Positions 1 through 64,000 of a DNA stretch of 64,000 nucleotides are shown one piece after another. Both the position numbers and the translations under genes were made by a program. The number at the start of each line of letters is the position of its first letter. Position 1 is the stretch's first letter. The stretch spans positions 1,736,001 to 1,800,000 of the forward strand of contig NZ_AP025592.1 of the NCBI RefSeq assembly GCF_023169965.1, read 5' to 3'. Under the pieces are notes generated by a model. That model saw only the letters and a program-made list of their open reading frames with translations, did not search any database and was not told the origin of the DNA. The DNA comes from Anaeromyxobacter paludicola. Its GTDB lineage: Bacteria; Myxococcota; Myxococcia; Myxococcales; Anaeromyxobacteraceae.

Positions 1-1
1 G

Positions 2-1150
2 CCGGGCGAGTTCGAGAAGGTGAAGCAGAACCTGAACCGCTGCATCGTCGCCATCGAGGCGCTGGTGGAGGACGCCCGCGGGCTCGCCGAGGCGTCCGTG
101 GAGGGGCGGCTCGAGGCGCGCGCCGAGGCGGCCCGGCACCTCGGCGACTTCGCCAAGGTGGTGGAGGGCATGAACGCCACCCTCGACGCGCTCTGCGCGC
201 CGGCCGGCGAGGCGGCGGAGGTGCTGGCGCGGCTCTCCACCCGCGACCTCACCGCCCGCATGACGGGCCAGTACCTGGGCGGCCACGCCCGGACCAAGGA
301 GGCCCTGAACCGCACCGCCGAGGCGCTGCAGGAGGCGCTCGCGCAGGTGGCGGGCGCGGTCTCGCAGGTCTCGTCGGCGGCCACCCAGATCGCCGCCTCC
401 AGCCAGGCGGTGGCGAGCGGCGCCTCGGAGCAGGCGGCCACGCTCGAGGAGACCACCTCCAGCCTGGAGTCGGTGGCGGCGATGGCGAAGCAGAGCGCCG
501 GCCACGCCCAGGAGGCGACCGGGCTCGCCGAGACCGCCAAGGTGGCCGCCACCCAGGGCGCGACCGCCATGGAGGAGATGTCGGGGGCGATGCGGAAGAT
601 CCGCTCCGCCGCCGAGGGCACCTCCGAGATCATCCGCGACATCAACGAGATCGCCTTCCAGACCAACCTGCTCGCCCTCAACGCCGCCGTCGAGGCGGCT
701 CGCGCCGGCGAGGCGGGGCGCGGCTTCGCCGTGGTCGCCGAGGAGGTGCGCTCGCTCGCGCTGCGCAGCAAGGAGGCGGCCCAGCGGACCGAGGTCCTCA
801 TCCGCGAGTCGGTGAAGCAGGCCGGCGAGGGCGAGGTGACGAGCGGGCAGGTGGCCGGGAAGCTCGGGGAGATCCTCGGGACGGTCGGCAAGGTGACCGA
901 GGTGGTCGCCGAGATCAGCGCCGCGGCCCGCGAGCAGGCCGCCGGCCTCGACCAGGTGAACCGGGCCATCGGCGAGATGGACAAGGTGACCCAGCAGAAC
1001 GCCGCCAGCGCCGAGGAGTCGTCCTCGGCGGCGAGCGAGCTCTCCGGCCAGTCCGAGGAGCTCGCCGCGATGGTGGGGTCGTTCCGCCTGGCCGACGGCG
1101 CGGCGCCCCGGGCGCGGCCGAACGCGAAGCAGCTCGGGACCGGCTTCTAG
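2..1150 (+). CDS. Methyl-accepting chemotaxis protein, 3' part (5' end outside window)
   Basis: The reading frame is open to the left edge, so the sensor and membrane segments are missing and about 382 C-terminal residues are seen. A first GTG in frame at 20 is probably internal, because the preceding codons continue the same helical pattern ([12 protein letters not shown]). The conserved MCP hairpin tip lies near visible residues 219-242 ([20 protein letters not shown], then GRGF) and is flanked by long Ala/Glu/Gln-rich coiled-coil arms. In this family the tip binds CheW and CheA and passes ligand signals to kinase activity. The input domain cannot be judged. A GC-rich hairpin follows the stop codon. 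Confidence 0.95.
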
Positions 1151-1173
1151 CGGACCGCCACCCCCCCCCCTCG

Positions 1174-1198
1174 CCCTCCCCCGCTCCGCGGGAGAGGG
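1174..1198. terminator. GC-rich hairpin after the chemoreceptor gene
   Basis: Arms CCCTCCCCCGC (1174-1184) and GCGGGAGAGGG (1188-1198) pair with one central mismatch around a 3-base loop. The hairpin lies 24 bases after the chemoreceptor stop. No U-tract follows, so it may be a weak terminator or simply a structured spacer. Confidence 0.4.
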
Positions 1199-1268
1199 GA
1201 AAGAGGGGCGCGGGGTGGGCCGCTACCGCAGGCTTCGTCCTGGGAGTCCCGCAGCTCCTCGCTGCGCT

Positions 1269-1292
1269 CCCTCCCCGCTCGGGCGGGGAGGG
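1269..1292. repeat. REP-like palindrome
   Basis: Perfect 10-bp stem CCCTCCCCGC / GCGGGGAGGG with a 4-base loop. The same arm sequence recurs in the tandem palindromes at 33604-33626 and 33655-33677, which suggests a dispersed intergenic palindrome family. It lies in the convergent gap between the chemoreceptor and the lipoprotein cluster. Confidence 0.55.
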
Positions 1293-1320
1293 CTGGGGAG
1301 GGGCGGCCAGCGGCGCCGCG

Positions 1321-2385
1321 CTACTCCCCCGCGAGCTGCGCCTCGATCGCCGCCTTCACGCCGGCCGCCACCTTCTTGCCGAGCTCGGCGAGGGCGCGGC
1401 GCGCCGCCTCGGGCTGCTGCCCGGAGAGCTGCCGGTCCGTCACCTCGAACCGCCGCAGCGCCTTGCCGGTGCGGGCGTCGGCGAGGGTGACGGTGGCGGT
1501 GGCGCGCGCCTCCTTCCAGGGGCCGTTCCGCCGGTCCGGCTCGCCCTCGGCCACGCTGGCCTCCCCGGTGACCGCCAGGTCGGGGTCGGCGGCGCCGGCC
1601 GGCGCGGCCTGGAGGTGGAGGGCCGCGAGGCCGCTGACGGCGCCGGTGGTCGCCGCCTCGCCGGCGGGACCGGCCAGCGCGACCGTCACCACCAGCTCCG
1701 AGAGCGCCCGCTCGGCCGCGGCCGACGCGGCGGGCCAGTCCACGGTCGAGCCCGGCCGCTCCGACGGCGCGACCACGCGCAGGTCCTCGAGGACCGGCTC
1801 GCGCCCGCGCGCCAGGGCGGCGAGGCGGCCGGCGGCGGAGGCCCGCGCGAGACGGCCGTCGGCCGCGGCGAGCCGGGAGAGCCAGGGCGCCGCGGCCGCG
1901 TCGGCGGCGGCGAGGCGCGAGAGCAGCGCCTCCCGCGCCCGCGCCCGGTCGAGGGCCGCGAGCGCGAAGACCCGGCGGGTGTCGGGATCCTGCCAGACCT
2001 CGGCGATCTCCACGCCCACGAGCGCCTTGCGCGCGGTCGCCTCCACCTCCTGGCGCGCCCCCTCCGCGCGGGTCACCTGCGCCGGCCCGTCCCCCCGCGA
2101 GGCGGCGGTCTCCTCCTGGACCGAGCTCGTGCGGGCCACGATCTCGGTGCGGAAGACGGCCGCCACCTTGGCGCGGGCGCGGTCCTCGGCCGGGGTCCGG
2201 TCGTCGCCCTCGCCCACCCCGGTCACGTAACGGCTCGCGGGGTACAGCCCCACCCCGCCCGCGACCCAGTCCGGGCGCGCGCCGGCGGAGCCGGGCGCCG
2301 AGGCGAGCGGGCCGGCCGCGGCCCCGCCGGCGGGGCCGGCGCAGCCCGAGAGGGCGAGCATGAGGACGAGGGCTTCGCGGCGCAT
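1321..2385 (-). CDS. LPP20-like lipoprotein
   Basis: 354 residues, starting with a short signal peptide and lipobox (MRREALVLMLALSGCAG, acylated Cys at about 15), so probably a membrane-anchored lipoprotein. The segment reading PDWVAGGVGLYPASRYVTGVG resembles the start of LPP20-family domains, and the following mixed alpha/beta region carries ALAALDRARAREALL. A C-terminal part (about 220-350) looks like a second module for which I recognise no family. It is last of four leftward lipoprotein genes, 42 bp after the COG3014-like gene. LPP20-family function is poorly understood; envelope association is inferred from the signal peptide and neighbours. Confidence 0.8.
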   Translation of the reverse strand: MRREALVLMLALSGCAGPAGGAAAGPLASAPGSAGARPDWVAGGVGLYPASRYVTGVGEGDDRTPAEDRARAKVAAVFRTEIVARTSSVQEETAASRGDGPAQVTRAEGARQEVEATARKALVGVEIAEVWQDPDTRRVFALAALDRARAREALLSRLAAADAAAAPWLSRLAAADGRLARASAAGRLAALARGREPVLEDLRVVAPSERPGSTVDWPAASAAAERALSELVVTVALAGPAGEAATTGAVSGLAALHLQAAPAGAADPDLAVTGEASVAEGEPDRRNGPWKEARATATVTLADARTGKALRRFEVTDRQLSGQQPEAARRALAELGKKVAAGVKAAIEAQLAGE

Positions 2386-2427
2386 GGTGTGGCTCCTGAC
2401 GGCGGCGCGGGGGGGCCGCGCGGGACT

Positions 2428-3744
2428 CTAGAAGGCGCTCCGGACGTGGACCCAGCTGCGCTTCCCCTCGACCACGTCGACCTCGAGGGTCTCCACCTTG
2501 AGCGGCGCGCCCGCCTGCGAGAGGTACTCGACCACGAGCTGGTGGTGCCCGGCCGGCAGCGGCAGGCGCGCCATGCGGATCTCGGCCGGCGCGGTGGTCC
2601 AGGCGCGGGTGTCGGCCACCTCGCTGCCGGCCGCGACCGAGCGGGCGAGCACGCCGGCCAGCATCCCGAACCCCTTGCCGGCCCGCTCCTCGACCTGCTT
2701 CTCGGCGACCTTGGCGAGCACGAACTTGATGGTGGCGCGGGCGATGGCGCGGACGCGGATGGCGGCGATCCGGTCGGCGAGCGCCTTGCGGGCGATGGCC
2801 GAGATGTCCTCCACGAGCTGCGTCTCGACCGCGAGCCTGCCGGCGCGGGCCCGCGAGCCGCGCACCTGATACGGATCCTGCACGTAGGCCGGGAAGGCGA
2901 CCGTGATGGCGTCGGCCATGATCCCGGCGCGCAGGGCGTTGTTCACCTGCTGGTTGGTGCGCCCCTCCTCGTCGGCGCCGACCACCGCGACGGCGTCGTT
3001 CCAGGCCACCTGCACGCTCTGGCTCGTCTTGCGCGGGGCGATGCCGTTGTAGTGGAGCAGCACCAGCTCCCCCTGCCCCGGCGCCAGCGGCTCGGCGGCG
3101 AAGCTCGGCGCGGGCGTGCGGTAGTCGGTCGCGTACCACTCGTAGGCCTTGAGGGCTCTGTCGCGCGAGATGCGGGCGTCGTCCTGCCTCCCGGCCTCCT
3201 CGTAGAGGAGCGCCGAGAGGTACTGCGCGAAGGCGTCGTCCCGGTAGACCTGCTTGCCGGCGAGCTTGTCGTTGAGGCCGGTGAGGAACGCCGACACCTT
3301 GCGGGCCTCGACGAGCGCGTCGTCCTGCTGGTGCAGGTAGACGTAGTTGAGCGCCCGCAGGACGTGGAGGAGCGCGCGCTCGAACGGCTCGCCGCGGTAG
3401 TCGTCGGCGCCGTCGTTCCAGAGGAAGGTCGCGGCCGCCTTCGAGATGCTCTGGGTGTAGAGCGCGTCGAGCCGCAGCTCGGCCCTGTCGAGGAGCGCGT
3501 CGCTCTCGGCGTACTTGCCGGCGTCGTGCAGCACCGCCGCCTTGTCGAGCCAGAAGAGGACCTGGTTCCGCTCGCCGTACTCGTGCTCCAGGGCGTCGAT
3601 GCGCGCCGCCGCCTCCTCGTAGCGCCCCGCGGCGAGCTGCTGGTGCAGGTCGCGCTTGTAGGCGGTGGAGGGGCCGGCGCAGCCGGCGGCGACGGCGAGC
3701 AGCAGCGCCGCGGGGAGGAGCCTCGTGGCCGTGCGCCCGCCCAT
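2428..3744 (-). CDS. COG3014-like TPR-type lipoprotein
   Basis: 438 residues with a lipoprotein signal (LLLAVAAGCAG, Cys near 22). The N-terminal half is helical and TPR-like (AAGRYEEAAARIDALEHEYG; LDKAAVLHDAGKYAESDALL), typical of the uncharacterised COG3014 family. The second half is predicted mixed alpha/beta (ELVLLHYNGIAPRKTSQSVQ; later ISAIARKALADRIAAIRVRA). The gene lies 15 bp downstream of the LpoB-like gene and 42 bp upstream of the second LPP20-like gene, consistent with co-transcription. Assignment rests on recognisable sequence style and neighbourhood; the biochemical role is unknown. Confidence 0.8.
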   Translation of the reverse strand: MGGRTATRLLPAALLLAVAAGCAGPSTAYKRDLHQQLAAGRYEEAAARIDALEHEYGERNQVLFWLDKAAVLHDAGKYAESDALLDRAELRLDALYTQSISKAAATFLWNDGADDYRGEPFERALLHVLRALNYVYLHQQDDALVEARKVSAFLTGLNDKLAGKQVYRDDAFAQYLSALLYEEAGRQDDARISRDRALKAYEWYATDYRTPAPSFAAEPLAPGQGELVLLHYNGIAPRKTSQSVQVAWNDAVAVVGADEEGRTNQQVNNALRAGIMADAITVAFPAYVQDPYQVRGSRARAGRLAVETQLVEDISAIARKALADRIAAIRVRAIARATIKFVLAKVAEKQVEERAGKGFGMLAGVLARSVAAGSEVADTRAWTTAPAEIRMARLPLPAGHHQLVVEYLSQAGAPLKVETLEVDVVEGKRSWVHVRSAF

Positions 3745-3759
3745 CGTCGCCTCGGCTCG

Positions 3760-4356
3760 CTACCAGGTCGCGCTGGGCCGCTGGACGTTCTTCTTGATCT
3801 TCTTCTGCCCGTTCCAGACGATCTGGTTGGTCTTGAGGTCGGTGAGCTTGAGGTTCACCTGGTAGAGCACCACCACCTCGCCCTCGGCCCGGTCCTCCAC
3901 GGCGTTGATGACGCCGTTGAGCGCGTAGTCGGCGCCGGTCTCCTGGCCGTGCGCCTTGCGCGTGTCCTCGGAGGCGTTGGCGTCCTGGTCGAACCGCTCC
4001 TGGCGCAGCTCCGCCCGCTCGGCCTTGCTGGCGATGAACGCCACCCGGCCCGAGTTGATGAGCGACCGCTGGAGGTCCTCGACGAAGGTGTCGGTGTTGA
4101 TGTGCTCCATGCTCTGGTTGCGGACCGTCTGGACGATGACCGCCGGCTGGCGGCCCCCGGCGGCGGCCTTCTGGAGCCACGGGCGCGACAGGCTGTCGGC
4201 GATCATCTCCTCGGCCACGAGCCGGGAGTCGGTGTCGTTCCAGCGGCCGGAGAGGTCGCGGACCTCGTTCACGTCCATGCGGCGGACCGCGGGGGCGCTG
4301 CTGGCGCAGCCGGCGAGCGCGGCCAGGCAGGCCGCGGCGCAGAGGAGTCGGTTCAC
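3760..4356 (-). CDS. LpoB-like outer-membrane lipoprotein (penicillin-binding protein activator family)
   Basis: 198 residues from a GTG at 4356, chosen because it directly begins the signal peptide VNRLLCAAACLAALAGCASS (lipobox Cys about 17). The mature part matches the LpoB/YcfM pattern: LVAEEMIADSLSRPWL, then PAVIVQTVRNQSMEHINTDT, then FVEDLQRSLINSGRVAFIAS, ending in VNLKLTDLKTNQIVWNGQKK. LpoB proteins in enterobacteria stimulate the peptidoglycan synthase PBP1B from the outer membrane; whether this homologue does so is unknown. It sits 23 bp after an LPP20-like gene and 15 bp before a COG3014-like gene. Confidence 0.85.
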   Translation of the reverse strand: MNRLLCAAACLAALAGCASSAPAVRRMDVNEVRDLSGRWNDTDSRLVAEEMIADSLSRPWLQKAAAGGRQPAVIVQTVRNQSMEHINTDTFVEDLQRSLINSGRVAFIASKAERAELRQERFDQDANASEDTRKAHGQETGADYALNGVINAVEDRAEGEVVVLYQVNLKLTDLKTNQIVWNGQKKIKKNVQRPSATW

Positions 4357-4379
4357 GGGCGTGCTCCGGGGCTCGGGGG

Positions 4380-4973
4380 CTACTGCGCCTTGGCGGTCTT
4401 GGCCGCCTGCCAGTCCGCCACCACGCCCTCGGCGCGGCGGTCGATCTCCTGCTTCATGGCGTCGGAGAGCCCCTTCGCCTCCTTCATGCCCTTGAGCGCG
4501 GAGGCGAAGGCCTGCGGGTCGATGGTGGCGAGCGCGTAGAACACCTTGGTCTGCTTGTTCTGCCAGGTGCGCTGGATGGAGACGCCGGTGAGCGTCTGCT
4601 CCACCACGTTCTGCGCCATGCTGCCGATCTTCTGGACCGAGTCCTCGCCGGCGCCCTGCTTCGAGAGGCTGTCCTGGGTGGCGCGGGTGAAGCCGTCCAC
4701 CTGGCTCTTGATGACCGCGCCCATCTCGACGCGGGCGCGGGTGGAGGCGGTCTCGATGCCCAGGCTCTGCGAGGCGATGTTCTCCGCGATGCCGGTGGCG
4801 CAGAGGTTCCCCTTCAGCTCGGCGACCGGGCACGGGCCGGACTTGAAGCAGGTCCAGAGCGGGCCCTCGCACTCGCGGAACTCCTCGCGGACCGCCTCCT
4901 TCTGGCCGCCGGCGCAGGCGGAGAGGACGGCGGCGAGACCGGCCGACAGGGCGAGCTGGAAGCGACGGTTCAT
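4380..4973 (-). CDS. LPP20-like lipoprotein, first gene of the lipoprotein operon
   Basis: 197 residues starting at the ATG at 4973, with signal peptide and lipobox (LAAVLSACAGG, Cys near 20). The mature protein has a four-Cys N-terminal stretch (ECEGPLWTCFKSGPCPVAEL and following), then an LPP20-like fold with GIETASTRARVEMGAVIKSQ and a C-terminal YALATIDPQAFASALKG. The extra Cys residues suggest disulfides in an oxidising compartment. A GGAGGGTTCC-like purine stretch precedes the start. It heads the leftward cluster LPP20-LpoB-COG3014-LPP20. Confidence 0.82.
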   Translation of the reverse strand: MNRRFQLALSAGLAAVLSACAGGQKEAVREEFRECEGPLWTCFKSGPCPVAELKGNLCATGIAENIASQSLGIETASTRARVEMGAVIKSQVDGFTRATQDSLSKQGAGEDSVQKIGSMAQNVVEQTLTGVSIQRTWQNKQTKVFYALATIDPQAFASALKGMKEAKGLSDAMKQEIDRRAEGVVADWQAAKTAKAQ

Positions 4974-5038
4974 GGAACCCTCCAAGGGCGTGTTGGCCTC
5001 GGAGTGTGCCAAACGGGGGCCAGCTCCACAAGGGGTCG

Positions 5039-5524
5039 CTAGGCCGTGTCCTGGGCGGCCAGCCGAGCGAGCGGATCCCCCGTCAGGCGCATGGTGAGCC
5101 ACTCCGGATGACGCCTCGCGCCGAGCCCCTCGTAGAAGGCGATGGAGGGGGCGTTCCAGTCGAGCACCTGCCAGACGAAGCGGCCGCAGCGGTGCTCGAC
5201 GGCGAGCCTGGCGAGGCGGGCGAAGAGCGCCTTGCCGAGGCCGCGGCCGCGGAACGCCGGCTTCACGAACAGGTCCTCGAGGTAGAGCCCCGCCCTGCCC
5301 TGGAAGGTGGAGTAGTTGAAGAACCAGAGGGCGAAGCCGGCCGGGACCCCGTCGCAGAGGGCCACCAGGGCCCGGAAGCGGCGCTCCGGTCCGAAGCCGT
5401 CGCGGAGCAGATCGGCCTCGGTCGCCTCGACCTCGTGCAGCAGCTTCTCGTAGTCGGCGAGCTCGCGGATGAGCTGGAGGAGGAGCGGGACGTCCTCGGC
5501 GGTCGCTTCGCGGATCTCGATCAT
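5039..5524 (-). CDS. GNAT-family N-acetyltransferase, diamine acetyltransferase-like
   Basis: 161 residues, the full length of a single GNAT domain. The start reads MIEIREATAEDVPLLLQLIR. The acetyl-CoA-binding motif A is LFVKPAFRGRGLGKALFARL (about 88-107), containing R-G-x-G-L-G. A preceding FNYSTFQGRAGLYLEDLFVK and a following VLDWNAPSIAFYEGLGARR match the spermidine/spermine or diamine N-acetyltransferase subgroup. The substrate is inferred to be a small amine but could be different. The gene stands alone between the lipoprotein operon and a small membrane-protein gene. Confidence 0.9.
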   Translation of the reverse strand: MIEIREATAEDVPLLLQLIRELADYEKLLHEVEATEADLLRDGFGPERRFRALVALCDGVPAGFALWFFNYSTFQGRAGLYLEDLFVKPAFRGRGLGKALFARLARLAVEHRCGRFVWQVLDWNAPSIAFYEGLGARRHPEWLTMRLTGDPLARLAAQDTA

Positions 5525-5533
5525 CCGCCCAGT

Positions 5534-5812
5534 CTACCCGCGGACGCGGGAGAGGAGCGTGAGCTGCGTGCCGGCCGGGATGGCGGCCCGCAGCCGCTCC
5601 GCCGTGGGCCGGACGGCGGCGCGGAGCGGGCGCCGGGGCAGCGGGGCGGGCGGCGCGGCGGGGCTCGACGCCAGCCGCGTCAGGAGCGCGCGCTGCGCCT
5701 CCGCGAGCTCCTCGCGGTCGCGGCGCGCGTCCTCGAGCTCGAGCCAGAGGTCCCAGAGGATGAAGCCCAGGCCGGCGAGGGCGAGCAGGAGGGCGCAGTC
5801 GAGGATCGTCAT
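5534..5812 (-). CDS. Small membrane protein with coiled coil, unknown function
   Basis: 92 residues from the ATG at 5812. Residues 2-20 form one hydrophobic helix (TILDCALLLALAGLGFILWD). A charged helix follows (LWLELEDARRDREELAEAQR), then a Pro/Arg-rich tail. The stop is 9 bp upstream of the acetyltransferase start, so the two may be co-transcribed. No family is recognised; a single-pass anchor with a coiled-coil cytoplasmic or periplasmic stub is the most that can be said. An upstream in-frame extension is possible but reads as low-complexity Arg-rich sequence. Confidence 0.55.
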   Translation of the reverse strand: MTILDCALLLALAGLGFILWDLWLELEDARRDREELAEAQRALLTRLASSPAAPPAPLPRRPLRAAVRPTAERLRAAIPAGTQLTLLSRVRG

Positions 5813-6002
5813 GGCGCGAGCATCCTCGCGCGCCGGTCTGACACCGGGCGCGCCGCCGCCCTCGCGCGCGCGGCGCACCCCCGCCTGGGTCGCCCCCACG
5901 AAGTTGCGCGCCCGGCGGCATGGTTCTACCCTGCGTCCGTGCCACGGGTCGCGCCGCCGGCGCCTCGTGGTAGACTCGGCCCGGCCCGAGGGGAGACGCC
6001 TG

Positions 6003-6749
6003 GTGGACGATGGCAGCCGCAGCCCGACGACGCGCGTCCCCCTCATGGTGCGGATCGGCGAGCCGGAGCCGCAGCGCCTCGCCGACGCCGTCGAGCGGCT
6101 CTGCGGCGAGGGCTACCTCCTCGAGACGGCCCGCAGCTTCGAGGAGGCCGAGCGCGTCCGGCTGGTCCTCACGCTGCGCGCCGAGCCGCACGAGCCGGTG
6201 GAGCTCGAGGGCGAGGTGCTGCGCCGCGTCCCCGGCGAGGACGGCGCGCGGCGCGGCGTGATGGTCTGGATCCCGCCCGACCGGGAGTCGGACCGGGCGC
6301 GGCTCCTCCGGCTGGTCGAGCGCGTTCGCGAGGGGGGCGTGCGCGCCACCCGGACCTGCCGGGTGCTGGTGGTGGAGGACAACGCCCTCGTGCGCCGGCT
6401 CTACGCGCAGGCCATGGAGCGCGTCGCCGCCGCGGCCCACCCGGTGGAGGTGCTGACCGAGTTCGTCGAGAACGGCGGCGACGCCTACGACCGGCTCCGG
6501 CAGCGCCCCATGATCGACCTCGTGCTGGCCGACCTGTACATGCCGGTCGTGGACGGGTTCGAGCTGCTCCGGCGGATGCACGCGGAGGCCGGCCTGAAGG
6601 CGACGCCGGTGGTGGTGCTCACCGCCGGCGGCGCGGAGGCCGCCGAGAGGGCGCACCAGCTCGGGGCGGAGACGGTGATGCAGAAGCCCGTGCGCATCGC
6701 CACCATCGCCGAGACCGTGGGGCGCCTGCTGCAGCTGCCGCAGGCCTGA
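6003..6749 (+). CDS. PilZ-like domain fused to response-regulator receiver
   Basis: 248 residues from GTG at 6003, selected because GAGGGGAGA (5988-5996) sits at good spacing upstream and the PilZ-like segment starts here. Residues 8-110 (RSPTTRVPLMVRIGEPEPQR and on) resemble the PilZ-like paralogous domain frequent in myxobacteria. The receiver starts near 119 with CRVLVVEDNALVRRLY. The phosphoacceptor is Asp177 in LADLYMPVVDGF, the Thr switch lies in VVVLTAGGA, and Lys228 is in VMQKPVR. It has no DNA-binding output, so it probably acts by protein contact or c-di-GMP binding; the PilZ Arg motif is not clearly present, so ligand binding is doubtful. No cognate kinase gene is adjacent. Confidence 0.85.
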   Translation: MDDGSRSPTTRVPLMVRIGEPEPQRLADAVERLCGEGYLLETARSFEEAERVRLVLTLRAEPHEPVELEGEVLRRVPGEDGARRGVMVWIPPDRESDRARLLRLVERVREGGVRATRTCRVLVVEDNALVRRLYAQAMERVAAAAHPVEVLTEFVENGGDAYDRLRQRPMIDLVLADLYMPVVDGFELLRRMHAEAGLKATPVVVLTAGGAEAAERAHQLGAETVMQKPVRIATIAETVGRLLQLPQA

Positions 6750-6905
6750 TCCCCGGCGACGCGCTCGCTCCTTCACGGTAGGTCACCTGGGCCGCCCCGG
6801 CGATGGCCGACCACTCCTGGGGAACGCCCCGCGTGTCCACGAGCCGTGGGAGGTGGGCCGTGGTGCGATTCGACCACGGTCATCACCACCGGGGAGGAGA
6901 AGGTC

Positions 6906-8426
6906 ATGCATCGTGCGCTCACGTGGTCCGCGCTCGCGTTCCTCGTCGCCGCCTGCGGCGGCTCGGGCGGCCTCTCGCAGCAGGCCGCCGGCACCTCGGC
7001 CGACGGCGACTCGCTCGCGGCCTGCCGGCTCTCCCACGCCGTCTTCACGACCTTCGTGCCGGGCAGCGGCGGCTGCCTGGCCGGCGGCCCCGCCGGCGTG
7101 AACTGCAACCACTACGCGTCGAAGGAGGCGGTGTACGTGAGCGGCGGCCCGGCCTCCGCCGCGCTCGGGGCCGGGACGTACGTCTTCGACGTCATCGCGC
7201 CCGGCTCGGAGCACACCTTCCTCACCACCGGCGAGGGGCTCCTGAGCAGCGACCCCGCGTCGGCCCGGACGTTCACCGTGGACGCCGACGGCAGCCTCGG
7301 CTACGCCGGCGGCCACGCGACCAGCACGCGCGACGGGCGGACCATCATCGCGGTCGCGCCGTTCGCCGACACGCCCAACCCCGGCGGCGTCTACACGCTC
7401 GCGGTCTGCCGCGAGGGCGCCACCGGCCCGTGCGACTGCAAGTTCGACAACTTCAAGACCGAGAGCGCCGTCTGCCCGCCGCCGCCTCCTCCGCCCTGCG
7501 GCGCCCCCGCCGCCTCCTGTCCGGCGGCGACCTGCTCCGGCGAGACCGCCTGCGGCTGCGAGCCGCCGCCGCAGGTCACGGTGATGAAGTACTACGACAT
7601 GCCCTGCCTCGACGGCGCGCTGAGCGGCTGCGAGCGGGGCATCGCCGGCTGGCCCATCGACTTCGCCGACGCGCAGGCCGGGACCGTGCTCACCGGCTGC
7701 GACGGCAAGGCGACCGTCACCCTGCCCCCCGACCACTACCGGTTCTCGGAGCGGGTCGCGGTCAACACCGTGAGCTGCGGCGGCCGCGAGCTCCCGGCCT
7801 GGGTGCAGACCGGCAACAAGGTGAACCAGACCGGCATCGAGGGCGCGCTGAAGGGCGACATGACCTACGAGCTCGACCTCGTCAGCGGCCAGGCGGTCAC
7901 CGGCGTCAACTTCGGCAACGTCTGCCTCGGCCCCGGCGGCGGGCGCTCCCTCGGCTTCTGGGCCAACAAGAACGGCCAGGCGCTGGTCACCGACGACGAC
8001 CTCGCCTACCTGCGCGGCCTCCACCTCAAGAACCTCGACGGCACCGACTTCGACCCGGGCACGAAGGCGGAGCTCTCCGCGTGGCTGCGCGGCGGGAACG
8101 CGTCGAACATGGCGTGCATGCTCTCCGTCCAGCTGGCCGCCTCGGCGCTGAACCTGCGGCACGCCCGGGCCGTGGGGCTCTTCGACGTGGTCGCGGTCTA
8201 CGTGGAGGGCGAGGGCGTGGTGGCCATGGAGGCCCTGCTGCAGCTCGCGAGCGACGAGCTCGCCGCGCACCCCGTCACCCGCGGCGGCGCCGCGGCGCGG
8301 GCGTGGCAGGAGCGGCTCAAGGACGCCTTCGACCTCGCCAACGCCGGGTGCGGCTACGCCCAGCCCGACCCCGCCTCCTGCCCGGCGCCGGTGTTCTGCG
8401 GCGCGGGCTGTCCGAAACCGGGCTAG
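6906..8426 (+). CDS. Secreted Cys-rich lipoprotein with SdrD/prealbumin-like repeat domain
   Basis: 506 residues from ATG at 6906 behind GGGGAGGAGAAGG. The signal peptide ends in a lipobox (AFLVAACGGSGG, Cys17). Part one (about 30-190) is a small all-beta-looking domain. A Cys/Pro-rich linker (CPPPPPPPCGAP, then CSGETACGC) follows. Part two (about 222-340) resembles a prealbumin or SdrD B-like fold, with GWPIDFADAQAGTVLTGCDG and GVNFGNVCLGPGGG. It then carries LGFWANKNGQALV and a helical tail with ASNMACMLSVQLAASALN. LGFW-type motifs occur in uncharacterised secreted proteins. A surface structural role is inferred; no catalytic motif was seen. Confidence 0.75.
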   Translation: MHRALTWSALAFLVAACGGSGGLSQQAAGTSADGDSLAACRLSHAVFTTFVPGSGGCLAGGPAGVNCNHYASKEAVYVSGGPASAALGAGTYVFDVIAPGSEHTFLTTGEGLLSSDPASARTFTVDADGSLGYAGGHATSTRDGRTIIAVAPFADTPNPGGVYTLAVCREGATGPCDCKFDNFKTESAVCPPPPPPPCGAPAASCPAATCSGETACGCEPPPQVTVMKYYDMPCLDGALSGCERGIAGWPIDFADAQAGTVLTGCDGKATVTLPPDHYRFSERVAVNTVSCGGRELPAWVQTGNKVNQTGIEGALKGDMTYELDLVSGQAVTGVNFGNVCLGPGGGRSLGFWANKNGQALVTDDDLAYLRGLHLKNLDGTDFDPGTKAELSAWLRGGNASNMACMLSVQLAASALNLRHARAVGLFDVVAVYVEGEGVVAMEALLQLASDELAAHPVTRGGAAARAWQERLKDAFDLANAGCGYAQPDPASCPAPVFCGAGCPKPG

Positions 8427-8430
8427 GAGC

Positions 8431-9105
8431 CTAGCCCGGCCGCCGCTTCGCCGCGCCGCGACCCCGTGACGGCGCGGCGGAGCGGTCCTGTCTCCCCTCC
8501 CCCACCACCACCCGCTCCAGCGCGTCGGCCGCGCGCCGGAGGCTCGGGCCCGCGCCGTTCGAGGAGAGCCGCCGCGCGGTCCGCAGGGCCTTCTTGCCGG
8601 CGTGCAGCACGACGCGCGGGTCCTCGTGGCACGCCCGCCAGGCCGGCCCTTCGCCGAACGGCGCGCGCGGGAACGGGTCGAGCCTGGCGCCGCGCTCGAG
8701 GCTCAGGACGGGGGCGCCCTCGAGCCGCTCGGCGAAGGCCCGCAGGGCCGGCGCCACGCCCTCCTCCAGCACCCTCGCCGCGAGGGCCTCGCGCGTCGCC
8801 CGCTGCCCGCCGGCCTCTTGCACCCGGTTCGCCAGGTCGAGCGCCGGCTCCACGAACGCCGCGCCGAAGGCGTGCGCCATGAGCTTGAGCCGGAGCGCGA
8901 GCTCGGAGCGGAGCGCGCCGGCCCCGCCCTCGCGGGCGAGGGCGTCGGCGAGGAGCTCGTCGAGCACCGAGACCAGGCAGTCTCCCGCGTGCTCCCCGTC
9001 CACCTGCCAGAGCCGCCGGGCCTCCGCGTCGCAGCGCTCCGGGGTGTCGCAGTCGGCGATCTGCTCGAGGGCGCGGCGGACTTCCTGGCGGTGCTTGCGG
9101 ATCAT
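8431..9105 (-). CDS. Hypothetical helical protein
   Basis: 224 residues from the ATG at 9105 (MIRKHRQEVRRALEQIADCD). It is Ala/Leu/Arg-rich and predicted all-helical, without signal peptide or membrane span, and ends in a Lys/Arg-rich tail. The segment reading HAGKKALRTARRLSSNGAGP could bind nucleic acid or an acidic partner, but no family is recognised. It converges with the secreted-lipoprotein gene, the two stops being 4 bp apart, and lies downstream of the Tad operon. Codon use matches its neighbours, which supports it being a real gene. Confidence 0.6.
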   Translation of the reverse strand: MIRKHRQEVRRALEQIADCDTPERCDAEARRLWQVDGEHAGDCLVSVLDELLADALAREGGAGALRSELALRLKLMAHAFGAAFVEPALDLANRVQEAGGQRATREALAARVLEEGVAPALRAFAERLEGAPVLSLERGARLDPFPRAPFGEGPAWRACHEDPRVVLHAGKKALRTARRLSSNGAGPSLRRAADALERVVVGEGRQDRSAAPSRGRGAAKRRPG

Positions 9106-9283
9106 GCGGGGGCGCCTCGCGGGGGCTGCGGCCGGTGTGCCCGCGGCGTCGTGGACGCGGGCTGGACGCGCGGCGCAGCCGCCGCCGGCGCGGAGCGCCG
9201 GCACGCCGTCCCCGGCTGAAGGTACTCACGCCGGGGGTGGATGCAGGGGGCAGGCGGGCGTGGAGGAACGCAGCACCGTGAGC

Positions 9284-10306
9284 CTACTCGATGAGCCGCG
9301 GCGTCGCCGAGACGCCGAAGTTCGGGCACCACTTCTCCTCGGGCTCCACGATCTTGCACTCCACGCTCATCCAGGCGGGCGGGTCGTCCTTGTTGCTGGC
9401 CGCCAGGTGCAGCGTGAAGAGCGCGAACCCGGTGACGACGGGATCCTGGACGAACCTGGGGGCGTTGATGTCGCAGTTGACGGCCTGCACGAGGGGCAGC
9501 GTGATCTCCTTGCCGTTCCAGGGGAGCAGCGCGTCCCAGAGCTTGCTCGGGATGTCGGCGCCGTTCTGGACGGGGATGGGGTCGCCCGTGTGGACGGGGT
9601 AGCAGGCGTTCGGATCGCCGTTGATCACGCTCAGGATCTTCGTGGCCGCCTCGGCGTTCGCCTGCATGCCGGAGAGCAGACTGGTGAGCCCCCACGTGTC
9701 GGCGGTGTCGTTCTTGAGGTAGAGATCCGTGCCGCAGTTCACGCCGCCATCGGGAGACCTCACGCGGCAGTCGGGCAGCGCAAACGGCAGCGAGCACTGG
9801 CCGCAAGGGCCACCCACCACCCCGATCGCATTCGCCGAGACGCCGGTGGTGGTCTCCGCGCCCAGCAGCTTGTTCATGAACACCGCGACGGAGGAGTTGG
9901 TGGCCGCGGCGCCGCGGCTCGCCACCACGCGGACCGCGCTGATCTGCTTGTACTCGGAGTCCGGCAACGCACTGAACGCCCACTGGTCGGAGCCGGGCGC
10001 GGTCTCGACCATCGTGCCGAGGGTGATGTCGGCGTCCGCGAGCTGCACGTTGAGGCGATCGCTGGTGTGGCGCTTCGAGAAGTCCTTCGCCAGCTGCCGG
10101 GCGCGCGCCGGCGCCGTCTCGTTTCCGGTCAGCTCGCGCGCCCCCGCGAGCGCCGCCGCGTCCGCCGCGTTCTGGAGCTGGCCCCTCACCTCCATGAGAT
10201 GGCCCACGTTGATGGCCAGCGCGAGGAAGGCGGCGAGGCCGCCGATGATGAGGGCCACCAGAACCGCCGTGACGCCTCGTTCCGCCCTGCTGCCGCGCGC
10301 GCTCAT
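9284..10306 (-). CDS. tadG: TadG-like Tad pilus assembly protein
   Basis: 340 residues. The N-terminus reads RAERGVTAVLVALIIGGLAA, a pilin-like transmembrane helix behind a Gly that resembles a prepilin cleavage site, although the usual Glu at +5 is missing. The TadE/TadG signature follows (INVGHLMEVRGQLQNAADAA, then ALAGARELTG). The large C-terminal domain is extracytoplasmic and carries Cys pairs (GGPCGQCSLPFALPDCRVRS). TadG-type proteins are anchored minor components of Tad secretion. It is the last clear tad gene of the operon, 25 bp after the small lipoprotein gene. Confidence 0.85.
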   Translation of the reverse strand: MSARGSRAERGVTAVLVALIIGGLAAFLALAINVGHLMEVRGQLQNAADAAALAGARELTGNETAPARARQLAKDFSKRHTSDRLNVQLADADITLGTMVETAPGSDQWAFSALPDSEYKQISAVRVVASRGAAATNSSVAVFMNKLLGAETTTGVSANAIGVVGGPCGQCSLPFALPDCRVRSPDGGVNCGTDLYLKNDTADTWGLTSLLSGMQANAEAATKILSVINGDPNACYPVHTGDPIPVQNGADIPSKLWDALLPWNGKEITLPLVQAVNCDINAPRFVQDPVVTGFALFTLHLAASNKDDPPAWMSVECKIVEPEEKWCPNFGVSATPRLIE

Positions 10307-10331
10307 CGAGCTCCTCCTCGGGCCTGCCGCC

Positions 10332-10658
10332 TCACTGCTTGGGCACGGAAGGCGGCGGCAGGCTGGCCTGCCGCGCCACGTTCTGCTGCGGTGCGATCAG
10401 GAGCACCGGCTCGTCCTTCACCTTGGAGTCCTTCGGCGCGAGGCTCTGGCGATAGCCCTGCGCGATGATGTCCGCCTCCTGGGCGTCGAGGCCACGGACC
10501 GCCTGGGCCTGACCCGCCGCGGGCGTCCTGGCGCGCTGCGACGCGAGGGCCTCCCCGTAGGCGCGCCCTTGCGTGGGGGTGATGTGCTGCCGGGCGCCAC
10601 AGCCCGCCAGGGCGGCGAAGGCGACGAGGAGCACGAGCTTCATCGAAGGCTGGTCCAT
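10332..10658 (-). CDS. Small lipoprotein inside the Tad operon
   Basis: 108 residues. The ATG at 10658 has GAGG at good spacing; an internal Met at 10643 would give a cleaner signal peptide (MKLVLLVAFAALAGCGARQH), so the start is uncertain. The mature part is short and polar (GEALASQRARTPAAGQAQAV; DIIAQGYRQSLAPKDSKVKD). It lies 7 bp after tadD and 25 bp before tadG. Tad systems often include a small outer-membrane lipoprotein beside the secretin (such as RcpB), and this could fill that place, but no sequence similarity is claimed. Confidence 0.7.
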   Translation of the reverse strand: MDQPSMKLVLLVAFAALAGCGARQHITPTQGRAYGEALASQRARTPAAGQAQAVRGLDAQEADIIAQGYRQSLAPKDSKVKDEPVLLIAPQQNVARQASLPPPSVPKQ

Positions 10659-10665
10659 GGCGTCC

Positions 10666-11418
10666 TCACGATCGGGAATCGGGCTCTGCCACCGCGGGCT
10701 TTCCGAGCTTCCGGGCGGCGTGGTCGAGGTTGGCCCGGGCACGCTCGAGGGCCGGATCGGCGCGGACCGCCTCGCGGTAGAGCTGATACGCTTGGGCGAG
10801 GTTGCCCTGGCGCTCATAGGCGAACCCGAGGTTGTTCTTCGCCTCCGCGGGCGTGCCGCCCATCTGGAACTGCTCAGCGGCCCCGGCGAAGTCGCCCGTG
10901 CGCGCCAGGGCAAACCCGAGGTTGTTCCGGATCCGGGGCTGGGTGGGATCCGCCCGGAGCGCCTCCTGCAGCACGGGGACCGCGTCGCGGGCCCGGCCGT
11001 GAGCGAAGAGCGAGAAGCCGAGGTTGTTGAGGTAGCCGGCGTTGCCGGGCACGAGCTCGACGGCCTTGCGGTGCTCGGCGATCGACTCGCCCGTCCGCCC
11101 CACCCGGTCGTAGAGGAGCCCCAGCGCCGCGTGCGCCGCGGCCGACCTCGGCAGCTTCCGGACCGCCTCCTCCAGGTCGGCCTGCGCCTCCTTCAGGAGC
11201 CCCTGCTCCCGGTACACGATGCCTCGCAGCGCCACGACGTCAGCGTCGGCCGGGTCCTCGGCGTGAAGCGACTGCACCAGCGGAAACGCCTGGGACCAGT
11301 CGCCGCGGCGGACGAGCTCGGCGGCCATCGCCTTTCGTGCGACGTAGCCGCCCTGTTGCGGGGGGGCGTGGGCGCAGCCGAGGGCGAGGAGAGCGGCGAG
11401 GACGAGGGGCGAACGCAT
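10666..11418 (-). CDS. tadD: TadD-like TPR lipoprotein
   Basis: 250 residues, with a lipoprotein signal (MRSPLVLAALLALGCAHAPP, Cys15) followed by about five to six TPR units (for example ALRGIVYREQGLLKEAQADL, AHAALGLLYDRVGRTGESIA, YLNNLGFSLFAHGRARDAVP, RNNLGFALARTGDFAGAAEQ). TadD proteins are TPR lipoproteins needed for Tad pilus biogenesis, probably helping assembly of the outer-membrane parts. It lies 6 bp after tadC and 7 bp before the small lipoprotein, so translation is probably coupled or closely linked. Confidence 0.9.
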   Translation of the reverse strand: MRSPLVLAALLALGCAHAPPQQGGYVARKAMAAELVRRGDWSQAFPLVQSLHAEDPADADVVALRGIVYREQGLLKEAQADLEEAVRKLPRSAAAHAALGLLYDRVGRTGESIAEHRKAVELVPGNAGYLNNLGFSLFAHGRARDAVPVLQEALRADPTQPRIRNNLGFALARTGDFAGAAEQFQMGGTPAEAKNNLGFAYERQGNLAQAYQLYREAVRADPALERARANLDHAARKLGKPAVAEPDSRS

Positions 11419-11424
11419 GGGCTT

Positions 11425-12360
11425 CTACCTTGCTCCGAGCGCGGGCAGGAGCGAACGGGCGACGTTGACCATTGCCGGGCCCACCACGACGGCCAGGAGG
11501 GAGGGTAGGATGAAGAGCACGAGCGGAACCGTCATCCGGACCGAGACGTAGGCGGCCCGCTCCTCGGCGCGCTGCATGCGCCGGGTGCGGATTCCGTCGC
11601 CCTGGATCCGGAGCGCGAGGCCGACGCTGGTTCCGAACATCTCGGTCTGCGTGAGGGTCGCGGCGAGCGACTTGAGCTCCGCGACCCCGGTCCGCTCCGC
11701 GAGCCGGCGGAAGGCCTCGACGCGCGGGAGCCCGGCGTTCACCTCCATCGCGGTCAGCGCGAGCTCGGCGCCGAGCAGCGGATAGGCGCCCTTGATCTCC
11801 TGCGTGACGCGCTGCAGGGCGCCGTCGAGCCCGAGCCCGGCCTCGACACAGGTGACGAGCAGGTCGAGGCTGTCCGGCAGGGCGCGCTCGATGGCCGCCT
11901 GCCGGCCGGCGATCCTGCTGGTGAGCCAGACCGCCGGGCCGTAGAACCCCGCGGCGAAGGCGAGGACCGCGGCCGCCGGGAGGAGGGGCCGGCTCAAGCC
12001 CAGGCGCCCCTCCAGCCAGAATACCGAGAGGGTCAGGCACAGGGCGAGGAAGACCCGGCATCCCAGATAGATCTCCGAAGCATAGGCGCCGCGGAGCCCG
12101 CCCTGGGCGAGGCGGAGGCGCAGCCGCGAGAGCTCCTCGGCCTGCACCGGCCGCGCGATGCGTGCGAGCGGGCTCAGGCCCTGGGCCAGCAGGCTCTTCA
12201 GCTCCACGCTGGCGCTCTCGGGCTCCGGCGCGAGGTCCTTACGGAGGCGCCGTTTGAGCACGTCGCCGCGCGCGAAGAGGGTCACGACGCTGGCGGAGAA
12301 GGCGGCCAGCGCCCCGGCGGCGAGCAGCGAAGCGGCGAAGAGGGTGGGCTCGAGGCGCAC
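11425..12360 (-). CDS. tadC: Tad pilus inner-membrane platform protein TadC
   Basis: 311 residues with the type II secretion F domain. It has hydrophobic segments near 8-30, 105-150 and a C-terminal pair around VRMTVPLVLFILPSLLAVVV. The cytoplasmic core has the family pattern LPDSLDLLVTCVEAGLGLDG (about 165-184), AFRRLAERTGVAELKSLAAT and TQTEMFGTSVGLALRIQGDG. With TadB it forms the inner-membrane platform that the CpaF ATPase acts on. It lies 7 bp after tadB. Confidence 0.93.
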   Translation of the reverse strand: MRLEPTLFAASLLAAGALAAFSASVVTLFARGDVLKRRLRKDLAPEPESASVELKSLLAQGLSPLARIARPVQAEELSRLRLRLAQGGLRGAYASEIYLGCRVFLALCLTLSVFWLEGRLGLSRPLLPAAAVLAFAAGFYGPAVWLTSRIAGRQAAIERALPDSLDLLVTCVEAGLGLDGALQRVTQEIKGAYPLLGAELALTAMEVNAGLPRVEAFRRLAERTGVAELKSLAATLTQTEMFGTSVGLALRIQGDGIRTRRMQRAEERAAYVSVRMTVPLVLFILPSLLAVVVGPAMVNVARSLLPALGAR

Positions 12361-12367
12361 GGTCGTC

Positions 12368-13330
12368 TCACACGTCGATGCGGATCATCTGCTTCATCCA
12401 GAGGAACCCGGCGGCCCAGAGGAGGCAGGCGGTCCCCAGGATCCGCTGGCCGAGGGGATCCGCCACGAGCGGCTTCAGGTACCCGGGGTTGATGAGCTGC
12501 AGCAGCAAGGCCATCAGGAGGGGAAGGAGCCCGAGGACCAGGGCCGACGCGCGCCCCTCGGCGGTGAGCGCCCGGAGCTTGCCCTGGAAACGGTAACGCG
12601 CCCGGATCGTCTCGGCGATGTTGGACAAGATCTCGGCCAGGTTGCCGCCGGTCTCCTTCTGGATGATGGTCGAGATGGCGAAGATCTTGAGGTCGCCGTT
12701 CCCCGGCGCCCTGCCCGCCATCTGGAGCACGGCCTGCTCCAGGCTGAGCCCCAGCTTCTGCTCCTCGAAGGCGCGGCCGAACTCCACGCTGACGGGCTCC
12801 GGCATCTCGGTGGCGACGATCCGGAACGAACCCGAGATGGCGTGCCCCGCCCTGAGCGAGCGCGCCATCATCTCGAGCGCCTCCGGGAGCTGCTCCGAGA
12901 TCTTGCGGCTGCGGCGGTCCCGGGCGATGTCCAGGAACAGGAAGGGCAGGCAGACCCCGCCGGCGCAGGACAGGATCGTGAGGAACGGACCCAGCCGGAG
13001 CGCCACGCCTGCCACCAGCGCGGCGAGCCCGCTCAGCGCGGCGTACCCGAGCAACTGCGCGACGGTGACCCGCGAGTAGGTCTGCTCGAGCAGCTGCGCC
13101 AGCCGCGGCGCCCAGGTGGTGTGGCGGAGCATTTGGTCGAGCCCGGGGTTGGAGGCGAAGCGCGCCTCCCGAAGCAGGGCGGACTCCCCTGGCAGCCCCT
13201 CGCCGAGCGTCTGCAGCCGCCGGCGCAAGGCGCCGCTGCGCCGATCGTCCCAGTAGCGCCAGGCCTGGCGAGCGGCCTCCACGACCGCCACCAGCGCCAG
13301 CGCGAGGAGGAGGATGAAGAGCTGTTGCAT
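12368..13330 (-). CDS. tadB: Tad pilus inner-membrane platform protein TadB
   Basis: 320 residues with an N-terminal membrane helix (FILLLALALVAVVEAARQAW), paired helices near 95-140 and the T2SSF domain: LPEALEMMARSLRAGHAISG, then FGRAFEEQKLGLSLEQAVLQ, then ISTIIQKETGGNLAEILSNI. The C-terminus has further membrane segments (LVLGLLPLLMALLLQLINPG). Its start directly abuts the cpaF stop (TGA then ATG, no gap), which suggests translational coupling with the ATPase. Confidence 0.93.
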   Translation of the reverse strand: MQQLFILLLALALVAVVEAARQAWRYWDDRRSGALRRRLQTLGEGLPGESALLREARFASNPGLDQMLRHTTWAPRLAQLLEQTYSRVTVAQLLGYAALSGLAALVAGVALRLGPFLTILSCAGGVCLPFLFLDIARDRRSRKISEQLPEALEMMARSLRAGHAISGSFRIVATEMPEPVSVEFGRAFEEQKLGLSLEQAVLQMAGRAPGNGDLKIFAISTIIQKETGGNLAEILSNIAETIRARYRFQGKLRALTAEGRASALVLGLLPLLMALLLQLINPGYLKPLVADPLGQRILGTACLLWAAGFLWMKQMIRIDV

Positions 13331-14662
13331 TCAGCGCCCCAGGTGCTTCGCGAGCTCCTTCGCCGGGTCCACCCCGGCGCGCTCGATTCGGTCCATGACG
13401 CGGGGGCGGATCCCGCAGGAGACGAACCGCCCCAGGACCTTCCCCGTCGCGTCCACGCCCTTCTGGTCGAAGCGGTAGACCTCCTGCATCGTGATGGTGT
13501 TGCCTTCGCTGCCGGTGATCTCGGTCACGCTCGTGAGCCGTCGGCGCCCGTCGCTGCCACGCGTGAGCTGGACGACGATCTGGATGGCGCGGGAGATCAT
13601 CTGGTGCGTCGACTGCTCGGACAGCGGCACCCCCGCCATGCCGATCATCGCCTCGAGGCGAGTGAGCGCGTCGCGCGGCCCGTTGGCGTGGATGGTCGTC
13701 ATCGAGCCCTCGTGGCCCGTGTTCATGGCCTGGAGCATGTCGAGCACCTCGGCGCCGCGGACCTCGCCGATGACGATCCGGTCGGGCCGCATGCGGAGGC
13801 TGTTCCGGACCAGGTCGCGGGCCATGACCTCGCCCCTCCCCTCCACGTTGGGGGGCCGCGTCTCCAAGCGGACCACGTGCGGCTGCTGCAGCTGGAGCTC
13901 CGCCGAGTCCTCGATGGTGACGATGCGCTCGGTGGGTGGAATGAAGGCGGAGAGCGCGTTCAGCATCGTGGTCTTGCCGGTGCCGGTGCCGCCGCTCACC
14001 AGTATGTTCACCTTCGCGTGGACGCACGCGGCCAGGAAGCCGATGGCCTCCTCCGTCAGGGCGCCCAGCGCCAGGAGGTCGGCGACGCGCAGCGGTCGGA
14101 CGCCGAACCGCCGGATGGAGAGGATAGGCCCGTCGATGGCGAGCGGCGGGATGATGGCGTTGACGCGGGAGCCGTCCGGCAGGCGCGCGTCCACCATCGG
14201 CGAGGTCTCGTCGATGCGCCGCCCGACGCGAGAGACGATCCGGCCGATGACGCGGAGCAGGTGATCGTCGGAGTCGAAGCGGACGCGCGTCAGCTCGAGC
14301 TTGCCCCCGCGCTCGATGTAGACCGTGCTGAAGGTGTTGACGAGGATGTCCGAGATGCCGGGATCCGCGAGCAGCGGCTCCAGCGGGCCCAGCCCGGTCA
14401 CCTCGTCCAGGAGCTCCTGGATCATCCGCTCGCGCTCGGGCTGGTTGAGCGGAAGGCGGGTGTCTGCCACGACCACGGCGAGCGTGGCGCGGAGATCCTC
14501 CCGCAAGCGCTCGGGCGTGAGCTTCTGGAGCGTCTCGAGGTCGAGCTTGTCGATGAGGCGGCGATGCAGCTCCCCCTTCAGCTTGTGGAAGGCCTCGGAG
14601 GGCTCGCCCGCTTCTCCGGCGACCCGCGCGCTGCCCTGCTTGAGCCGCTCACTGAGCTGCAT
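13331..14662 (-). CDS. cpaF: CpaF/TadA secretion ATPase of the Tad pilus
   Basis: 443 residues from ATG at 14662, inside the end of cpaE (14-bp overlap); the upstream in-frame extension looks like cpaE shadow sequence. The type II/IV secretion ATPase domain contains Walker A NILVSGGTGTGKTTMLNALS, the Asp box region RIVTIEDSAELQLQQPHVVR and Walker B with RPDRIVIGEVRGAEVLDMLQ, then the His box region HEGSMTTIHANGPRDALTRL. The hexameric ATPase powers Flp pilin polymerisation at the TadB/TadC platform. All key motifs are intact. Confidence 0.96.
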   Translation of the reverse strand: MQLSERLKQGSARVAGEAGEPSEAFHKLKGELHRRLIDKLDLETLQKLTPERLREDLRATLAVVVADTRLPLNQPERERMIQELLDEVTGLGPLEPLLADPGISDILVNTFSTVYIERGGKLELTRVRFDSDDHLLRVIGRIVSRVGRRIDETSPMVDARLPDGSRVNAIIPPLAIDGPILSIRRFGVRPLRVADLLALGALTEEAIGFLAACVHAKVNILVSGGTGTGKTTMLNALSAFIPPTERIVTIEDSAELQLQQPHVVRLETRPPNVEGRGEVMARDLVRNSLRMRPDRIVIGEVRGAEVLDMLQAMNTGHEGSMTTIHANGPRDALTRLEAMIGMAGVPLSEQSTHQMISRAIQIVVQLTRGSDGRRRLTSVTEITGSEGNTITMQEVYRFDQKGVDATGKVLGRFVSCGIRPRVMDRIERAGVDPAKELAKHLGR

Positions 14663-15806
14663 GGTCGATCCTCCCGAACAGCTTGTGGAAGATCGAGCGG
14701 CGGGGCGCGCCCGCGGCCGCACGCGGCGCGAGCCGCTCCGCGAGCGCGCGGACGTCGCGGACCAGCTCCGACCGCGGCGCCGCCTCGAGCAGCAGGGCGC
14801 CGGCGCGGATGGCCCGCTCCAGGGCCGGATAGTCGTTCCCGATGGTGGCCTCCACGGGCGCGCCGACCGTCTCGGCGATGACCCTGAGGGTGATGTCCGA
14901 GCTCCGCTGGAAGCGGTTCAGCACGAGCAGGACCTTCCCTGGCGGGTAGCCGAGCCGGCCGAGCAGCTCCACGTAGCGGTGGGCGTCACGCACCGCCGGC
15001 ACCTCCTGCGTGAGCACCAGCAGGATGCGGTCGGCGGCGTCGAGGGCGGCGAGCGAGAGGTCGTCGAAGCCGCGGAGCCCGTCCACGATCACGTGCCGGT
15101 AGTGCTGTCGGAGGAACCCCAACAAGGCGGGGATATGGCGGGGCTCGACGCGATCCGCCTCCTGGAGCTTCTCGCTCTGGGCGAGCACCTCGAGCCCCGA
15201 GCGGTGGCGCAGGATGGCCGAGCCCAGCAGCTCGCGATCGAGCCGCCCCAGGTTCCCGAGCACGTCGCTGATGGAGTACCCGCCCGACACGTCGAGGAAC
15301 CCGAGCACGTCCCCCTTGTGGACGTCCAGGTCGAGGACGCAGACCCGCGCTTCGGGACCGTGCAGCACGCCGGCCAGGTTGACCGAAAGCGCGGTGGCGC
15401 CCACGCCTCCCTTCGCCGCCAGCACCACGGTGACCTGGCCGAGCCCCTTCGCCACCGGCGGCCGCACCTGCTCGCGGAGGGCGCGCTGGAGGCGCTCCTC
15501 CTCTCCGGCAACGAGGAACTCGTGCGCCCCGGCCCGCATCGCGTGGAGGATGAGGTCGGCGTCCTTCTTGCCGCCGAGGACGATGACCCTCGCGCCCGCC
15601 GCGGAGAGCGTCGCGATCAGCTCGAAGCCGGCCTGTGGGTCGCGCTCGAGCGACACGACCGCCGCGCACGGCGCTCCGGCCGAGAGATGGTGGCGAGCCC
15701 GGGTGGACTCCTCGGCGGACTCGAAGGGCGCCTCGGGGAGGGCGGCGCGAAGTCCCGCTTCGGTTCCGGCCGCGACCCCGACGAGCAGGATGGTCCCGTT
15801 TTCCAC
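14649..15806 (-). CDS. cpaE: CpaE/TadZ-like Tad pilus localisation ATPase
   Basis: 385 residues from a GTG at 15806 preceded by GGAGG. The N-terminal part (1-120) is an atypical receiver-like fold (TILLVGVAAGTEAGLRAALP; RVIVLGGKKDADLILHAMRA). The C-terminal part is a ParA/MinD-like ATPase with deviant Walker A VLAAKGGVGATALSVNLAG (about 129-147), Walker A' VCVLDLDVHKGDVLGFLDV and a later HVIVDGLRGFDDLSLAALDA. In the P-loop the canonical Lys-Thr pair after GVG is replaced by Ala-Thr, as seen in several CpaE homologues. CpaE/TadZ proteins place the pilus machine at a cell pole. Confidence 0.92.
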   Translation of the reverse strand: MENGTILLVGVAAGTEAGLRAALPEAPFESAEESTRARHHLSAGAPCAAVVSLERDPQAGFELIATLSAAGARVIVLGGKKDADLILHAMRAGAHEFLVAGEEERLQRALREQVRPPVAKGLGQVTVVLAAKGGVGATALSVNLAGVLHGPEARVCVLDLDVHKGDVLGFLDVSGGYSISDVLGNLGRLDRELLGSAILRHRSGLEVLAQSEKLQEADRVEPRHIPALLGFLRQHYRHVIVDGLRGFDDLSLAALDAADRILLVLTQEVPAVRDAHRYVELLGRLGYPPGKVLLVLNRFQRSSDITLRVIAETVGAPVEATIGNDYPALERAIRAGALLLEAAPRSELVRDVRALAERLAPRAAAGAPRRSIFHKLFGRIDHAAQ

Positions 15807-15815
15807 GGCGCCTCC

Positions 15816-17291
15816 TCAATGCGTGAAGCCGCGCGGACCCGCCGCGCCTCGGCTGTCGCCCGGAGCCTCGGTCACGTCCACCGGGCTGCCGTCGAGGCCG
15901 AGCAGGAAGAGCTGCGCGTCGCTGGGATCGTTGAGCTCGAAGTCGGTCGGCAGGTGCGGCGCCTCGTGCGGCGCCACCGGCTCGGCAAGCCGCGCCGTCA
16001 CGAGCACCAACAGCTCGGTCTCGTCTCGCCGGAACTGCGTCGAGCGGAAGAGCGCCCCCAGGATCGGGATCTGCCCCAGCACGGGCACGCGATCGATGGT
16101 GGACCGCACCCGGTCCGACAGCAGCCCGGCGATGGCGAAGCTCTGGCCGTCGCCGAGCCGGACCGTGGTCTCGCTCTGGCGCGAGGTGAGCCCCGGGATG
16201 GTGGTGCCCCCCACGCTGACCGCGAGCGAATTGTCGATGTCGCTCACCTCCGCCTTCAGCTTGAGGTGGATGGTGTTGCTGGCGATCACCGTGGGCGTGA
16301 AGTTGAGGACGATACCGAACTTCTTCCACTCGACCGCGACCTGGCCGAAGGTGGAGGCGAGCGGGATGGGCAGCTCTCCGCCAGCGAGGAACTGCGCCTC
16401 CTGTCCGGTGAGCGTCACGAGAGTCGGCTCCGCGAGCGTCTTCGCGAGGCCGTTCGACTCGAGCAGCGACAGCATGGCGCTGAAGGGGAAGCCCTTCGAG
16501 TTGGAGAGGAACAGCGAGAAGCTGTCCTTGAACTGGGGGGCGTGGACGTCGGGAGGACTGCCGTGGCCGGCAAGGCCGCGCGGCCCGGTACCCGGGATGG
16601 ACGGGTTCTGCGTGGTGTTGAGGAAGTCGCCAGGGTTCACGCCGTGGCCCGTCATTCCGCCGACCAGGGTGCCGTCCGCGGCCTTGTGAAAGAAGTTCAC
16701 CCCCATCTCCCGGAGTCCGGACCGGGAGACCTCGGCGAACCGCACCTCGAGTTGCACCTGCTGGTTCCCGGTCACCTGCACCAGGTTCGCCACCTGGCGG
16801 CTGTGGAGGCGCGCCACCGCGGCGATGCGCTCGGGGAGCCGGACGTCGCTCACCTCACCCGACACCACGACCAGCTCGCCCGCGCCCGAGACCTCCACCT
16901 TCTCGGAAGGGAAGAGCTCCTTCAGCTGACTCCGGAGCGCGTCGAGGTTGCGGGTCACCTGGAGCGCGACGACCAGCGGCTGGTTGTCGCGGTTCCAGAG
17001 GGTCAGATCGGTGTTGCCGATCCCCTTGGCGGTCAGGAGGACCTGGGAGGGCGTGACGACCTTCAGATCGGCGATGGTCGGATCGGCGACCGAGACCCGC
17101 GCGATCTGCTCGGAGATGAGCAGGAGCCGGTTCTGCCCGGCCTCGAGCGCCAGGGCGCGGGCGGCGCCGACCTCGCGATCGATCCGGAGCTGCGGGATTC
17201 CGGCGAGCGGGGCGGGGCCGGCGGGCGGCGGCGCGGCGAGGGTGAGTTGCGGGGCAAGCGTCGCGAGCAGGATGATGAAGGCGAGCTTCAT
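15816..17291 (-). CDS. cpaC: CpaC/RcpA outer-membrane secretin of the Tad pilus
   Basis: 491 residues with a signal peptide (MKLAFIILLATLAPQLTLAA). The pilus-formation N-domain follows (EAGQNRLLLISEQIARVSVA; TAKGIGNTDLTLWNRDNQPL), then a BON-like segment (ELVVVSGEVSDVRLPERIAA). The secretin domain carries EVRFAEVSRSGLREMGVNFF and ends with the secretin signature VPVLGQIPILGALFRSTQFR followed by DETELLVLVTARLAEPV. Secretins form the gated outer-membrane ring through which the Flp pilus passes. The start overlaps the cpaB stop by 4 bp. Confidence 0.95.
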   Translation of the reverse strand: MKLAFIILLATLAPQLTLAAPPPAGPAPLAGIPQLRIDREVGAARALALEAGQNRLLLISEQIARVSVADPTIADLKVVTPSQVLLTAKGIGNTDLTLWNRDNQPLVVALQVTRNLDALRSQLKELFPSEKVEVSGAGELVVVSGEVSDVRLPERIAAVARLHSRQVANLVQVTGNQQVQLEVRFAEVSRSGLREMGVNFFHKAADGTLVGGMTGHGVNPGDFLNTTQNPSIPGTGPRGLAGHGSPPDVHAPQFKDSFSLFLSNSKGFPFSAMLSLLESNGLAKTLAEPTLVTLTGQEAQFLAGGELPIPLASTFGQVAVEWKKFGIVLNFTPTVIASNTIHLKLKAEVSDIDNSLAVSVGGTTIPGLTSRQSETTVRLGDGQSFAIAGLLSDRVRSTIDRVPVLGQIPILGALFRSTQFRRDETELLVLVTARLAEPVAPHEAPHLPTDFELNDPSDAQLFLLGLDGSPVDVTEAPGDSRGAAGPRGFTH

Positions 17292-18235
17292 GGCTTCGCC
17301 TCCTTTCGGGCAAAGTCGCGTTTCTCGAAGAGATCGCCGCGGAGGATCTCGACGACCTGCCCCGGCTCGGCCGCCGCGGGCGCCGTGGCGGGCCTTGCGT
17401 GGCGGACGGCGCGCCGGGTCGGCCGGGGCTCGGACTTCGCGACCACCCTCGTCTCCGAGGAGGGCGGCGGCGCTCCGAGGAGCGCGCCCGGCACGACGCC
17501 CTGCGTCTCGACGAGCTCGTCGTCGTTGCTGGGTCGCAGCACGAGCACGACGTGCCCCTTGGCCGCCGCAAGCGCCAGCCGCTCTGCCTCCTCCTCGTCC
17601 ACCTCGAGGGTGGCCACGGTCACGAGGGTGGCCTTCTCGAGCTCCCGGCCGCGGTGCTCCAGCTCCTTGCCGACCGCCAGCACCTTGAGGTTCTGCAGGA
17701 CCGCCTTGGAGACGAAGGGCGCGCTGCCACTGTCGCTGGGGCGCATCGTCACGATGACGTCCACGTGATCGCCCGGGTGGAGGAACCCGGCCACGCCCAC
17801 GACCTCGTCCACCTTCACGGCCATGGCGCGTTGGCCCGGCGCGAGGAGCGACGCGAGTCCGTAGCCCGCCTCGGGCGTCGCCAGCTTCGAGAGCAGGACC
17901 GGCTCGCCCTTCGCGATGCGCTCGTGGACCACCCGGCCGTCCAGCTGCTTCGGATCGGTGGCGATTCCCTGAGGCGCCGACCCGGCGGGCCAGTCCACCA
18001 CCTTGAGCGACGACTCGGAGACGATGGTCGCGATCGGCAGGTCGGCGTCGGCCACCACCACCTTGACCGTCGGAACGCGCATGGCCGCGGTGCGCGCGTC
18101 GAGATACCGCGTCAACAGGAACGCCGCCGAGCTGGCCGCGACCAGGGCCACGACGAGGAACAGGAGCGCCCGGACCGCGGAGCGCCTCGACACCTTCTCG
18201 TTCCGCCGGGGATTGTTCTCGGGTGAGTCGTTCAT
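17288..18235 (-). CDS. cpaB: CpaB/RcpC-like Tad pilus assembly protein
   Basis: 315 residues with an N-terminal membrane anchor (VRALLFLVVALVAASSAAFL). A SAF domain follows (VVVADADLPIATIVSESSLK, then GRVVHERIAKGEPVLLSKLA), and an RcpC-type domain reads PGQRAMAVKVDEVVGVAGFL, then HPGDHVDVIVTM. CpaB/RcpC proteins act in the periplasm and are thought to help the secretin or contact the cell wall. The gene overlaps cpaC by 4 bp and follows tadE by 22 bp. Confidence 0.93.
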   Translation of the reverse strand: MNDSPENNPRRNEKVSRRSAVRALLFLVVALVAASSAAFLLTRYLDARTAAMRVPTVKVVVADADLPIATIVSESSLKVVDWPAGSAPQGIATDPKQLDGRVVHERIAKGEPVLLSKLATPEAGYGLASLLAPGQRAMAVKVDEVVGVAGFLHPGDHVDVIVTMRPSDSGSAPFVSKAVLQNLKVLAVGKELEHRGRELEKATLVTVATLEVDEEEAERLALAAAKGHVVLVLRPSNDDELVETQGVVPGALLGAPPPSSETRVVAKSEPRPTRRAVRHARPATAPAAAEPGQVVEILRGDLFEKRDFARKEAKP

Positions 18236-18257
18236 GTTGCTCCTCCGGCAGTGGCGC

Positions 18258-18668
18258 TCACCGTCGCATCTCGGCGAGCGCCTTGGCGCCAGCAGGGATG
18301 AGCGGTTGTTTCAGGAAACCCGTGATGGATCCGGTCTTGCCGATCGGATAGGCGATGCTGACCCGGACCGAGTCCACCCCGCTGGCGGTGACGAGCTGGG
18401 CGGTGACGGTCGGAGCCGACTTGAGTCCGCTGTTCGAGAGGTACGTCTTGCTGACCGTCGAGGCGGTGCTGGCGGCGTCCTTCTTCACGGCGATGCTGCC
18501 CGCCCTCGCGCCCTCGCGGGCCGCGTTGGTGACGATCTCCTCGACGAAGAAGTAGTAGCCCCAGTCGATCGCTCCGAGCAGGACGAGGAAGAGCACCGGC
18601 AAGACGAGCGCGAACTCCACGGCGGCTGCACCGTGAGACCTGCTCGGAGGCGCGGTTCGGCGACTCAT
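18258..18668 (-). CDS. tadE: TadE-like pseudopilin
   Basis: 136 residues. The prepilin-like N-terminus is SRSHGAAAVEFALVLPVLFL, with a plausible cleavage after Gly and the conserved Glu at +5. A hydrophobic helix follows, then TNAAREGARAGSIAVKKDAA, typical of TadE. TadE pseudopilins are processed by the dedicated peptidase TadV, whose gene lies 4 bp upstream. The C-terminal part is a small beta-rich extracytoplasmic domain. Confidence 0.9.
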   Translation of the reverse strand: MSRRTAPPSRSHGAAAVEFALVLPVLFLVLLGAIDWGYYFFVEEIVTNAAREGARAGSIAVKKDAASTASTVSKTYLSNSGLKSAPTVTAQLVTASGVDSVRVSIAYPIGKTGSITGFLKQPLIPAGAKALAEMRR

Positions 18669-18672
18669 GAGC

Positions 18673-19164
18673 TCACCTCACCGAGAGCGCGGCGAGCGCT
18701 CCGGCTGCGATGGCGACCGAGTAGGGGACCGTGAGGCCGGCCCCGCCCCGCATCGCCGCCGAGCGCCAGCTCGCAGCGGCGAGCGCCGGGGGCGCGACGA
18801 GAGCCCGCCGGTCCAGGAACCAGGTCGCGAGCGAGACCACGCCTCCGGCCAGCGCCGAGGCGAGGAGAAAGACGATGGTCTCCGCCGGACCGAGCCAGAG
18901 CGCGGCGGAGGCGGCCACCTTGAGGTCACCCCCGCCCATGAGGCCGCGTCTCCAGGGGACGACCAGCAGCGCGCCCACCGCGAGGCCGCAGACGAGACCC
19001 GCGCCCACGGCGGCGACGCCGCCGCGAAGCCCCTGCGCGACGAGCCCGGCGGCCGCGATGCACGCTGGCAGGGCGTTCGGTACGCGCCGCTCGGCGACGT
19101 CCCACGCCCCTGCCAGCGCCAGGAGGGCCGCCAACAATTCCAGGTGAAGGGCCGAATGGCCCAT
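18673..19164 (-). CDS. tadV: Prepilin peptidase of the Tad system (TadV/CpaA)
   Basis: 163 residues from ATG at 19164 (upstream GGGGAGG supports it). It lacks the methylase domain of PilD, as in Tad-type A24 peptidases. The two catalytic Asp motifs are visible: DVAERRVPNALP (about 23-34) and GGGDLKVAASAALWLG (GxGD, about 80). About six hydrophobic segments are seen. It cleaves Flp, TadE and similar pseudopilins on the cytoplasmic side of the inner membrane. Confidence 0.93.
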   Translation of the reverse strand: MGHSALHLELLAALLALAGAWDVAERRVPNALPACIAAAGLVAQGLRGGVAAVGAGLVCGLAVGALLVVPWRRGLMGGGDLKVAASAALWLGPAETIVFLLASALAGGVVSLATWFLDRRALVAPPALAAASWRSAAMRGGAGLTVPYSVAIAAGALAALSVR

Positions 19165-19247
19165 CGATGCCTCCCCCGCCCAAGCCCCTTGGGTCTGCTC
19201 TCGTGGTGGACTGGGCAAGGTGGCCCAGTGACGAACGAACCGACCTG

Positions 19248-19412
19248 CTACGGCAGCGCGTCGCTCACCGTCTTGAAGGCGGTGTTGACCTTGCCGCCGA
19301 GGGTCGTCACGATCGTGACGATGACTGCCGCGATGAGGGCCACCATCAGCCCGTACTCCACCGCCGTCGCGCCTCCCTCGTCGTTCCAGAGCTGCTTCAT
19401 GTACTTGCTCAT
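19248..19412 (-). CDS. flp: Flp-family major pilin, copy 1
   Basis: 54 residues, a typical Flp size, from ATG at 19412 behind GGAGTGGA. The prepilin sequence is MSKYMKQLWNDEGGATAVEY then GLMVALIAAVIVTIVTTLGG; cleavage is expected after the second Gly, leaving ATAVEY with Glu at +5. A short polar tail follows (KVNTAFKTVSDALP). It is the likely main pilus subunit. It lies 83 bp upstream of tadV and 275 bp downstream of the second flp gene. Confidence 0.93.
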   Translation of the reverse strand: MSKYMKQLWNDEGGATAVEYGLMVALIAAVIVTIVTTLGGKVNTAFKTVSDALP

Positions 19413-19540
19413 TTCCACTCCCCGCGGTCCATCGACCTGCCGGCGTGATTGCCGAGCGATTGCGACGGTAGAGGGCTCGCCCTCAGGAATCAATCCGACC
19501 GCCGGGGTCTCGCACGGACAAGGGACATTCGAGCAGATGA

Positions 19541-19556
19541 TCGCGCTCAAGCGCGA
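19541..19556. promoter_or_regulatory. Perfect inverted repeat between the two flp genes
   Basis: TCGCGCTCAAGCGCGA forms a perfect 6-bp stem with a 4-base loop in the 275-bp gap between the two pilin genes. It could be an operator, a processing hairpin or a weak terminator that tunes the pilin ratio. No U-tract is present. The rest of the gap contains no convincing ORF and is less GC-rich than the flanking genes, as expected for a promoter region. Confidence 0.4.
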
Positions 19557-19687
19557 ACTTCCAAGCCACCGCCATCAGGCTCGATACCGTTCGGAGCGCC
19601 CGATCCGGCGCAGCCCAATTTGTTCTCACATTTGGCCGCCATGCGACCACCACGCCCCCATCTGCTGCAATGAGGGGCGCGCGCTGA

Positions 19688-19876
19688 CTAATTGGGCCAG
19701 ACCGTAACGATCTTCAGGAACAGGGCCTTGACCGCGCCGCCGAAGGTCCCGACGGCCGCCGCGATCGCTCCCGTGATGAAGCTGGCCAGCAGGGCGTATT
19801 CGACGGCCGTGGCGCCGCGCTCGTCCAGCCAGAGGGCCCTGGGCCGCCACGATGAAGCGCTGCGAGATCTCGACAT
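19688..19876 (-). CDS. flp: Flp-family pilin, copy 2
   Basis: 62 residues from ATG at 19876, behind AGGGGGAGC. A longer polar leader precedes the motif DERGATAVEYALLASFITGA, so cleavage is expected after RG, again with Glu at +5. The tail after the hydrophobic helix is very short (GGAVKALFLKIVTVWPN). The sequence differs from copy 1, so the two subunits are paralogues and may be major and minor pilins. Its start is 10 bp after the stop of a polytopic membrane-protein gene, suggesting one transcript. Confidence 0.88.
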   Translation of the reverse strand: MSRSRSASSWRPRALWLDERGATAVEYALLASFITGAIAAAVGTFGGAVKALFLKIVTVWPN

Positions 19877-19886
19877 GGCGCTCCCC

Positions 19887-21434
19887 CTAAGGCGTGCGAC
19901 GAGCGCCCCCCTGGATGACCGCGGGCTCCTCGGCGAGGGTACGCCGATACAGTGTGCCCGCCTCCGACGTTGCGATCAGCCGCCACGTTGGGTCTGACGA
20001 CAAATGGCGCTCGAGCGCCCCGCCGCGCTCGGCGATCGCCAGCCGGATGGCGTCGCCATGCTCGAGCGAGTCGACCCAGGACGGAGCGGGCCGAAGGTGG
20101 TTCACCATGAACCGATCGCCGAAGAGCTCCCAGCGATCGTCCACGAAGACGCGCAGGCTCGGCGCGTAGAACTCCACGAATCCGCCCAGACGCATGTCGT
20201 TGAGCACCGGCGCGCCCACCCCCTCTTCCTGCGCCGCCTGCCGGAGCGGGGGGATCAGCCTCACCGGCCACCACCGCGCGTCCATCTTGGTGAAGGCCCG
20301 TCGCCCGCCCGTCAGCTGGTGCCAGCCGCACACCAGCGCGAGCACGGCGACCATCGCCGCGGCCCAGGCCCGCCAGCTGGTCCGGGTGACAGCCGCCGAC
20401 CGCTGGCCCATGAGCTCGATCCCGTGGGCCGCCAGCCAGCGGCGCACGCCGGAGTCGGGCACGATCACCGCGAGCGACAGGCCGGCCGACACGGCGAAGA
20501 ACGGCGCGTGGCGCACCCGCTGGCAGGCCAGCACGAGCCAGATGCACGTCAGCAGGGATGACGCCTTCGCCCACCGACGAGCCCCGGCAAGCACGATGAG
20601 GTAGCCGGCGCCGAGCGCGAGCAGCTGCCATGTTCCGGTCCTCAGGACGGAGGCGTGCTCCACGATGTAGCGCGGCAGCTCCGGAGATCGCAGGATGCTC
20701 GCCCAGGCGCGCGGCAGCTCCCGGCCGTACGGGTTGACGAGCACGCTGCCCAGGGATGCGACCAGCAGCGCGGCCGCGATGAGCGCCTCCCTCCGGTCCG
20801 AGATAGGTCCGCCGCTCCCCGCGAGGTGAAGGCCGATCCAGAGCGCGGTGGCGAGGCCGAAGGTAGCGAGCCCGCCGACCACCGCTCCGTGGACGTTCGC
20901 CCAGACCAGGAAGAGCGGGACGAGCAGCGCGAGGTGCGACGCTGGCCTTCGCCCTTCCTCGAAGTCCACGAGCAGCCCGAACTCGCACGCGAAGAACGCA
21001 ATCGAGGCGATATGGGGGCGCACCACGAGGTGATGGGACGCGCCCAGGAGCGTCAGCGCCGCCGCGAGGAGGGCCCAGCGCAGCTCGAGGCCGGCCCCTG
21101 CCAGGCGCCGGAAGATCCACGCGACGACGGCCGCCATCACCCCCGAGGTGAGGACGACGAGCCCGTCCCAGCCGCCCCACCGATAGGTCACGGCCATCAC
21201 CAGCTCACCCAGCCACTGCTGCGCGATCCAGGGGCGGCCCTGGTAGGTGAAGGTCAGCCAGTCGGAGTGCGGGAACCCGACGGATAGGATCCGCTCACCG
21301 GTCAAGATATGCCAGAAGGTGCCAGGATCCCTGAGCAGGCGACTGCCTCCGAAGACCCCCAGGACGCACCAGAACAGCGCGAACACCCCGGCGCTCGCCA
21401 GGGACTCGCTGCCCCTCCGAGAGCTTGCGTCCAT
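19887..21434 (-). CDS. Polytopic membrane protein heading the Tad operon, function unknown
   Basis: 515 residues from ATG at 21434 with upstream GGAGGAC. The N-terminal periplasmic-loop motif DPGTFWHILTGERILSVGFP then HSDWLTFTYQGRPWIAQQWL resembles an uncharacterised family with features of PMT/GT39 glycosyltransferases. About ten hydrophobic segments follow, then a soluble C-terminal part (FVEFYAPSLRVFVDDRWELF). No confirmed catalytic Asp-Asp or Asp-Glu pair is claimed. The stop is 10 bp before flp copy 2, so it is probably co-expressed with the pilus genes; a role in pilin or surface glycan modification is only a guess. Confidence 0.8.
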   Translation of the reverse strand: MDASSRRGSESLASAGVFALFWCVLGVFGGSRLLRDPGTFWHILTGERILSVGFPHSDWLTFTYQGRPWIAQQWLGELVMAVTYRWGGWDGLVVLTSGVMAAVVAWIFRRLAGAGLELRWALLAAALTLLGASHHLVVRPHIASIAFFACEFGLLVDFEEGRRPASHLALLVPLFLVWANVHGAVVGGLATFGLATALWIGLHLAGSGGPISDRREALIAAALLVASLGSVLVNPYGRELPRAWASILRSPELPRYIVEHASVLRTGTWQLLALGAGYLIVLAGARRWAKASSLLTCIWLVLACQRVRHAPFFAVSAGLSLAVIVPDSGVRRWLAAHGIELMGQRSAAVTRTSWRAWAAAMVAVLALVCGWHQLTGGRRAFTKMDARWWPVRLIPPLRQAAQEEGVGAPVLNDMRLGGFVEFYAPSLRVFVDDRWELFGDRFMVNHLRPAPSWVDSLEHGDAIRLAIAERGGALERHLSSDPTWRLIATSEAGTLYRRTLAEEPAVIQGGARRTP

Positions 21435-21652
21435 TGGAGTCCTCCGGCGTCGATCCCTCCCTCTGAATTGCGACGCCTTGGTCGCCTTTGTCATCGCCCC
21501 TGCTAGGCAACCCGGTCGAGTGTGTCGGCCATGGTCTCCTGTTTCGGGCCGGCGCGGCTCCGCCTTGCACTCGCCGGGTGGACGGTATCGTGCGCGACGG
21601 TTTGCCCGCGTGAGGGCGAGACGCGCAGGTTTCTCGCGCGTGAACCTGGGCC

Positions 21653-22852
21653 TCAGCGCTCCCCCGCCCTCCCTCTCCGCTGCTGCCCCCCCGCATCCGC
21701 CTGCCGCTTCTTCGGCTCCACCGCCTGCACCGCCGCCCCCTCCCCGAGGTCCGACGGCGGCGACAGCGCCACGGTCTCCCCGCCCGAGAGGCCGCGCCGG
21801 ATCTGCAGCGTCTTCCCGTCGGTCGCCCCCGGCTCCACCTCGACGAAGTGGAGCTTCTGGTCGCGGACGAGGGCCACCTGCAGCTTCTCCCCCCGCGACA
21901 CCAGCGCCTCCTCCGGCACCGCGGGCATGGCCGGCACCTTCACCTTCAGCGCCACGTGCACGAAGAGCCCTGGCACGAGCCGGAAGGCCGGGTCGCCGCC
22001 GGGGTCGGGCCAGAGCTCCACCAGCATGGAGCGGCTCCGGGGATCGAGCGCGTCGGCCATCCGCCGCACGCGGGCGCGCACCTCGAGCCCGGGCAGCTGC
22101 TCGACGCGCAGCACGCCCTCGTCGCCGAGCCGCACGAAGGGCGCCACGTCCTGCCCGACGTACACGAGCACGCGCGACCGCGCCGGGTCCGAGACCTCGA
22201 GCACGGGCTGGCCGCTCCCGGTCGAGGAGAGGAGCGCGCCGGGGTCGGCGTAGCGGGCGGTCACCACGCCGTCGAAGGGGGCGCGCAGCACCTCGTAATC
22301 CTGCAGCGCCTGCACGCGCCGGAGCTCCGCCTCGGCGATGGCGAGGTCGGCGTTGGCCTGGTCGAGGTCCTGCTGGGACACGATCCCGCGCGGCGCCAGC
22401 GCCCGCACCCGGCGGGCGAGCCGCCGGCGCACCTGGAGCGTGGAGCGCGCCTGATCCACCTGCCGGTCGGTCTCCGGCGAGGCGATCGCGGCGAGGACCT
22501 GGCCGCGCTTCACCCGATCGCCCTTGTCCACGTCCATCCGGCGCACGTACCCGTTCACCTTGGCGTAGAGCGTGGTCTGCCAGAAGGCCCGCACGTCGCC
22601 GGGCAGCGTCACCTCCCGCACGTCGCTCGGGCGCGTGGCGGTGGCGACGAGCACGCGCGGCCCCTCGGCCGCGGCGCGGGCCAGCCGGTCGCGCTGGCCG
22701 GCCTCGCGGTGGTGGCGCACCAGCGCCAGCGCGAGGGCGCCGGCGACGCAGACGAGCACCGCGACGACGAGGACCAGGGTGACGTGCCGGGTCCGCTCGC
22801 GGTCCGAGCCGGCGCGGGGCGAGGGCTGCGACGGTCGGGTCCGGTCGTCCAT
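21653..22852 (-). CDS. RND efflux periplasmic adaptor (membrane fusion protein)
   Basis: 399 residues with an N-terminal membrane anchor (VTLVLVVAVLVCVAGALALA). The order is typical of HlyD/AcrA-type adaptors: a lipoyl half-motif (VNGYVRRMDVDKGDRVKRGQ), a helical hairpin (IVSQQDLDQANADLAIAEAE), a second lipoyl half (YEVLRAPFDGVVTARYADPG) and beta-barrel and membrane-proximal parts (ALDPRSRSMLVELWPDPGG; LVPGLFVHVALKV). It bridges the inner-membrane pump to an outer-membrane channel. The gene follows the permease by 3 bp. No outer-membrane factor gene is adjacent. Confidence 0.92.
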   Translation of the reverse strand: MDDRTRPSQPSPRAGSDRERTRHVTLVLVVAVLVCVAGALALALVRHHREAGQRDRLARAAAEGPRVLVATATRPSDVREVTLPGDVRAFWQTTLYAKVNGYVRRMDVDKGDRVKRGQVLAAIASPETDRQVDQARSTLQVRRRLARRVRALAPRGIVSQQDLDQANADLAIAEAELRRVQALQDYEVLRAPFDGVVTARYADPGALLSSTGSGQPVLEVSDPARSRVLVYVGQDVAPFVRLGDEGVLRVEQLPGLEVRARVRRMADALDPRSRSMLVELWPDPGGDPAFRLVPGLFVHVALKVKVPAMPAVPEEALVSRGEKLQVALVRDQKLHFVEVEPGATDGKTLQIRRGLSGGETVALSPPSDLGEGAAVQAVEPKKRQADAGGQQRRGRAGER

Positions 22853-22855
22853 GCG

Positions 22856-25800
22856 TCAGCTCCCCGCCGGCGCCGGCGCGGGCCCCGTCCCGCCGGGCAC
22901 GGACGACCGGGGCGGCGCCTCGCCGGCCTCGGCGGCGAAGGTCACGTCGAGCTCGTGCTTCCGCGGGGCCTTCCGCCGGAGGAAGGTGTAGGCGACGGGC
23001 ACGAGGAAGAGGGTGCTGAAGGTGGCGGCCAGCAGCCCGCCGATCACGGCGCGGCCGAGCGGCGCGTTCTGCTCCCCGCCCTCCCCCATCCCGATGGCCA
23101 TGGGCAGCATCCCGAGGATCATCGCCAGGGCGGTCATGAGCACGGGGCGCAGCCGCGTCCGGCCGGCCTCGAGCACCGCCTCGAGCGGGCCGGGATCCTT
23201 CTCCGCGGCGGCCCGGTAGTCGTTGGCGAAGGAGACGAGCAGGATGCTGTTCGAGGTCGCGATGCCGACCGCCATGATGGCGCCCATGAACGACTCGACG
23301 TTGAGCGTCGTGCCGGTGAGCGAGAGCATCCAGAGGATGCCGACCAGCGCGCCCGGTACCGCCATGACGATGATGAGCGGGTCGGCCCAGGACTGGAACA
23401 GCACGGCGAGCAGCAGGTAGACGAGCGCCACCGCGAGGACCAGCCCCAGCCCGAGCCGGCCGAAGGCCTGGAACATGCTCTCGCTCTGGCCGCGCAGCTT
23501 CACGCTGATGCCGGGCGGGAGCTTCACCCGGTCCACGCTCGCCTGGATCTCGCTCGCCACCGCCCCGAGGTCGCGGTCGCTGGCGGCGAGCTGCACCTCC
23601 ACCACCGGCTGGACCGTGTCGTGGGCGATGGCGGTCCGGCTGGTCCGCGCGCGCAGCGCCGAGATGGCGCCGAGGTAGGGGGCGGTCACGCCGCCGGGCG
23701 GGGTCGCGTCGGCCGGCGCGCCCCCTCCGGCGCCGGAGCTGCCGCCCAGCGCGCCGGCGGACCCGCTCCCGCCGCTCCCGGAGCCGGCGGACAGCGGCGT
23801 TCCGAGGAGATCGCCGGTGTCGCGGATCCGGTCGATGGGCGTCTGCACCGCCACCGTGTAGTTGACCCCGGTCCGGGGATCGACCCAGAAGCTGGGCGCG
23901 GAGAGCGTGCTCGAGCTGAGCGAGGTGAGCAGGCTCGAGGCGACGTCGCGCTCGGAGAGGCCGAGCTGCTCCGCCTGCTGGCGATCCACCTCCACCCCGA
24001 GCGCGGGCCGGTCGAACACCTGCGCCAGGTGCACGTCCACCGCGCCGGGCACCCGCCGGACCGCCGCCGCGACCTCCTGCGCGGTGCGCAGCGCCGCCTC
24101 GGGGTCGCGCCCCACCACCTCGGCCTCGAGCTGGGCGGGGAGCCCGAACGAGAGCACCTGGCTCACCACGTCGGCCGGCTCGAACCAGAGCTGCGCGCCC
24201 GGGAAGCGCGCCGGCAGCTCGCGCCGGATCCGGTCCATGAGCCGCCCCGACGGCTCGTGGCCGGGGCGGAGCGAGATTCGGATCTCGGCGTCCTCGCCGC
24301 CGGCGTTGCTCGTCTGGACGAAGGCGAGGTTGTACGAGATGGGGATCCCGATGTTGTCCACGACGCTCGCCACCTCGCCGCGCGCGAGCTCGCGGACCGC
24401 CCGCTCCACCTCGAGCACCTGCCGCTCGGTCAGCTCGACCCGCGTCCCGCGGGGCGCGCGGTAGTGGAGCCGCATCTGCCCCGTGTCCACCTGGGGGAAG
24501 AAGTCGAGCCCGACCACCCGCGCCAGGCTGAGCCCGGTCAGGAGCAGGAGCAGCGCGGCCACCCCGACCCGCACCCGGTGGGCCAGCACCACCGCCAGGA
24601 CCGCGCCGTAGCCCGCCTGGAAGCGGTCGAAGAGCCGGTCGCGGCGGGCGTTGAACCGGGCCGCGAAGCGGGCCACGGGCCCGGCGTGCTCCGACACCTG
24701 CCGCCCCCCGGCGATGTGCGCGTGCTCCCGCTCCATCAGCATGCGCGCCAGCGTGGGGACGAGGGTGCGCGAGAGCAGGTAGGACGCCAGCATCGCCAGC
24801 ACCACCGCGAGCGCGAGCGGACGGAAGAGGAAGCGGGCCGGGCCGGTGAGGAGCACCACCGGGAAGAAGACGATGCAGATGGTGAGGGTGGCGGCGAGGG
24901 CGGGCACGGCGATCTGGTGCGCGCTGTCGAGCACCACGCGGGTGAGGTGCCGCGGCTGCCCGTCCTCGCCGGGGATGGCGCTGTTGCGGTGGATGTTCTC
25001 CACCTCCACCGTGGCGTCGTCCACCAGCATGCCGATGGCGAGCGCGAGGCCGCCGAGCGTCATGAGGTTCATCGTCTGGCCGCCGAGGAAGAGCCCCACG
25101 ATGGACACCAGGATGGCGATGGGGATGGAGCTGCAGACGATGACCATCCCGCGCCAGCTCCCGAGGAAGAAGAGGATCATGAGCGACACGAGCGCGGCGG
25201 CGAGGAGCGCCTCGCGGAGGACCTCGTGGACCGACGCCCGCACGAACTGGCTCTGGTCGAAGTCGAGCTCGAGCTTCAGCCCCTGGGGCGCGGAGCGCTG
25301 AAGGGCGGGGAGCATGTCCTTCACCGAGTCCACCACCGCCAGGGTGGACGAGCCGGCCTTGCGCAGCAGCGCGAGGTAGGTGGAGCGCCGCCCGTCCACG
25401 TGGACCACGTTCTGCTGCACGGCGTAGCCCTGGTGGACGTTGGCCACGTCGCCCATGCGGACGAGCCGGCCGTTCACCTCCCGGACGGGGAGCTGGTTGA
25501 ACTCGGCCACCTGGAGCGGGCTGTTGTTGAGCTGCACGTCGAGCTCGGAGCTCCCGAGGCGGGCGCTGCCGGCGGGCAGGATCACGTTCTGGGCGGTGAG
25601 CGCGTTCACCACGTCCTGCGGCGAGAGCCCGGTCGCGGCGAGCCGGCCCGGGTCGATGTCCACCATCACCTGCTTCTGGCGCCCGCCGTACGGGGCCGGG
25701 GTGGCGAGGCCGGGGATGGTGAAGAGGCGCAGCCGCAGCACGTTCAGGCCGTAGTCGAAGAGCTCCTGCTCGCCGAGCCCCTCGCCCGAGAGCGTGAGCT

Positions 25801-26221
25801 GCGCCACCGGGACGTTGCTGGCGTTGAACTGGAGGACGTTGGGGGGCGTCATCCCGGGCGGCATGAGCCGCAGGATGGTGTTGCAGACGCTCGTGACCTG
25901 GGCGATGGCGCCGCCGATCTCGACGTCGGGGTGGAAGTAGATCTTCACCACCCCGATGCCGCTGATCGACTGGGAGTCGAGCCGCTCGATGTCGCTGATG
26001 GTGGTGGAGAGGGCGCGCTCGGTGAGGAAGATGACCCGCTTCTCCATCTCCTCCGGGATCAGGCCGGGGTAGGCCCAGACCACCACCACCACCGGGATGT
26101 CCACCGAGGGCAGCACGTCCACCTTGGAGCGGGCGATCGCCAGCCCGCCGAAGAGGACGATCCCCAGGCAGAGCACGGCGATGGTGTAGGGCCGGCGCAG
26201 GGCCAGGCGGACGATCCACAC
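22856..26221 (-). CDS. RND-family efflux permease (AcrB/HAE1-like)
   Basis: 1121 residues from GTG at 26221, preceded by GAGGGGG. It has an N-terminal helix (MWIVRLALRRPYTIAVLCLG), porter domains (RLDSQSISGIGVVKIYFHP) and the central membrane block with GGLALAIGMLVDDATVEVEN, where the Asp-Asp pair of TM4 drives proton transport. The second half repeats the layout and ends with LGRAVIGGLLAATFSTLFLV then PVAYTFLR. A Gly/Ser-rich insertion near residues 815-845 (AGSGSGGSGSAGALGGSSGA) makes it longer than usual. Substrates cannot be read from sequence; drug or lipophile export is likely for this subfamily. Confidence 0.94.
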   Translation of the reverse strand: MWIVRLALRRPYTIAVLCLGIVLFGGLAIARSKVDVLPSVDIPVVVVVWAYPGLIPEEMEKRVIFLTERALSTTISDIERLDSQSISGIGVVKIYFHPDVEIGGAIAQVTSVCNTILRLMPPGMTPPNVLQFNASNVPVAQLTLSGEGLGEQELFDYGLNVLRLRLFTIPGLATPAPYGGRQKQVMVDIDPGRLAATGLSPQDVVNALTAQNVILPAGSARLGSSELDVQLNNSPLQVAEFNQLPVREVNGRLVRMGDVANVHQGYAVQQNVVHVDGRRSTYLALLRKAGSSTLAVVDSVKDMLPALQRSAPQGLKLELDFDQSQFVRASVHEVLREALLAAALVSLMILFFLGSWRGMVIVCSSIPIAILVSIVGLFLGGQTMNLMTLGGLALAIGMLVDDATVEVENIHRNSAIPGEDGQPRHLTRVVLDSAHQIAVPALAATLTICIVFFPVVLLTGPARFLFRPLALAVVLAMLASYLLSRTLVPTLARMLMEREHAHIAGGRQVSEHAGPVARFAARFNARRDRLFDRFQAGYGAVLAVVLAHRVRVGVAALLLLLTGLSLARVVGLDFFPQVDTGQMRLHYRAPRGTRVELTERQVLEVERAVRELARGEVASVVDNIGIPISYNLAFVQTSNAGGEDAEIRISLRPGHEPSGRLMDRIRRELPARFPGAQLWFEPADVVSQVLSFGLPAQLEAEVVGRDPEAALRTAQEVAAAVRRVPGAVDVHLAQVFDRPALGVEVDRQQAEQLGLSERDVASSLLTSLSSSTLSAPSFWVDPRTGVNYTVAVQTPIDRIRDTGDLLGTPLSAGSGSGGSGSAGALGGSSGAGGGAPADATPPGGVTAPYLGAISALRARTSRTAIAHDTVQPVVEVQLAASDRDLGAVASEIQASVDRVKLPPGISVKLRGQSESMFQAFGRLGLGLVLAVALVYLLLAVLFQSWADPLIIVMAVPGALVGILWMLSLTGTTLNVESFMGAIMAVGIATSNSILLVSFANDYRAAAEKDPGPLEAVLEAGRTRLRPVLMTALAMILGMLPMAIGMGEGGEQNAPLGRAVIGGLLAATFSTLFLVPVAYTFLRRKAPRKHELDVTFAAEAGEAPPRSSVPGGTGPAPAPAGS

Positions 26222-26303
26222 GGGGACCCCCTCGCGATCGGGTCGCCGGAAAGGATGGCGACGGCGAGGGGGAGCGGCTCGTGCCCTGGCGGCCCTGCCG
26301 GGG

Positions 26304-27164
26304 TCAGCGCCGCGGCGAGGTGACCTTCTTCTTGCGCCGCTTCGCCTCGCGCTCTCCCAGCTCGCGGGGCGTGGCGGGCGCGAGCCCGGTGAGCCGTTGC
26401 ACGACCGCCCCCGCGGCCGCCAGCCCGAAGACGCCGGTCACGAAGGCGGCGCTGCCGAACACCTTGGGCTCGCGCCGCCGCTCGCCCTCCGGGCGGGCGC
26501 GGACGCCCGGCACGCCGAGCGCCTCGTCCCACGGCAGGGCGAGGGTGTCGCGCGGAGGCTCGCGCGACCAGACGGCGAGCACGCCGGTGGGCGACACCGC
26601 CGAGATGCCGTGGTGCCGGCGCAGGTACTTGCGCACGTCCTTCGCGAGCTGGTCGGTGTGCGTCTCGCAGAGGTCGGTCACCTCGACCGCGGTCGGGTCG
26701 ATCCGGCGGGCGGCGCCCATCGAGGTGACGAGCGGGATCCGCTCCGTGAGGCAGCGCGAGATGAGGTGCAGCTTCGCGACCACCGTGTCGGCCGCGTCCA
26801 CCACGAAGTCCACGCCGGCGGGGACGATGCGGGCCGCGGTCTCCTCGCCGTAGCGCTCGCAGACCGCCTCGATCCGGGCGGCGGCGTTCACGCGGCGGTA
26901 GCGGTCCGCCAGCGCCTCGGCCTTGTAGCGCCCCACCTCGCCCTCGAGGGCGTGGAGCTGGCGGTTCACGTTGGTCTCGTCGATGCGCTCGCCGTCGCAG
27001 AGCGTGAGCCGGCCGACCCCGGCGCGCGCCAGGGCCTCGGCGGCGAACGAGCCGACGCCGCCGAGGCCGATGACGACGACGTGGGCGCGGGCGAGCCGCT
27101 CCATCGGGTCGAGGCCCAGGAGGCGCGCGGTGCGATCGAGGCGGGGCGAGAGCGGCGCGGTCAT
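26304..27164 (-). CDS. tcdA: TcdA-like E1-type enzyme (tRNA threonylcarbamoyladenosine dehydratase family)
   Basis: 286 residues of the ThiF/MoeB/E1 superfamily. The nucleotide-binding motif VVIGLGGVGSFAAEALARAG (about 31-50) is followed by LTLCDGERIDETNVNRQLHA with the conserved Asp and Arg. TcdA-type residues continue as DFVVDAADTVVAKLHLISRC and TSMGAARRIDPTAVEVTDLC. The family ATP-dependently cyclises t6A37 of ANN-decoding tRNAs to ct6A. There is no ThiS or MoaD partner nearby, in keeping with TcdA. It is divergent from the next gene with a 95-bp gap. Confidence 0.9.
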   Translation of the reverse strand: MTAPLSPRLDRTARLLGLDPMERLARAHVVVIGLGGVGSFAAEALARAGVGRLTLCDGERIDETNVNRQLHALEGEVGRYKAEALADRYRRVNAAARIEAVCERYGEETAARIVPAGVDFVVDAADTVVAKLHLISRCLTERIPLVTSMGAARRIDPTAVEVTDLCETHTDQLAKDVRKYLRRHHGISAVSPTGVLAVWSREPPRDTLALPWDEALGVPGVRARPEGERRREPKVFGSAAFVTGVFGLAAAGAVVQRLTGLAPATPRELGEREAKRRKKKVTSPRR

Positions 27165-27259
27165 GGGGGGCGCATGGTAGCGCGAAGCGGCGGGCGACCC
27201 CAGCGGGACCGCTGGACCGGGCGCCGGCCCGGGATCGGACGCGATACCATCGCGCCGCC

Positions 27260-28786
27260 GTGGCCGATCCCCGAAGAGGCTCGCGAGACCGCTGGCTCAC
27301 CGCCGCGCTCTGTGCCGGCGCCGCCGGCACGGTCGCCCTCTTCGCCTCGTGCCGGTACCTGCCGATGGTCGATCTGCCGCAGCACGCCGCGCAGATCGCG
27401 ATCTGGAAGCACATCGAGGATCCGCGCTTCGCGTTCCAGCAGCAGTTCTATCTCGACTTCGGCTCGCCCTACCTCTTCGGCTATGCCGTGGCGCGGCTCC
27501 TGGCGGAGCGCCTGGCGGTGCCGCTCGCGCTGAAGGTGACGGTCCTGCTCGCGGTGCTCGGCGTGCCCTTCTCCATGCGGCTGCTGCTGCGCCGCACCGG
27601 CGCGGACGAGTGGTGGTGCCTGCTCGGCTTTCCCCTCGCCTTCGGGGTCGCCTTCTACTGGGGGTTGCTGAACTTCCTGTTCGCCGTGCCGATCTGCGTG
27701 GTGTTCCTGGCCGAGGCGCAGGCGTACACGCGCGAGCCCACGCGCGCGCGGCTGGCCTGGCTCCTCGCGTTCGCGGCGGGCCTCTACCTCTGCCACGCGC
27801 TCATCCTGCTCTTCGCGACTGCGGCCGCGGCGCTGGTCATCGGCGCCGCGGCCGGCGACCTCCGGGTGGCGCTGCGCCGCGGCCTCCCGCTCGCGCTCCC
27901 GGCGGCCCTGGCGCTCGCCTGGGGCGCCGCCGCGTCCGCCCACAGCCCGGTCGCCGCCCACCCCGTCCTCTGGGAGCTCGGCCCGAGGCGGCTCGGCGAG
28001 CTGCTCGCCCTGTTGTTCGACTTTCGCACCGCCCCCTTCGATCCGCGGCTGCCCCCGGACTACGCGCCACTGGTCCTGACCGGCGGGATCGTGCTCGCGC
28101 TGGCGATCGCCGGAGCCCGGGTCATCCGGAGCGCTCGCGTCTGGGCGCCCGCGGCGCTCGCCTTCGCGCTCTACCTGGTCCTCCCCGAGATGGCCCGCTC
28201 GGTTGGCCTCATCTACCACCGCTTTGCGGTAATGGTCGGGATCTGCCTGCTCTCCGCCCTGGCCACCACGGCGAGCGGCTGGCGGCGCCGGCTGGCGCAC
28301 GCGCTCGTGTTCGCGTGCGCCGTGGGGTGGCTCGGCGTGCTGGCGCAGCGCTTCCAGGCCTTCGATGCCGACGCGCGCCAGTTCGACGCGGTCCGGTCGG
28401 CCATGGAGCCGCGCCGCTCCGTCGTGCCGCTCACCTTCGAGCTCACGCACCCGTCCTTCCCCGAGCTGCCCGTCTTCCTGCACTTCACGGCCTGGTACCA
28501 GGCGAGCGCCGGCGGGACCATCGGCTACTCGTTCGCGAAGGGGTTCGTGCAGCCGGTCCGCTACCGGCCGGGAGCCGATCCGCGGATGACCTTCGGGCTG
28601 GAGTCGGACGCCCGCCGCTTCGACTGGGACGTGGACGGGCACTTCGACTACTTCCTGGCCCGGGCGGCGCGTGACCCGGGGCCGGAGCTCTTCGCCAGGG
28701 CCACCTCCCCGGTCTCCCTCGAGGCGCACCAGGGGCGCTGGTGGCTGTACCGGCGGCGCGGCTCCGCCCTCGCCGGAGCGCCTTAG
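27260..28786 (+). CDS. Polytopic membrane protein, glycosyltransferase-like, unknown function
   Basis: 508 residues from GTG at 27260; no strong Shine-Dalgarno is visible. The first helix ends in CRYLPMVDLPQHAAQIAIWK, a loop pattern typical of uncharacterised bacterial membrane proteins related to GT39-like enzymes. About ten hydrophobic segments run to residue 370, and a soluble C-terminal domain (VVPLTFELTHPSFPELPVFL; HFDYFLARAARDPGPELFAR) follows. The layout parallels the membrane protein at 19887-21434, with loop, helices and soluble tail, but sequences differ. Function is unknown. Confidence 0.8.
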   Translation: MADPRRGSRDRWLTAALCAGAAGTVALFASCRYLPMVDLPQHAAQIAIWKHIEDPRFAFQQQFYLDFGSPYLFGYAVARLLAERLAVPLALKVTVLLAVLGVPFSMRLLLRRTGADEWWCLLGFPLAFGVAFYWGLLNFLFAVPICVVFLAEAQAYTREPTRARLAWLLAFAAGLYLCHALILLFATAAAALVIGAAAGDLRVALRRGLPLALPAALALAWGAAASAHSPVAAHPVLWELGPRRLGELLALLFDFRTAPFDPRLPPDYAPLVLTGGIVLALAIAGARVIRSARVWAPAALAFALYLVLPEMARSVGLIYHRFAVMVGICLLSALATTASGWRRRLAHALVFACAVGWLGVLAQRFQAFDADARQFDAVRSAMEPRRSVVPLTFELTHPSFPELPVFLHFTAWYQASAGGTIGYSFAKGFVQPVRYRPGADPRMTFGLESDARRFDWDVDGHFDYFLARAARDPGPELFARATSPVSLEAHQGRWWLYRRRGSALAGAP

Positions 28787-28821
28787 CTCCGCTCGCGGGT
28801 CGCGGCGCGAGGGAGGAGGTC

Positions 28822-29598
28822 TCACCCGAGCCGGAACAGCCCCCGCGCCGCCGCGCTCGTCGCGGCCTCCACCTCGGCCTCGGTCCTCCCCAGCGCCGCC
28901 GCCGCGGCCCGGAGCACCTCGGCGAGGAATGCGGGCTCACCGCGGCCCCGGTGCGGCCGCGGGGTCTGGTCGGGCGCGTCGGTCTCGAGGAGGAGCCGGC
29001 CCGGCGGGACGGCCCGGAGCGCCGCGATCGGCTTGCGCGCCCCCTCGTAGGTGAGCGGCCCGCCGAAGCCGAAGTGGAGCCCGAGCGCCGCGAACGGCGG
29101 GACCATCTCGGCCCCGGCGCTGTAGCTGTGGAGCACGCCGCCGGCCGGCAGCGGCGGCTCCTCCCGCAGCACCGCCAGGAGCGCGTGGTGCGCCCGGAGG
29201 AGGTGGAGGATCACCGGGAGCCGGAAGCGGCGGGCCAGCGCGAGCTGCCCGCGCAGCACCGACACCTGCCGCTCGAGCGCCGCCCCCACCGCGTCGGCGC
29301 CGTCGAGCCCGCACTCCCCCACCGCCACCGCCCCGCCGCGCGCCAGCGCCGCCTCGAGGTCCGCGAGCATCCGGTCGTCCTCGCGGGCCGGCACCTCCGG
29401 CAGGAGCTGCGGGTGGATCCCGAAGGCCACGTGCACCCCCGGGTGCTCCTGGGCGAAGCGGGCCGCCCGCGCCCATCCGCCGGGGGCCACGCCCGGCACC
29501 ACCAGCGCCTCCACCCCGGCCGCGCGCGCCCGCGCCAGCACCGACTCGCGATCCGCGTCGAAGGCGATGCCGTCGAGGTGGCAGTGGGAGTCGATCAT
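28822..29598 (-). CDS. TatD-family metal-dependent hydrolase
   Basis: 258 residues from ATG at 29598, which overlaps the stop of the upstream transporter gene by 4 bp (ATGA). Metal-binding motifs are visible: MIDSHCHLDG (His5, His7), AVGECGLDG with the bridging Glu, LPVILHLLRAHHALL, a later His in GGVLHSYSAGAEM and a terminal Asp in LLLETDAPDQTPRPHRGRG. TatD proteins are TIM-barrel nucleases or hydrolases acting on DNA or D-aminoacyl substrates. Length is typical. Its coupling to an MFS gene is unusual and of unknown meaning. Confidence 0.92.
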   Translation of the reverse strand: MIDSHCHLDGIAFDADRESVLARARAAGVEALVVPGVAPGGWARAARFAQEHPGVHVAFGIHPQLLPEVPAREDDRMLADLEAALARGGAVAVGECGLDGADAVGAALERQVSVLRGQLALARRFRLPVILHLLRAHHALLAVLREEPPLPAGGVLHSYSAGAEMVPPFAALGLHFGFGGPLTYEGARKPIAALRAVPPGRLLLETDAPDQTPRPHRGRGEPAFLAEVLRAAAAALGRTEAEVEAATSAAARGLFRLG

Positions 29599-30830
29599 GC
29601 CTGGGCCGCCGCCCGCATGGTACTCCGGCGCGACCACTGGAGGGCGCCCCAGCCGCACACCGCGAAGCCGCCGGCCACGAGCCACATGAACGGGTAGCCG
29701 TGCGTGCCCGGCTGGGCCCGCGCACCGAGGTCCACCGCCCCGCCGACCACCAGCGGGGCCAGGATCCGCCCCAGGCTGAAGGAGATGACGTAGATGCCGG
29801 TGTGCTCGCCGCCGGCGTCCTGGCCCATCAGCTCGGCGAAGAGCGGGTACGGCAGCGCCAGCTCGGCGGCGGCGCCGATTCCCGCGAAGGCGAGCACGAC
29901 CAGCGCCACCGGGAAGGACCGGGCGAAGAACCCGGCCGCCATCCCCGCGGCGAGCAGCGCCGAGCCGGCCGACAGGATCCGCGCCCGCCCGTACCGGTCG
30001 GAGAGCCGCCCCGCCACCACCGAGCCGCCGGCGAGCCCGACCACGAGCAGCCCCAGCCCACCCGAGGTCTCGGCCACCGTCGCCCCCAGCACGTGCTTCG
30101 CGTAGAGGAAGAGGTAGGGGCGGATGCCGTCGATGGCGGCGTTCCAGAACGCCTCGGCCACCAGCAGCGCCGCCGCCCCGGGCCGGGCCGCCACCTGCCG
30201 CCAGGAGTCGAGGAGCCCCTCGCGCCGGGTCGGCTCCTCGGCCGCGCGGATCCGGCGCTCGGCCCAGGCGGTCGCGCCGGTGGTGGCGAGCAGCAGGGCC
30301 GCCGCGAGCAGGAAGGGCAGCGGGCGCCAGAGGGCGAAGAGAAGGCCCGCCGCCACCAGGCCGTAGGCGAGGCCGCCGGCGCGGAAGAAGCCGCGCACGC
30401 CCTGCACCGTCCCGCGCCGCTCCTCCGGCACCGCGTCGATGAGGAGCGTCCAGAACGGCGTCAGGTACGCGTGCAGGGCGGCGAAGCAGACGAACGCCGC
30501 GCCGGCGAGCGGCCAGTAGCCGCGCAGCCACGGCGAGGCGACGAGCGCGAGCGCCATGAGCGGGGCCGTGAGGAGGAGGAAGAAGGTGCGCCGCCCGAAG
30601 CGGCGGGCGAGCCTCCGCGGCAGCCGGTCCGAGAGCGCGCCGACCCAGAACGGCAGGAGCAGGGCGAAGATCCCCTCCCCGCCGATGGCGAAGCCGATCC
30701 AGATGGCCGACGGGGCGTAGGGCGCGATGAGCACCGGCAGCAGCGCGACCATCACGGTCTGCGCCGCGGCGGCGCCCAGCTCGCCGGCGGTGAGGGCATA
30801 CTCTCGCAGTCGCCGGCGGGTCGGGCTCAC
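29595..30830 (-). CDS. MFS transporter, sugar/SLC45-like
   Basis: 411 residues from a GTG at 30830 (VSPTRRRLREYALTAGELGA) preceded by GCAGGGGC; a longer frame exists, but its added residues look non-coding. Twelve hydrophobic segments are seen. The cytoplasmic loop after TM2, WVGALSDRLPRRLARRFGRR, is an MFS motif-A variant with D-R-x-G-R, and the matching loop in the second half reads GRLSDRYGRARILSAGSALL. The overall style resembles SLC45-type sugar transporters, but the substrate is uncertain. It overlaps the TatD gene by 4 bp. Confidence 0.88.
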   Translation of the reverse strand: MSPTRRRLREYALTAGELGAAAAQTVMVALLPVLIAPYAPSAIWIGFAIGGEGIFALLLPFWVGALSDRLPRRLARRFGRRTFFLLLTAPLMALALVASPWLRGYWPLAGAAFVCFAALHAYLTPFWTLLIDAVPEERRGTVQGVRGFFRAGGLAYGLVAAGLLFALWRPLPFLLAAALLLATTGATAWAERRIRAAEEPTRREGLLDSWRQVAARPGAAALLVAEAFWNAAIDGIRPYLFLYAKHVLGATVAETSGGLGLLVVGLAGGSVVAGRLSDRYGRARILSAGSALLAAGMAAGFFARSFPVALVVLAFAGIGAAAELALPYPLFAELMGQDAGGEHTGIYVISFSLGRILAPLVVGGAVDLGARAQPGTHGYPFMWLVAGGFAVCGWGALQWSRRSTMRAAAQA

Positions 30831-30882
30831 GCCCCTGCAAGCTAGTGCCTCGTCCTGGTGGGGCGCCGGGACCGGGCGGGGC

Positions 30883-32166
30883 TCAGGCGAGCGGCTCGTC
30901 GAGCTCCAGGTAGTCGAGGTCGCGGCCGAAGGTCTCCTCGAGCCGCACCGCGGCCACGAGCGCCACGCCCACACAGACGGCGCCGACCAGCGCCGAGCCG
31001 CCGAGCAGCCCCAGGTGGGCGCGCGCGACCTGGAACGCGCTCGTGATGAGCACGAGCATGCCGCGCACGAAGTTCGGCACGGTGGTCGCGACCGTGGCGC
31101 GCAGGTTGGTGCCGAACTGCTCCGCGCCCACGGTGACGAAGATGGCCCAGTAGCCGGCCGCGAAGCCGAGGGCGGCGCAACAGGCGTAGAGCAGGTCCGG
31201 CGCCTGGCCCCGCGGCACGACGTACCAGGCGGCCACGGTGGCGGCGACGAGGCACAGGTAACCCACCACCACCTTCTTGCGGCTCCGGAGGAGCTGCGAG
31301 AGCGCGCCCGAGGCGAAGTCGCCGATCACGAGGCCGAGGTAGCAGTACATGACGGCGCTGCCGGCCGAGACCGCGCCGGTGACGCCGAGCGCCCGGGCGA
31401 ACTCGGGGGAGAAGGTGACCAGGATCCCGACCACGAACCAGGTGGGCGTGCCGATGAGGATGGTCTTGGCGTAGCGGCGGAAGCGGCCCCAGCTGGTGAA
31501 GAGCGAGAGGAAGTTGCCGCGCGCCACCGCCCGCCCCTGCCGCTCGAGCCGCCGGAACACGGCCGACTCGGCCACGCCGACCCGCAGCAGGAGCAGCGCG
31601 AGGCCGAGGCCGCCGCCGATGAGGTAGGCGGTGCGCCAGTCGAACCGGGTGGCGACCACGTTGGCGAGTACCGCCCCGGAGACGCCGACGCTGGCGACGA
31701 GCATGGTGCCCCAGCCCCGCAGCTCCTTCGGGAGGATCTCGGAGACCAGGGTCACCCCGGCCCCGAGCTCGCCGGCGAGCCCCACGCCGGCGAGGAAGCG
31801 CAGCGCGGCGTAGGCGGGCAGGCCGTGGACGAGGCCGTTCCCGAGGGTCGCGAGCGAGTAGAGCGTGATCGACCCGAACAGGATGTGGAGCCGGCCCTTC
31901 CTGTCCCCGAGGACGCCCCAGAAGACGCCGCCGAGGAGCATGCCGGCCATCTGGGTGTTGAGGAGGAAGACGCCGTCGTCGATGAGGGCCTGCCCGGAGA
32001 TCCCGAGGGCGCGCAGCGAGGGCACCCGCACGATGCTGAAGAGGAGCAGGTCGTAGATGTCCACGAAGTAGCCGAGCGACGCGACCAGCACCGCCGCCGA
32101 GAGGACGCCGGGCGGCGGGCCGGACGGCGCGGGCGCGGAGGGCGGGGCGGGCTCGAGGCGGTTCAC
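30883..32166 (-). CDS. MFS transporter, metabolite:H+ symporter type
   Basis: 427 residues from GTG at 32166. TM1 is AVLVASLGYFVDIYDLLLFS with the Asp typical of sugar and carboxylate symporters. Motif A after TM2 reads FWGVLGDRKGRLHILFGSIT, and TM4-5 carry RFLAGVGLAGELGAGVTLVS, the R-x-x-x-G-x-G-x-x-G-E pattern. Twelve segments are present, with a short acidic C-terminus (GRDLDYLELDEPLA). It is likely an inner-membrane proton symporter for an organic acid or osmolyte. It is 52 bp upstream of the SLC45-like gene, so they may share a transcript. Confidence 0.9.
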   Translation of the reverse strand: MNRLEPAPPSAPAPSGPPPGVLSAAVLVASLGYFVDIYDLLLFSIVRVPSLRALGISGQALIDDGVFLLNTQMAGMLLGGVFWGVLGDRKGRLHILFGSITLYSLATLGNGLVHGLPAYAALRFLAGVGLAGELGAGVTLVSEILPKELRGWGTMLVASVGVSGAVLANVVATRFDWRTAYLIGGGLGLALLLLRVGVAESAVFRRLERQGRAVARGNFLSLFTSWGRFRRYAKTILIGTPTWFVVGILVTFSPEFARALGVTGAVSAGSAVMYCYLGLVIGDFASGALSQLLRSRKKVVVGYLCLVAATVAAWYVVPRGQAPDLLYACCAALGFAAGYWAIFVTVGAEQFGTNLRATVATTVPNFVRGMLVLITSAFQVARAHLGLLGGSALVGAVCVGVALVAAVRLEETFGRDLDYLELDEPLA

Positions 32167-32209
32167 GCTGGGAGCCAGATAACCACGCCGGGTCGCGGCG
32201 CGCCACGCC

Positions 32210-33577
32210 TCACCCGGCCGGCCGGGACTCCGGGAGCGCCGGCAGGTGCCGGCCGAACCAGTCCGCCGAGAGCCGGGCCACCGCCGCGAGCGCCCCCGGC
32301 TCCTCGAAGAGGTGGCTCGCCCCGGGCAGCACCGCGAGCTCGCAGCGCCGCAGGTGCGGCAGGGCGGAGCGGTTGAGCGAGAGCACCATCTCGTCGCGGC
32401 CGCCGACGAGGAGCAGCACCGCCGCGTCGATGCGCGCGAGCACCTCGGGCGCGAGCAGGTCCGGCCTCGCGCCGCGCGCCACCACCGCCCGGACCTCCCC
32501 CGGGAGCGCGCTCGCGGCGGCCAGCGCGGCGGCGCCGCCGGTGCTCGCGCCGAAGAGCCCGACGGACAGCTGCTCCAGCGCGGGCCGGCGCCGCGCCCAG
32601 CGGAGGGCCTGCACCACCCTGGCCGAGAGCAGGTCCACGTCGAAGCGGAGCTGCAGGGTGGCCTCGTCCTCGGCCCGCTCCTCCGGCGTGAGCAGGTCGA
32701 AGAGGAGCGTCGCGAGCCCGGCGCGGCGGAGCGCCTGGGCCACGCGGCGGTTGCGGGCCCCGGCGTGGGTCGAGCCCGCGCCGTGCGCGAAGACCACGAG
32801 CCCGCGCGCGCCGGCCGGCACGCCGAGGGTCCCGTCCAGCCCGGTGCGGCCGCACTCGAGCCCGCGCATGGGGACCACCGTCTCGCGCTCCTCCGGGTCC
32901 GCCGGCTCGGCGCCCGGCCCGGCGCCGTCCGCGAGCCCCTCGTCGCGCCGGGCCTCGCGCAGGAGCGCCAGCGTCTCGCCCTCCTCGACCGGCGGGAGCT
33001 CGCGGTACCAGCGCGCGAGGGGCCCGAGCTCGAAGGGGAGCTCGACCGCGACCACCTCGTCGAGGTCGGCGCGGAGCTCCGGGACGAGCCGGCCGGCGAC
33101 CACCGGCGCCGCCAGCACCACCCAGGCGGCGCCGTGGGCCCGGGCGGCGCGCGCGGCGGCGCGGGCGGTGGCCCCGGTCGCCACGCCGTCGTCCACGAGC
33201 AGCACGGTGCGCCCGGCGAGGTCCGGCAGCGCCCGCCCGCCGCGCCACGCCCGGCCGCGCCGGAGCAGCTCCGGGGTGGCCCGGGCCGCGAGCTCGGCGA
33301 GGTCCGCCTCGGAGAGCCGCAGCGCGCGCGCGAGCCGGACGTCGGTCCAAGACGCCCCGCCCTCCGCGACCGCGCCCACCGGGCGCTCCGGGTGCCCCGG
33401 GGCCACGAGCTTCAGGACGGCGAGCGGCTCGAGCGGCGCGGCGAGGGCGCGCGCCACCACGCAGGCGACGGACAGGCCGCCGCGCGGCACGGCCAGGACG
33501 AGCGGGCGCTCCCGGCGGAAGCGCTCCAGGGCGGCCGCGAGCTGCCGGCCGCCGTCCTGGCGGTCGCGAAACGGCAT
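32210..33577 (-). CDS. Phosphoribosyltransferase fused to alpha/beta hydrolase
   Basis: 455 residues from ATG at 33577. The N-terminal domain (1-215) is a PRTase: LVLAVPRGGLSVACVVARAL at the start and the PRPP loop RTVLLVDDGVATGATARAAA (about 128-147). The C-terminal domain (about 235-450) is a dienelactone-hydrolase-like alpha/beta hydrolase: GLVVFAHGAGSTHAGARNRR, nucleophile elbow VGLFGASTGGAAALAAAS, acid region AVLLLVGGRDEMVLSL and His in LPGASHLFEEPG. The same fusion is known in other bacteria, but its substrate is not established. Three palindromic repeats lie directly upstream. Confidence 0.92.
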   Translation of the reverse strand: MPFRDRQDGGRQLAAALERFRRERPLVLAVPRGGLSVACVVARALAAPLEPLAVLKLVAPGHPERPVGAVAEGGASWTDVRLARALRLSEADLAELAARATPELLRRGRAWRGGRALPDLAGRTVLLVDDGVATGATARAAARAARAHGAAWVVLAAPVVAGRLVPELRADLDEVVAVELPFELGPLARWYRELPPVEEGETLALLREARRDEGLADGAGPGAEPADPEERETVVPMRGLECGRTGLDGTLGVPAGARGLVVFAHGAGSTHAGARNRRVAQALRRAGLATLLFDLLTPEERAEDEATLQLRFDVDLLSARVVQALRWARRRPALEQLSVGLFGASTGGAAALAAASALPGEVRAVVARGARPDLLAPEVLARIDAAVLLLVGGRDEMVLSLNRSALPHLRRCELAVLPGASHLFEEPGALAAVARLSADWFGRHLPALPESRPAG

Positions 33578-33603
33578 GGTCCCCCCTGGTCGCCCCTCCC
33601 CCG

Positions 33604-33727
33604 CCCTCCCCGCCCGGCGGGGAGGGAGTGACGCCGGGCCCATCGCGCGTCCCACCCTCCCCGCCCGGCGGGGAGGGAGTGACTTCCGGCCCGTCGCGCG
33701 CGTCCGGTCCTCCCGCCGGGCGGGAGG
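33604..33727. repeat. Tandem array of three palindromic units
   Basis: Units start at 33604, 33655 and 33709, a period of 51-54 bp. Units 1 and 2 have perfect stems CCCTCCCCGC / GCGGGGAGGG followed by the same GAGTGAC-type flank and a CCGG-rich spacer. Unit 3 is a shorter variant, CCTCCCGCC / GGCGGGAGG. They fill the gap between fdhE (stop at 33826) and the PRTase-hydrolase gene (start at 33577), both leftward. The arms match the palindrome at 1269-1292. Possible roles are transcript stabilisation, termination or a REP/MITE-like element. Confidence 0.75.
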
Positions 33728-33825
33728 GAGCGGCGGCGAGCCGATCTTCTTGCAGGATACGCGGACGCCGCGGCGCGCCGGCGGGCGCTTCGGGGTGGGC
33801 ACCTCGGGGTCAGCCCCGGGGGGCG

Positions 33826-34662
33826 CTACAGCTCGTACAGCGACACGCCCTTGCGCTCGTAGCCCCGCTCCTTCGCGAGGACGTCGAGGTGCAGGGTGGT
33901 CCAGTCGGCGAGCAGGAGGGAGGGATCGCCCTCCCCCGCCCAGGTCTTCACGTAGCCCTTGCACGCGTCGCACACGTCGAGCCGGAGCCCGCCCTCCCCC
34001 TCCACCTCGAGGATCGAGAGCTTGTTCGACTCGCCCTCGCCGCAGTGCGGGCAGCCGATGCGCTGGAAGGCCCAGCGGGTGCCGCAGCAGCCGCAGGCGA
34101 GCTGCTTCTCGCGGACGCCTTCGCCCGGGACGAGCCAGGCGTTCATCGGCACCGCGCCGCAGGTCGGGCAGTAGCCGTGGCCCCAGCGCGCCTCGTCCCG
34201 CTGCCCGGCGAAGGTGGCCACCACCGGCGCGAGGGCGCGGGCCGCGGCGCGCCAGGCGAGGAAGAGCACGAGCCCGGGCTGCGCCGGCGGGGCCCCTTCC
34301 TCGCCGGTGGAGAGCGCCCAGCGCGCGGTGGCGAGCCGGCGGGCCGGATCGGCGGCCCAGGCGGCCGCCTCGGCGCGGCAGCCCTCGCGCAGCTTCTCCG
34401 GCAGCCGCTCGTCGGCGGCGAGCCGCGCCACGAGCTCGCCGAGCAGCCCGGACACGGCCGGCGCGAGGTCCAGCGCCGCGGCCTCGCTGTGCAGGAGCGG
34501 GACGCCCTCGTGGTAGTCGGCGACGTAGGCCGCGAGGTCCGGCTCGGCCACCGCGGGCGCCGGCCCGGCCGCGTCGAGCGCCGCCGCGACCGCCTCGTCG
34601 AGGCGCGCCACCGGCGCGAGGTACGGGTGGGCTTCGATCCAGCGCTGGCGGGCTGCGTCCAT
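33826..34662 (-). CDS. fdhE: Formate dehydrogenase accessory protein FdhE
   Basis: 278 residues from ATG at 34662, preceded by GGAGGTGA. The N-terminal half is helical; the C-terminal half has four CxxC-type pairs: YCPTCGAVP, ACGCCGTRW, GCPHCGEG and VCDACKGY. This is the rubredoxin-like metal site of FdhE, which in E. coli binds iron and is needed to mature respiratory formate dehydrogenases. It lies downstream of the dehydrogenase genes but beyond an intrinsic terminator, so its level may depend on read-through. Confidence 0.93.
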   Translation of the reverse strand: MDAARQRWIEAHPYLAPVARLDEAVAAALDAAGPAPAVAEPDLAAYVADYHEGVPLLHSEAAALDLAPAVSGLLGELVARLAADERLPEKLREGCRAEAAAWAADPARRLATARWALSTGEEGAPPAQPGLVLFLAWRAAARALAPVVATFAGQRDEARWGHGYCPTCGAVPMNAWLVPGEGVREKQLACGCCGTRWAFQRIGCPHCGEGESNKLSILEVEGEGGLRLDVCDACKGYVKTWAGEGDPSLLLADWTTLHLDVLAKERGYERKGVSLYEL

Positions 34663-34690
34663 GTCGTTCACCTCCGGGAGGAGTGGCTCC

Positions 34691-34728
34691 AAAAAAAAGC
34701 TCCCGGCGGGCCGGAGCCTGCCGGGAGC
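34691..34728 (-). terminator. Rho-independent terminator upstream of fdhE
   Basis: Read leftward, a 9-bp perfect stem (GCTCCCGGC / GCCGGGAGC, 34720-34728 with 34699-34707, 12-base loop) is followed by eight consecutive Us (34691-34698). It is the clearest intrinsic terminator in the window. It sits after the FeS/NrfD gene (stop at 34764) and ends 28 bp before the fdhE start codon, so it separates fdhE from the main dehydrogenase transcript or acts as an attenuator. Confidence 0.88.
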
Positions 34729-34763
34729 ATTCATCTACCCGCTGCGGGGCAGCGGGACCAGCC

Positions 34764-36947
34764 CTAGTGCGACTTCTCTTCCGCCGGGAGCACCGGCATG
34801 AGCCGGGCGCCGAGGCCGAAGAGGAAGATGGTGGCCGCGATGAGGCCCACCGAGATGCCCCACTCGAAGACGCTGGGCGAGTAGCTCGCCGCGGCGATCT
34901 GCGGCATGGGGCCCTTGAGCGTCATCGCGAAGAGGACCACGCTCATGCGGTTGAGCACGATGCCGCCGGTGGTGAGGAAGGCGGCGAGGCCCAGCACGCC
35001 CGGCTTCTCGCGGAGGCTCTTCTGCGAGAGGAGGGCGAGCGGCAGGAGGCCGCCGACCACCACCTCGACGAGGAACAGCGCGCCCTTGGGGTTCGCGCCC
35101 ACGCCGGCGAGCTCGCCGCGGACGGCGACGTCGGCGAAGCGGGCCACCAGGTAGACGAGCAGCGCCCAGAAGGTGACCTGGCCCATCGCGGCGAGCTGCT
35201 TGACGCGGAGGGTACGGTTCCAGGCCTTCGCGATCCACATCTCCACGAGGATGACGAGGCCGAGGCCCGCCGCGATCGAGGAGAGGAAGAACAGGACCGG
35301 GATGACGGGCGACCACCAGAGGTGGTTGAGCTTGTCCGGCATGAGCAGCATGAGCGAGCCGAGCGAGCTCTGGTGCATCGTCGAGAAGGTCACCGCGGCG
35401 ATGGCCAGCATGATGGGCTCGGGCTTCTTGCCCTTCGGCTGGCGGAAGGTCCAGGCGAGGAAGCCGAAGACCACGAGCGCCAGCGCCGACCAGATCACCT
35501 TGCGCGAGAGGAGGTAGACGAACACCGACAGCGCGCCCACCACGTACACCGGCGCGTACTTACGCCAGGTCTCGGCCGCCTTCGCGAGGCCCCACCGCTC
35601 GAACGGCACGGGGAGGAACTCGAGGAGGAGGATGGTGACGTAGAGGCCCACGCACCAGGAGACCTCGAACATCGCCGAGTGCTCGGGAGCCTGCAGGCCG
35701 AGCTGGTAGAAGTGCCACGGCAGGCCGAGGTCGGCGAGCAGCGTCACGGTGACGAACGAGTAGCTCAGGAGGCCCATGAGGACCGCCGAGCGCCCGATCG
35801 AGTAGAGGTCCTTGCGCTGGGCCACGTAGATGAGGCCGGCCGTGGCGAAGGCGCCCGCGGCGACCGCGATCCAGACGAGGTCGAAGACGATCCAGAGACC
35901 CCAGGCGTAGGTGTCGGAGAGGTGGGTCGCCCCGCCGAGGCCGAGGGCGAACCGGGCCAGGAACGAGACGCCGCCGAAGGCCATGAGCGCCGCGAGCAGC
36001 AGATTCGCGGGCGTCCAGAGCTTCTTGTCGAGCCGCTCGAAGTGCGGGTGGTGGTCGTGGGCCTCGGCGGCCGCCGCGGCGGGCTTCGCCGCGAGGGCCT
36101 CCTTGGCGACCTCCGCCTTCCGCTTCTGGAGGGCGTAGGCGCCGCCGAGCACCGCGCCGACGCCGATGACGGCCGGCGGCACGGCGCCGAGGGCGACCTT
36201 GCTGTACTTGGGGTACGGCTCGGTCCCGACCTCGGGGAAGCCCAGCTTCGTGAACGGCACCGACGCCAGGTAGAGGACGTTGGTGCCGCCCGCCTCGTGC
36301 TCGCCGTAGACGTGGTCCACGTACTTGCCGGGGCTCTGGCGGATGCGCTCCTTCGCCTCCTTCAGGAGCTCCTCGCGCTCGCCGAACTTGAGCGCGCCGG
36401 CCGGGCAGGTCTTCACGCAGGCCGGGAGGGAGTTCATGGCCGCGAGCTGCTTCGCGTCCTCGGCCGAGAGGGCCTGGCCGTTGAACTCCGCGGGAGCCTC
36501 GAACTGGAAGCGCTCGTGGCACATGTCGCACTTCGAGATCTTCGGCGCGAGCGAGTCCCACTCCGCCATGGGCACGCCCCAGGGGCAGGCCCACATGCAG
36601 TAGCGGCAACCGATGCACTTGCTCGCGTCGTAGGCCACCGCGCCCTCACCGGTCTTGTGGATCGCGGTGACGGGGCAGGCGGAGGCGCAGGCCGGCTCCT
36701 CGCAGTGCATGCACTGGCGCTTGGCGAAGACGGTGCGGAGACCGCCCGGCGCCTTGTCGTCCTCGAGCTCGTGGAACTGCACCACGGTGAGCGTCTTGGA
36801 CGAGAGGGTGGTCGGGTTCTGGAAGTTGCGCGTCGTCGGGTTGAGCACGGTCTGCTCGCCCGGCATGTCCTTCCACTGCTTGCAGGCCGTCTGGCAGGCC
36901 CGGCAGCCGACGCAGTTCGTCGTGTCGATGAGGTAGCTCTTGCTCAT
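34764..36947 (-). CDS. Formate dehydrogenase FeS subunit fused to NrfD/HybB-like membrane subunit
   Basis: 727 residues. Residues 1-200 are a four-cluster ferredoxin: CVGCRACQTACKQW, CMHCEEPACASACPV, CIGCRYCMWACPWGVP and CDMCHERF with ACVKTCPAGALKFG. A linker holding one helix (VALGAVPPAVIGVGAVLGGA) leads to about nine or ten membrane helices (about 310-715) of NrfD/HybB type (TYAWGLWIVFDLVWIAVAAG; LPWHFYQLGLQAPEHSAMFE). The protein would pass electrons from formate oxidation to the quinone pool. These are usually two genes; here no stop or start separates them. The gene lies 24 bp downstream of fdhA. Confidence 0.92.
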   Translation of the reverse strand: MSKSYLIDTTNCVGCRACQTACKQWKDMPGEQTVLNPTTRNFQNPTTLSSKTLTVVQFHELEDDKAPGGLRTVFAKRQCMHCEEPACASACPVTAIHKTGEGAVAYDASKCIGCRYCMWACPWGVPMAEWDSLAPKISKCDMCHERFQFEAPAEFNGQALSAEDAKQLAAMNSLPACVKTCPAGALKFGEREELLKEAKERIRQSPGKYVDHVYGEHEAGGTNVLYLASVPFTKLGFPEVGTEPYPKYSKVALGAVPPAVIGVGAVLGGAYALQKRKAEVAKEALAAKPAAAAAEAHDHHPHFERLDKKLWTPANLLLAALMAFGGVSFLARFALGLGGATHLSDTYAWGLWIVFDLVWIAVAAGAFATAGLIYVAQRKDLYSIGRSAVLMGLLSYSFVTVTLLADLGLPWHFYQLGLQAPEHSAMFEVSWCVGLYVTILLLEFLPVPFERWGLAKAAETWRKYAPVYVVGALSVFVYLLSRKVIWSALALVVFGFLAWTFRQPKGKKPEPIMLAIAAVTFSTMHQSSLGSLMLLMPDKLNHLWWSPVIPVLFFLSSIAAGLGLVILVEMWIAKAWNRTLRVKQLAAMGQVTFWALLVYLVARFADVAVRGELAGVGANPKGALFLVEVVVGGLLPLALLSQKSLREKPGVLGLAAFLTTGGIVLNRMSVVLFAMTLKGPMPQIAAASYSPSVFEWGISVGLIAATIFLFGLGARLMPVLPAEEKSH

Positions 36948-36971
36948 GGTCGTGTCCTCGGCGGGAGGCCC

Positions 36972-39900
36972 TTAGGCGTTCCGCTGCCCCTCCACCTTCT
37001 TCACGTTGACGAGGCACGCCTTGGTCTCTTGCGTCCCGGCTCCCGGATCGACGGCGTCGATCGTCAGGTAGTTGGTCGAAGGACCAGTCGACAGACCCTT
37101 GAAGCCCCAGTTGTAGGGCATCCAGACCGTGGTGACCTCCTTGCCGTTGATCATGAGCGGCTGCATGCGCTTCGTGACCACCGCCTTCACGACCACCTCG
37201 CCGCGGGCGCTCCAGACCTTGACCTTGTCGTTGCTCTGGACCCCGAGCTGCTTCGCGAGCTTCTCCGGGAGCTCCACCACCGGCTCCGGGAAGAGCTCGT
37301 TGAGCCAGGGCACGTTGCGGGTCGTGGACCCGGCGCACCAGTGCTCGGCGATGCTCGACGTCATGAGCACGTAGGGGAACTCACCCGAGGTGCCGATGGG
37401 CTGCTTCCCCTTGACGCGCGGGTACTTCACGCAGGGGTTCACGGACACCTTGGGGTGGAGCACGTTGACGGTGGGGCTCTCCACCGGCTCGTACATCTCC
37501 GGCAGCGGGCCGTCCTTCGGCACGTAGCTCGAGTCGCGCGGCAGGTCCTCGGGCTTGGCGCCCGGGTCCTTGTAGACGCCGGCGAAGAGCCGGCCCACGC
37601 CCTCGGCGTTCATGCGGAACGCCTTCTGGCCGTTCGGCGTGTCGGGGCCGTCGGTCGCCACCGGGACGTCCGGCGTGTCGTTGCCCTTCCACTTCTTCTC
37701 GGCCTCGTCCCACCAGATGAGGGGCTTGGTGCCGGGCCAGGGCTTGCCGTTGGCGTCGCAGGAGGCCCGGTTGTAGAGCACCTTCATGTTGCCGGGCCAG
37801 GTCCAGGCGAAGCCGGGGTACAGCCCGAGCCCCGTCGGATCCTTCATGTCGCGCCGCTTCGAGAGGTTCTTCCCGCCGCCGAAGACGCCGGCGTAGATCC
37901 AGACGCCCGAGGAGGTGGAGCCGTCGGCCTCGAGGTCGGGGATCTTCTTGATGAACTCCCCGGTCTTGAGGTTCTTGCCGCTGATCTCCTTCAGCACGTC
38001 CTCGCAGCTGGCGTAGTCCCACGCCGCCTTGAGGATGGGCTGATCCTTGGGATCGGTGGAGCCCTTGTAGAGGTCACGCACCTTCTTGAAGACGGTGTCG
38101 ACGATCTCGTAGTCGGTCTTGGCCTGCCCCGGGGGCTGCACGCCCGCGTAGCGCCACTGCACCAGGCGGCCGGAGCCGCTGATGGTGCCTTCCTTCTCCA
38201 TGAAGTAGGCGGCGGGGAGGAGGATGACCTCGGTCTTGATCGACTTCGGGTCCACGCCGGGCCGCTGCCAGAAGGCGGCGGTCTCGGTCTCCCAGAGCTC
38301 CTGCACCACCAGCGTGTCGAGGGCGGCGAGGCCCTCCTGCACCATGGTGAGGTTGGCGTTGGTGACCATCGGGTTCTGCCCGATGGTCCAGAGCATCTTC
38401 ATCTTGCCGGCGATGGCCGCCTCGAAGATGCCGTAGACCGTGTAGTCCTTGGCCGCGTCCTTCTTCGGCAGGAAGCCGAAGCCGAAGTCGTTCTCCTTCT
38501 GCGCGTTCTCGCCGAACCAGGCCTTGAGGCCGTTGATCGTCATCTTCGCGCGGAAGGTGCCGTTGTCCTTGGTCCAGGCCTCGAGCGTCGGCTGGTTGTG
38601 CACCGGGTAGTTGAGGTACCCGAACATGTAGCCGTGCAGCACCGACATGTCGCAGGCGCCCTGCACGTTCGGCTCGCCGCGCAGCGCGTTCACGCCGCCG
38701 CCCATCTTGCCGATGTTGCCGAGCAGCATCTGCAGGATGCCGTAGCAGCGGATGTTCTGGATGGCGACCGTGTGCTGCGTCATGCCGAGCGCGTACATGA
38801 TCGTGCCCGGCTTGTTCGCCGCCATGGTCTCGGCGATGAGCTTGATCTGCGCGGCGGGGACGCCGGAGATCTGCTCGCCCACCTCGGGGGTGTAGCGGCT
38901 GAAGTGCTGCTTCAGCTTCGAGAAGGCGCAGCGCGGGTCGTCGAGGCTCGCGGCCTTCTGCGGCTTGTGGGTCTTCTTGTCGAGGTCGTAGCTCCAGGAG
39001 GCCTGGTCGTACTTGTGCTTGTCCTCGTGGAAGCCCGTGAAGAGGCCGTCGGCGAAGCCGAACTCGTCGCTCACCGTGTAGAGCGCGTTGGTGTGCAGCT
39101 TCACGTACTCCTCGTCGTAGAGCTTGTTGACGAGGATGTGGTTGATGACCGCCGAGAGGAACGCGATGTCCGCGCCGGGCCGGATGCGGGCGTAGATGTC
39201 CGCCATCGACGAGGTGCGGTTGAAGCGCGGATCGACGTGGATGATCTTGGCGCCGTTCTGCTGCGCCTTGCGCATCCACTTGAGCGCCATCACGTGGTTC
39301 TCGGCGCAGTTGCTACCCTCGATGAGGAACACCTTGGCGTGCTGGAGATCCGCCCAGTTGTTCGTCATCGCGCCACGGCCGAACGAGGCCCCCAGACTGG
39401 GGACCGTGGGGCTGTGTCAAAGTCGTGCCTGGTGCTCGATGAAGCTCGTGCCGAAGAGGCGCCCCATCTTGTTGATGAGGTAGCACTCCTCGTTGGTGTT
39501 CTGGGCGCCGCCGAGGAAGGCGAGGGAGTCGGTCCGGTTCACCGGGTACTCGACGTCGCCGTCCTTCTGCGTGGCGATCCAGGTCTGATCGCGGGTCTCC
39601 TTGATCTTCTTCGCGATCTTCTCGTAGGCCTGCTCCCAGCTGATCTCCTGCCACTTGTCCGAGCCCGGGGCCCGGTACATCGGCACCTTGACCCGGCGCG
39701 GCGACTCATGGGTCGCGCGCATGGCGGCGCCCTTGGTGCAGAGCGCGCCCTGGTTGATGGCGTGGCCCGGATCGCCCTCGAGGCTGACGAGCTTGCCGTC
39801 CTGGACGTGACCGACCATGCCACAGCCGCACGAGCAGAAGTTGCAGGCGGTGGTGTACTCCTTGGCCCCCTTGAGCTTCAGTCCGCGGTTGGCTGCCTGG

Positions 39901-39992
39901 ACCTGCTTCTCGCTGAGCCCGAGCTCCGCGAGGGCGAGGCCGGTACCCACACCGGCAGTGACCTTCAACCACTGTCTTCTACCGAGACTCAT
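36972..39992 (-). CDS. fdhA: Selenocysteine formate dehydrogenase catalytic subunit, Tat-exported
   Basis: 1006 residues if UGA at 39417-39419 is read as Sec192. The start at 39992 gives a Tat signal (MSLGRRQWLKVTAGVGTGLA). The N-terminal [4Fe-4S] motif is CNFCSCGCGMVGHV, with a later LCTKGAAMRA. The UGA is preceded by TSFIEHQARL and followed by HSPTVPSLGASFGRGAMTNN, matching the Sec site of respiratory FdnG-type enzymes. The frame then runs without a break for 816 codons through molybdopterin domains (FLIEGSNCAENHVMALKWMR; YALGMTQHTVAIQNIRCYGI). It oxidises formate in the periplasm using a bis-MGD cofactor. Apparent two-part coding is therefore recoding, not a frameshift. Confidence 0.93.
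39387..39405 (-). promoter_or_regulatory. Bacterial SECIS-like hairpin in fdhA
   Basis: Starting 11 nt after the UGA, the mRNA can form a 7-bp stem GGUCCCC / GGGGGCC (one U-G pair) with the 5-base loop AGUCU. The distance and the GU-containing loop are close to the E. coli fdhF SECIS (loop GGUCU), the SelB-binding element directing selenocysteine insertion. Confidence 0.85.
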
Positions 39993-40051
39993 CCCTGGTT
40001 GTCCTCTCTTGGCCGGGCGCCCGTGGGCGCACGATTTGCGAACCGATCCGA

Positions 40052-40169
40052 CCGCTTTTTGAAGCGGGCGCACCTTTTGCCCCGCCAAGGACCTCCGGAC
40101 GGGGCGCGCGGGCGGTAGATGCTGGAATCGAGCCAGCACGATTCCGGCGCCTTCCGGCGCCCTTACCGC
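40052..40169 (-). promoter_or_regulatory. Structured leader upstream of fdhA
   Basis: The 258-bp gap between moaA and fdhA contains several perfect stems. An outer stem GCGGTA/TACCGC (40112-40117 with 40164-40169) encloses two hairpins, GGAATCG/CGATTCC (40124-40130 with 40139-40145) and GGCGCC/GGCGCC with a GGAA tetraloop on the minus strand (40146-40151 with 40156-40161). Together they form a compact three-way junction. Two more hairpins follow toward fdhA, at 40079-40105 (GCCCCG/CGGGGC) and 40052-40067 (CCGCTT/AAGCGG). No known riboswitch class was recognised with confidence. Confidence 0.5.
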
Positions 40170-40250
40170 AGAAATCGTGGAGCGGAGGAGTCCTCGCGCG
40201 ATCCCACCTGCCCCGTGGAGCAGGCAAGTCGCCGTGACTCGGCGGAAAAT

Positions 40251-41234
40251 TCAGCCGCCGATACCGGCCAGGTTCCAGGCCAGACCGGCCCGGCCCTCGG
40301 AGAGCCGGTGCGCCCGCGGCTTCTCTCCGACCAGCTCGGCGAGCCGGGCCGCCAGCGCCGGGCCCTGGCCGTCGGACTGCAGCAGCGGCCGCAGCGACGC
40401 GTCCTTCTCGCCGAACAGGCAGAGCCGCAGCGCCCCCTGGCTCGAGACCCGGAGCCGGTTGCAGCCCTCGCAGAAGTGGGCGGCGGTGGGCGCGATCACG
40501 CCGACGGTGCCGGCGTGGGCCGGGTGGCGGTACTCGACGGCCGGGCCGTCGGTCGCGCCGCGAGGGGCGGCGGCGAAGCCGCGGGCGGCGAGCGCCTCCT
40601 CGACCCAGGCCACCGGGCGGTGGTTCGCCGCGTAGTAGCCCTGGTCGCAGCCCGTGCGCATGAGCTCGATGAAGCGGACCGAGATCGGCACGTCCCGCGT
40701 CCAGCCCACGAAGCGCGCGAGCTCGGCCTCGCCCAGGCCACGGAGCAGCACCGCGTTCACCTTGACCGGCGCGAAGCCCTCCGCGAGCGCCGCCTCGATC
40801 CCGGCGAGAACCTGCGAGAGGAGCGGCCTCCGCGTGACCTCCTCGAAGCGCCGCGGGTCGAGGCTGTCCACGCTCACGTTGAGGGCGGTGAGCCCGGCCT
40901 CGCGGAGCGGGCGGGCCAGCCGGACGAGGTCGTAGCCGTTGGTGGTGAGCGCCACCTTGCGGATGCCCGGCGTCCCGGCCACCGCCTCGACGAGCTGGAC
41001 CAGATCCTTGCGGACCGTCGGCTCGCCGCCGGTGAGCCGGACCTTCTCGACGCCCAGGCCGGCGAAGGCGGCGGCGAGGCGGCGGACCTCGGCGGGCGTG
41101 AGCGGCGCCGGGAGCCCGGGCGTGGCCCGGTAGCCGTCGGGCAGGCAGTAGGCGCAACGGAAGTTGCACGCCTCCGTGACCGAGAGCCTGAGGTAGGTGA
41201 AGCGACGCCCGAAGGCGTCCTGAAGGCGCAGCAC
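40251..41234 (-). CDS. moaA: GTP 3',8-cyclase MoaA (molybdenum cofactor synthesis)
   Basis: 327 residues from GTG at 41234, preceded by AAGGGG; an upstream extension reads through a structured leader and is unlikely. Radical SAM motif TEACNFRCAYC gives Cys23, Cys27 and Cys30. The C-terminal second [4Fe-4S] cluster ligands are in AHFCEGCNRLRVSSQGALRL then C. The protein ends in Gly-Gly (NLAGIGG), which MoaA needs for activity. It converts GTP to 3',8-cyclo-7,8-dihydro-GTP, the first step of molybdopterin synthesis. Placement next to the Mo/W-dependent formate dehydrogenase supports a shared function. Confidence 0.96.
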   Translation of the reverse strand: MLRLQDAFGRRFTYLRLSVTEACNFRCAYCLPDGYRATPGLPAPLTPAEVRRLAAAFAGLGVEKVRLTGGEPTVRKDLVQLVEAVAGTPGIRKVALTTNGYDLVRLARPLREAGLTALNVSVDSLDPRRFEEVTRRPLLSQVLAGIEAALAEGFAPVKVNAVLLRGLGEAELARFVGWTRDVPISVRFIELMRTGCDQGYYAANHRPVAWVEEALAARGFAAAPRGATDGPAVEYRHPAHAGTVGVIAPTAAHFCEGCNRLRVSSQGALRLCLFGEKDASLRPLLQSDGQGPALAARLAELVGEKPRAHRLSEGRAGLAWNLAGIGG

Positions 41235-41249
41235 GATGCCCCTTTCCAA

Positions 41250-41370
41250 GGTCCGGGGAGGCGAGCGCGTTTCCGTTCTCGCCCCGGTGGACGGCCTCTG
41301 GCCGCCCACGGCCCAGGTTCCCTGCCCTCGCCAGAGGGTTTAGGAGCCGGGGCTCGGAGTCATCTCTCTG
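41250..41370 (-). promoter_or_regulatory. Candidate riboswitch-like leader of moaA (Moco-type possible)
   Basis: Upstream of moaA, nested perfect stems are present: an outer GCCCCGG/CCGGGGC (41281-41287 with 41347-41353), extended in the mRNA by CCG/CGG across an asymmetric loop, and an inner CCTCTGGC/GCCAGAGG (41295-41302 with 41330-41337) closing a purine-rich apical part. The position and nested architecture fit a metabolite-sensing leader such as the Moco RNA motif often found before moaA. I could not align it to the consensus, so the class is unproven. Confidence 0.5.
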
Positions 41371-41466
41371 GGCCGCAGATTACACGGTGCGGCGAAGGAG
41401 GGGAAGTGGCGCGCGGCCGCAGCCCCTCGGCGCCAGCGCAGGGCCCCCTCGCGAAGGCGCGGAGGG

Positions 41467-42339
41467 TCAGCGCCAGCGCAGGTTGTGCGAGAACATGCGG
41501 TGCCGGAGCAGCTCGAGATCGTCGTCGTCGAGCAGCCCGCGCTCCACGAAGAACTGCCCGATGGGGCGCTGCAGCCGGAGCTGGCGGCCGAGGGTGGCGA
41601 GGAGCTGGAACGGCGTGAGGTAGCCCTCGCGGAGGGCGTACTCGCCGAACGGCACCTGCGAGGCCGCCTCGGCCAGCCGGCGCGCGAGCAGCTCCGCCAC
41701 CTCCGCCGGCGTGAGGAAGCCGAAGCCGGTCGCGATGGCGCCGACCGCCGGCCGCTGACGCCGCTGCCAGGCGACCGCCTCGACCATGGCGGACCAGGGC
41801 ACCTTCCCGCTGTAGTAGAGGAACTCGGCGAGCTTGAGCCGCCGGCGCGGGAGGCCGGCCTCGCCGGGGCTCCAGACCCGCTGGCCCCCGGCGGCGAACG
41901 GCGAGGCGCCGGCGCGACCGCCCTGCCCGGTCCGGTGGAACGGCGACCGGGCCGAGGCGCCCGCGCCGGGCGAGCCCTCGCGACGGGCCTCGGCGTCCGG
42001 CGCCGGGCGCGGCGGGGCCGGGCGCGGCGGCGGCCGGTGGTCGCGGCGCGGCGCCGGCGCCGGGCGAGGGCGCGGCGGCGGCCGGTGGGGCGCGGCCGGG
42101 ATGACGCGCAGCGCGGCGAGGGCGCGATAGGCGTCGGAGACCGCGGTGAACTCGCGCGCGAGCTCGTCCGGGGCGCGGCCGAGGGCGACGGCGCGGTCGG
42201 GGTGGGTCTCGAAGGAGCGCCGGCGGAAGGCGGCGCGGAGCTCCAGCTGCCAGCGCGCGTGCGGGGTGAAGCCGGGGCCGAACAGGAGCCGGCCGGCCTG
42301 CAGGACCTCGTCGAACGTCAGCTCCAGCGCCTCGGTCAC
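41467..42339 (-). CDS. J-domain protein with C-terminal GspE-N-like repeats
   Basis: 290 residues from GTG at 42339. The N-terminal J domain (about 5-75) carries the HPD tripeptide in FETHPDRAVALGRAPDELAR and a helix IV-like FTAVSDAYRALAALRV. A long Pro/Arg linker (HRPPPRPRPAPAPRRDHRPP) follows. The C-terminal part (about 165-285) has repeated short helices with LAEFLYYSGKVPWSAMVEAV and IGQFFVERGLLDDDDLELLR, resembling the N-terminal domain of type II/IV secretion ATPases. HPD proteins stimulate Hsp70; the C-terminal module may target it to a secretion or motility complex. No DnaK gene is near. Confidence 0.8.
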   Translation of the reverse strand: MTEALELTFDEVLQAGRLLFGPGFTPHARWQLELRAAFRRRSFETHPDRAVALGRAPDELAREFTAVSDAYRALAALRVIPAAPHRPPPRPRPAPAPRRDHRPPPRPAPPRPAPDAEARREGSPGAGASARSPFHRTGQGGRAGASPFAAGGQRVWSPGEAGLPRRRLKLAEFLYYSGKVPWSAMVEAVAWQRRQRPAVGAIATGFGFLTPAEVAELLARRLAEAASQVPFGEYALREGYLTPFQLLATLGRQLRLQRPIGQFFVERGLLDDDDLELLRHRMFSHNLRWR

Positions 42340-42406
42340 GCCCGCTCCTCGCGAGCGATATCTACCGCGCCGGCGGGGCGCGGGGCCAGTTCCCGTCCGC
42401 CGGCGG

Positions 42407-43516
42407 CTACCGCGTGCTGCGGTACAGGATGTCGTAGCTCTGCCAGATGGTCTGCACGGTCGGCATGATCTGGGCGAGCGAGCGGTTCCAGCGGGCGATG
42501 CCGGAGGTGGCGACGAAGACCACGTCGCGCGGACGGAGGCGGAAGCGGGTGGCGAGCAGCATCGCGTCGGCGCGGCTGGCGTCGAGCCGGTAGACCTCCG
42601 GGGCCTCGTAGGTGCCCCGGAGCACGAAGATCTGCGCCGGGTTCGCGGCCAGCGGGTCGAGCCAGCCGACGTCGGAGAGGGCCTCGGCGAGCGTCATCCG
42701 GCCCTTCACCATCTGCCGGGTCTGCGGGAGCCGGACCTCGCCCACCACGAAGACGCGGTTGCGGCTCCGGTCCGGGACGTGGAGGACGTCGCCGTCCTGC
42801 AGGAGCCAGTTCGGGCTCTGGTCCCCGAGCTCCTGCAGCGCCTGCACGTCGAGCACGAAGCGCTGGCCGTTGCGCGAGAGGACCACGTGCCGCAGGTCGG
42901 CCTCCGGCCCCGGACCGCGCGCGAGCCCGAGGGCGTCCTGCACCCGGACCGGCACGTCGGTGATGGGGAAGGTGCCGGCGCCGAGCACCTCGCCGGAGAC
43001 CTGGAAGCGCTTGCCGCGGTAGGAGGCGACGAGGACCTGGATCTGCGGGAAGTGCACCACCGTGGACAGCCGGTCCGTGAGCGCGCGCCGGGCCTCCTCG
43101 AGCGTCAGGCCGCCCACCTTGAACCGGCCCACGTACGGGAAGGAGACGTAGCCCTCGGAGCTCACCGGGTAGCCGGTGTTCTCGGCGGCGCGGTACTGGC
43201 CGGCCGGGATGGTGAGCTCCGGGTGGTCGTAGACGATGACCGTGAGCACGTCGTGCGGCGCGATCCGGTACTCGTAGCTCGCGGCCAGCGCGGCGTTCGG
43301 GTCGGGGAGCGCCGCGCGCCGGACCTGGCTCGACGTGATCGCCTGCGCCTCGATGAGCTTCGGGTCGATGGGCTGGACGCGGAAGGCCGCCGGCGAGGGC
43401 GGGCTCTTCCCCTCCCCTCGGCTCTCCAGGGCGCCGGCGTCGAGCCTCGTCGCGGGCAGGAGGCAGCCCGTCGCGCAGAGCGGGGCCAGGGCGAGGAGGA
43501 GGACGCGGCGGGTCAT
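42407..43516 (-). CDS. Wza-like polysaccharide export lipoprotein
   Basis: 369 residues with a lipoprotein signal (LLLALAPLCATGCLLPATRL, Cys18). The polysaccharide export domain begins at SYEYRIAPHDVLTVIVYDHP and continues with YVSFPYVGRFKVGGLTLEEA. SLBB-like beta-grasp parts follow (FQVSGEVLGAGTFPITDVPV; VFVVGEVRLPQTRQMVKGRM), then the C-terminal segment RLRPRDVVFVATSGIARWNR ending in a probable amphipathic helix. Wza proteins form the outer-membrane exit for capsule or exopolysaccharide. No Wzc/Wzb gene is seen in the window. It opens the surface-polysaccharide locus. Confidence 0.92.
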   Translation of the reverse strand: MTRRVLLLALAPLCATGCLLPATRLDAGALESRGEGKSPPSPAAFRVQPIDPKLIEAQAITSSQVRRAALPDPNAALAASYEYRIAPHDVLTVIVYDHPELTIPAGQYRAAENTGYPVSSEGYVSFPYVGRFKVGGLTLEEARRALTDRLSTVVHFPQIQVLVASYRGKRFQVSGEVLGAGTFPITDVPVRVQDALGLARGPGPEADLRHVVLSRNGQRFVLDVQALQELGDQSPNWLLQDGDVLHVPDRSRNRVFVVGEVRLPQTRQMVKGRMTLAEALSDVGWLDPLAANPAQIFVLRGTYEAPEVYRLDASRADAMLLATRFRLRPRDVVFVATSGIARWNRSLAQIMPTVQTIWQSYDILYRSTR

Positions 43517-44032
43517 GGCGCGGATCCGTTGTAGCAGATGGTGCCGGAGCGCGCTGTGCCGTTCACGAGGCTCGCGCGGGCCGAATTCGGGGCGCTCGCG
43601 GGCCTCCGGTGACGGACGGACGGTCCGTGCCCTGCGCGTCCGCGAGCAGATCGGGCCCGAAAGCCGGATTCACCCACAGGCAACTCCGACAGGCGGGGAG
43701 ATGTAACGCGAGGGTCGCGCCGGCCCCACCCCCGCGGAGCGTCCCCCACATCTCCTAGCGCCCTAACCTGCCGATCCGACGCCGGTGGGCTCCTCGACTA
43801 CCCTCCCGAGCGCTCGCCTGGCCGTCTCCTAAACGTCCGTAGGTACGACAAATCCTACCCCTCTGACCCCTAGGGGGTGTCGTTTGACTCCCCACCAAGG
43901 TGTCCTGTAGTCGAGGGACACCAGGCCGGAGCTCGGTGAGCGGAGAGGCAGGCAGTCGGTCGTACTCCGAGCAGCGAACCCCGGCCGGGAGGGTACCACG
44001 CAGCCGGGCGACCGAGCCCAGGAGGAACGGAC
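43517..44032. other. Divergent intergenic region with three hairpins
   Basis: 516 bp without a convincing gene, between the Wza-like gene (leftward) and the beta-helix lipoprotein (rightward). Its right half has ACGACA/TGTCGT (43845-43850 with 43878-43883) around the palindrome CCCCTAGGGG, then a perfect GGTGTCC/GGACACC hairpin (43899-43905 with 43916-43922), then TCGGTCG/CGACCGA (43956-43962 with 44009-44015) closing a GC-rich structured block. A possible promoter is TTGACT (43884) with TGTAGT (43906), 16 bp apart. The left half shows nothing recognisable. Confidence 0.5.
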
Positions 44033-46525
44033 TTGAGAAGAGGAATGGCACTGCTGATCGCATCCGCGCTGGTGTTCCAGTTTGGCTGTGGCGGGAGCGA
44101 GAGCAGCAGCGACACGGTCGCCAACGACGAGGGCCCCGGCCCCTTCGCGACCGAGCAGTACGCGCTCACGAGCAACGGCGGCATCGTCTCCGTGACCGCC
44201 AGCTCGTCCCAGAGCGGCTACCCGGCGTCGGCCGCCATCGACGCCAACTTCGCCACCCGCTGGTCCGCCGTCGGCGCCGGCCAGTGGATCGCCGCCGACC
44301 TGGGCGCCGTCCAGTCGGTGCAGGGGCTGCAGGTCGCCTGGTACCGCGGCAACAGCCGCCAGTACGCCTTCTCCATCGGCGTGAGCGCCGACGGCGCGAG
44401 CTACACGCAGGTGTTCAGCGGGACGTCCTCCGGGACGAGCCTCCAGTTCGAGCAGTACGCCTTCCCCGCGACGAGCGCCCGCTACGTGCAGCTCACGGTC
44501 AACGGCAACAGCCAGAACAAGTTCGCCGCGGTCACCGAGCTGGCCGTGACGCTCACCCCCGGGTCCACGCCGGCGCCGCTGCCGGTGTCCGTCGCGGTGA
44601 CGCCGCAGACCGCGTCGCTCGTCGAGGGCGCGACGGTGCAGCTCTCCGCCTCCGTGGGCGGCACCACCAACACCGCCGTGAGCTGGAGCGTCCAGGAGGG
44701 CGCGGCCGGCGGCACGGTGAGCTCGACCGGCCTCTACACCGCTCCCGGCGTCGCGGGCACCTTCCACGTGGTCGCCACGAGCGCGGCGGACGGCACCAAG
44801 ACCAGCGCCTCGACCGTCACCGTCACGGCGCCGGTGGTCGTGACCACGAACCCGACTCCGACTCCGACTCCGACTCCGACCCCGACCCCGACCCCGACCC
44901 CCACGCCCACGCCCACTCCGACCCCGGTCGTCGGCATCGCGGTGAACCCGGCCACCGCCAGCGTCACCACCGGCGGCTCGGCGCAGTTCACGGCGAGCGT
45001 GACCGGCACGACCAACACCTCCGTGATCTGGACCGTGCAGGAAGGCGCCGCCGGCGGCGCGGTGAGCTCGACCGGCCTCTACACCGCCCCCTCCGCGGCG
45101 GGCACCTACCACGTCGTGGCGAAGAGCCAGGCCGACTCGACCAAGAGCAGCGCCGCGACGGTCACGGTCAGCGCGCCCGTGGCCGCCACCGGTCCGCAGT
45201 TCTACGTCTCGACCGCCGGCAACGACGCCAACGCCGGCACCCTGTCGGCGCCCTGGCGGACCATCCAGAAGGCCATGAGCTCCGCCAGCGCCGGCTCCAC
45301 CGTGAACATCCGCGGCGGCACGTACAACGAGCGGCTCTCGGTCAACGTCTCGGGCACGAGCGGCAACTACGTCACCTTCCAGCCCTACGGCTTCAGCGTC
45401 CCCGCCGGCGGCTGCGGCGGCTTCACCGGCGTCGCCTGCGGCGGTGAGCAGGTGGTGATCGACCTCTCGTACCTCGGCACCGTGACGGACGGCGTGCCGT
45501 ACCTCGCCGTCCCGAGCCGCAGCTACGTCCGCATCCAGGGCCTCACGTTCCAGAACTACCAGGTGCTCGGCGGGATGCAGCGCGGCGTCAACATCTCCGG
45601 CTCGTCCAGCTACGTCGAGTTCAAGTACAACAAGGTGCTCAAGATCCAGAACAACGGCGCCTGGGACGGCTCCAACGCCCTGCTCGACTTCTGGGTCACC
45701 GCCCCGGCGAACAACGTCCTCATCTACGGGAACGAGTTCGGCTCCATCGTCTCGAACTACGGCGAGACGATGTCCGTGACCGGCAGCGCCGTGACCATCG
45801 AGAAGAACTGGCTGCACGACACCGACGCCATCGGCATCGACCTGGGCCAGAACTCCTCCAGCAACGTGGTCCGCAGCAACCTGCTGGAGTGGATCAGCAA
45901 GAAGCACGACGGCACGTACTGGTACGGGAACGCCTCCAACTCCATCTACGTGACGGGCGGCAACACCGCCACCATCGAGCGGAACACGATCCGGAACTCC
46001 GGCTGGGCGATCTCGGTGGTGAGCGAGCCCGGCTACCCCGGCTCGCACGACGTGGTCATCCGCAACAACGTCGCCAGCCAGGACGTGAACGGCATCATGC
46101 TCGGGAACTGGTACAGCAGCACCGACGGCTCGACCGTCTACAACATCAAGGTGCTCAACAACACCATCTACGGGTGCGGCACCGGCTTCGCCATCCGCCC
46201 GTACACGAGCGCCAGCGTCTCCTGGGAGAACAACGTCCTCGCGAACAACTCCACCTCGTACTCGAACGGCCTCTCCTGGCCGGTCGGGACCATGAACCAC
46301 AACCTGTACTTCGGCGGCGGCGCCGGTCCGGACGCGGTGAAGATCACCTCCGACCCGCAGTTCACCAACGCCGGCGCGGGGGACTTCTCGGTCTCGAGCA
46401 CCTCCCCCGCGCTCAAGGTCGGCGACGCGACCGTCTGGAGCGCCTACCCCGGGGCCCTCGACTTCCAGGGCAACGCGCGGGTGGTGAACGGGCTCGTGGA
46501 CCTCGGCGCCTTCGAGCACCCGTAG
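44033..46525 (+). CDS. Surface lipoprotein: discoidin (F5/8C), two Big-like domains, Pro-Thr linker and right-handed beta-helix
   Basis: 830 residues. The TTG at 44033 is chosen because GGAGGAA (44021-44027) is well spaced; the ATG at 44045 has its purine run too close. The lipobox lies in LVFQFGCGGSESS. Domains in order are: F5/8 type C (about 38-178, AAIDANFATRWSAVGAGQWI), a Big-like domain (about 187-263), a Pro-Thr repeat linker (about 274-299), a second Big-like domain (about 300-382), then DUF1565/parallel beta-helix (about 387-830, FYVSTAGNDANAGTLSAPWR; VEFKYNKVLKIQNN). Such proteins bind or cleave polysaccharides at the cell surface; no catalytic residues were identified with certainty. 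Confidence 0.9.
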   Translation: MRRGMALLIASALVFQFGCGGSESSSDTVANDEGPGPFATEQYALTSNGGIVSVTASSSQSGYPASAAIDANFATRWSAVGAGQWIAADLGAVQSVQGLQVAWYRGNSRQYAFSIGVSADGASYTQVFSGTSSGTSLQFEQYAFPATSARYVQLTVNGNSQNKFAAVTELAVTLTPGSTPAPLPVSVAVTPQTASLVEGATVQLSASVGGTTNTAVSWSVQEGAAGGTVSSTGLYTAPGVAGTFHVVATSAADGTKTSASTVTVTAPVVVTTNPTPTPTPTPTPTPTPTPTPTPTPTPVVGIAVNPATASVTTGGSAQFTASVTGTTNTSVIWTVQEGAAGGAVSSTGLYTAPSAAGTYHVVAKSQADSTKSSAATVTVSAPVAATGPQFYVSTAGNDANAGTLSAPWRTIQKAMSSASAGSTVNIRGGTYNERLSVNVSGTSGNYVTFQPYGFSVPAGGCGGFTGVACGGEQVVIDLSYLGTVTDGVPYLAVPSRSYVRIQGLTFQNYQVLGGMQRGVNISGSSSYVEFKYNKVLKIQNNGAWDGSNALLDFWVTAPANNVLIYGNEFGSIVSNYGETMSVTGSAVTIEKNWLHDTDAIGIDLGQNSSSNVVRSNLLEWISKKHDGTYWYGNASNSIYVTGGNTATIERNTIRNSGWAISVVSEPGYPGSHDVVIRNNVASQDVNGIMLGNWYSSTDGSTVYNIKVLNNTIYGCGTGFAIRPYTSASVSWENNVLANNSTSYSNGLSWPVGTMNHNLYFGGGAGPDAVKITSDPQFTNAGAGDFSVSSTSPALKVGDATVWSAYPGALDFQGNARVVNGLVDLGAFEHP
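44851..44926 (+). repeat. Hexanucleotide tandem repeat encoding a Pro-Thr linker
   Basis: About 12 copies of a CCGACT/CCGACC/CCCACG-type hexamer, each encoding Pro-Thr. Copies are purest at the 5' end and drift at third positions at the 3' end. Gain or loss of units by slippage would stay in frame and change the linker length between the two Big-like domains. Confidence 0.9.
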
Positions 46526-46544
46526 CCCGAGCCGGATCGCGGCG

Positions 46545-46586
46545 AGCTGGCCGGCGTGCGCCCCCCGCGGCGCACGCCGGCCAGCT
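46545..46586. terminator. 18-bp perfect hairpin between convergent genes
   Basis: The arms at 46545-46562 and 46569-46586 are perfect reverse complements (AGCTGGCCGGCGTGCGCC and its partner) with a 6-base loop. It fills the 66-bp gap between the convergent beta-helix genes and would act on both strands. There is no U-tract, so termination may depend on stem strength alone or it may stabilise 3' ends. Confidence 0.7.
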
Positions 46587-46591
46587 TCGTC

Positions 46592-48139
46592 TCAGCGGTA
46601 GGAGCGCAGCGGATCCGCCGACGTCCAGGTGTTCTCGCGCAGCAGCACCCGCACCCCCGGCTGCTCCTGGCGGATGGCGTACAGCCCCCGGAACGGCCGC
46701 AGGGTGCCGGTGATGGTGTTGCGCGAGACCTCCACGTCCTCGAGCGCCCCGCCCAGCCGGATCCCGGCCCGGTCGCGCCCGGCGGCCGGATCGTTGCCGG
46801 GGTTCACGAGCCGGTTGTCCTCGATCCGCACGCGCGAGGCCTTCCTGCCCCGCCCCATGGCCTGCAGGTCGATGCCCTTGGTCGGGACGTCCTGGATCAG
46901 GTTCCCCCGCACCTGCACGTCGCGGATGTCGCCCCCGCAGCGCAGCGAGATCCCTCCGCTCGTGTCGGCGTGCGAGCCCCAGGTGCCGTCGGCCGGCTGG
47001 GCCCGGATCTCGTTCCGCTCGATGACCACGTCGCGGACGTCCCCGTCCAGCCCGCCCGAGACCGCGTCCCAGACGAAGGAGATGCCGAAGAAGTAGCCGA
47101 GGTGGCCGGTGGCGGCGAGGTGGTCGTTCTCGGCGAGCGTGATCCGGTTGTCGGCGATGGTCACCCCGCGCACGCCCTGGCCCGTGATCGACCAGACGTT
47201 GATCGCGTCCTTGGCGTTCCAGCACTCGTTCCGGGAGACGACGAACGCGTTGCCCGCGGCGGGAGGCGCCTCCCCCGGTCCGCTGGTGCCCGCCAGGCGG
47301 ACGCAGGCGTGGTACCAGCGCGTCACGTTCCGCTCGGCCCGGGCGCGGGAGCCGTGCAGCTCGATCGCGCCCCTCGCCCCGTCCGCCGCGGTGGACTCGA
47401 ACACGTTGCCGGCGACCAGCGCGTCGCGGCCGTGGAAGTAGACCGCCGAGTTGTCGTAGAAGCCGCGCGGCGAGTCGGTCGGCCCCTTCGCGAAGCGGAA
47501 GTAGCTGTCCCGCACCACCAGCCCGGACGCGGCCGTCGCGTTGAGCACGACGGTGTTCACGCCGCAGACGTCCTCGAACCGGACCCGCTCCACGGTGATG
47601 CCCTTGCCGCCCCAGCCGAGGTAGACCGCGAAGAGGTTCCGGCCGTCGCCGCCCTCGCGGACCGTGCCGCCGCTCGCCCCGCAGTTCTGGTCGATGCGCA
47701 GGTCCGCGAAGCCCACGTTCCGGACCTCGCTCGCGGGCGCCGGGTAGTTCGAGAAGAGGGCGCGGTAGCTCCCCACCCCGGCCTTCACCCGCAGGACGCT
47801 GCGAGGGCCCTCCCCGCGCAGCCACGTGTTGCTCGCCAGGCCGAAGCCGTCGCGCGGCCCGGCCCGCGCGGTCCGCGCCGGGGCGATGAGGTAGGTGCCC
47901 GCGGGGAAGAAGACCTCGCCGCCCCCCCAGCGCCGCGCCGCCTCCAGCGCGTCGCGGAGGGCCCCCGAGTCGTCGCTCACCCCGTCCCCGCGAGCGCCGT
48001 ACCGGCGCACGTCGAAGCGGTGCGGCGGCGCGTCGGGCGCGGCGAGGGCGCCGGGCGCGCACGCGAGGGCCGCGAGCGCCGCGCACAGGCGCAGCGCCGC
48101 CGCCCCGGCGCCGGCCCCGGCGGGACGGGCAGGCCTCAC
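46592..48139 (-). CDS. Secreted right-handed parallel beta-helix protein (pectate-lyase-like)
   Basis: 515 residues from GTG at 48139, overlapping the upstream glycosyltransferase stop by 4 bp. The signal peptide (LRLCAALAALACAPGALAAP) shows export. The mature start RRYGARGDGVSDDSGALRDA is the classic pectate-lyase/tailspike superfamily entry, then GGGEVFFPAGTYLIAP. Repeated coils follow (VRGVTIADNRITLAENDHLA; VQVRGNLIQDVPTKGIDLQA; VEVSRNTITGTLRPFRGLYA). Proteins of this fold are lyases, epimerases or depolymerases of polysaccharides. Coupling to a glycosyltransferase suggests it acts on the polymer made here. Confidence 0.9.
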   Translation of the reverse strand: MRPARPAGAGAGAAALRLCAALAALACAPGALAAPDAPPHRFDVRRYGARGDGVSDDSGALRDALEAARRWGGGEVFFPAGTYLIAPARTARAGPRDGFGLASNTWLRGEGPRSVLRVKAGVGSYRALFSNYPAPASEVRNVGFADLRIDQNCGASGGTVREGGDGRNLFAVYLGWGGKGITVERVRFEDVCGVNTVVLNATAASGLVVRDSYFRFAKGPTDSPRGFYDNSAVYFHGRDALVAGNVFESTAADGARGAIELHGSRARAERNVTRWYHACVRLAGTSGPGEAPPAAGNAFVVSRNECWNAKDAINVWSITGQGVRGVTIADNRITLAENDHLAATGHLGYFFGISFVWDAVSGGLDGDVRDVVIERNEIRAQPADGTWGSHADTSGGISLRCGGDIRDVQVRGNLIQDVPTKGIDLQAMGRGRKASRVRIEDNRLVNPGNDPAAGRDRAGIRLGGALEDVEVSRNTITGTLRPFRGLYAIRQEQPGVRVLLRENTWTSADPLRSYR

Positions 48140-49254
48140 CGGGCGACCCCGTACGTCTGGAGCAGCCGGGGCAGGGTCCGCGAGAGCGCGAAGTCGCTCT
48201 CCTCCAGCCGCGCCAGCGCTGCCGCCCCGATCCGCCCGGGGACCGCGCCCAGGATGGCGTCCGCCCACGCGTCCGAAGGGTCCTGCGGGGATCGCCAGGT
48301 GAAGAGCTCCGGGACCACCACCAGCTCGCGCGTCACCCGGTCGGAGATCACGATCGGGAGCCCGGCCGCCTGCGCCTCCAGCCCGACCAGCGGCAGCCCC
48401 TCCCGCACCGAGGGCAGGACGAACACGTCGAACGCGCTCAGCAGCCGCGGCACGTCCGGCCGGAGGCCGGCGAAGCGGACCCGGTCGCGCACCGCGAGCC
48501 GGGTCGCCTCCTCCTCCACCCGCGCCTGCAGCGGGCCGGTGCCGACCAGGACGAGGTGGGCCGACGGCTCCCGGCGGAGCACCGCGGCCAGGGTCCCGAT
48601 GAGGAGCTGCTGGTTCTTGCAGACGTCGAAGCGGCCGACATGCCCGATCACCAGCGCGCCGGGGGGGATCTCCAGCTCCTCGCGCACCGCCGCCCGCGCG
48701 GCCGGCTCGCGGTAGGGCGCGAAGTCGAGGCCGCACCGCGCCACCCGGAAGCGGCCGTCGTCCTTCCACCGGGGACCGAACAGCGCGCAGGCCGCCGCCC
48801 CGCTCACGGCGAGGCCGTCGGTCGCGAAGCGCCGGATGGACCGCTCCATCGCCGCCAGGTACGCCCGGCGCGCCAGCCCGCCCCCCGACTCGAGCTCCCG
48901 CGTGTCCGAGTGGCTGTGGGCGATCCGGACCGGGACCCCCGCGAGGCGGGCCAGCGCCAGCGTCACGCCGCTGAAGTGGTGAACGTGGCTGTCCACGACC
49001 TGGTACGGTCCCCTCCGACGCAGGACGGAGAGGAAGTCGCGGGCGTACCGGAGCGGCCGGTGGGGAGAGGCGACGCGGATCACCGCCGAGCCGAGGGCCT
49101 CGATCTCGGCGTCGTAGTGGCCCCGCTCGCGCGCGCTGACCAGGAAGTCCATGCGGACCGCCCCCCGATCGGCGTTCCGCAGCACCTGCATCAACCAGGT
49201 CTCGACGCCGCCGCGGTTCATCTGTCCGACGACGTGCAGGACGCGGATGGTCAC
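48136..49254 (-). CDS. GT4-type glycosyltransferase (EpsF-like)
   Basis: 372 residues from GTG at 49254 (VTIRVLHVVGQMNRGGVETW); a clear Shine-Dalgarno is lacking, so the start is moderately sure. GT-B fold motifs include the N-terminal G-G-x-E-T-W, the acceptor-side VDSHVHHFSGVTLALARLAG and the nucleotide-sugar motif FDVFVLPSVREGLPLVGLEA (about 290-309) with the E-G-x-P-L-x-x-L-E pattern. It likely transfers one sugar from a UDP or GDP donor to the lipid-linked repeat unit at the cytoplasmic membrane. Its stop overlaps the beta-helix gene. Confidence 0.92.
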   Translation of the reverse strand: MTIRVLHVVGQMNRGGVETWLMQVLRNADRGAVRMDFLVSARERGHYDAEIEALGSAVIRVASPHRPLRYARDFLSVLRRRGPYQVVDSHVHHFSGVTLALARLAGVPVRIAHSHSDTRELESGGGLARRAYLAAMERSIRRFATDGLAVSGAAACALFGPRWKDDGRFRVARCGLDFAPYREPAARAAVREELEIPPGALVIGHVGRFDVCKNQQLLIGTLAAVLRREPSAHLVLVGTGPLQARVEEEATRLAVRDRVRFAGLRPDVPRLLSAFDVFVLPSVREGLPLVGLEAQAAGLPIVISDRVTRELVVVPELFTWRSPQDPSDAWADAILGAVPGRIGAAALARLEESDFALSRTLPRLLQTYGVAR

Positions 49255-49321
49255 GGCAGGTGATTGTGTCCGAGCCGGCGGAGCGGGGCAAAGGCTCGCC
49301 TGGGCCGCGCGGGCGCCGGGC

Positions 49322-49350
49322 CCCCAAGAGACTCCCCCGCCCTCTTGGGG
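49322..49350. promoter_or_regulatory. Inverted repeat in the divergent gap of two glycosyltransferase genes
   Basis: CCCCAAGAG (49322-49330) and CTCTTGGGG (49342-49350) pair perfectly over 9 bp with an 11-base loop. It lies in the 147-bp gap between genes transcribed outward, so it may serve as a shared operator. No promoter elements are confidently seen. Confidence 0.4.
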
Positions 49351-49401
49351 CCACCGCTCGGGTCCGGCCGCGCGCGGCGCTAGCCTGACGAGGTCACCGC
49401 C

Positions 49402-50586
49402 ATGCGAGCCGCCTTCTTCCACGACGAGCGCTTCACGCTCGACCCCGCCGGCACCTACTACAGCTCGGGAACGCTCCCGTACCGGAGCTTCCAGCGCTAC
49501 CTGAAGCACTTCGACCGCGTGATCATGGTGGGCCGCCTGGGCGGCGCGCAGCAGTCCCCGATGTGCACCGTCGCGAGCGGCCCGGGCGTCGAGTTCGACT
49601 GCATCCCGGCCGGCGATCTGGCGCTCCCGAGCTTCCTGGCCGCGGTCCGCCGGCGCGCGCGCGAGGTGCTGGCGCGCGTGGACTGCGCGGTCATCCGCCT
49701 GCCCAGCCTGGTGGGGGTGCTCGCGGCCCGCGAGGCGTCGGTCGCCGGGGTCCCCTGGATGGCTGAGGTGGTGGGCGACGTCTTCGAGGCGCTCTGGAAC
49801 CACGGCTCCTGGCGCGGCAAGGCCGCGGCCCTCCCGCTCTACGCCCTGAACCGGTACTACGTCGGCAGGGCCAGCTCCGCCATCTTCGTGTCCACCACCC
49901 TCCAGCGGCGCTATCCGCCCGGGGGCGCCTGGGTCGCCGCCTCCAACGTCCTCATCGAGGCGCCCCGCCCCGAGGTGCTCGCCCGGCGCCTCGCGCGGAT
50001 CGCCTCGACCGCCCCGGCGGCGGCCAGGACCATCGGGCTGGTCGGCTCCTACGACGTCGCCTACAAGGGCCACGAGACCGCGCTGCGCGCCCTGGCGGGC
50101 CTGCGCCGCCGGGGCAAGGACGTCCTGCTCCGCTGCATCGGGGTGGGCGACCCGTCGCGCTGGCTGCGCCGGGCGGCGGAGCTGGGCGTCGCGGCGCACG
50201 TCGAGCTGGGCAACGCCCGCCCCCACGGCGAGCCGGTGCTCCGGTGGATGGACGAGCTCGACGCCCTGGTGGTCCCGAGCCTGACGGAGGGGCTGCCCCG
50301 GTGCCTCGTCGAGGGCATGAGCCGCGCGCTCCCGGCCGTGGGATCGCTGACCGGCGGGATCCCGGAGCTGCTCGAGCGCCCCGCGCTCCACCGGCCCGGC
50401 GACGCCGCCGGGATGGCGCGGCGCCTCGAGGCTTTGCTCTGGAGCCCGGCCACGCTCGAGGCGCAGGCGCGCCGCAACTGGACCCTCGCCGGTGACTACG
50501 CCGCCGAGGTGCTCGAGGCGCGCCGCGACGGGCTCATCCGGCGCTTCAAGGCGGGGATCGCCGGGGGATCGGCCCGCGCCGCCTGA
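49402..50586 (+). CDS. GT4-family glycosyltransferase
   Basis: 394 residues starting MRAAFFHDERFTLDPAGTYY. The C-terminal Rossmann half shows RTIGLVGSYDVAYKGHETAL and the donor-binding motif ALVVPSLTEGLPRCLVEGMS followed by GSLTGGIPELLE. The N-terminal half is typical of acceptor domains (VDCAVIRLPSLVGVLAAREA). It is transcribed opposite to most of the locus and converges with the flippase gene, the stops being 1 bp apart. The sugar specificity is not readable. Confidence 0.9.
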   Translation: MRAAFFHDERFTLDPAGTYYSSGTLPYRSFQRYLKHFDRVIMVGRLGGAQQSPMCTVASGPGVEFDCIPAGDLALPSFLAAVRRRAREVLARVDCAVIRLPSLVGVLAAREASVAGVPWMAEVVGDVFEALWNHGSWRGKAAALPLYALNRYYVGRASSAIFVSTTLQRRYPPGGAWVAASNVLIEAPRPEVLARRLARIASTAPAAARTIGLVGSYDVAYKGHETALRALAGLRRRGKDVLLRCIGVGDPSRWLRRAAELGVAAHVELGNARPHGEPVLRWMDELDALVVPSLTEGLPRCLVEGMSRALPAVGSLTGGIPELLERPALHRPGDAAGMARRLEALLWSPATLEAQARRNWTLAGDYAAEVLEARRDGLIRRFKAGIAGGSARAA

Positions 50587-50587
50587 G

Positions 50588-51919
50588 TCACCCGGCCGCG
50601 AGCGGCGCCGGGGCCCGGCGGCGCACGGCGGACCAGAGGACCCAGGCCGAGAGGATCACCTCCAGCAGGAGCGCCAGCCCCCACGCGCCGACGGCCCCGG
50701 TGAGCCCGTACCGCGGCACGAGCCAGGCGGAGGTGACGGCGCAGGAGCCCGCGGTCGAGGCGAACAGCGGCAGCTGCACGTTGAAGCGCCGGATGGCGGT
50801 CAGCGCGCAGCCGAGGAACGAGGCGACGTACGCGACGAGCCCGGCGCCCATGAGCCAGACCAGCAGGTCCGCCCGCGCCGCGTAGACCGGCCCGAAGAGG
50901 AGGCGCAGGGCCGGGCGGCCCAGCAGCGCGGCGGCGCCGATCCCCGCGCCTCCGAGCGCCACGGCCACCCCGAGCAGGAAGGCCAGGAGGCGGCGGAAGG
51001 CGGCGCCGTCGCCCTCGAAGTGGTGGCGGGCCAGCCGCGGCGTCGCGGACTGCCCCAGGGCGGCGACCACCAGGTTGGCGGCGGCCACGAGCGAGGAGAG
51101 CGCCGCGAAGACGCCCAGCTCGGCGGCGCCGCCGTGATGCTCGATGAAGTACCGCGGCGCGTTGGTCCGCAGCGAGACCAGCATCATCACCAGGCCGAGC
51201 GGGAGCGAGGTGAGCGCGATCCGGCCGGCCACCCGCCAGCGCGCGCCCCGGTCCGCGCCCGAGGCCGGCCGCGCCCGGCGCGGGAGGAGCGCCCGCGTGA
51301 CCGGGAAGTCGTGCAGGAGGAGGACCAGGAGCCACGCCAGGCAGAGCCCCAGGATGGCGGCGAGCACCCCCGCCCCCGCCCAGAGGACGGCGCTCACCGC
51401 GGAGAGCCCCAGCACGCCCCGCAGCATCAGGGACGCGGCCATCGGCCGCATGCGCTCGTGTTGCTGCCAGCAGCCGTAGTGGATGTCGCTGAGCCCCTCG
51501 ACCAGCTTGGCGAGCGACACCGCCAGGACCACGAGCCGCGTCTGCCGATCGTAGGAGGAGGCGAGGACGATGGCGACGGCCGCCGCGAGGGCGACGAGCA
51601 TCCCCGTCGCCCTCACCCGGAGGTAGTCCGGGAAGCCGAAGCGGCGCCCGGTGTCGGTGACCTGGGCGGCATTGAGGTTCAGCCCGGCGAACAGGAACAG
51701 CGGGGCCGCGATGGCGGTCCCGAGCGCGTAGCGGCCGACCGCCTCGGCCGCGGCGAGCTTCGCGATGGCGACGAGCGTGACCCACTGGCTGCCGGCGTTG
51801 ACCGCGTGCCCCGCCAGCGTCCAGCTGAAGTTCGCGCGCAGCGACTGGCGCGCCGGCGGCGCGTCGTCCACCGCCGGGCTCGGGGCCGGGGCTAGCTGCG
51901 CGGGGTCCAGGGTCGCCAC
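50588..51919 (-). CDS. wzx: Wzx-like polysaccharide flippase (MATE/MOP superfamily)
   Basis: About 443 residues from GTG at 51919, which has GAGGG at good spacing and overlaps the FemAB gene by 28 bp; GTG at 51871 is an alternative that would give 427. The start of the domain is SLRANFSWTLAGHAVNAGSQ, then WVTLVAIAKL. About 12-14 hydrophobic segments follow, with Wzx-like loops (ALGTAIAAPLFLFAGLNLNA; NAPRYFIEHHGGAAELGVFA). Wzx proteins flip undecaprenyl-linked repeat units across the inner membrane. It pairs with the Wzy-like polymerase gene at 53732. Confidence 0.9.
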   Translation of the reverse strand: MATLDPAQLAPAPSPAVDDAPPARQSLRANFSWTLAGHAVNAGSQWVTLVAIAKLAAAEAVGRYALGTAIAAPLFLFAGLNLNAAQVTDTGRRFGFPDYLRVRATGMLVALAAAVAIVLASSYDRQTRLVVLAVSLAKLVEGLSDIHYGCWQQHERMRPMAASLMLRGVLGLSAVSAVLWAGAGVLAAILGLCLAWLLVLLLHDFPVTRALLPRRARPASGADRGARWRVAGRIALTSLPLGLVMMLVSLRTNAPRYFIEHHGGAAELGVFAALSSLVAAANLVVAALGQSATPRLARHHFEGDGAAFRRLLAFLLGVAVALGGAGIGAAALLGRPALRLLFGPVYAARADLLVWLMGAGLVAYVASFLGCALTAIRRFNVQLPLFASTAGSCAVTSAWLVPRYGLTGAVGAWGLALLLEVILSAWVLWSAVRRRAPAPLAAG

Positions 51920-52932
51920 GAAGAGGCCCTCACGGCCGAGAGGGTGGACATCGCCCGCGCCCCGAGCCCCGCCACGAACCGGGGCGAGCCCAGGTCGAAC
52001 TCGCCCAGGAGGTCGAACCGCGTCCCCCCGAAGCCCCGCTTGAACAGGTAGACGCCGTAGGCCGGGTCCTCCTTGTCCGGCGCCGGCGGGATGCCCTGGA
52101 GGTCGTAAACCTGCGCGCCCTCGGCCCGGAGGTCCCGCATCGCGGTCCAGTGGAGCAGCTCGGCCCCCGTGTGCTTCACGCCCCGGCGCGAGCCGCCCAG
52201 CAGGTACCAGGCCCAGCGGCCGTGGCACAGGATCAGGGCGCCGCTCGTGGCGACGCCCTGGTGGCGCGCCAGGTAGATCCGGGCGAGGCCCTCCGAGACC
52301 ATGTCGGCGACCGTGCGCGCCGGCACCCCCGGGATCCCCACCCGGCGGCAGGTCTCCCGGTAGAGCGCCTCGAACTCCTCGAGCAGCCCGGCCTCCCGGC
52401 CGCGGAGGACCTCCACGCCGGCCTCCTGCGCCTTGCGGATGGCGTAGCGGGTGCGGCTCTCCATCCGGGCCAGCAGCTGGGCCTCGGGCGCGGTCAGATC
52501 GATCCGCAGGGTCGCCACGTGGACCGAGGGAGAAGGCGACGGCCGGGCCCCCGCGGACGAGAGGACGAGGCCGGCCCACGACTCCGCGGCGCCGAGGTCC
52601 GGCGTGATCTTCACGTAGGCGGCGAGCCGCTCGCGGGCCAGCGCCCGGATGCCCTGGAGCGCGCTCTCGAGCGCCTGGGGGCGCCCCGCCCCGGGCCGCA
52701 GCACGGGGCCGCGCGGCAGCTGCACCACCGAGAGGCCGTACCGGCGCTTCTCGAGGCAGAGCAGCGCCGCGTGGAAGCCGTCGTCGCCGGCCACGCCGAG
52801 GAAGTGCGGGCGCCAGCCGGAGCGCTCGCGCACCCGCGCCCAGCCCGCCGACTGGAACACGTGCGCGCCGCCGAGCTCCGCGGTGACCGCGTCGAAGGTG
52901 GCCGGCTCGAGCCGCTTCAGCTCCCACGTCAT
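51892..52932 (-). CDS. FemAB-like GNAT-fold protein
   Basis: 346 residues from ATG at 52932, overlapping the deacetylase stop by 4 bp. Two GNAT-like halves are seen: HVFQSAGWARVRERSGWRPH then FLGVAGDDG, and a second with ESRTRYAIRKAQEAGVEVLR and ALILCHGRWAWYLLGGSRRG. The end has YDLQGIPPAPDKEDPAYGVY then LFKRGFGG, typical of FemAB/peptidoglycan-bridge-type proteins. FemAB enzymes transfer amino acids from tRNA; related forms in exopolysaccharide loci are of unknown function. Here it is inside a polysaccharide operon, so it may acylate a sugar amine. Confidence 0.88.
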   Translation of the reverse strand: MTWELKRLEPATFDAVTAELGGAHVFQSAGWARVRERSGWRPHFLGVAGDDGFHAALLCLEKRRYGLSVVQLPRGPVLRPGAGRPQALESALQGIRALARERLAAYVKITPDLGAAESWAGLVLSSAGARPSPSPSVHVATLRIDLTAPEAQLLARMESRTRYAIRKAQEAGVEVLRGREAGLLEEFEALYRETCRRVGIPGVPARTVADMVSEGLARIYLARHQGVATSGALILCHGRWAWYLLGGSRRGVKHTGAELLHWTAMRDLRAEGAQVYDLQGIPPAPDKEDPAYGVYLFKRGFGGTRFDLLGEFDLGSPRFVAGLGARAMSTLSAVRASSWRPWTPRS

Positions 52933-53735
52933 GATCGACCTTCCGCCGCGCGCCCGCCGCCGCCGGCCGCGCCCCGCAGCTCCCAGGCGGCGTCCCGGAG
53001 GCGCGACCAGAGCGGGTGGACCCTGAGCCGGAAGCGTCCGAGGGTCGAGCCCTGGTAGACGCCGACCCGCCGGAGCGTGAACAGGGTCTCGCGGATCCCG
53101 GGGCGCGGCGGCGTGACCACCCCGGCCACGTACCCGGCCTGCGCCACGCACTCGACGACCGCGTCGTTCAGGCTCCCCGCCGGGTAGCAGAAGGTCCGCA
53201 CCGGCACCCCGAACCGCGCCTCCAGCACCGCCTTGGAGCGCTCGATCTCGTCGCGGGCGCGCGCCAGCGGCACGGTCGCGAGCAGCGGGTGGCTGCAGGT
53301 GTGGGATCCGATCGACATCCCCGCCTCGAGCAGCGCGCCCACCTCCCGGTCGTCGAGCGCGAGATCGAGCGGCCCGAGCGCCGGGAACTTGCCCTCGTCC
53401 CAGGGGAAGGGCCGGCCGCTGCCGAGGTAGTCGGCGGTGAGGAAGAAGGTGGCGGTGCAGCCCAGCTCCCGCAGGACGGGCAGCGCGTCGGTGAGGCCGT
53501 CCCGGTAGCCGTCGTCGAAGGTGATGGCGAAGCACCGCTCGCGCGGCGGCCGCTCGCGGCGGAGCCTCCGGCTCAGCTCCTCCAGCGAGAGGTTCCGGTA
53601 CCCCGCGTCGAGCAGGTAGGAGAGCTGCCGGCGCAGCTCGGAGGTCCGGACGCTCAGCGCGTCCGGGCGGACCTCGTTCACCCGGTGATAGGCCAGGATC
53701 ACGGTGTCCCTCGGCCTGCGGACGTCCTCGATCAC
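52929..53735 (-). CDS. NodB-type polysaccharide deacetylase
   Basis: 268 residues from GTG at 53735 with GGAGGACCGA before it; the start overlaps the polymerase stop by 4 bp. NodB motifs are ILAYHRVNEV, then AITFDDGYRDGLTDALPVLR with the catalytic and metal Asp residues, then SIGSHTCSHPLLATVPL with the metal His pair, and FCYPAGSLNDAVVECVAQAG. It has no signal peptide, so it acts in the cytoplasm or loosely at the membrane. It would remove N-acetyl groups from amino sugars of the polymer or its precursor, leaving free amines. Confidence 0.93.
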   Translation of the reverse strand: MIEDVRRPRDTVILAYHRVNEVRPDALSVRTSELRRQLSYLLDAGYRNLSLEELSRRLRRERPPRERCFAITFDDGYRDGLTDALPVLRELGCTATFFLTADYLGSGRPFPWDEGKFPALGPLDLALDDREVGALLEAGMSIGSHTCSHPLLATVPLARARDEIERSKAVLEARFGVPVRTFCYPAGSLNDAVVECVAQAGYVAGVVTPPRPGIRETLFTLRRVGVYQGSTLGRFRLRVHPLWSRLRDAAWELRGAAGGGGRAAEGRS

Positions 53736-55075
53736 TCGGTCCTCCAGTCCTGATCCGCCGCCCGCGCCCGCTGCGCCGCGAACCGGGCCACGGCCCAGGC
53801 CGCGAGCACGGTGAGGCTCGCGATGGCGAGCACGCGGAAGAGCTCGATGGAGTCGTTGCGCACGGTCCAGAGGACCGCGCCGAAGCTCGCGGCGCCCACC
53901 GCGGCGCGGAAGGGATCCCGCTCCAGCCAGCCGTCGAAGCGGCGGATGACGAAGCCCACGGCGAAGAAGAAGAGCACCACGCCCGCCTTGCCGAAGTTGA
54001 GGTAGGGCTCGGCGATGCCGGAGAAGCCGATCCCGCCGCCGTGCTCGAAGGTCCAGGGGTCGGCCTGCAGGGTGGCCCAGGCGCTCGGGGTGAGCACGCG
54101 CCCGCCCGGGGCCCGCCACCGCGTCGAGACGTTCGGCACGATGCGCTTGAGGCCGAACAGGTACGACCGCCCCAGCCAGAGCGGCTCGGTGCCGCTCTCC
54201 ACGCCCTCCGCCGTGACCACCAGCGGGTAGATCGACCCGCCGGCCTCCTCGAAGACCGCCATGGGCCCGACCCGGAGATCGCGCTTCTCCTCCTCGCCGG
54301 CGTTGCGCGTCATGCGGATCACCGGGATGAGCACCAGCGCCGCCGCGGCGGCGATCAGCGACACCCGGCGGGCGACCCGCGCGTCCTTGTGGGCCCAGAC
54401 CGCCGAGAGCGAGATCATCTGGACCAGCACCGGCCCCCGGAAGCCGCTCAGGAAGAGCGGGCCCATCACCAGCCCGAAGCCGGCGGCGAGCCAGGCCATC
54501 TGCCGGGGCGTCGCGCCCACCGCCGCCACCAGGAGGCCGATGGGGAAGAGCATCAGCCCGAACCCGAAGAAGCGGACGTCCTCCGACATGGCCCGCTCGA
54601 AGTAGACGTCGTACCCCGAGGACAGGAGCCCGAGCTGCCAGACGCCGATCCAGAGGAGGACCGCGCCCAGGGCGGCCACCGCGCGACCGACGCGGAACAG
54701 CTGCGGCTCCGCCGGGAGGTGCGACTCCGGCTCCTCTCGCGCCGGCACGGGGACGAGCGTGGCCCCGAGCGCCACCGCCACCGCCGCGGTGGAGAACAGC
54801 CCGAGCGCCGTCGGGAGGTGGCGCGACGCCAGCCACTCCGGGAGCTCGCCGGGGCCGGGGTGGAGCGTCACCGGCACCACGAGGCCGAGGTGGAACAGCC
54901 CCAGGAGCACCAGGTACAGGCAGGCCAGCGACATGAGGCCGTTGGGGTGCGAGCGCGCCACCACGAGCACGCAGGCGAGCCAGATGCCGGCGGCCGCGAG
55001 CGCCCCTCCCGCGCCCGGCAGGAGCAGCGTCACCCCCAGCAGCGCGACCAGCAGCGCCGTGTAGACGCCTCGCAT
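53732..55075 (-). CDS. Wzy-like polysaccharide polymerase / O-antigen ligase-type membrane protein
   Basis: 447 residues from ATG at 55075, overlapping the epimerase stop by one base (a GTG one codon upstream is also possible). About 11-12 hydrophobic segments are present. A large loop between late segments carries KRIVPNVSTRWRAPGGRVLT and FEHGGGIGFSGIAEPYLNFG, the latter common in Wzy-like proteins. It likely joins repeat units on the periplasmic side. The family has low conservation, so the assignment rests on topology and operon context. Confidence 0.85.
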   Translation of the reverse strand: MRGVYTALLVALLGVTLLLPGAGGALAAAGIWLACVLVVARSHPNGLMSLACLYLVLLGLFHLGLVVPVTLHPGPGELPEWLASRHLPTALGLFSTAAVAVALGATLVPVPAREEPESHLPAEPQLFRVGRAVAALGAVLLWIGVWQLGLLSSGYDVYFERAMSEDVRFFGFGLMLFPIGLLVAAVGATPRQMAWLAAGFGLVMGPLFLSGFRGPVLVQMISLSAVWAHKDARVARRVSLIAAAAALVLIPVIRMTRNAGEEEKRDLRVGPMAVFEEAGGSIYPLVVTAEGVESGTEPLWLGRSYLFGLKRIVPNVSTRWRAPGGRVLTPSAWATLQADPWTFEHGGGIGFSGIAEPYLNFGKAGVVLFFFAVGFVIRRFDGWLERDPFRAAVGAASFGAVLWTVRNDSIELFRVLAIASLTVLAAWAVARFAAQRARAADQDWRTE

Positions 55076-56151
55076 CACGCGGCGCCCTCGCGGGCGGCCC
55101 CGGGCGCGGCCGGAGCGGCGTGCCCCTCGGGCGAGAGGTACCAGTCGGCCGCCTCGCGCAGCCCCTGCGCCACGTCGTGCGTGGGCTCGTACCCGAGCAG
55201 CGCCCGCGCCGCGCCGACGTCGGCGAGCGAATGGCGGACGTCCCCGGGCCGGAACTCCCGGTGGACCGGCTGGACCGCCGCGAGCTCCGGGCGGAGCCGC
55301 GCCACGTGGTCCCGGATGGCCACGAAGAGCTCGTTGAGCGTGGTCCGTCGCCCGACGGCCACGTTGTACGCCCGGCCGAGGGACTCGGGGGCCTCCACGC
55401 AGGCGGCCAGCAGGTTCGCCTGGACCACGTTCTGCACGTAGCAGAAGTCGCGGCTGGTCTCGCCGTCGCCGAAGACCTCCACCGCCCGCCCGGAGAGGAG
55501 CGCCTCGAACCACCTCGGGATGACGGCCGCGTAGGGGCCGGCGGGATCCTGCCTGGGCCCGAAGACGTTGAAGTAGCGGAGCCCGACGAGCTCGAGCCCG
55601 TAGCAGCGCGCGAACGCCGCCGCGTAGAGCTCGTCGCACGCCTTGGAGGCCGCGTAGGGCGAGAGCGGCCGCCCCACGGCCTCCTCGACCTTGGGGAGCG
55701 CCGGGCTGTCGCCGTACACCGAGCTCGAGCTCGCGTACACGAGCCGGCGGATCCCCGCCCGCCGCGCGGCCTGCAGCACCTGGACGAAGCCCGAGACGTT
55801 CACCTCGTGGGTCGCCTCGGGGTGGGCGATGGAGCGGGGCACCGAGCCGAGCGCCGCCTGGTGCAGGACGACCTGGGCTCCCTCCGCGGCCGCGTCGCAG
55901 GCGCGCGGGTCGCGGATGTCGCCGCGGAGGACCTCGAGGCGGGCGGAGGCCTCCTCGCCCACGGCCTGGCGCACCAGCTCGAGGTTCCGCTCGCGCCCGG
56001 TCGAGAAATCGTCGAGCACGCGCACCCGCTGCCCCAGCCCGAGGAGGCGCTCCACCAGGTGCGAGCCGATGAACCCCGCGCCGCCGGTCACGAGCCAGCA
56101 GGAGGGGCGGGACCGGAGCTGCTCGAGCAGTTGGGGATAGCGACTCGACAT
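55075..56151 (-). CDS. UDP-N-acetylglucosamine 4-epimerase, WbpP-like
   Basis: 358 residues, extended SDR. The NAD motif is VTGGAGFIGSHLVERLLGLG; the catalytic pair is in SPYAASKACDELYAAAF (Tyr and Lys of YxxxK). Regions LHQAALGSVPRSIAHPEATH, GDGETSRDFCYVQNVVQANL and REFRPGDVRHSLADV closely match what I know of WbpP of Pseudomonas. WbpP interconverts UDP-GlcNAc and UDP-GalNAc. Paired with a 6-dehydrogenase and an amidotransferase it suggests a GalNAcA-type sugar. The gene starts 9 bp after the amidotransferase stop. Confidence 0.93.
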   Translation of the reverse strand: MSSRYPQLLEQLRSRPSCWLVTGGAGFIGSHLVERLLGLGQRVRVLDDFSTGRERNLELVRQAVGEEASARLEVLRGDIRDPRACDAAAEGAQVVLHQAALGSVPRSIAHPEATHEVNVSGFVQVLQAARRAGIRRLVYASSSSVYGDSPALPKVEEAVGRPLSPYAASKACDELYAAAFARCYGLELVGLRYFNVFGPRQDPAGPYAAVIPRWFEALLSGRAVEVFGDGETSRDFCYVQNVVQANLLAACVEAPESLGRAYNVAVGRRTTLNELFVAIRDHVARLRPELAAVQPVHREFRPGDVRHSLADVGAARALLGYEPTHDVAQGLREAADWYLSPEGHAAPAAPGAAREGAA

Positions 56152-56160
56152 GAGAGCTCC

Positions 56161-58116
56161 TCAGGCCACGCCGGCCCTCGCCCGCGGGGGCGCCGCCGAT
56201 TGGAAGCCCTGCTCGAAGTGGCGGAGCCAGAGCTCGAGGACGAGGCACTGCCAGAGCACGAACGAGCGGTCCTGCTCGCCCCGCAGGTGCTCCCGGTAGA
56301 GCTGCTCGAGCCGCCCCGTCTCGAGGTAGCGGGCCACCCGCGCCGCCGGCGACAGCACCCGGTCCGCGTAGTACGCGCGCAGCTCGCCGCGGAGCCAGCG
56401 CGCGACCGGGACGCCGAACCCGCGCTTGAACCGCCGGAAGACCTCGCCCGGCAGCAGGTCGCCGAACGCCTCGCGCAGGAGCCACTTGCGCGCGACGCCG
56501 CGGATCCGCTGCCGGTCGGGGAGCGAGTTGGCGAACTCGACCACCTCGTCGTCCAGGTAGGGCACCCGGATCTCGAGGCTGTGCGCCATGGCCGCCTTGT
56601 CGGACTTCTCGAGGTAGGTGGTGGGCAGCCAGAACTGCTGGTCCACGAGGCACAGCCGGCTCACCACGCCCTCCCGGCGCCCGTCCTGGCAGCCCTCCAC
56701 GATCCGGGGGTGGACGCCGAGCGCGCGCCGCCACTCGGGCCGCAGCAGGGCGGCCGCCGAGACGCCGCTCTGCAGGTACCCCGAGTACCGCGAGGCGGCG
56801 TCCGGGCAGGCCAGCACGCGGAGGAGGACCTGGGCCCGGCGGGGCAGCTTCGGGAGCCGCGGGAGCTCGAGGGTCCGCGCCACCCAGCTCGCGACCGCCC
56901 CGAGCGGCCCCGCCGCGCGGAACGCCTGCTCGAGCTGGTAGCGCCGGTAGCCGCCGAACAGCTCGTCGGCCCCCTCCCCCGCCAGCGCGACCGTGACGTA
57001 CCGGCGGATGTCGCGGCTCAGCAGGAACACGTTCAGCCCCGCCGCGTCGGCGAACGGCTCGTCGTAGTGCCAGACCAGCTGCTCCAGGTCCCGCACCAGG
57101 TCGTCCGACCTCGCCTCGTAGACGTGGTGCCGGACCCCGAGGTGCCGCGCCACCCGCCTCGCGTACGCGACCTCGTCGAAGTCCTGGCCCATCCCCGGAT
57201 AGCCGAGGGTGAAGGCCATGGTGCGCCCGGGCCCCAGGAGCCGCGCGGTCAGGGCGGTCAGGATCGAGGAGTCGACGCCGCCGCTGAGCAGCACGCCCAC
57301 GGGGACGTCGGCGACGAGCTGGCGCTCCACCACCTTGCCGAGCAGGTCCCGCAGCGCGCGGGCCGCCTCGCGATCGCTCCGCGCGACCGGCCGCCAGGTG
57401 GGCCTCGGGCGGAGCCGGGAGGACTCGACGCGCACCGCGCCGCCCTCCTCCAGCCGGCAGGTCAGCAGCTCCCCCGGCTCGAGCTGGCGCACTCCCCCGA
57501 GCACGTGCGCGCCGTCGTACGCGTGCCCGTATCGCAGGTAGCCGTTCAGGCCGGTCGCGTCGAGCTCGCCCCTGAACTCGGGGACGTGGAAGAAGACCTT
57601 CGCCTCGGAGGCGAAGAGGAGCAGGTCGGGGCGCTGGTGGACGTAGAGCGGCTTGATGCCGGCCGGGTCCCGCGCGAGGTAGAGCGTCCGCTCGCGAGTG
57701 TCGAAGAGCGCCAGGGCGTACATGCCGTCCAGCCGCTGGAGGAAGCCGGGGCCGAAGCGGGCGCAGCCCTCGACGATCACCTCGCTGTCGGAGTGGCCGC
57801 GCCAGAAGCCGCCCGGGGGCGCGGCCGGGTCGCGCGCCGCCGCGCGCTCCACGTCCTGGGCCAGCAGGGCGTAGTTGTAGACCTCGCCGTTGTAGCAGAG
57901 GACCCAGCGGCCATCCCGCGAGGTCATCGGCTGGCGCCCCGCCTCGCTCAGGTCGATCACCGCCAGGCGCCAGTGGAGCAGCATCAGCCGGCGCCCGTCC
58001 CGCCACTGCCCGAAGCTGTCGGGCCCGCGGTGCGCCAGGGCGCCGGCGAGCTCCGGCTCCACCTCGGCCTGCTCCAGCAGCGCCGAGCGACCGAGCACGC
58101 CCGCTATCCCGCACAT
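56161..58116 (-). CDS. Asparagine-synthase-like glutamine amidotransferase of the polysaccharide locus
   Basis: 651 residues from ATG at 58116, overlapping the upstream glycosyltransferase stop by 13 bp. The N-terminal class-II amidotransferase domain starts MCGIAGVLGRSALLEQAEVE, with nucleophile Cys2, then RGPDSFGQW and CYNGEVYNYALLA. The synthetase domain has the PPi loop VGVLLSGGVDSSILTALTAR, then EPFADAAGLNVFLLSRDIRR and LAGEGADELFGGYRRYQ. In O-antigen and exopolysaccharide loci such proteins amidate uronic acids (WbpS-like), rather than making asparagine. That role is inferred from context. Confidence 0.93.
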   Translation of the reverse strand: MCGIAGVLGRSALLEQAEVEPELAGALAHRGPDSFGQWRDGRRLMLLHWRLAVIDLSEAGRQPMTSRDGRWVLCYNGEVYNYALLAQDVERAAARDPAAPPGGFWRGHSDSEVIVEGCARFGPGFLQRLDGMYALALFDTRERTLYLARDPAGIKPLYVHQRPDLLLFASEAKVFFHVPEFRGELDATGLNGYLRYGHAYDGAHVLGGVRQLEPGELLTCRLEEGGAVRVESSRLRPRPTWRPVARSDREAARALRDLLGKVVERQLVADVPVGVLLSGGVDSSILTALTARLLGPGRTMAFTLGYPGMGQDFDEVAYARRVARHLGVRHHVYEARSDDLVRDLEQLVWHYDEPFADAAGLNVFLLSRDIRRYVTVALAGEGADELFGGYRRYQLEQAFRAAGPLGAVASWVARTLELPRLPKLPRRAQVLLRVLACPDAASRYSGYLQSGVSAAALLRPEWRRALGVHPRIVEGCQDGRREGVVSRLCLVDQQFWLPTTYLEKSDKAAMAHSLEIRVPYLDDEVVEFANSLPDRQRIRGVARKWLLREAFGDLLPGEVFRRFKRGFGVPVARWLRGELRAYYADRVLSPAARVARYLETGRLEQLYREHLRGEQDRSFVLWQCLVLELWLRHFEQGFQSAAPPRARAGVA

Positions 58117-59390
58117 GGGCGCGCCCCCTCCCGCCCGGCCAGCAGCGACCGGTACTCGTGCACCACCGCCTCCCAGATCACCCCGGGGCTGAACCGGGAG
58201 AGCGCGCGCCGGCGGGCCGCCTCGCCGTGGCGCGCGCGCAGCGCGGGGTCGGAGAGGTAGCGCTCGAGCGCGTCGGCCAGGCCCCGCGCGTCGCGCGCCT
58301 CGACCAGCAGGCCCGTCACGCCGTCCTCCACCGCGTCCACGCACCCCGGCACCCGGGTGGCGATGATCGGCAGCCCCATGGCCGCCGCCTCCAGCGCGAC
58401 GTTCGGGAAGCCCTCGCGGTAGGTCGGCAGCGCGACGAGGTCCATGGCGGCGTAGAGGGGGACGGTGTCCTTCACCGGCCCGGTGAAGTGCACGCTCGGA
58501 TCGCCGCGCAGCGCCCGCTCCACCTCGGGGCCCACCCCCGCCATCTCGTTCCAGCCGACCAGGATCAGCCGCGCGTCCGGATGGCGCTCCCGGACGAGGC
58601 GCCACGCCTCGGCGAGCTCCACGATCCCCTTGTCGCGGGAGAGGCGTCCCAGGAAGCCGACGACCAGCGCGTCCCGGGGGAGCCCGCACCGCGCCCGCGC
58701 CTGCGCCCGCACCAGCGCGGGCTGCGGCCGGAAGCGCCCCGCCGCGTCCACGCCGTTGCCGCTGCCCCAGGCCGGGACCGCGATCTTCTCTGGCGGGCAG
58801 AAGCCCTCCGCGATCGCGAGGCCGCGCATCGACCCGCTCACGGCCAGCACCCGGTGGGCGAGGTGGCACGAGATCCACTCCGTCGCGCGGAGGAGCGCGC
58901 GCCGGGGCCCGGTCGAGGTGACGAAGGGGAGACCGCGGATGTGGTAGACGCGCACGGGCGTCCCGGCCAGCGTCGCCGCCAGCATCCCCAGCAGGCCGCC
59001 CTTGGGCGTGTGCGAGTGGACGATCTCGGGCCGGAGCCGGCGGAGCGTCCGCCAGAGCCGCCAGAGCGCGACCAGGTCCCGGCTCGGCGTGATGGCGCGG
59101 ATCATGGGGACGCCGTGGACCGAGACGTGCTCGCGGGACCCGAACTCCTCGAGCTCGGGCCCCGGGGAGGCGATCACGTGCACCTCCCCGCCCAGCCCCC
59201 TCACGTAGCTCACCTGCCCCGCCAGATGCGTCGAGAGCGACATCGGGACGGTGGTCACGTGCACGACCCGCACCGCCGCCAGGGGCAGCGCGTCGGCAGC
59301 GCGCGCGGCGCCCGGCTCGGGCGAAGGAGGAGGGACCACGATGGGTCCACGTCCCCCGGCGGCGGCGGCGTGTCGGGTCGTCATCGACAT
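58104..59390 (-). CDS. GT4-type glycosyltransferase
   Basis: 428 residues from ATG at 59390 (MSMTTRHAAAAGGRGPIVVP); the second Met two codons on is also possible. The fold begins at VRVVHVTTVPMSLSTHLAGQ. It has PEIVHSHTPKGGLLGMLAAT, typical of acceptor-side halves, and the donor motif DLVALPTYREGFPNVALEAA (about 310-330) with LPIIATRVPGCVDAVEDGVT. The motif H-T-P-K-G is seen in CapM/PglA-like enzymes that start or extend repeat units. It is the first gene of the leftward block ending at the flippase. Confidence 0.92.
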   Translation of the reverse strand: MSMTTRHAAAAGGRGPIVVPPPSPEPGAARAADALPLAAVRVVHVTTVPMSLSTHLAGQVSYVRGLGGEVHVIASPGPELEEFGSREHVSVHGVPMIRAITPSRDLVALWRLWRTLRRLRPEIVHSHTPKGGLLGMLAATLAGTPVRVYHIRGLPFVTSTGPRRALLRATEWISCHLAHRVLAVSGSMRGLAIAEGFCPPEKIAVPAWGSGNGVDAAGRFRPQPALVRAQARARCGLPRDALVVGFLGRLSRDKGIVELAEAWRLVRERHPDARLILVGWNEMAGVGPEVERALRGDPSVHFTGPVKDTVPLYAAMDLVALPTYREGFPNVALEAAAMGLPIIATRVPGCVDAVEDGVTGLLVEARDARGLADALERYLSDPALRARHGEAARRRALSRFSPGVIWEAVVHEYRSLLAGREGARPCAG

Positions 59391-59632
59391 TCTGGAGCCC
59401 CCGGGCTGCACGGTTCGCACGGGATCGCGCCCGCGCCCGGCGCCAAGTGTAGTCGGCGCGGACGCCGGAGGAGGCGGGAGGCTTGGTCTCGACCCAAGGG
59501 GGAGACCGCGCACGCCCCTCTCCGCGTCGCTCGCTCCTGGGATGCCCGTTCGCGCGACCCTCCCGGTCGAATCCGGCGCAACGCCGCATTGCTACAGTTG
59601 AGCGCTGTATTGGCGCCAATGGGGGGAAGACA
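59391..59632. promoter_or_regulatory. Divergent promoter region with operator-like palindromes
   Basis: 242 bp between the leftward glycan operon (start 59390) and the dehydrogenase gene (start 59633). It contains a perfect 12-bp palindrome ATTGGCGCCAAT (59609-59620), 12 bp before the start codon and just ahead of the Shine-Dalgarno GGGGGGAAGA, and an inverted repeat GGTCTC/GAGACC (59485-59490 with 59502-59507). Sequence near 59580-59620 is more AT-rich than its surroundings, consistent with a promoter, but no clear -35/-10 pair is claimed. Confidence 0.5.
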
Positions 59633-60955
59633 ATGCTCGGACAGCTCTCGTCGAAGATCGCTTCTCGCACCGCGACCGTCGGGGTCGTCGGGCAAGGCTA
59701 CGTCGGGCTGCCCCTGGCGCTCGTGTTCCGCGAGGCCGGCTTTCCGGTGATCGGGCTCGATCTCGATCCGCGCAAGATCGAGGCCCTCTCTCGCGGGGAG
59801 TCGTACATCAAGCACATCGGGACGGAGCGGGTCGCCGCGGCGATCGCCAGCGGCCGCTTCCAGCCCACCAGCGACTTCGGCCGGCTCGCCGAGTGCGACG
59901 CCATCCTGATCTGCGTCCCGACCCCGCTCGGCCCGCACCGCGAGCCCGACAACTCCGCCATCCACGCCACGGCGCGCCAGATCCGGGAGCGGCTGCGCGA
60001 GGGGCAGCTCGTGGTGCTCGAGTCCACCACCTACCCCGGGACCACCGACGAGGAGGTGCTCCCCATCCTGCGGGAGAGCGGGCTCGAGTGCCCGCGCGAC
60101 TTCCTGCTCGCCTTCTCGCCGGAGCGGGAGGACCCGGGCCGCCGCGACTTCACCACGCGCACCATCCCCAAGGTCGTCGGCGGGGTGAACCCGGCCTCCA
60201 CCGAGGCGGCCGCGGCGCTCTACGGCGCGGCGCTGGAGCGCGTGGTCCCGGTCTCGAGCGCCCGCGTGGCGGAGAGCGCGAAGCTGCTGGAGAACGTGTT
60301 CCGCTCGGTGAACATCGCGCTGGTGAACGAGCTCAAGATGCTCTTCGGGCGCATGGGCATCGACCTCTGGGAGGTGATCCGGGCGGCGGAGACGAAGCCG
60401 TTCGGCTTCATGCCCTTCTACCCGGGGCCGGGGCTGGGCGGGCACTGCATCCCGCTCGATCCCTTCTACCTGTCCTGGAAGGCAGCCGAGCACGGCGAGT
60501 GGGCGCGCTTCATCGAGCTGGCCGGCGAGATCAACACCCGCATGCCGCGCTTCGTGGTGGACCGGCTGGCCGACGCGCTGAACCTCGACGGCAAGCCGCT
60601 CCTGGGGTCGCGCGTGCTCGTCCTCGGCCTCGCCTACAAGGCCAACATCGACGACGATCGCGAGTCGCCGTCCTACGAGATCCTGGAGCTCCTGCAGGAG
60701 CACGGCGCGCGGGCCGACTACTGCGACCCGTACTTCCCGGCCACGCGCAAGGGGCGCAAGCACGACCTCGGGCTCCGCTCGGTGCCCTGCACGCCCGAGA
60801 CCTTCGCCGGCTACGACGCGATCCTCGTCGCGACCGCGCACGACACCTTCAAGGACCGCGCGCTCTATCGCGACGTGCCGCTGGTGGTGGACACGCGCAA
60901 CCTCATCGCGTCCCTGCCGGCCGGGCCGGGGCCGCGGCGGCTCGTGAAGGCCTGA
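59633..60955 (+). CDS. UDP-N-acetylhexosamine 6-dehydrogenase (WbpA-like)
   Basis: 440 residues from ATG at 59633 behind GGGGGGAAGA. The NAD motif is VGVVGQGYVGLPLALVFREA; TTYPGTTDEEVLPIL and ESAKLLENVFRSVNIALVNE follow; the catalytic Cys is in PGPGLGGHCIPLDPFYLSWK. The segment KPFGFMPFYPGPGLGGHCIP is diagnostic for the WbpA group, which oxidises UDP-GlcNAc at C6 in two steps; related WbpO enzymes use UDP-GalNAc. It provides a uronic-acid sugar nucleotide. A DegT aminotransferase gene begins 20 bp downstream. Confidence 0.94.
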   Translation: MLGQLSSKIASRTATVGVVGQGYVGLPLALVFREAGFPVIGLDLDPRKIEALSRGESYIKHIGTERVAAAIASGRFQPTSDFGRLAECDAILICVPTPLGPHREPDNSAIHATARQIRERLREGQLVVLESTTYPGTTDEEVLPILRESGLECPRDFLLAFSPEREDPGRRDFTTRTIPKVVGGVNPASTEAAAALYGAALERVVPVSSARVAESAKLLENVFRSVNIALVNELKMLFGRMGIDLWEVIRAAETKPFGFMPFYPGPGLGGHCIPLDPFYLSWKAAEHGEWARFIELAGEINTRMPRFVVDRLADALNLDGKPLLGSRVLVLGLAYKANIDDDRESPSYEILELLQEHGARADYCDPYFPATRKGRKHDLGLRSVPCTPETFAGYDAILVATAHDTFKDRALYRDVPLVVDTRNLIASLPAGPGPRRLVKA

Positions 60956-60975
60956 GCAGGTCCGGAGCGCCGCGC

Positions 60976-62112
<1,137 letters not shown>

Positions 62113-62129
62113 CCGCGGCGCCCGCCAGT

Positions 62130-62184
62130 GCAGGCACCGGAGCCTGCGTCCGGAGATCGAGGGACACGACAGGCGACATGTCGT
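62130..62184. promoter_or_regulatory. Hairpin and inverted repeat upstream of the dehydratase gene
   Basis: In the 178-bp gap after the aminotransferase are a hairpin GCAGGC/GCCTGC (62130-62135 with 62142-62147), the 11-mer TCGAGGGACAC (62157-62167) and an inverted repeat ACGACA/TGTCGT (62166-62171 with 62179-62184). Both the 11-mer and the ACGACA/TGTCGT pair also occur in the leader at 43845-43921, so a shared regulator is possible. Confidence 0.4.
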
Positions 62185-62290
62185 TCCCGCGAGGGGAGAG
62201 CCTCACATTGGCCCCCGCCGTGCGTGACGCGGTGAGGCATCTTGGCCGAGGCTGCGCACGAACGACCGTGCGGCCCCCTGGGGTGGACCG

Positions 62291-64000
62291 ATGCGTTTCA
62301 AAGCGGCGAACGAGCTCCTCGCGCGAGTCCCCTTCGCGAAAGGCGCGCGCGACTGGCGAGAGGGCTGGACCGCCCTGCTCGACTCCGGGAGGGCCCTCTC
62401 GCAGACCTTCTTCAGCGCGCCCCGGCGGCTCACGCTGCTCGCCTCCGACGCCCTCGCGACGGTGCTCTCGCTGGAGCTCGCGGTCTGGCTCCGCTTCGAG
62501 GGTCAGGTGCCCTCGCAGTACCTGCGCGAGCTCCCGGTCGCCCTCGCGGCCGCCGTCGCCTGCCGCCTCGCGTGCAACTGGGCTGCCTCGCTGCACCGCT
62601 GGTCCTTCCGCCTCTCGGGGCTGCCGGACGCCGTCCGGGTCGCCCTGGCGGCGGTCGCCGGCAGCGCGCTGTTCATGCTGGTGACGTACGCCGCCATCCC
62701 CGGCGGGCTGCCACGAAGCGTGTACGCCCTCGAGCTCTTCCTCTCGACCTCCGCCTTCGGGGTCATCCGGTTCGGGCCGCGCTTCGGCGCGAGCTGGATG
62801 GGAGACCGGATGCGCACCTGGTCGGGCGCGGAGCGGGCCATCATCGTCGGCTCGGGCAGCGAGGCGGAGCTCCTCGCGCGCGACCTGCAGCGCACCCCGG
62901 ACAGCAAGTACCTCCTGCTCGGGTTCGCCACCACCGACGGCAACATGGTCGGCTGCCGCATCGACGGCCGGCCGGTGCTCTGCCACCTCCGGGACCTGCC
63001 GCGGGTCATCCGGCGCCTCGGCGCCCAGATGGTCCTCTTCGCCGACCCGTGCCTCCCCGCCGCGCTCGTCCGCGAGACCCTCGACCGCTGCGCCGAGAGC
63101 CGCGTCCGCTTCAAGATCATCCCGAACAGGCAGCAGCTGGAGCGGCTCTCGGTGGCCATGCTGGAGGACGTCTCGCCGGAGGACCTCCTCCCTCGCGAGA
63201 GCGTCGCCTTCGAGGACGCCGAGATCCGCGCGCTGGTCCGCGGGCGCCGCGCGCTCGTCACCGGCGCCGGCGGCTCCATCGGCTCGGAGCTCTGCCGTCA
63301 GCTGGCCCGCCACGGCGTCCGCCAGCTCGTCATGCTCGACATGAACGAGAACGCCCTCTACCTCAACAGCCGCAAGCTCGCCGAGCAGTTCCCGGGCGTC
63401 GACGTGCGGGTGGAGGTGGCCGACGTCCGCGAGCAGCAGCCGCTCCTGCGCATCGCCGATCGCTACCGGCCGGAGGACGTGTTCCACGCGGCCGCCCACA
63501 AGCACGTCCCGCTGATGGAGGGCTCGCCCGACGAGGCGGTGAAGAACAACGTGTTCGGCACCCTCCACGTGGCGCGCATGGCGCAGTCGTGCGGCGCCGA
63601 GCGCTTCGTCCTCATCTCGACCGACAAGGCGGTCAACCCGAGCTCGGTGATGGGCGTGACGAAGCGGGTGGCGGAGCAGGTGCTGCTCGAGCTCGCGCAG
63701 AAGTCGCGCACCCGCATGACCGCCGTCCGCTTCGGGAACGTGCTCGGCTCGGCCGGCAGCGTCATCCCCATCTTCAAGCAGCAGATCGCCGCGGGCGGGC
63801 CGGTCACGGTCACCCACCCCGACTGCACGCGCTACTTCATGACCATCCCGGAGGCGGTGGGGCTCGTGCTCATCGCCGGGCTCGGCGGCTACGGCCAGCT
63901 CTGCATCCTCGACATGGGCGAGCCGATCCGGATCGCGGAGCTGGCGCGGAACCTCATCACCATGGCCGGGCACGTGCCCGACCAGGAGATCCCCATCGTC
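62291..64000 (+). CDS. UDP-GlcNAc 4,6-dehydratase (WbpM/PglF-like), 3' end outside window
   Basis: 570 codons are seen from ATG at 62291, with no stop before the edge. The N-terminal part (1-170) has about four membrane helices (TLLASDALATVLSLELAVWL; LAAVAGSALFMLVTYAAIP). A first Rossmann-like domain carries AIIVGSGSEAELLARDLQRT. The catalytic SDR domain starts at about 318 with LVTGAGGSIGSELCRQLAR and has AAHKHVPLMEGSPDEAVKNN and STDKAVNPSSVMGVTKRVAE, where Met replaces the usual Tyr of YxxxK as in WbpM/FlaA1 enzymes. It makes UDP-4-keto-6-deoxy-GlcNAc at the membrane. Confidence 0.94.
   Translation, partial: MRFKAANELLARVPFAKGARDWREGWTALLDSGRALSQTFFSAPRRLTLLASDALATVLSLELAVWLRFEGQVPSQYLRELPVALAAAVACRLACNWAASLHRWSFRLSGLPDAVRVALAAVAGSALFMLVTYAAIPGGLPRSVYALELFLSTSAFGVIRFGPRFGASWMGDRMRTWSGAERAIIVGSGSEAELLARDLQRTPDSKYLLLGFATTDGNMVGCRIDGRPVLCHLRDLPRVIRRLGAQMVLFADPCLPAALVRETLDRCAESRVRFKIIPNRQQLERLSVAMLEDVSPEDLLPRESVAFEDAEIRALVRGRRALVTGAGGSIGSELCRQLARHGVRQLVMLDMNENALYLNSRKLAEQFPGVDVRVEVADVREQQPLLRIADRYRPEDVFHAAAHKHVPLMEGSPDEAVKNNVFGTLHVARMAQSCGAERFVLISTDKAVNPSSVMGVTKRVAEQVLLELAQKSRTRMTAVRFGNVLGSAGSVIPIFKQQIAAGGPVTVTHPDCTRYFMTIPEAVGLVLIAGLGGYGQLCILDMGEPIRIAELARNLITMAGHVPDQEIPIV

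Follow-up and report, generated by a model that had tools for sequence, protein, structure and literature searches.

In bacterial formate dehydrogenases of the FdhA type, selenocysteine (Sec) is inserted at a UGA codon under the guidance of a hairpin, a mechanism that is textbook knowledge. The Desulfovibrio formate dehydrogenases, i.e. the Desulfovibrio gigas tungsten enzyme (1h0h) and FdhAB, are soluble, periplasmic enzymes. A guanosine in the hairpin loop serves as a criterion for the bacterial Sec insertion element (SECIS) (PMC1088965). In Anaeromyxobacter dehalogenans, 11 selenoproteins were reported in 2006, with three FdhA, plus SelD (PMC1794560, Table 3), and replacement of Sec by Cys has been described as mostly confined to FdhA and SelD (PMC1794560).

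We analysed a stretch of 64,000 nucleotides from the genome of Anaeromyxobacter paludicola (hereafter the window), in which fdhA had been predicted to encode a selenoprotein. Plain ORF calling splits this gene at the UGA codon into two blocks on the minus strand (39417-40139 and 36972-39368), as had been anticipated for an automatic caller. When read through, the sequence forms one continuous frame that starts at the ATG at 39992, which is preceded upstream by AGAGAGGA, ends at the stop at 36972 and contains this UGA as its only internal stop codon. The product of 1006 aa and 110.9 kDa (~111 kDa) scores 1018 bits against TIGR01553, the model for the formate dehydrogenase-N alpha subunit (cut-off 814), and carries a twin-arginine-like motif, GRRQWLK, in its N-terminus. 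The original prediction had placed the UGA correctly and left the strand unstated; all features at the locus in Table 1 lie on the minus strand.

Table 1. Features of the fdhA locus and of the Sec machinery; positions refer to the window unless marked as genome positions.
Feature	Position	Strand	Basis
fdhA, FdnG-type formate dehydrogenase alpha subunit, predicted selenoprotein	36972..39992	minus	TIGR01553; read-through frame; homology to 1kqf and 1h0h
UGA codon, read as Sec192	39417..39419	minus	Exact sequence; column conserved in Sec relatives
Bacterial SECIS hairpin, 7 bp (8 with A-U), loop AGUCU	39387..39405	minus	Rfam SECIS_3; covariation; loss in Cys relatives
Fused electron-transfer subunit, 727 aa: 4Fe-4S (HybA/HmcB-like) and NrfD/HybB-like membrane domain	34764..36947	minus	Domain profiles
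fdhE-like accessory gene, 302 aa	33826..34734	minus	TIGR01562 E = 3e-20; PF24860
moaA, GTP 3',8-cyclase (molybdenum cofactor), start approximate	40251..41233	minus	TIGR02666 above cut-off; Pfam
Moco (molybdenum/tungsten cofactor) riboswitch aptamer before moaA	41223..41371	minus	RF01055 64.6 bits, cut-off 36
tRNA-Sec, anticodon UCA	genome 757742-757836		75.1 bits
selD (L111)	G000:C1:4260864-4261793		391 bits; own in-frame UGA

The UGA codon occupies the active-site Sec column and is followed by a His codon. The peptide across it, EHQARL-U-HSPTVPSLGA (which can also be written EHQARL-U-HSPTVPSLGASFGR), was identical to that originally proposed when the sequence was read again, and Sec is residue 192 counted from the ATG. 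The alignments of FdhA span the whole chains of both E. coli FdnG (1kqf; E = 8e-223) and the D. gigas enzyme (1h0h), and in both the residue encoded by UGA aligns with selenocysteine (printed X), i.e. with Sec196 in the case of FdnG. Thus, the UGA lies exactly at the known Sec site, as had been claimed. The Desulfovibrio FdhAB structures (6sdv and others) are likewise full-length homologues of FdhA.

The hairpin was likewise found as described, with the loop AGUCU and a 7-bp stem beginning 11 nt past the UGA: 39405-39399 pairs with 39393-39387, the loop corresponds to 39398-39394, and an optional eighth A-U pair shrinks the loop to GUC. Numbered from the U of the UGA, the stem pairs are 15-33, 16-32, 17-31 (U-G), 18-30, 19-29, 20-28 and 21-27 with the optional pair 22-26, while G23 and U24 sit in the loop; the hairpin thus has the loop guanosine expected of a bacterial SECIS. 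The window contains 971 UGA triplets when both strands are counted, and only the one in fdhA is followed by all seven pairs at that spacing; its loop also carries G23-U24. The 59-nt region 39364-39422 scores 62.7 bits against Rfam SECIS_3 (E = 3.4e-14), which is 0.3 bit below the gathering score of 63. The folding energy of the fdhA hairpin alone is not unusual (z = -1.0) and, because it is not significant, was left out as evidence. The case for the hairpin rests on position, sequence and covariation and not on thermodynamic stability.

Among relatives, FdhA is closest to a protein of the Myxococcales bin BP5.bin31 (87% identity) followed by those of Anaeromyxobacter species (73-77%), which places the organism in or close to Anaeromyxobacteraceae. 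The original prediction had named close relatives with a Cys codon and no SECIS as evidence against it; all 11 closest matches within the family (70-87% identity) have UGA and none has Cys, and the hairpin is kept as well. The Anaeromyxobacter orthologues (L054-L057, L097) retain both elements. In the same alignment column, all Sec relatives have UGA while the remaining relatives have TGC or TGT for Cys.

In a gap-free alignment of 32 UGA-bearing relatives, the stem was paired in 94.6% of cells, a fraction that fell to 78.3% in shuffled alignments and did not exceed 57% with the partner strand slid. Changes of both sides of a stem pair occurred in 31 cells (shuffled mean 9.9), a number reached by none of 500 shuffles, and G23, U24 and U17 were invariant. 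Conservation of the hairpin is partly protein-driven, as the sequence after the UGA encodes a conserved peptide; however, protein constraint alone is insufficient to explain the conserved stem because some paired changes replace amino acids; for example, the change from CCC..GGG to GGC..GUC in Robertmurraya and a Bacillota bin turns PSLG into GSLS, and a paired stem change in the paralogue group turns PSLG into ASLA.

A true stop at the UGA would mean that fdhA is a pseudogene or consists of two genes, or that the stop arose from a sequencing error. While the splitting of fdhA by standard ORF calling is in line with this explanation, UGA is conserved at this column, together with a covarying hairpin, in independent genomes that belong to different phyla and reach down to 37% identity, and the downstream half of fdhA can be aligned with solved enzymes from end to end. 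We therefore consider a true stop extremely improbable.

The genome, a single contig of 4.59 Mb, encodes the Sec machinery that the original prediction had required, i.e. selA (514 bits) and selB near 3.73-3.75 Mb, selD and tRNA-Sec, all located outside the window as had been proposed; the absence of selB and of the tRNA-Sec gene selC had been named as contrary evidence, and both are present. SelB has 648 aa and the SelB winged-helix domains. The selD gene likewise contains an in-frame UGA (SLSHGAG-U-ACK). The genome contains four SECIS_3-like sites, one for each UGA-containing formate dehydrogenase gene, i.e. fdhA and the three paralogues G000:C1:4405917, 511800 and 4193851 (L108-L110); two paralogues exceed the SECIS_3 gathering score, and 4193851 scores weakly (30 bits). 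The paralogues 4405917 and 511800 were also considered as double-Sec enzymes ('2 TGA'); this was rejected, as each has one Sec codon and an ordinary terminal UGA.

Cys orthologues were confined to more distant relatives, which lacked the hairpin and whose genomes had no selA above cut-off. Of the stem cells in 18 such orthologues, 56% were paired, and none of the 18 formed the central pair 20-28. All 20 Sec genomes contained selA above cut-off, and none of the 16 Cys genomes did; these rows are related and thus do not represent 36 independent trials, and some of the bins may be incomplete. On the protein tree, the Sec/Cys state requires at least three changes. One Cys orthologue, L095:1720 from Acidobacteriales bin_312, is nested in a Sec clade, has a broken hairpin and comes from a genome without selA above cut-off; this likely represents a change from Sec to Cys. 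Replacement of Sec by Cys with joint loss of hairpin and selA within one orthologous group illustrates the trend already described for FdhA.

That the UGA is read as another amino acid such as Trp or Cys, whether through general suppression or an altered genetic code, has a negligible likelihood: we found no support for it, UGA terminates the paralogues 4405917 and 511800 and is hence a normal stop elsewhere, the Sec pathway is complete, the hairpin matches the Sec element SECIS_3, and Cys orthologues occur solely in genomes without selA.

The neighbouring genes fit a formate dehydrogenase. The Moco riboswitch, moaA, fdhA, the gene for the fused Fe-S/NrfD subunit and the fdhE-like gene share one strand, and the end of the riboswitch touches the probable start region of moaA. 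The fused subunit is kept as a single gene adjoining fdhA in about 14 loci; distant relatives match its Fe-S part only. The fdhE-like protein falls under the NCBIfam cut-off for FdhE and over the Pfam cut-off for FdhE_C. Both genes stay beside fdhA in relatives from Myxococcota and Acidobacteriota.

Altogether, the computations demonstrate the frame, the codon, the hairpin with its conservation and covariation, the full Sec machinery, and the joint loss of hairpin, selA and UGA. We conclude that fdhA almost certainly encodes a Sec-containing alpha subunit of the FdnG type, with Sec inserted at the UGA by means of SelB and the hairpin 11 nt downstream. In total, the gene and hairpin were confirmed as observed in the original prediction, and the sequence analyses support that its selenoprotein interpretation is right. 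By analogy with E. coli FdhF/FdnG, SelB carrying Sec-tRNA(UCA) would bind the hairpin and insert Sec, and Sec192 would become an active-site ligand of the Mo/W-bis-pterin cofactor. FdhA would probably be exported by the twin-arginine pathway, and the product of the adjoining gene, the fused Fe-S/NrfD membrane partner, would receive the electrons from formate.

The selenoprotein finding is already known in kind, i.e. correct and ordinary, and its value lies mainly in annotation, as automatic calling would cut an intact respiratory enzyme in two. Moreover, it indicates that the host uses selenium for formate oxidation. A. dehalogenans FdhA belongs to the same enzyme family in apparently the same taxonomic family, with three FdhA there compared to four UGA-containing formate dehydrogenase genes here. 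The fdhA hairpin resembles the E. coli fdnG/fdhF element in starting 11 nt on and in its loop G-U; however, its top stem is rich in C-G pairs, and it has a U17-G31 wobble, whereas U17 is bulged in E. coli fdnG/fdhF. It is unlikely, although conceivable, that this GC-rich stem with a wobble-paired U17 is a SECIS variant that is read slightly differently by the host SelB than by E. coli SelB. Finally, the partners of FdhA differ from those of the described enzymes: in contrast to the Desulfovibrio enzymes, the partner adjoining fdhA is a membrane protein, and while E. coli FdnG has a separate FdnH and the cytochrome b FdnI as partners, a single fused Fe-S/NrfD protein is encoded here.
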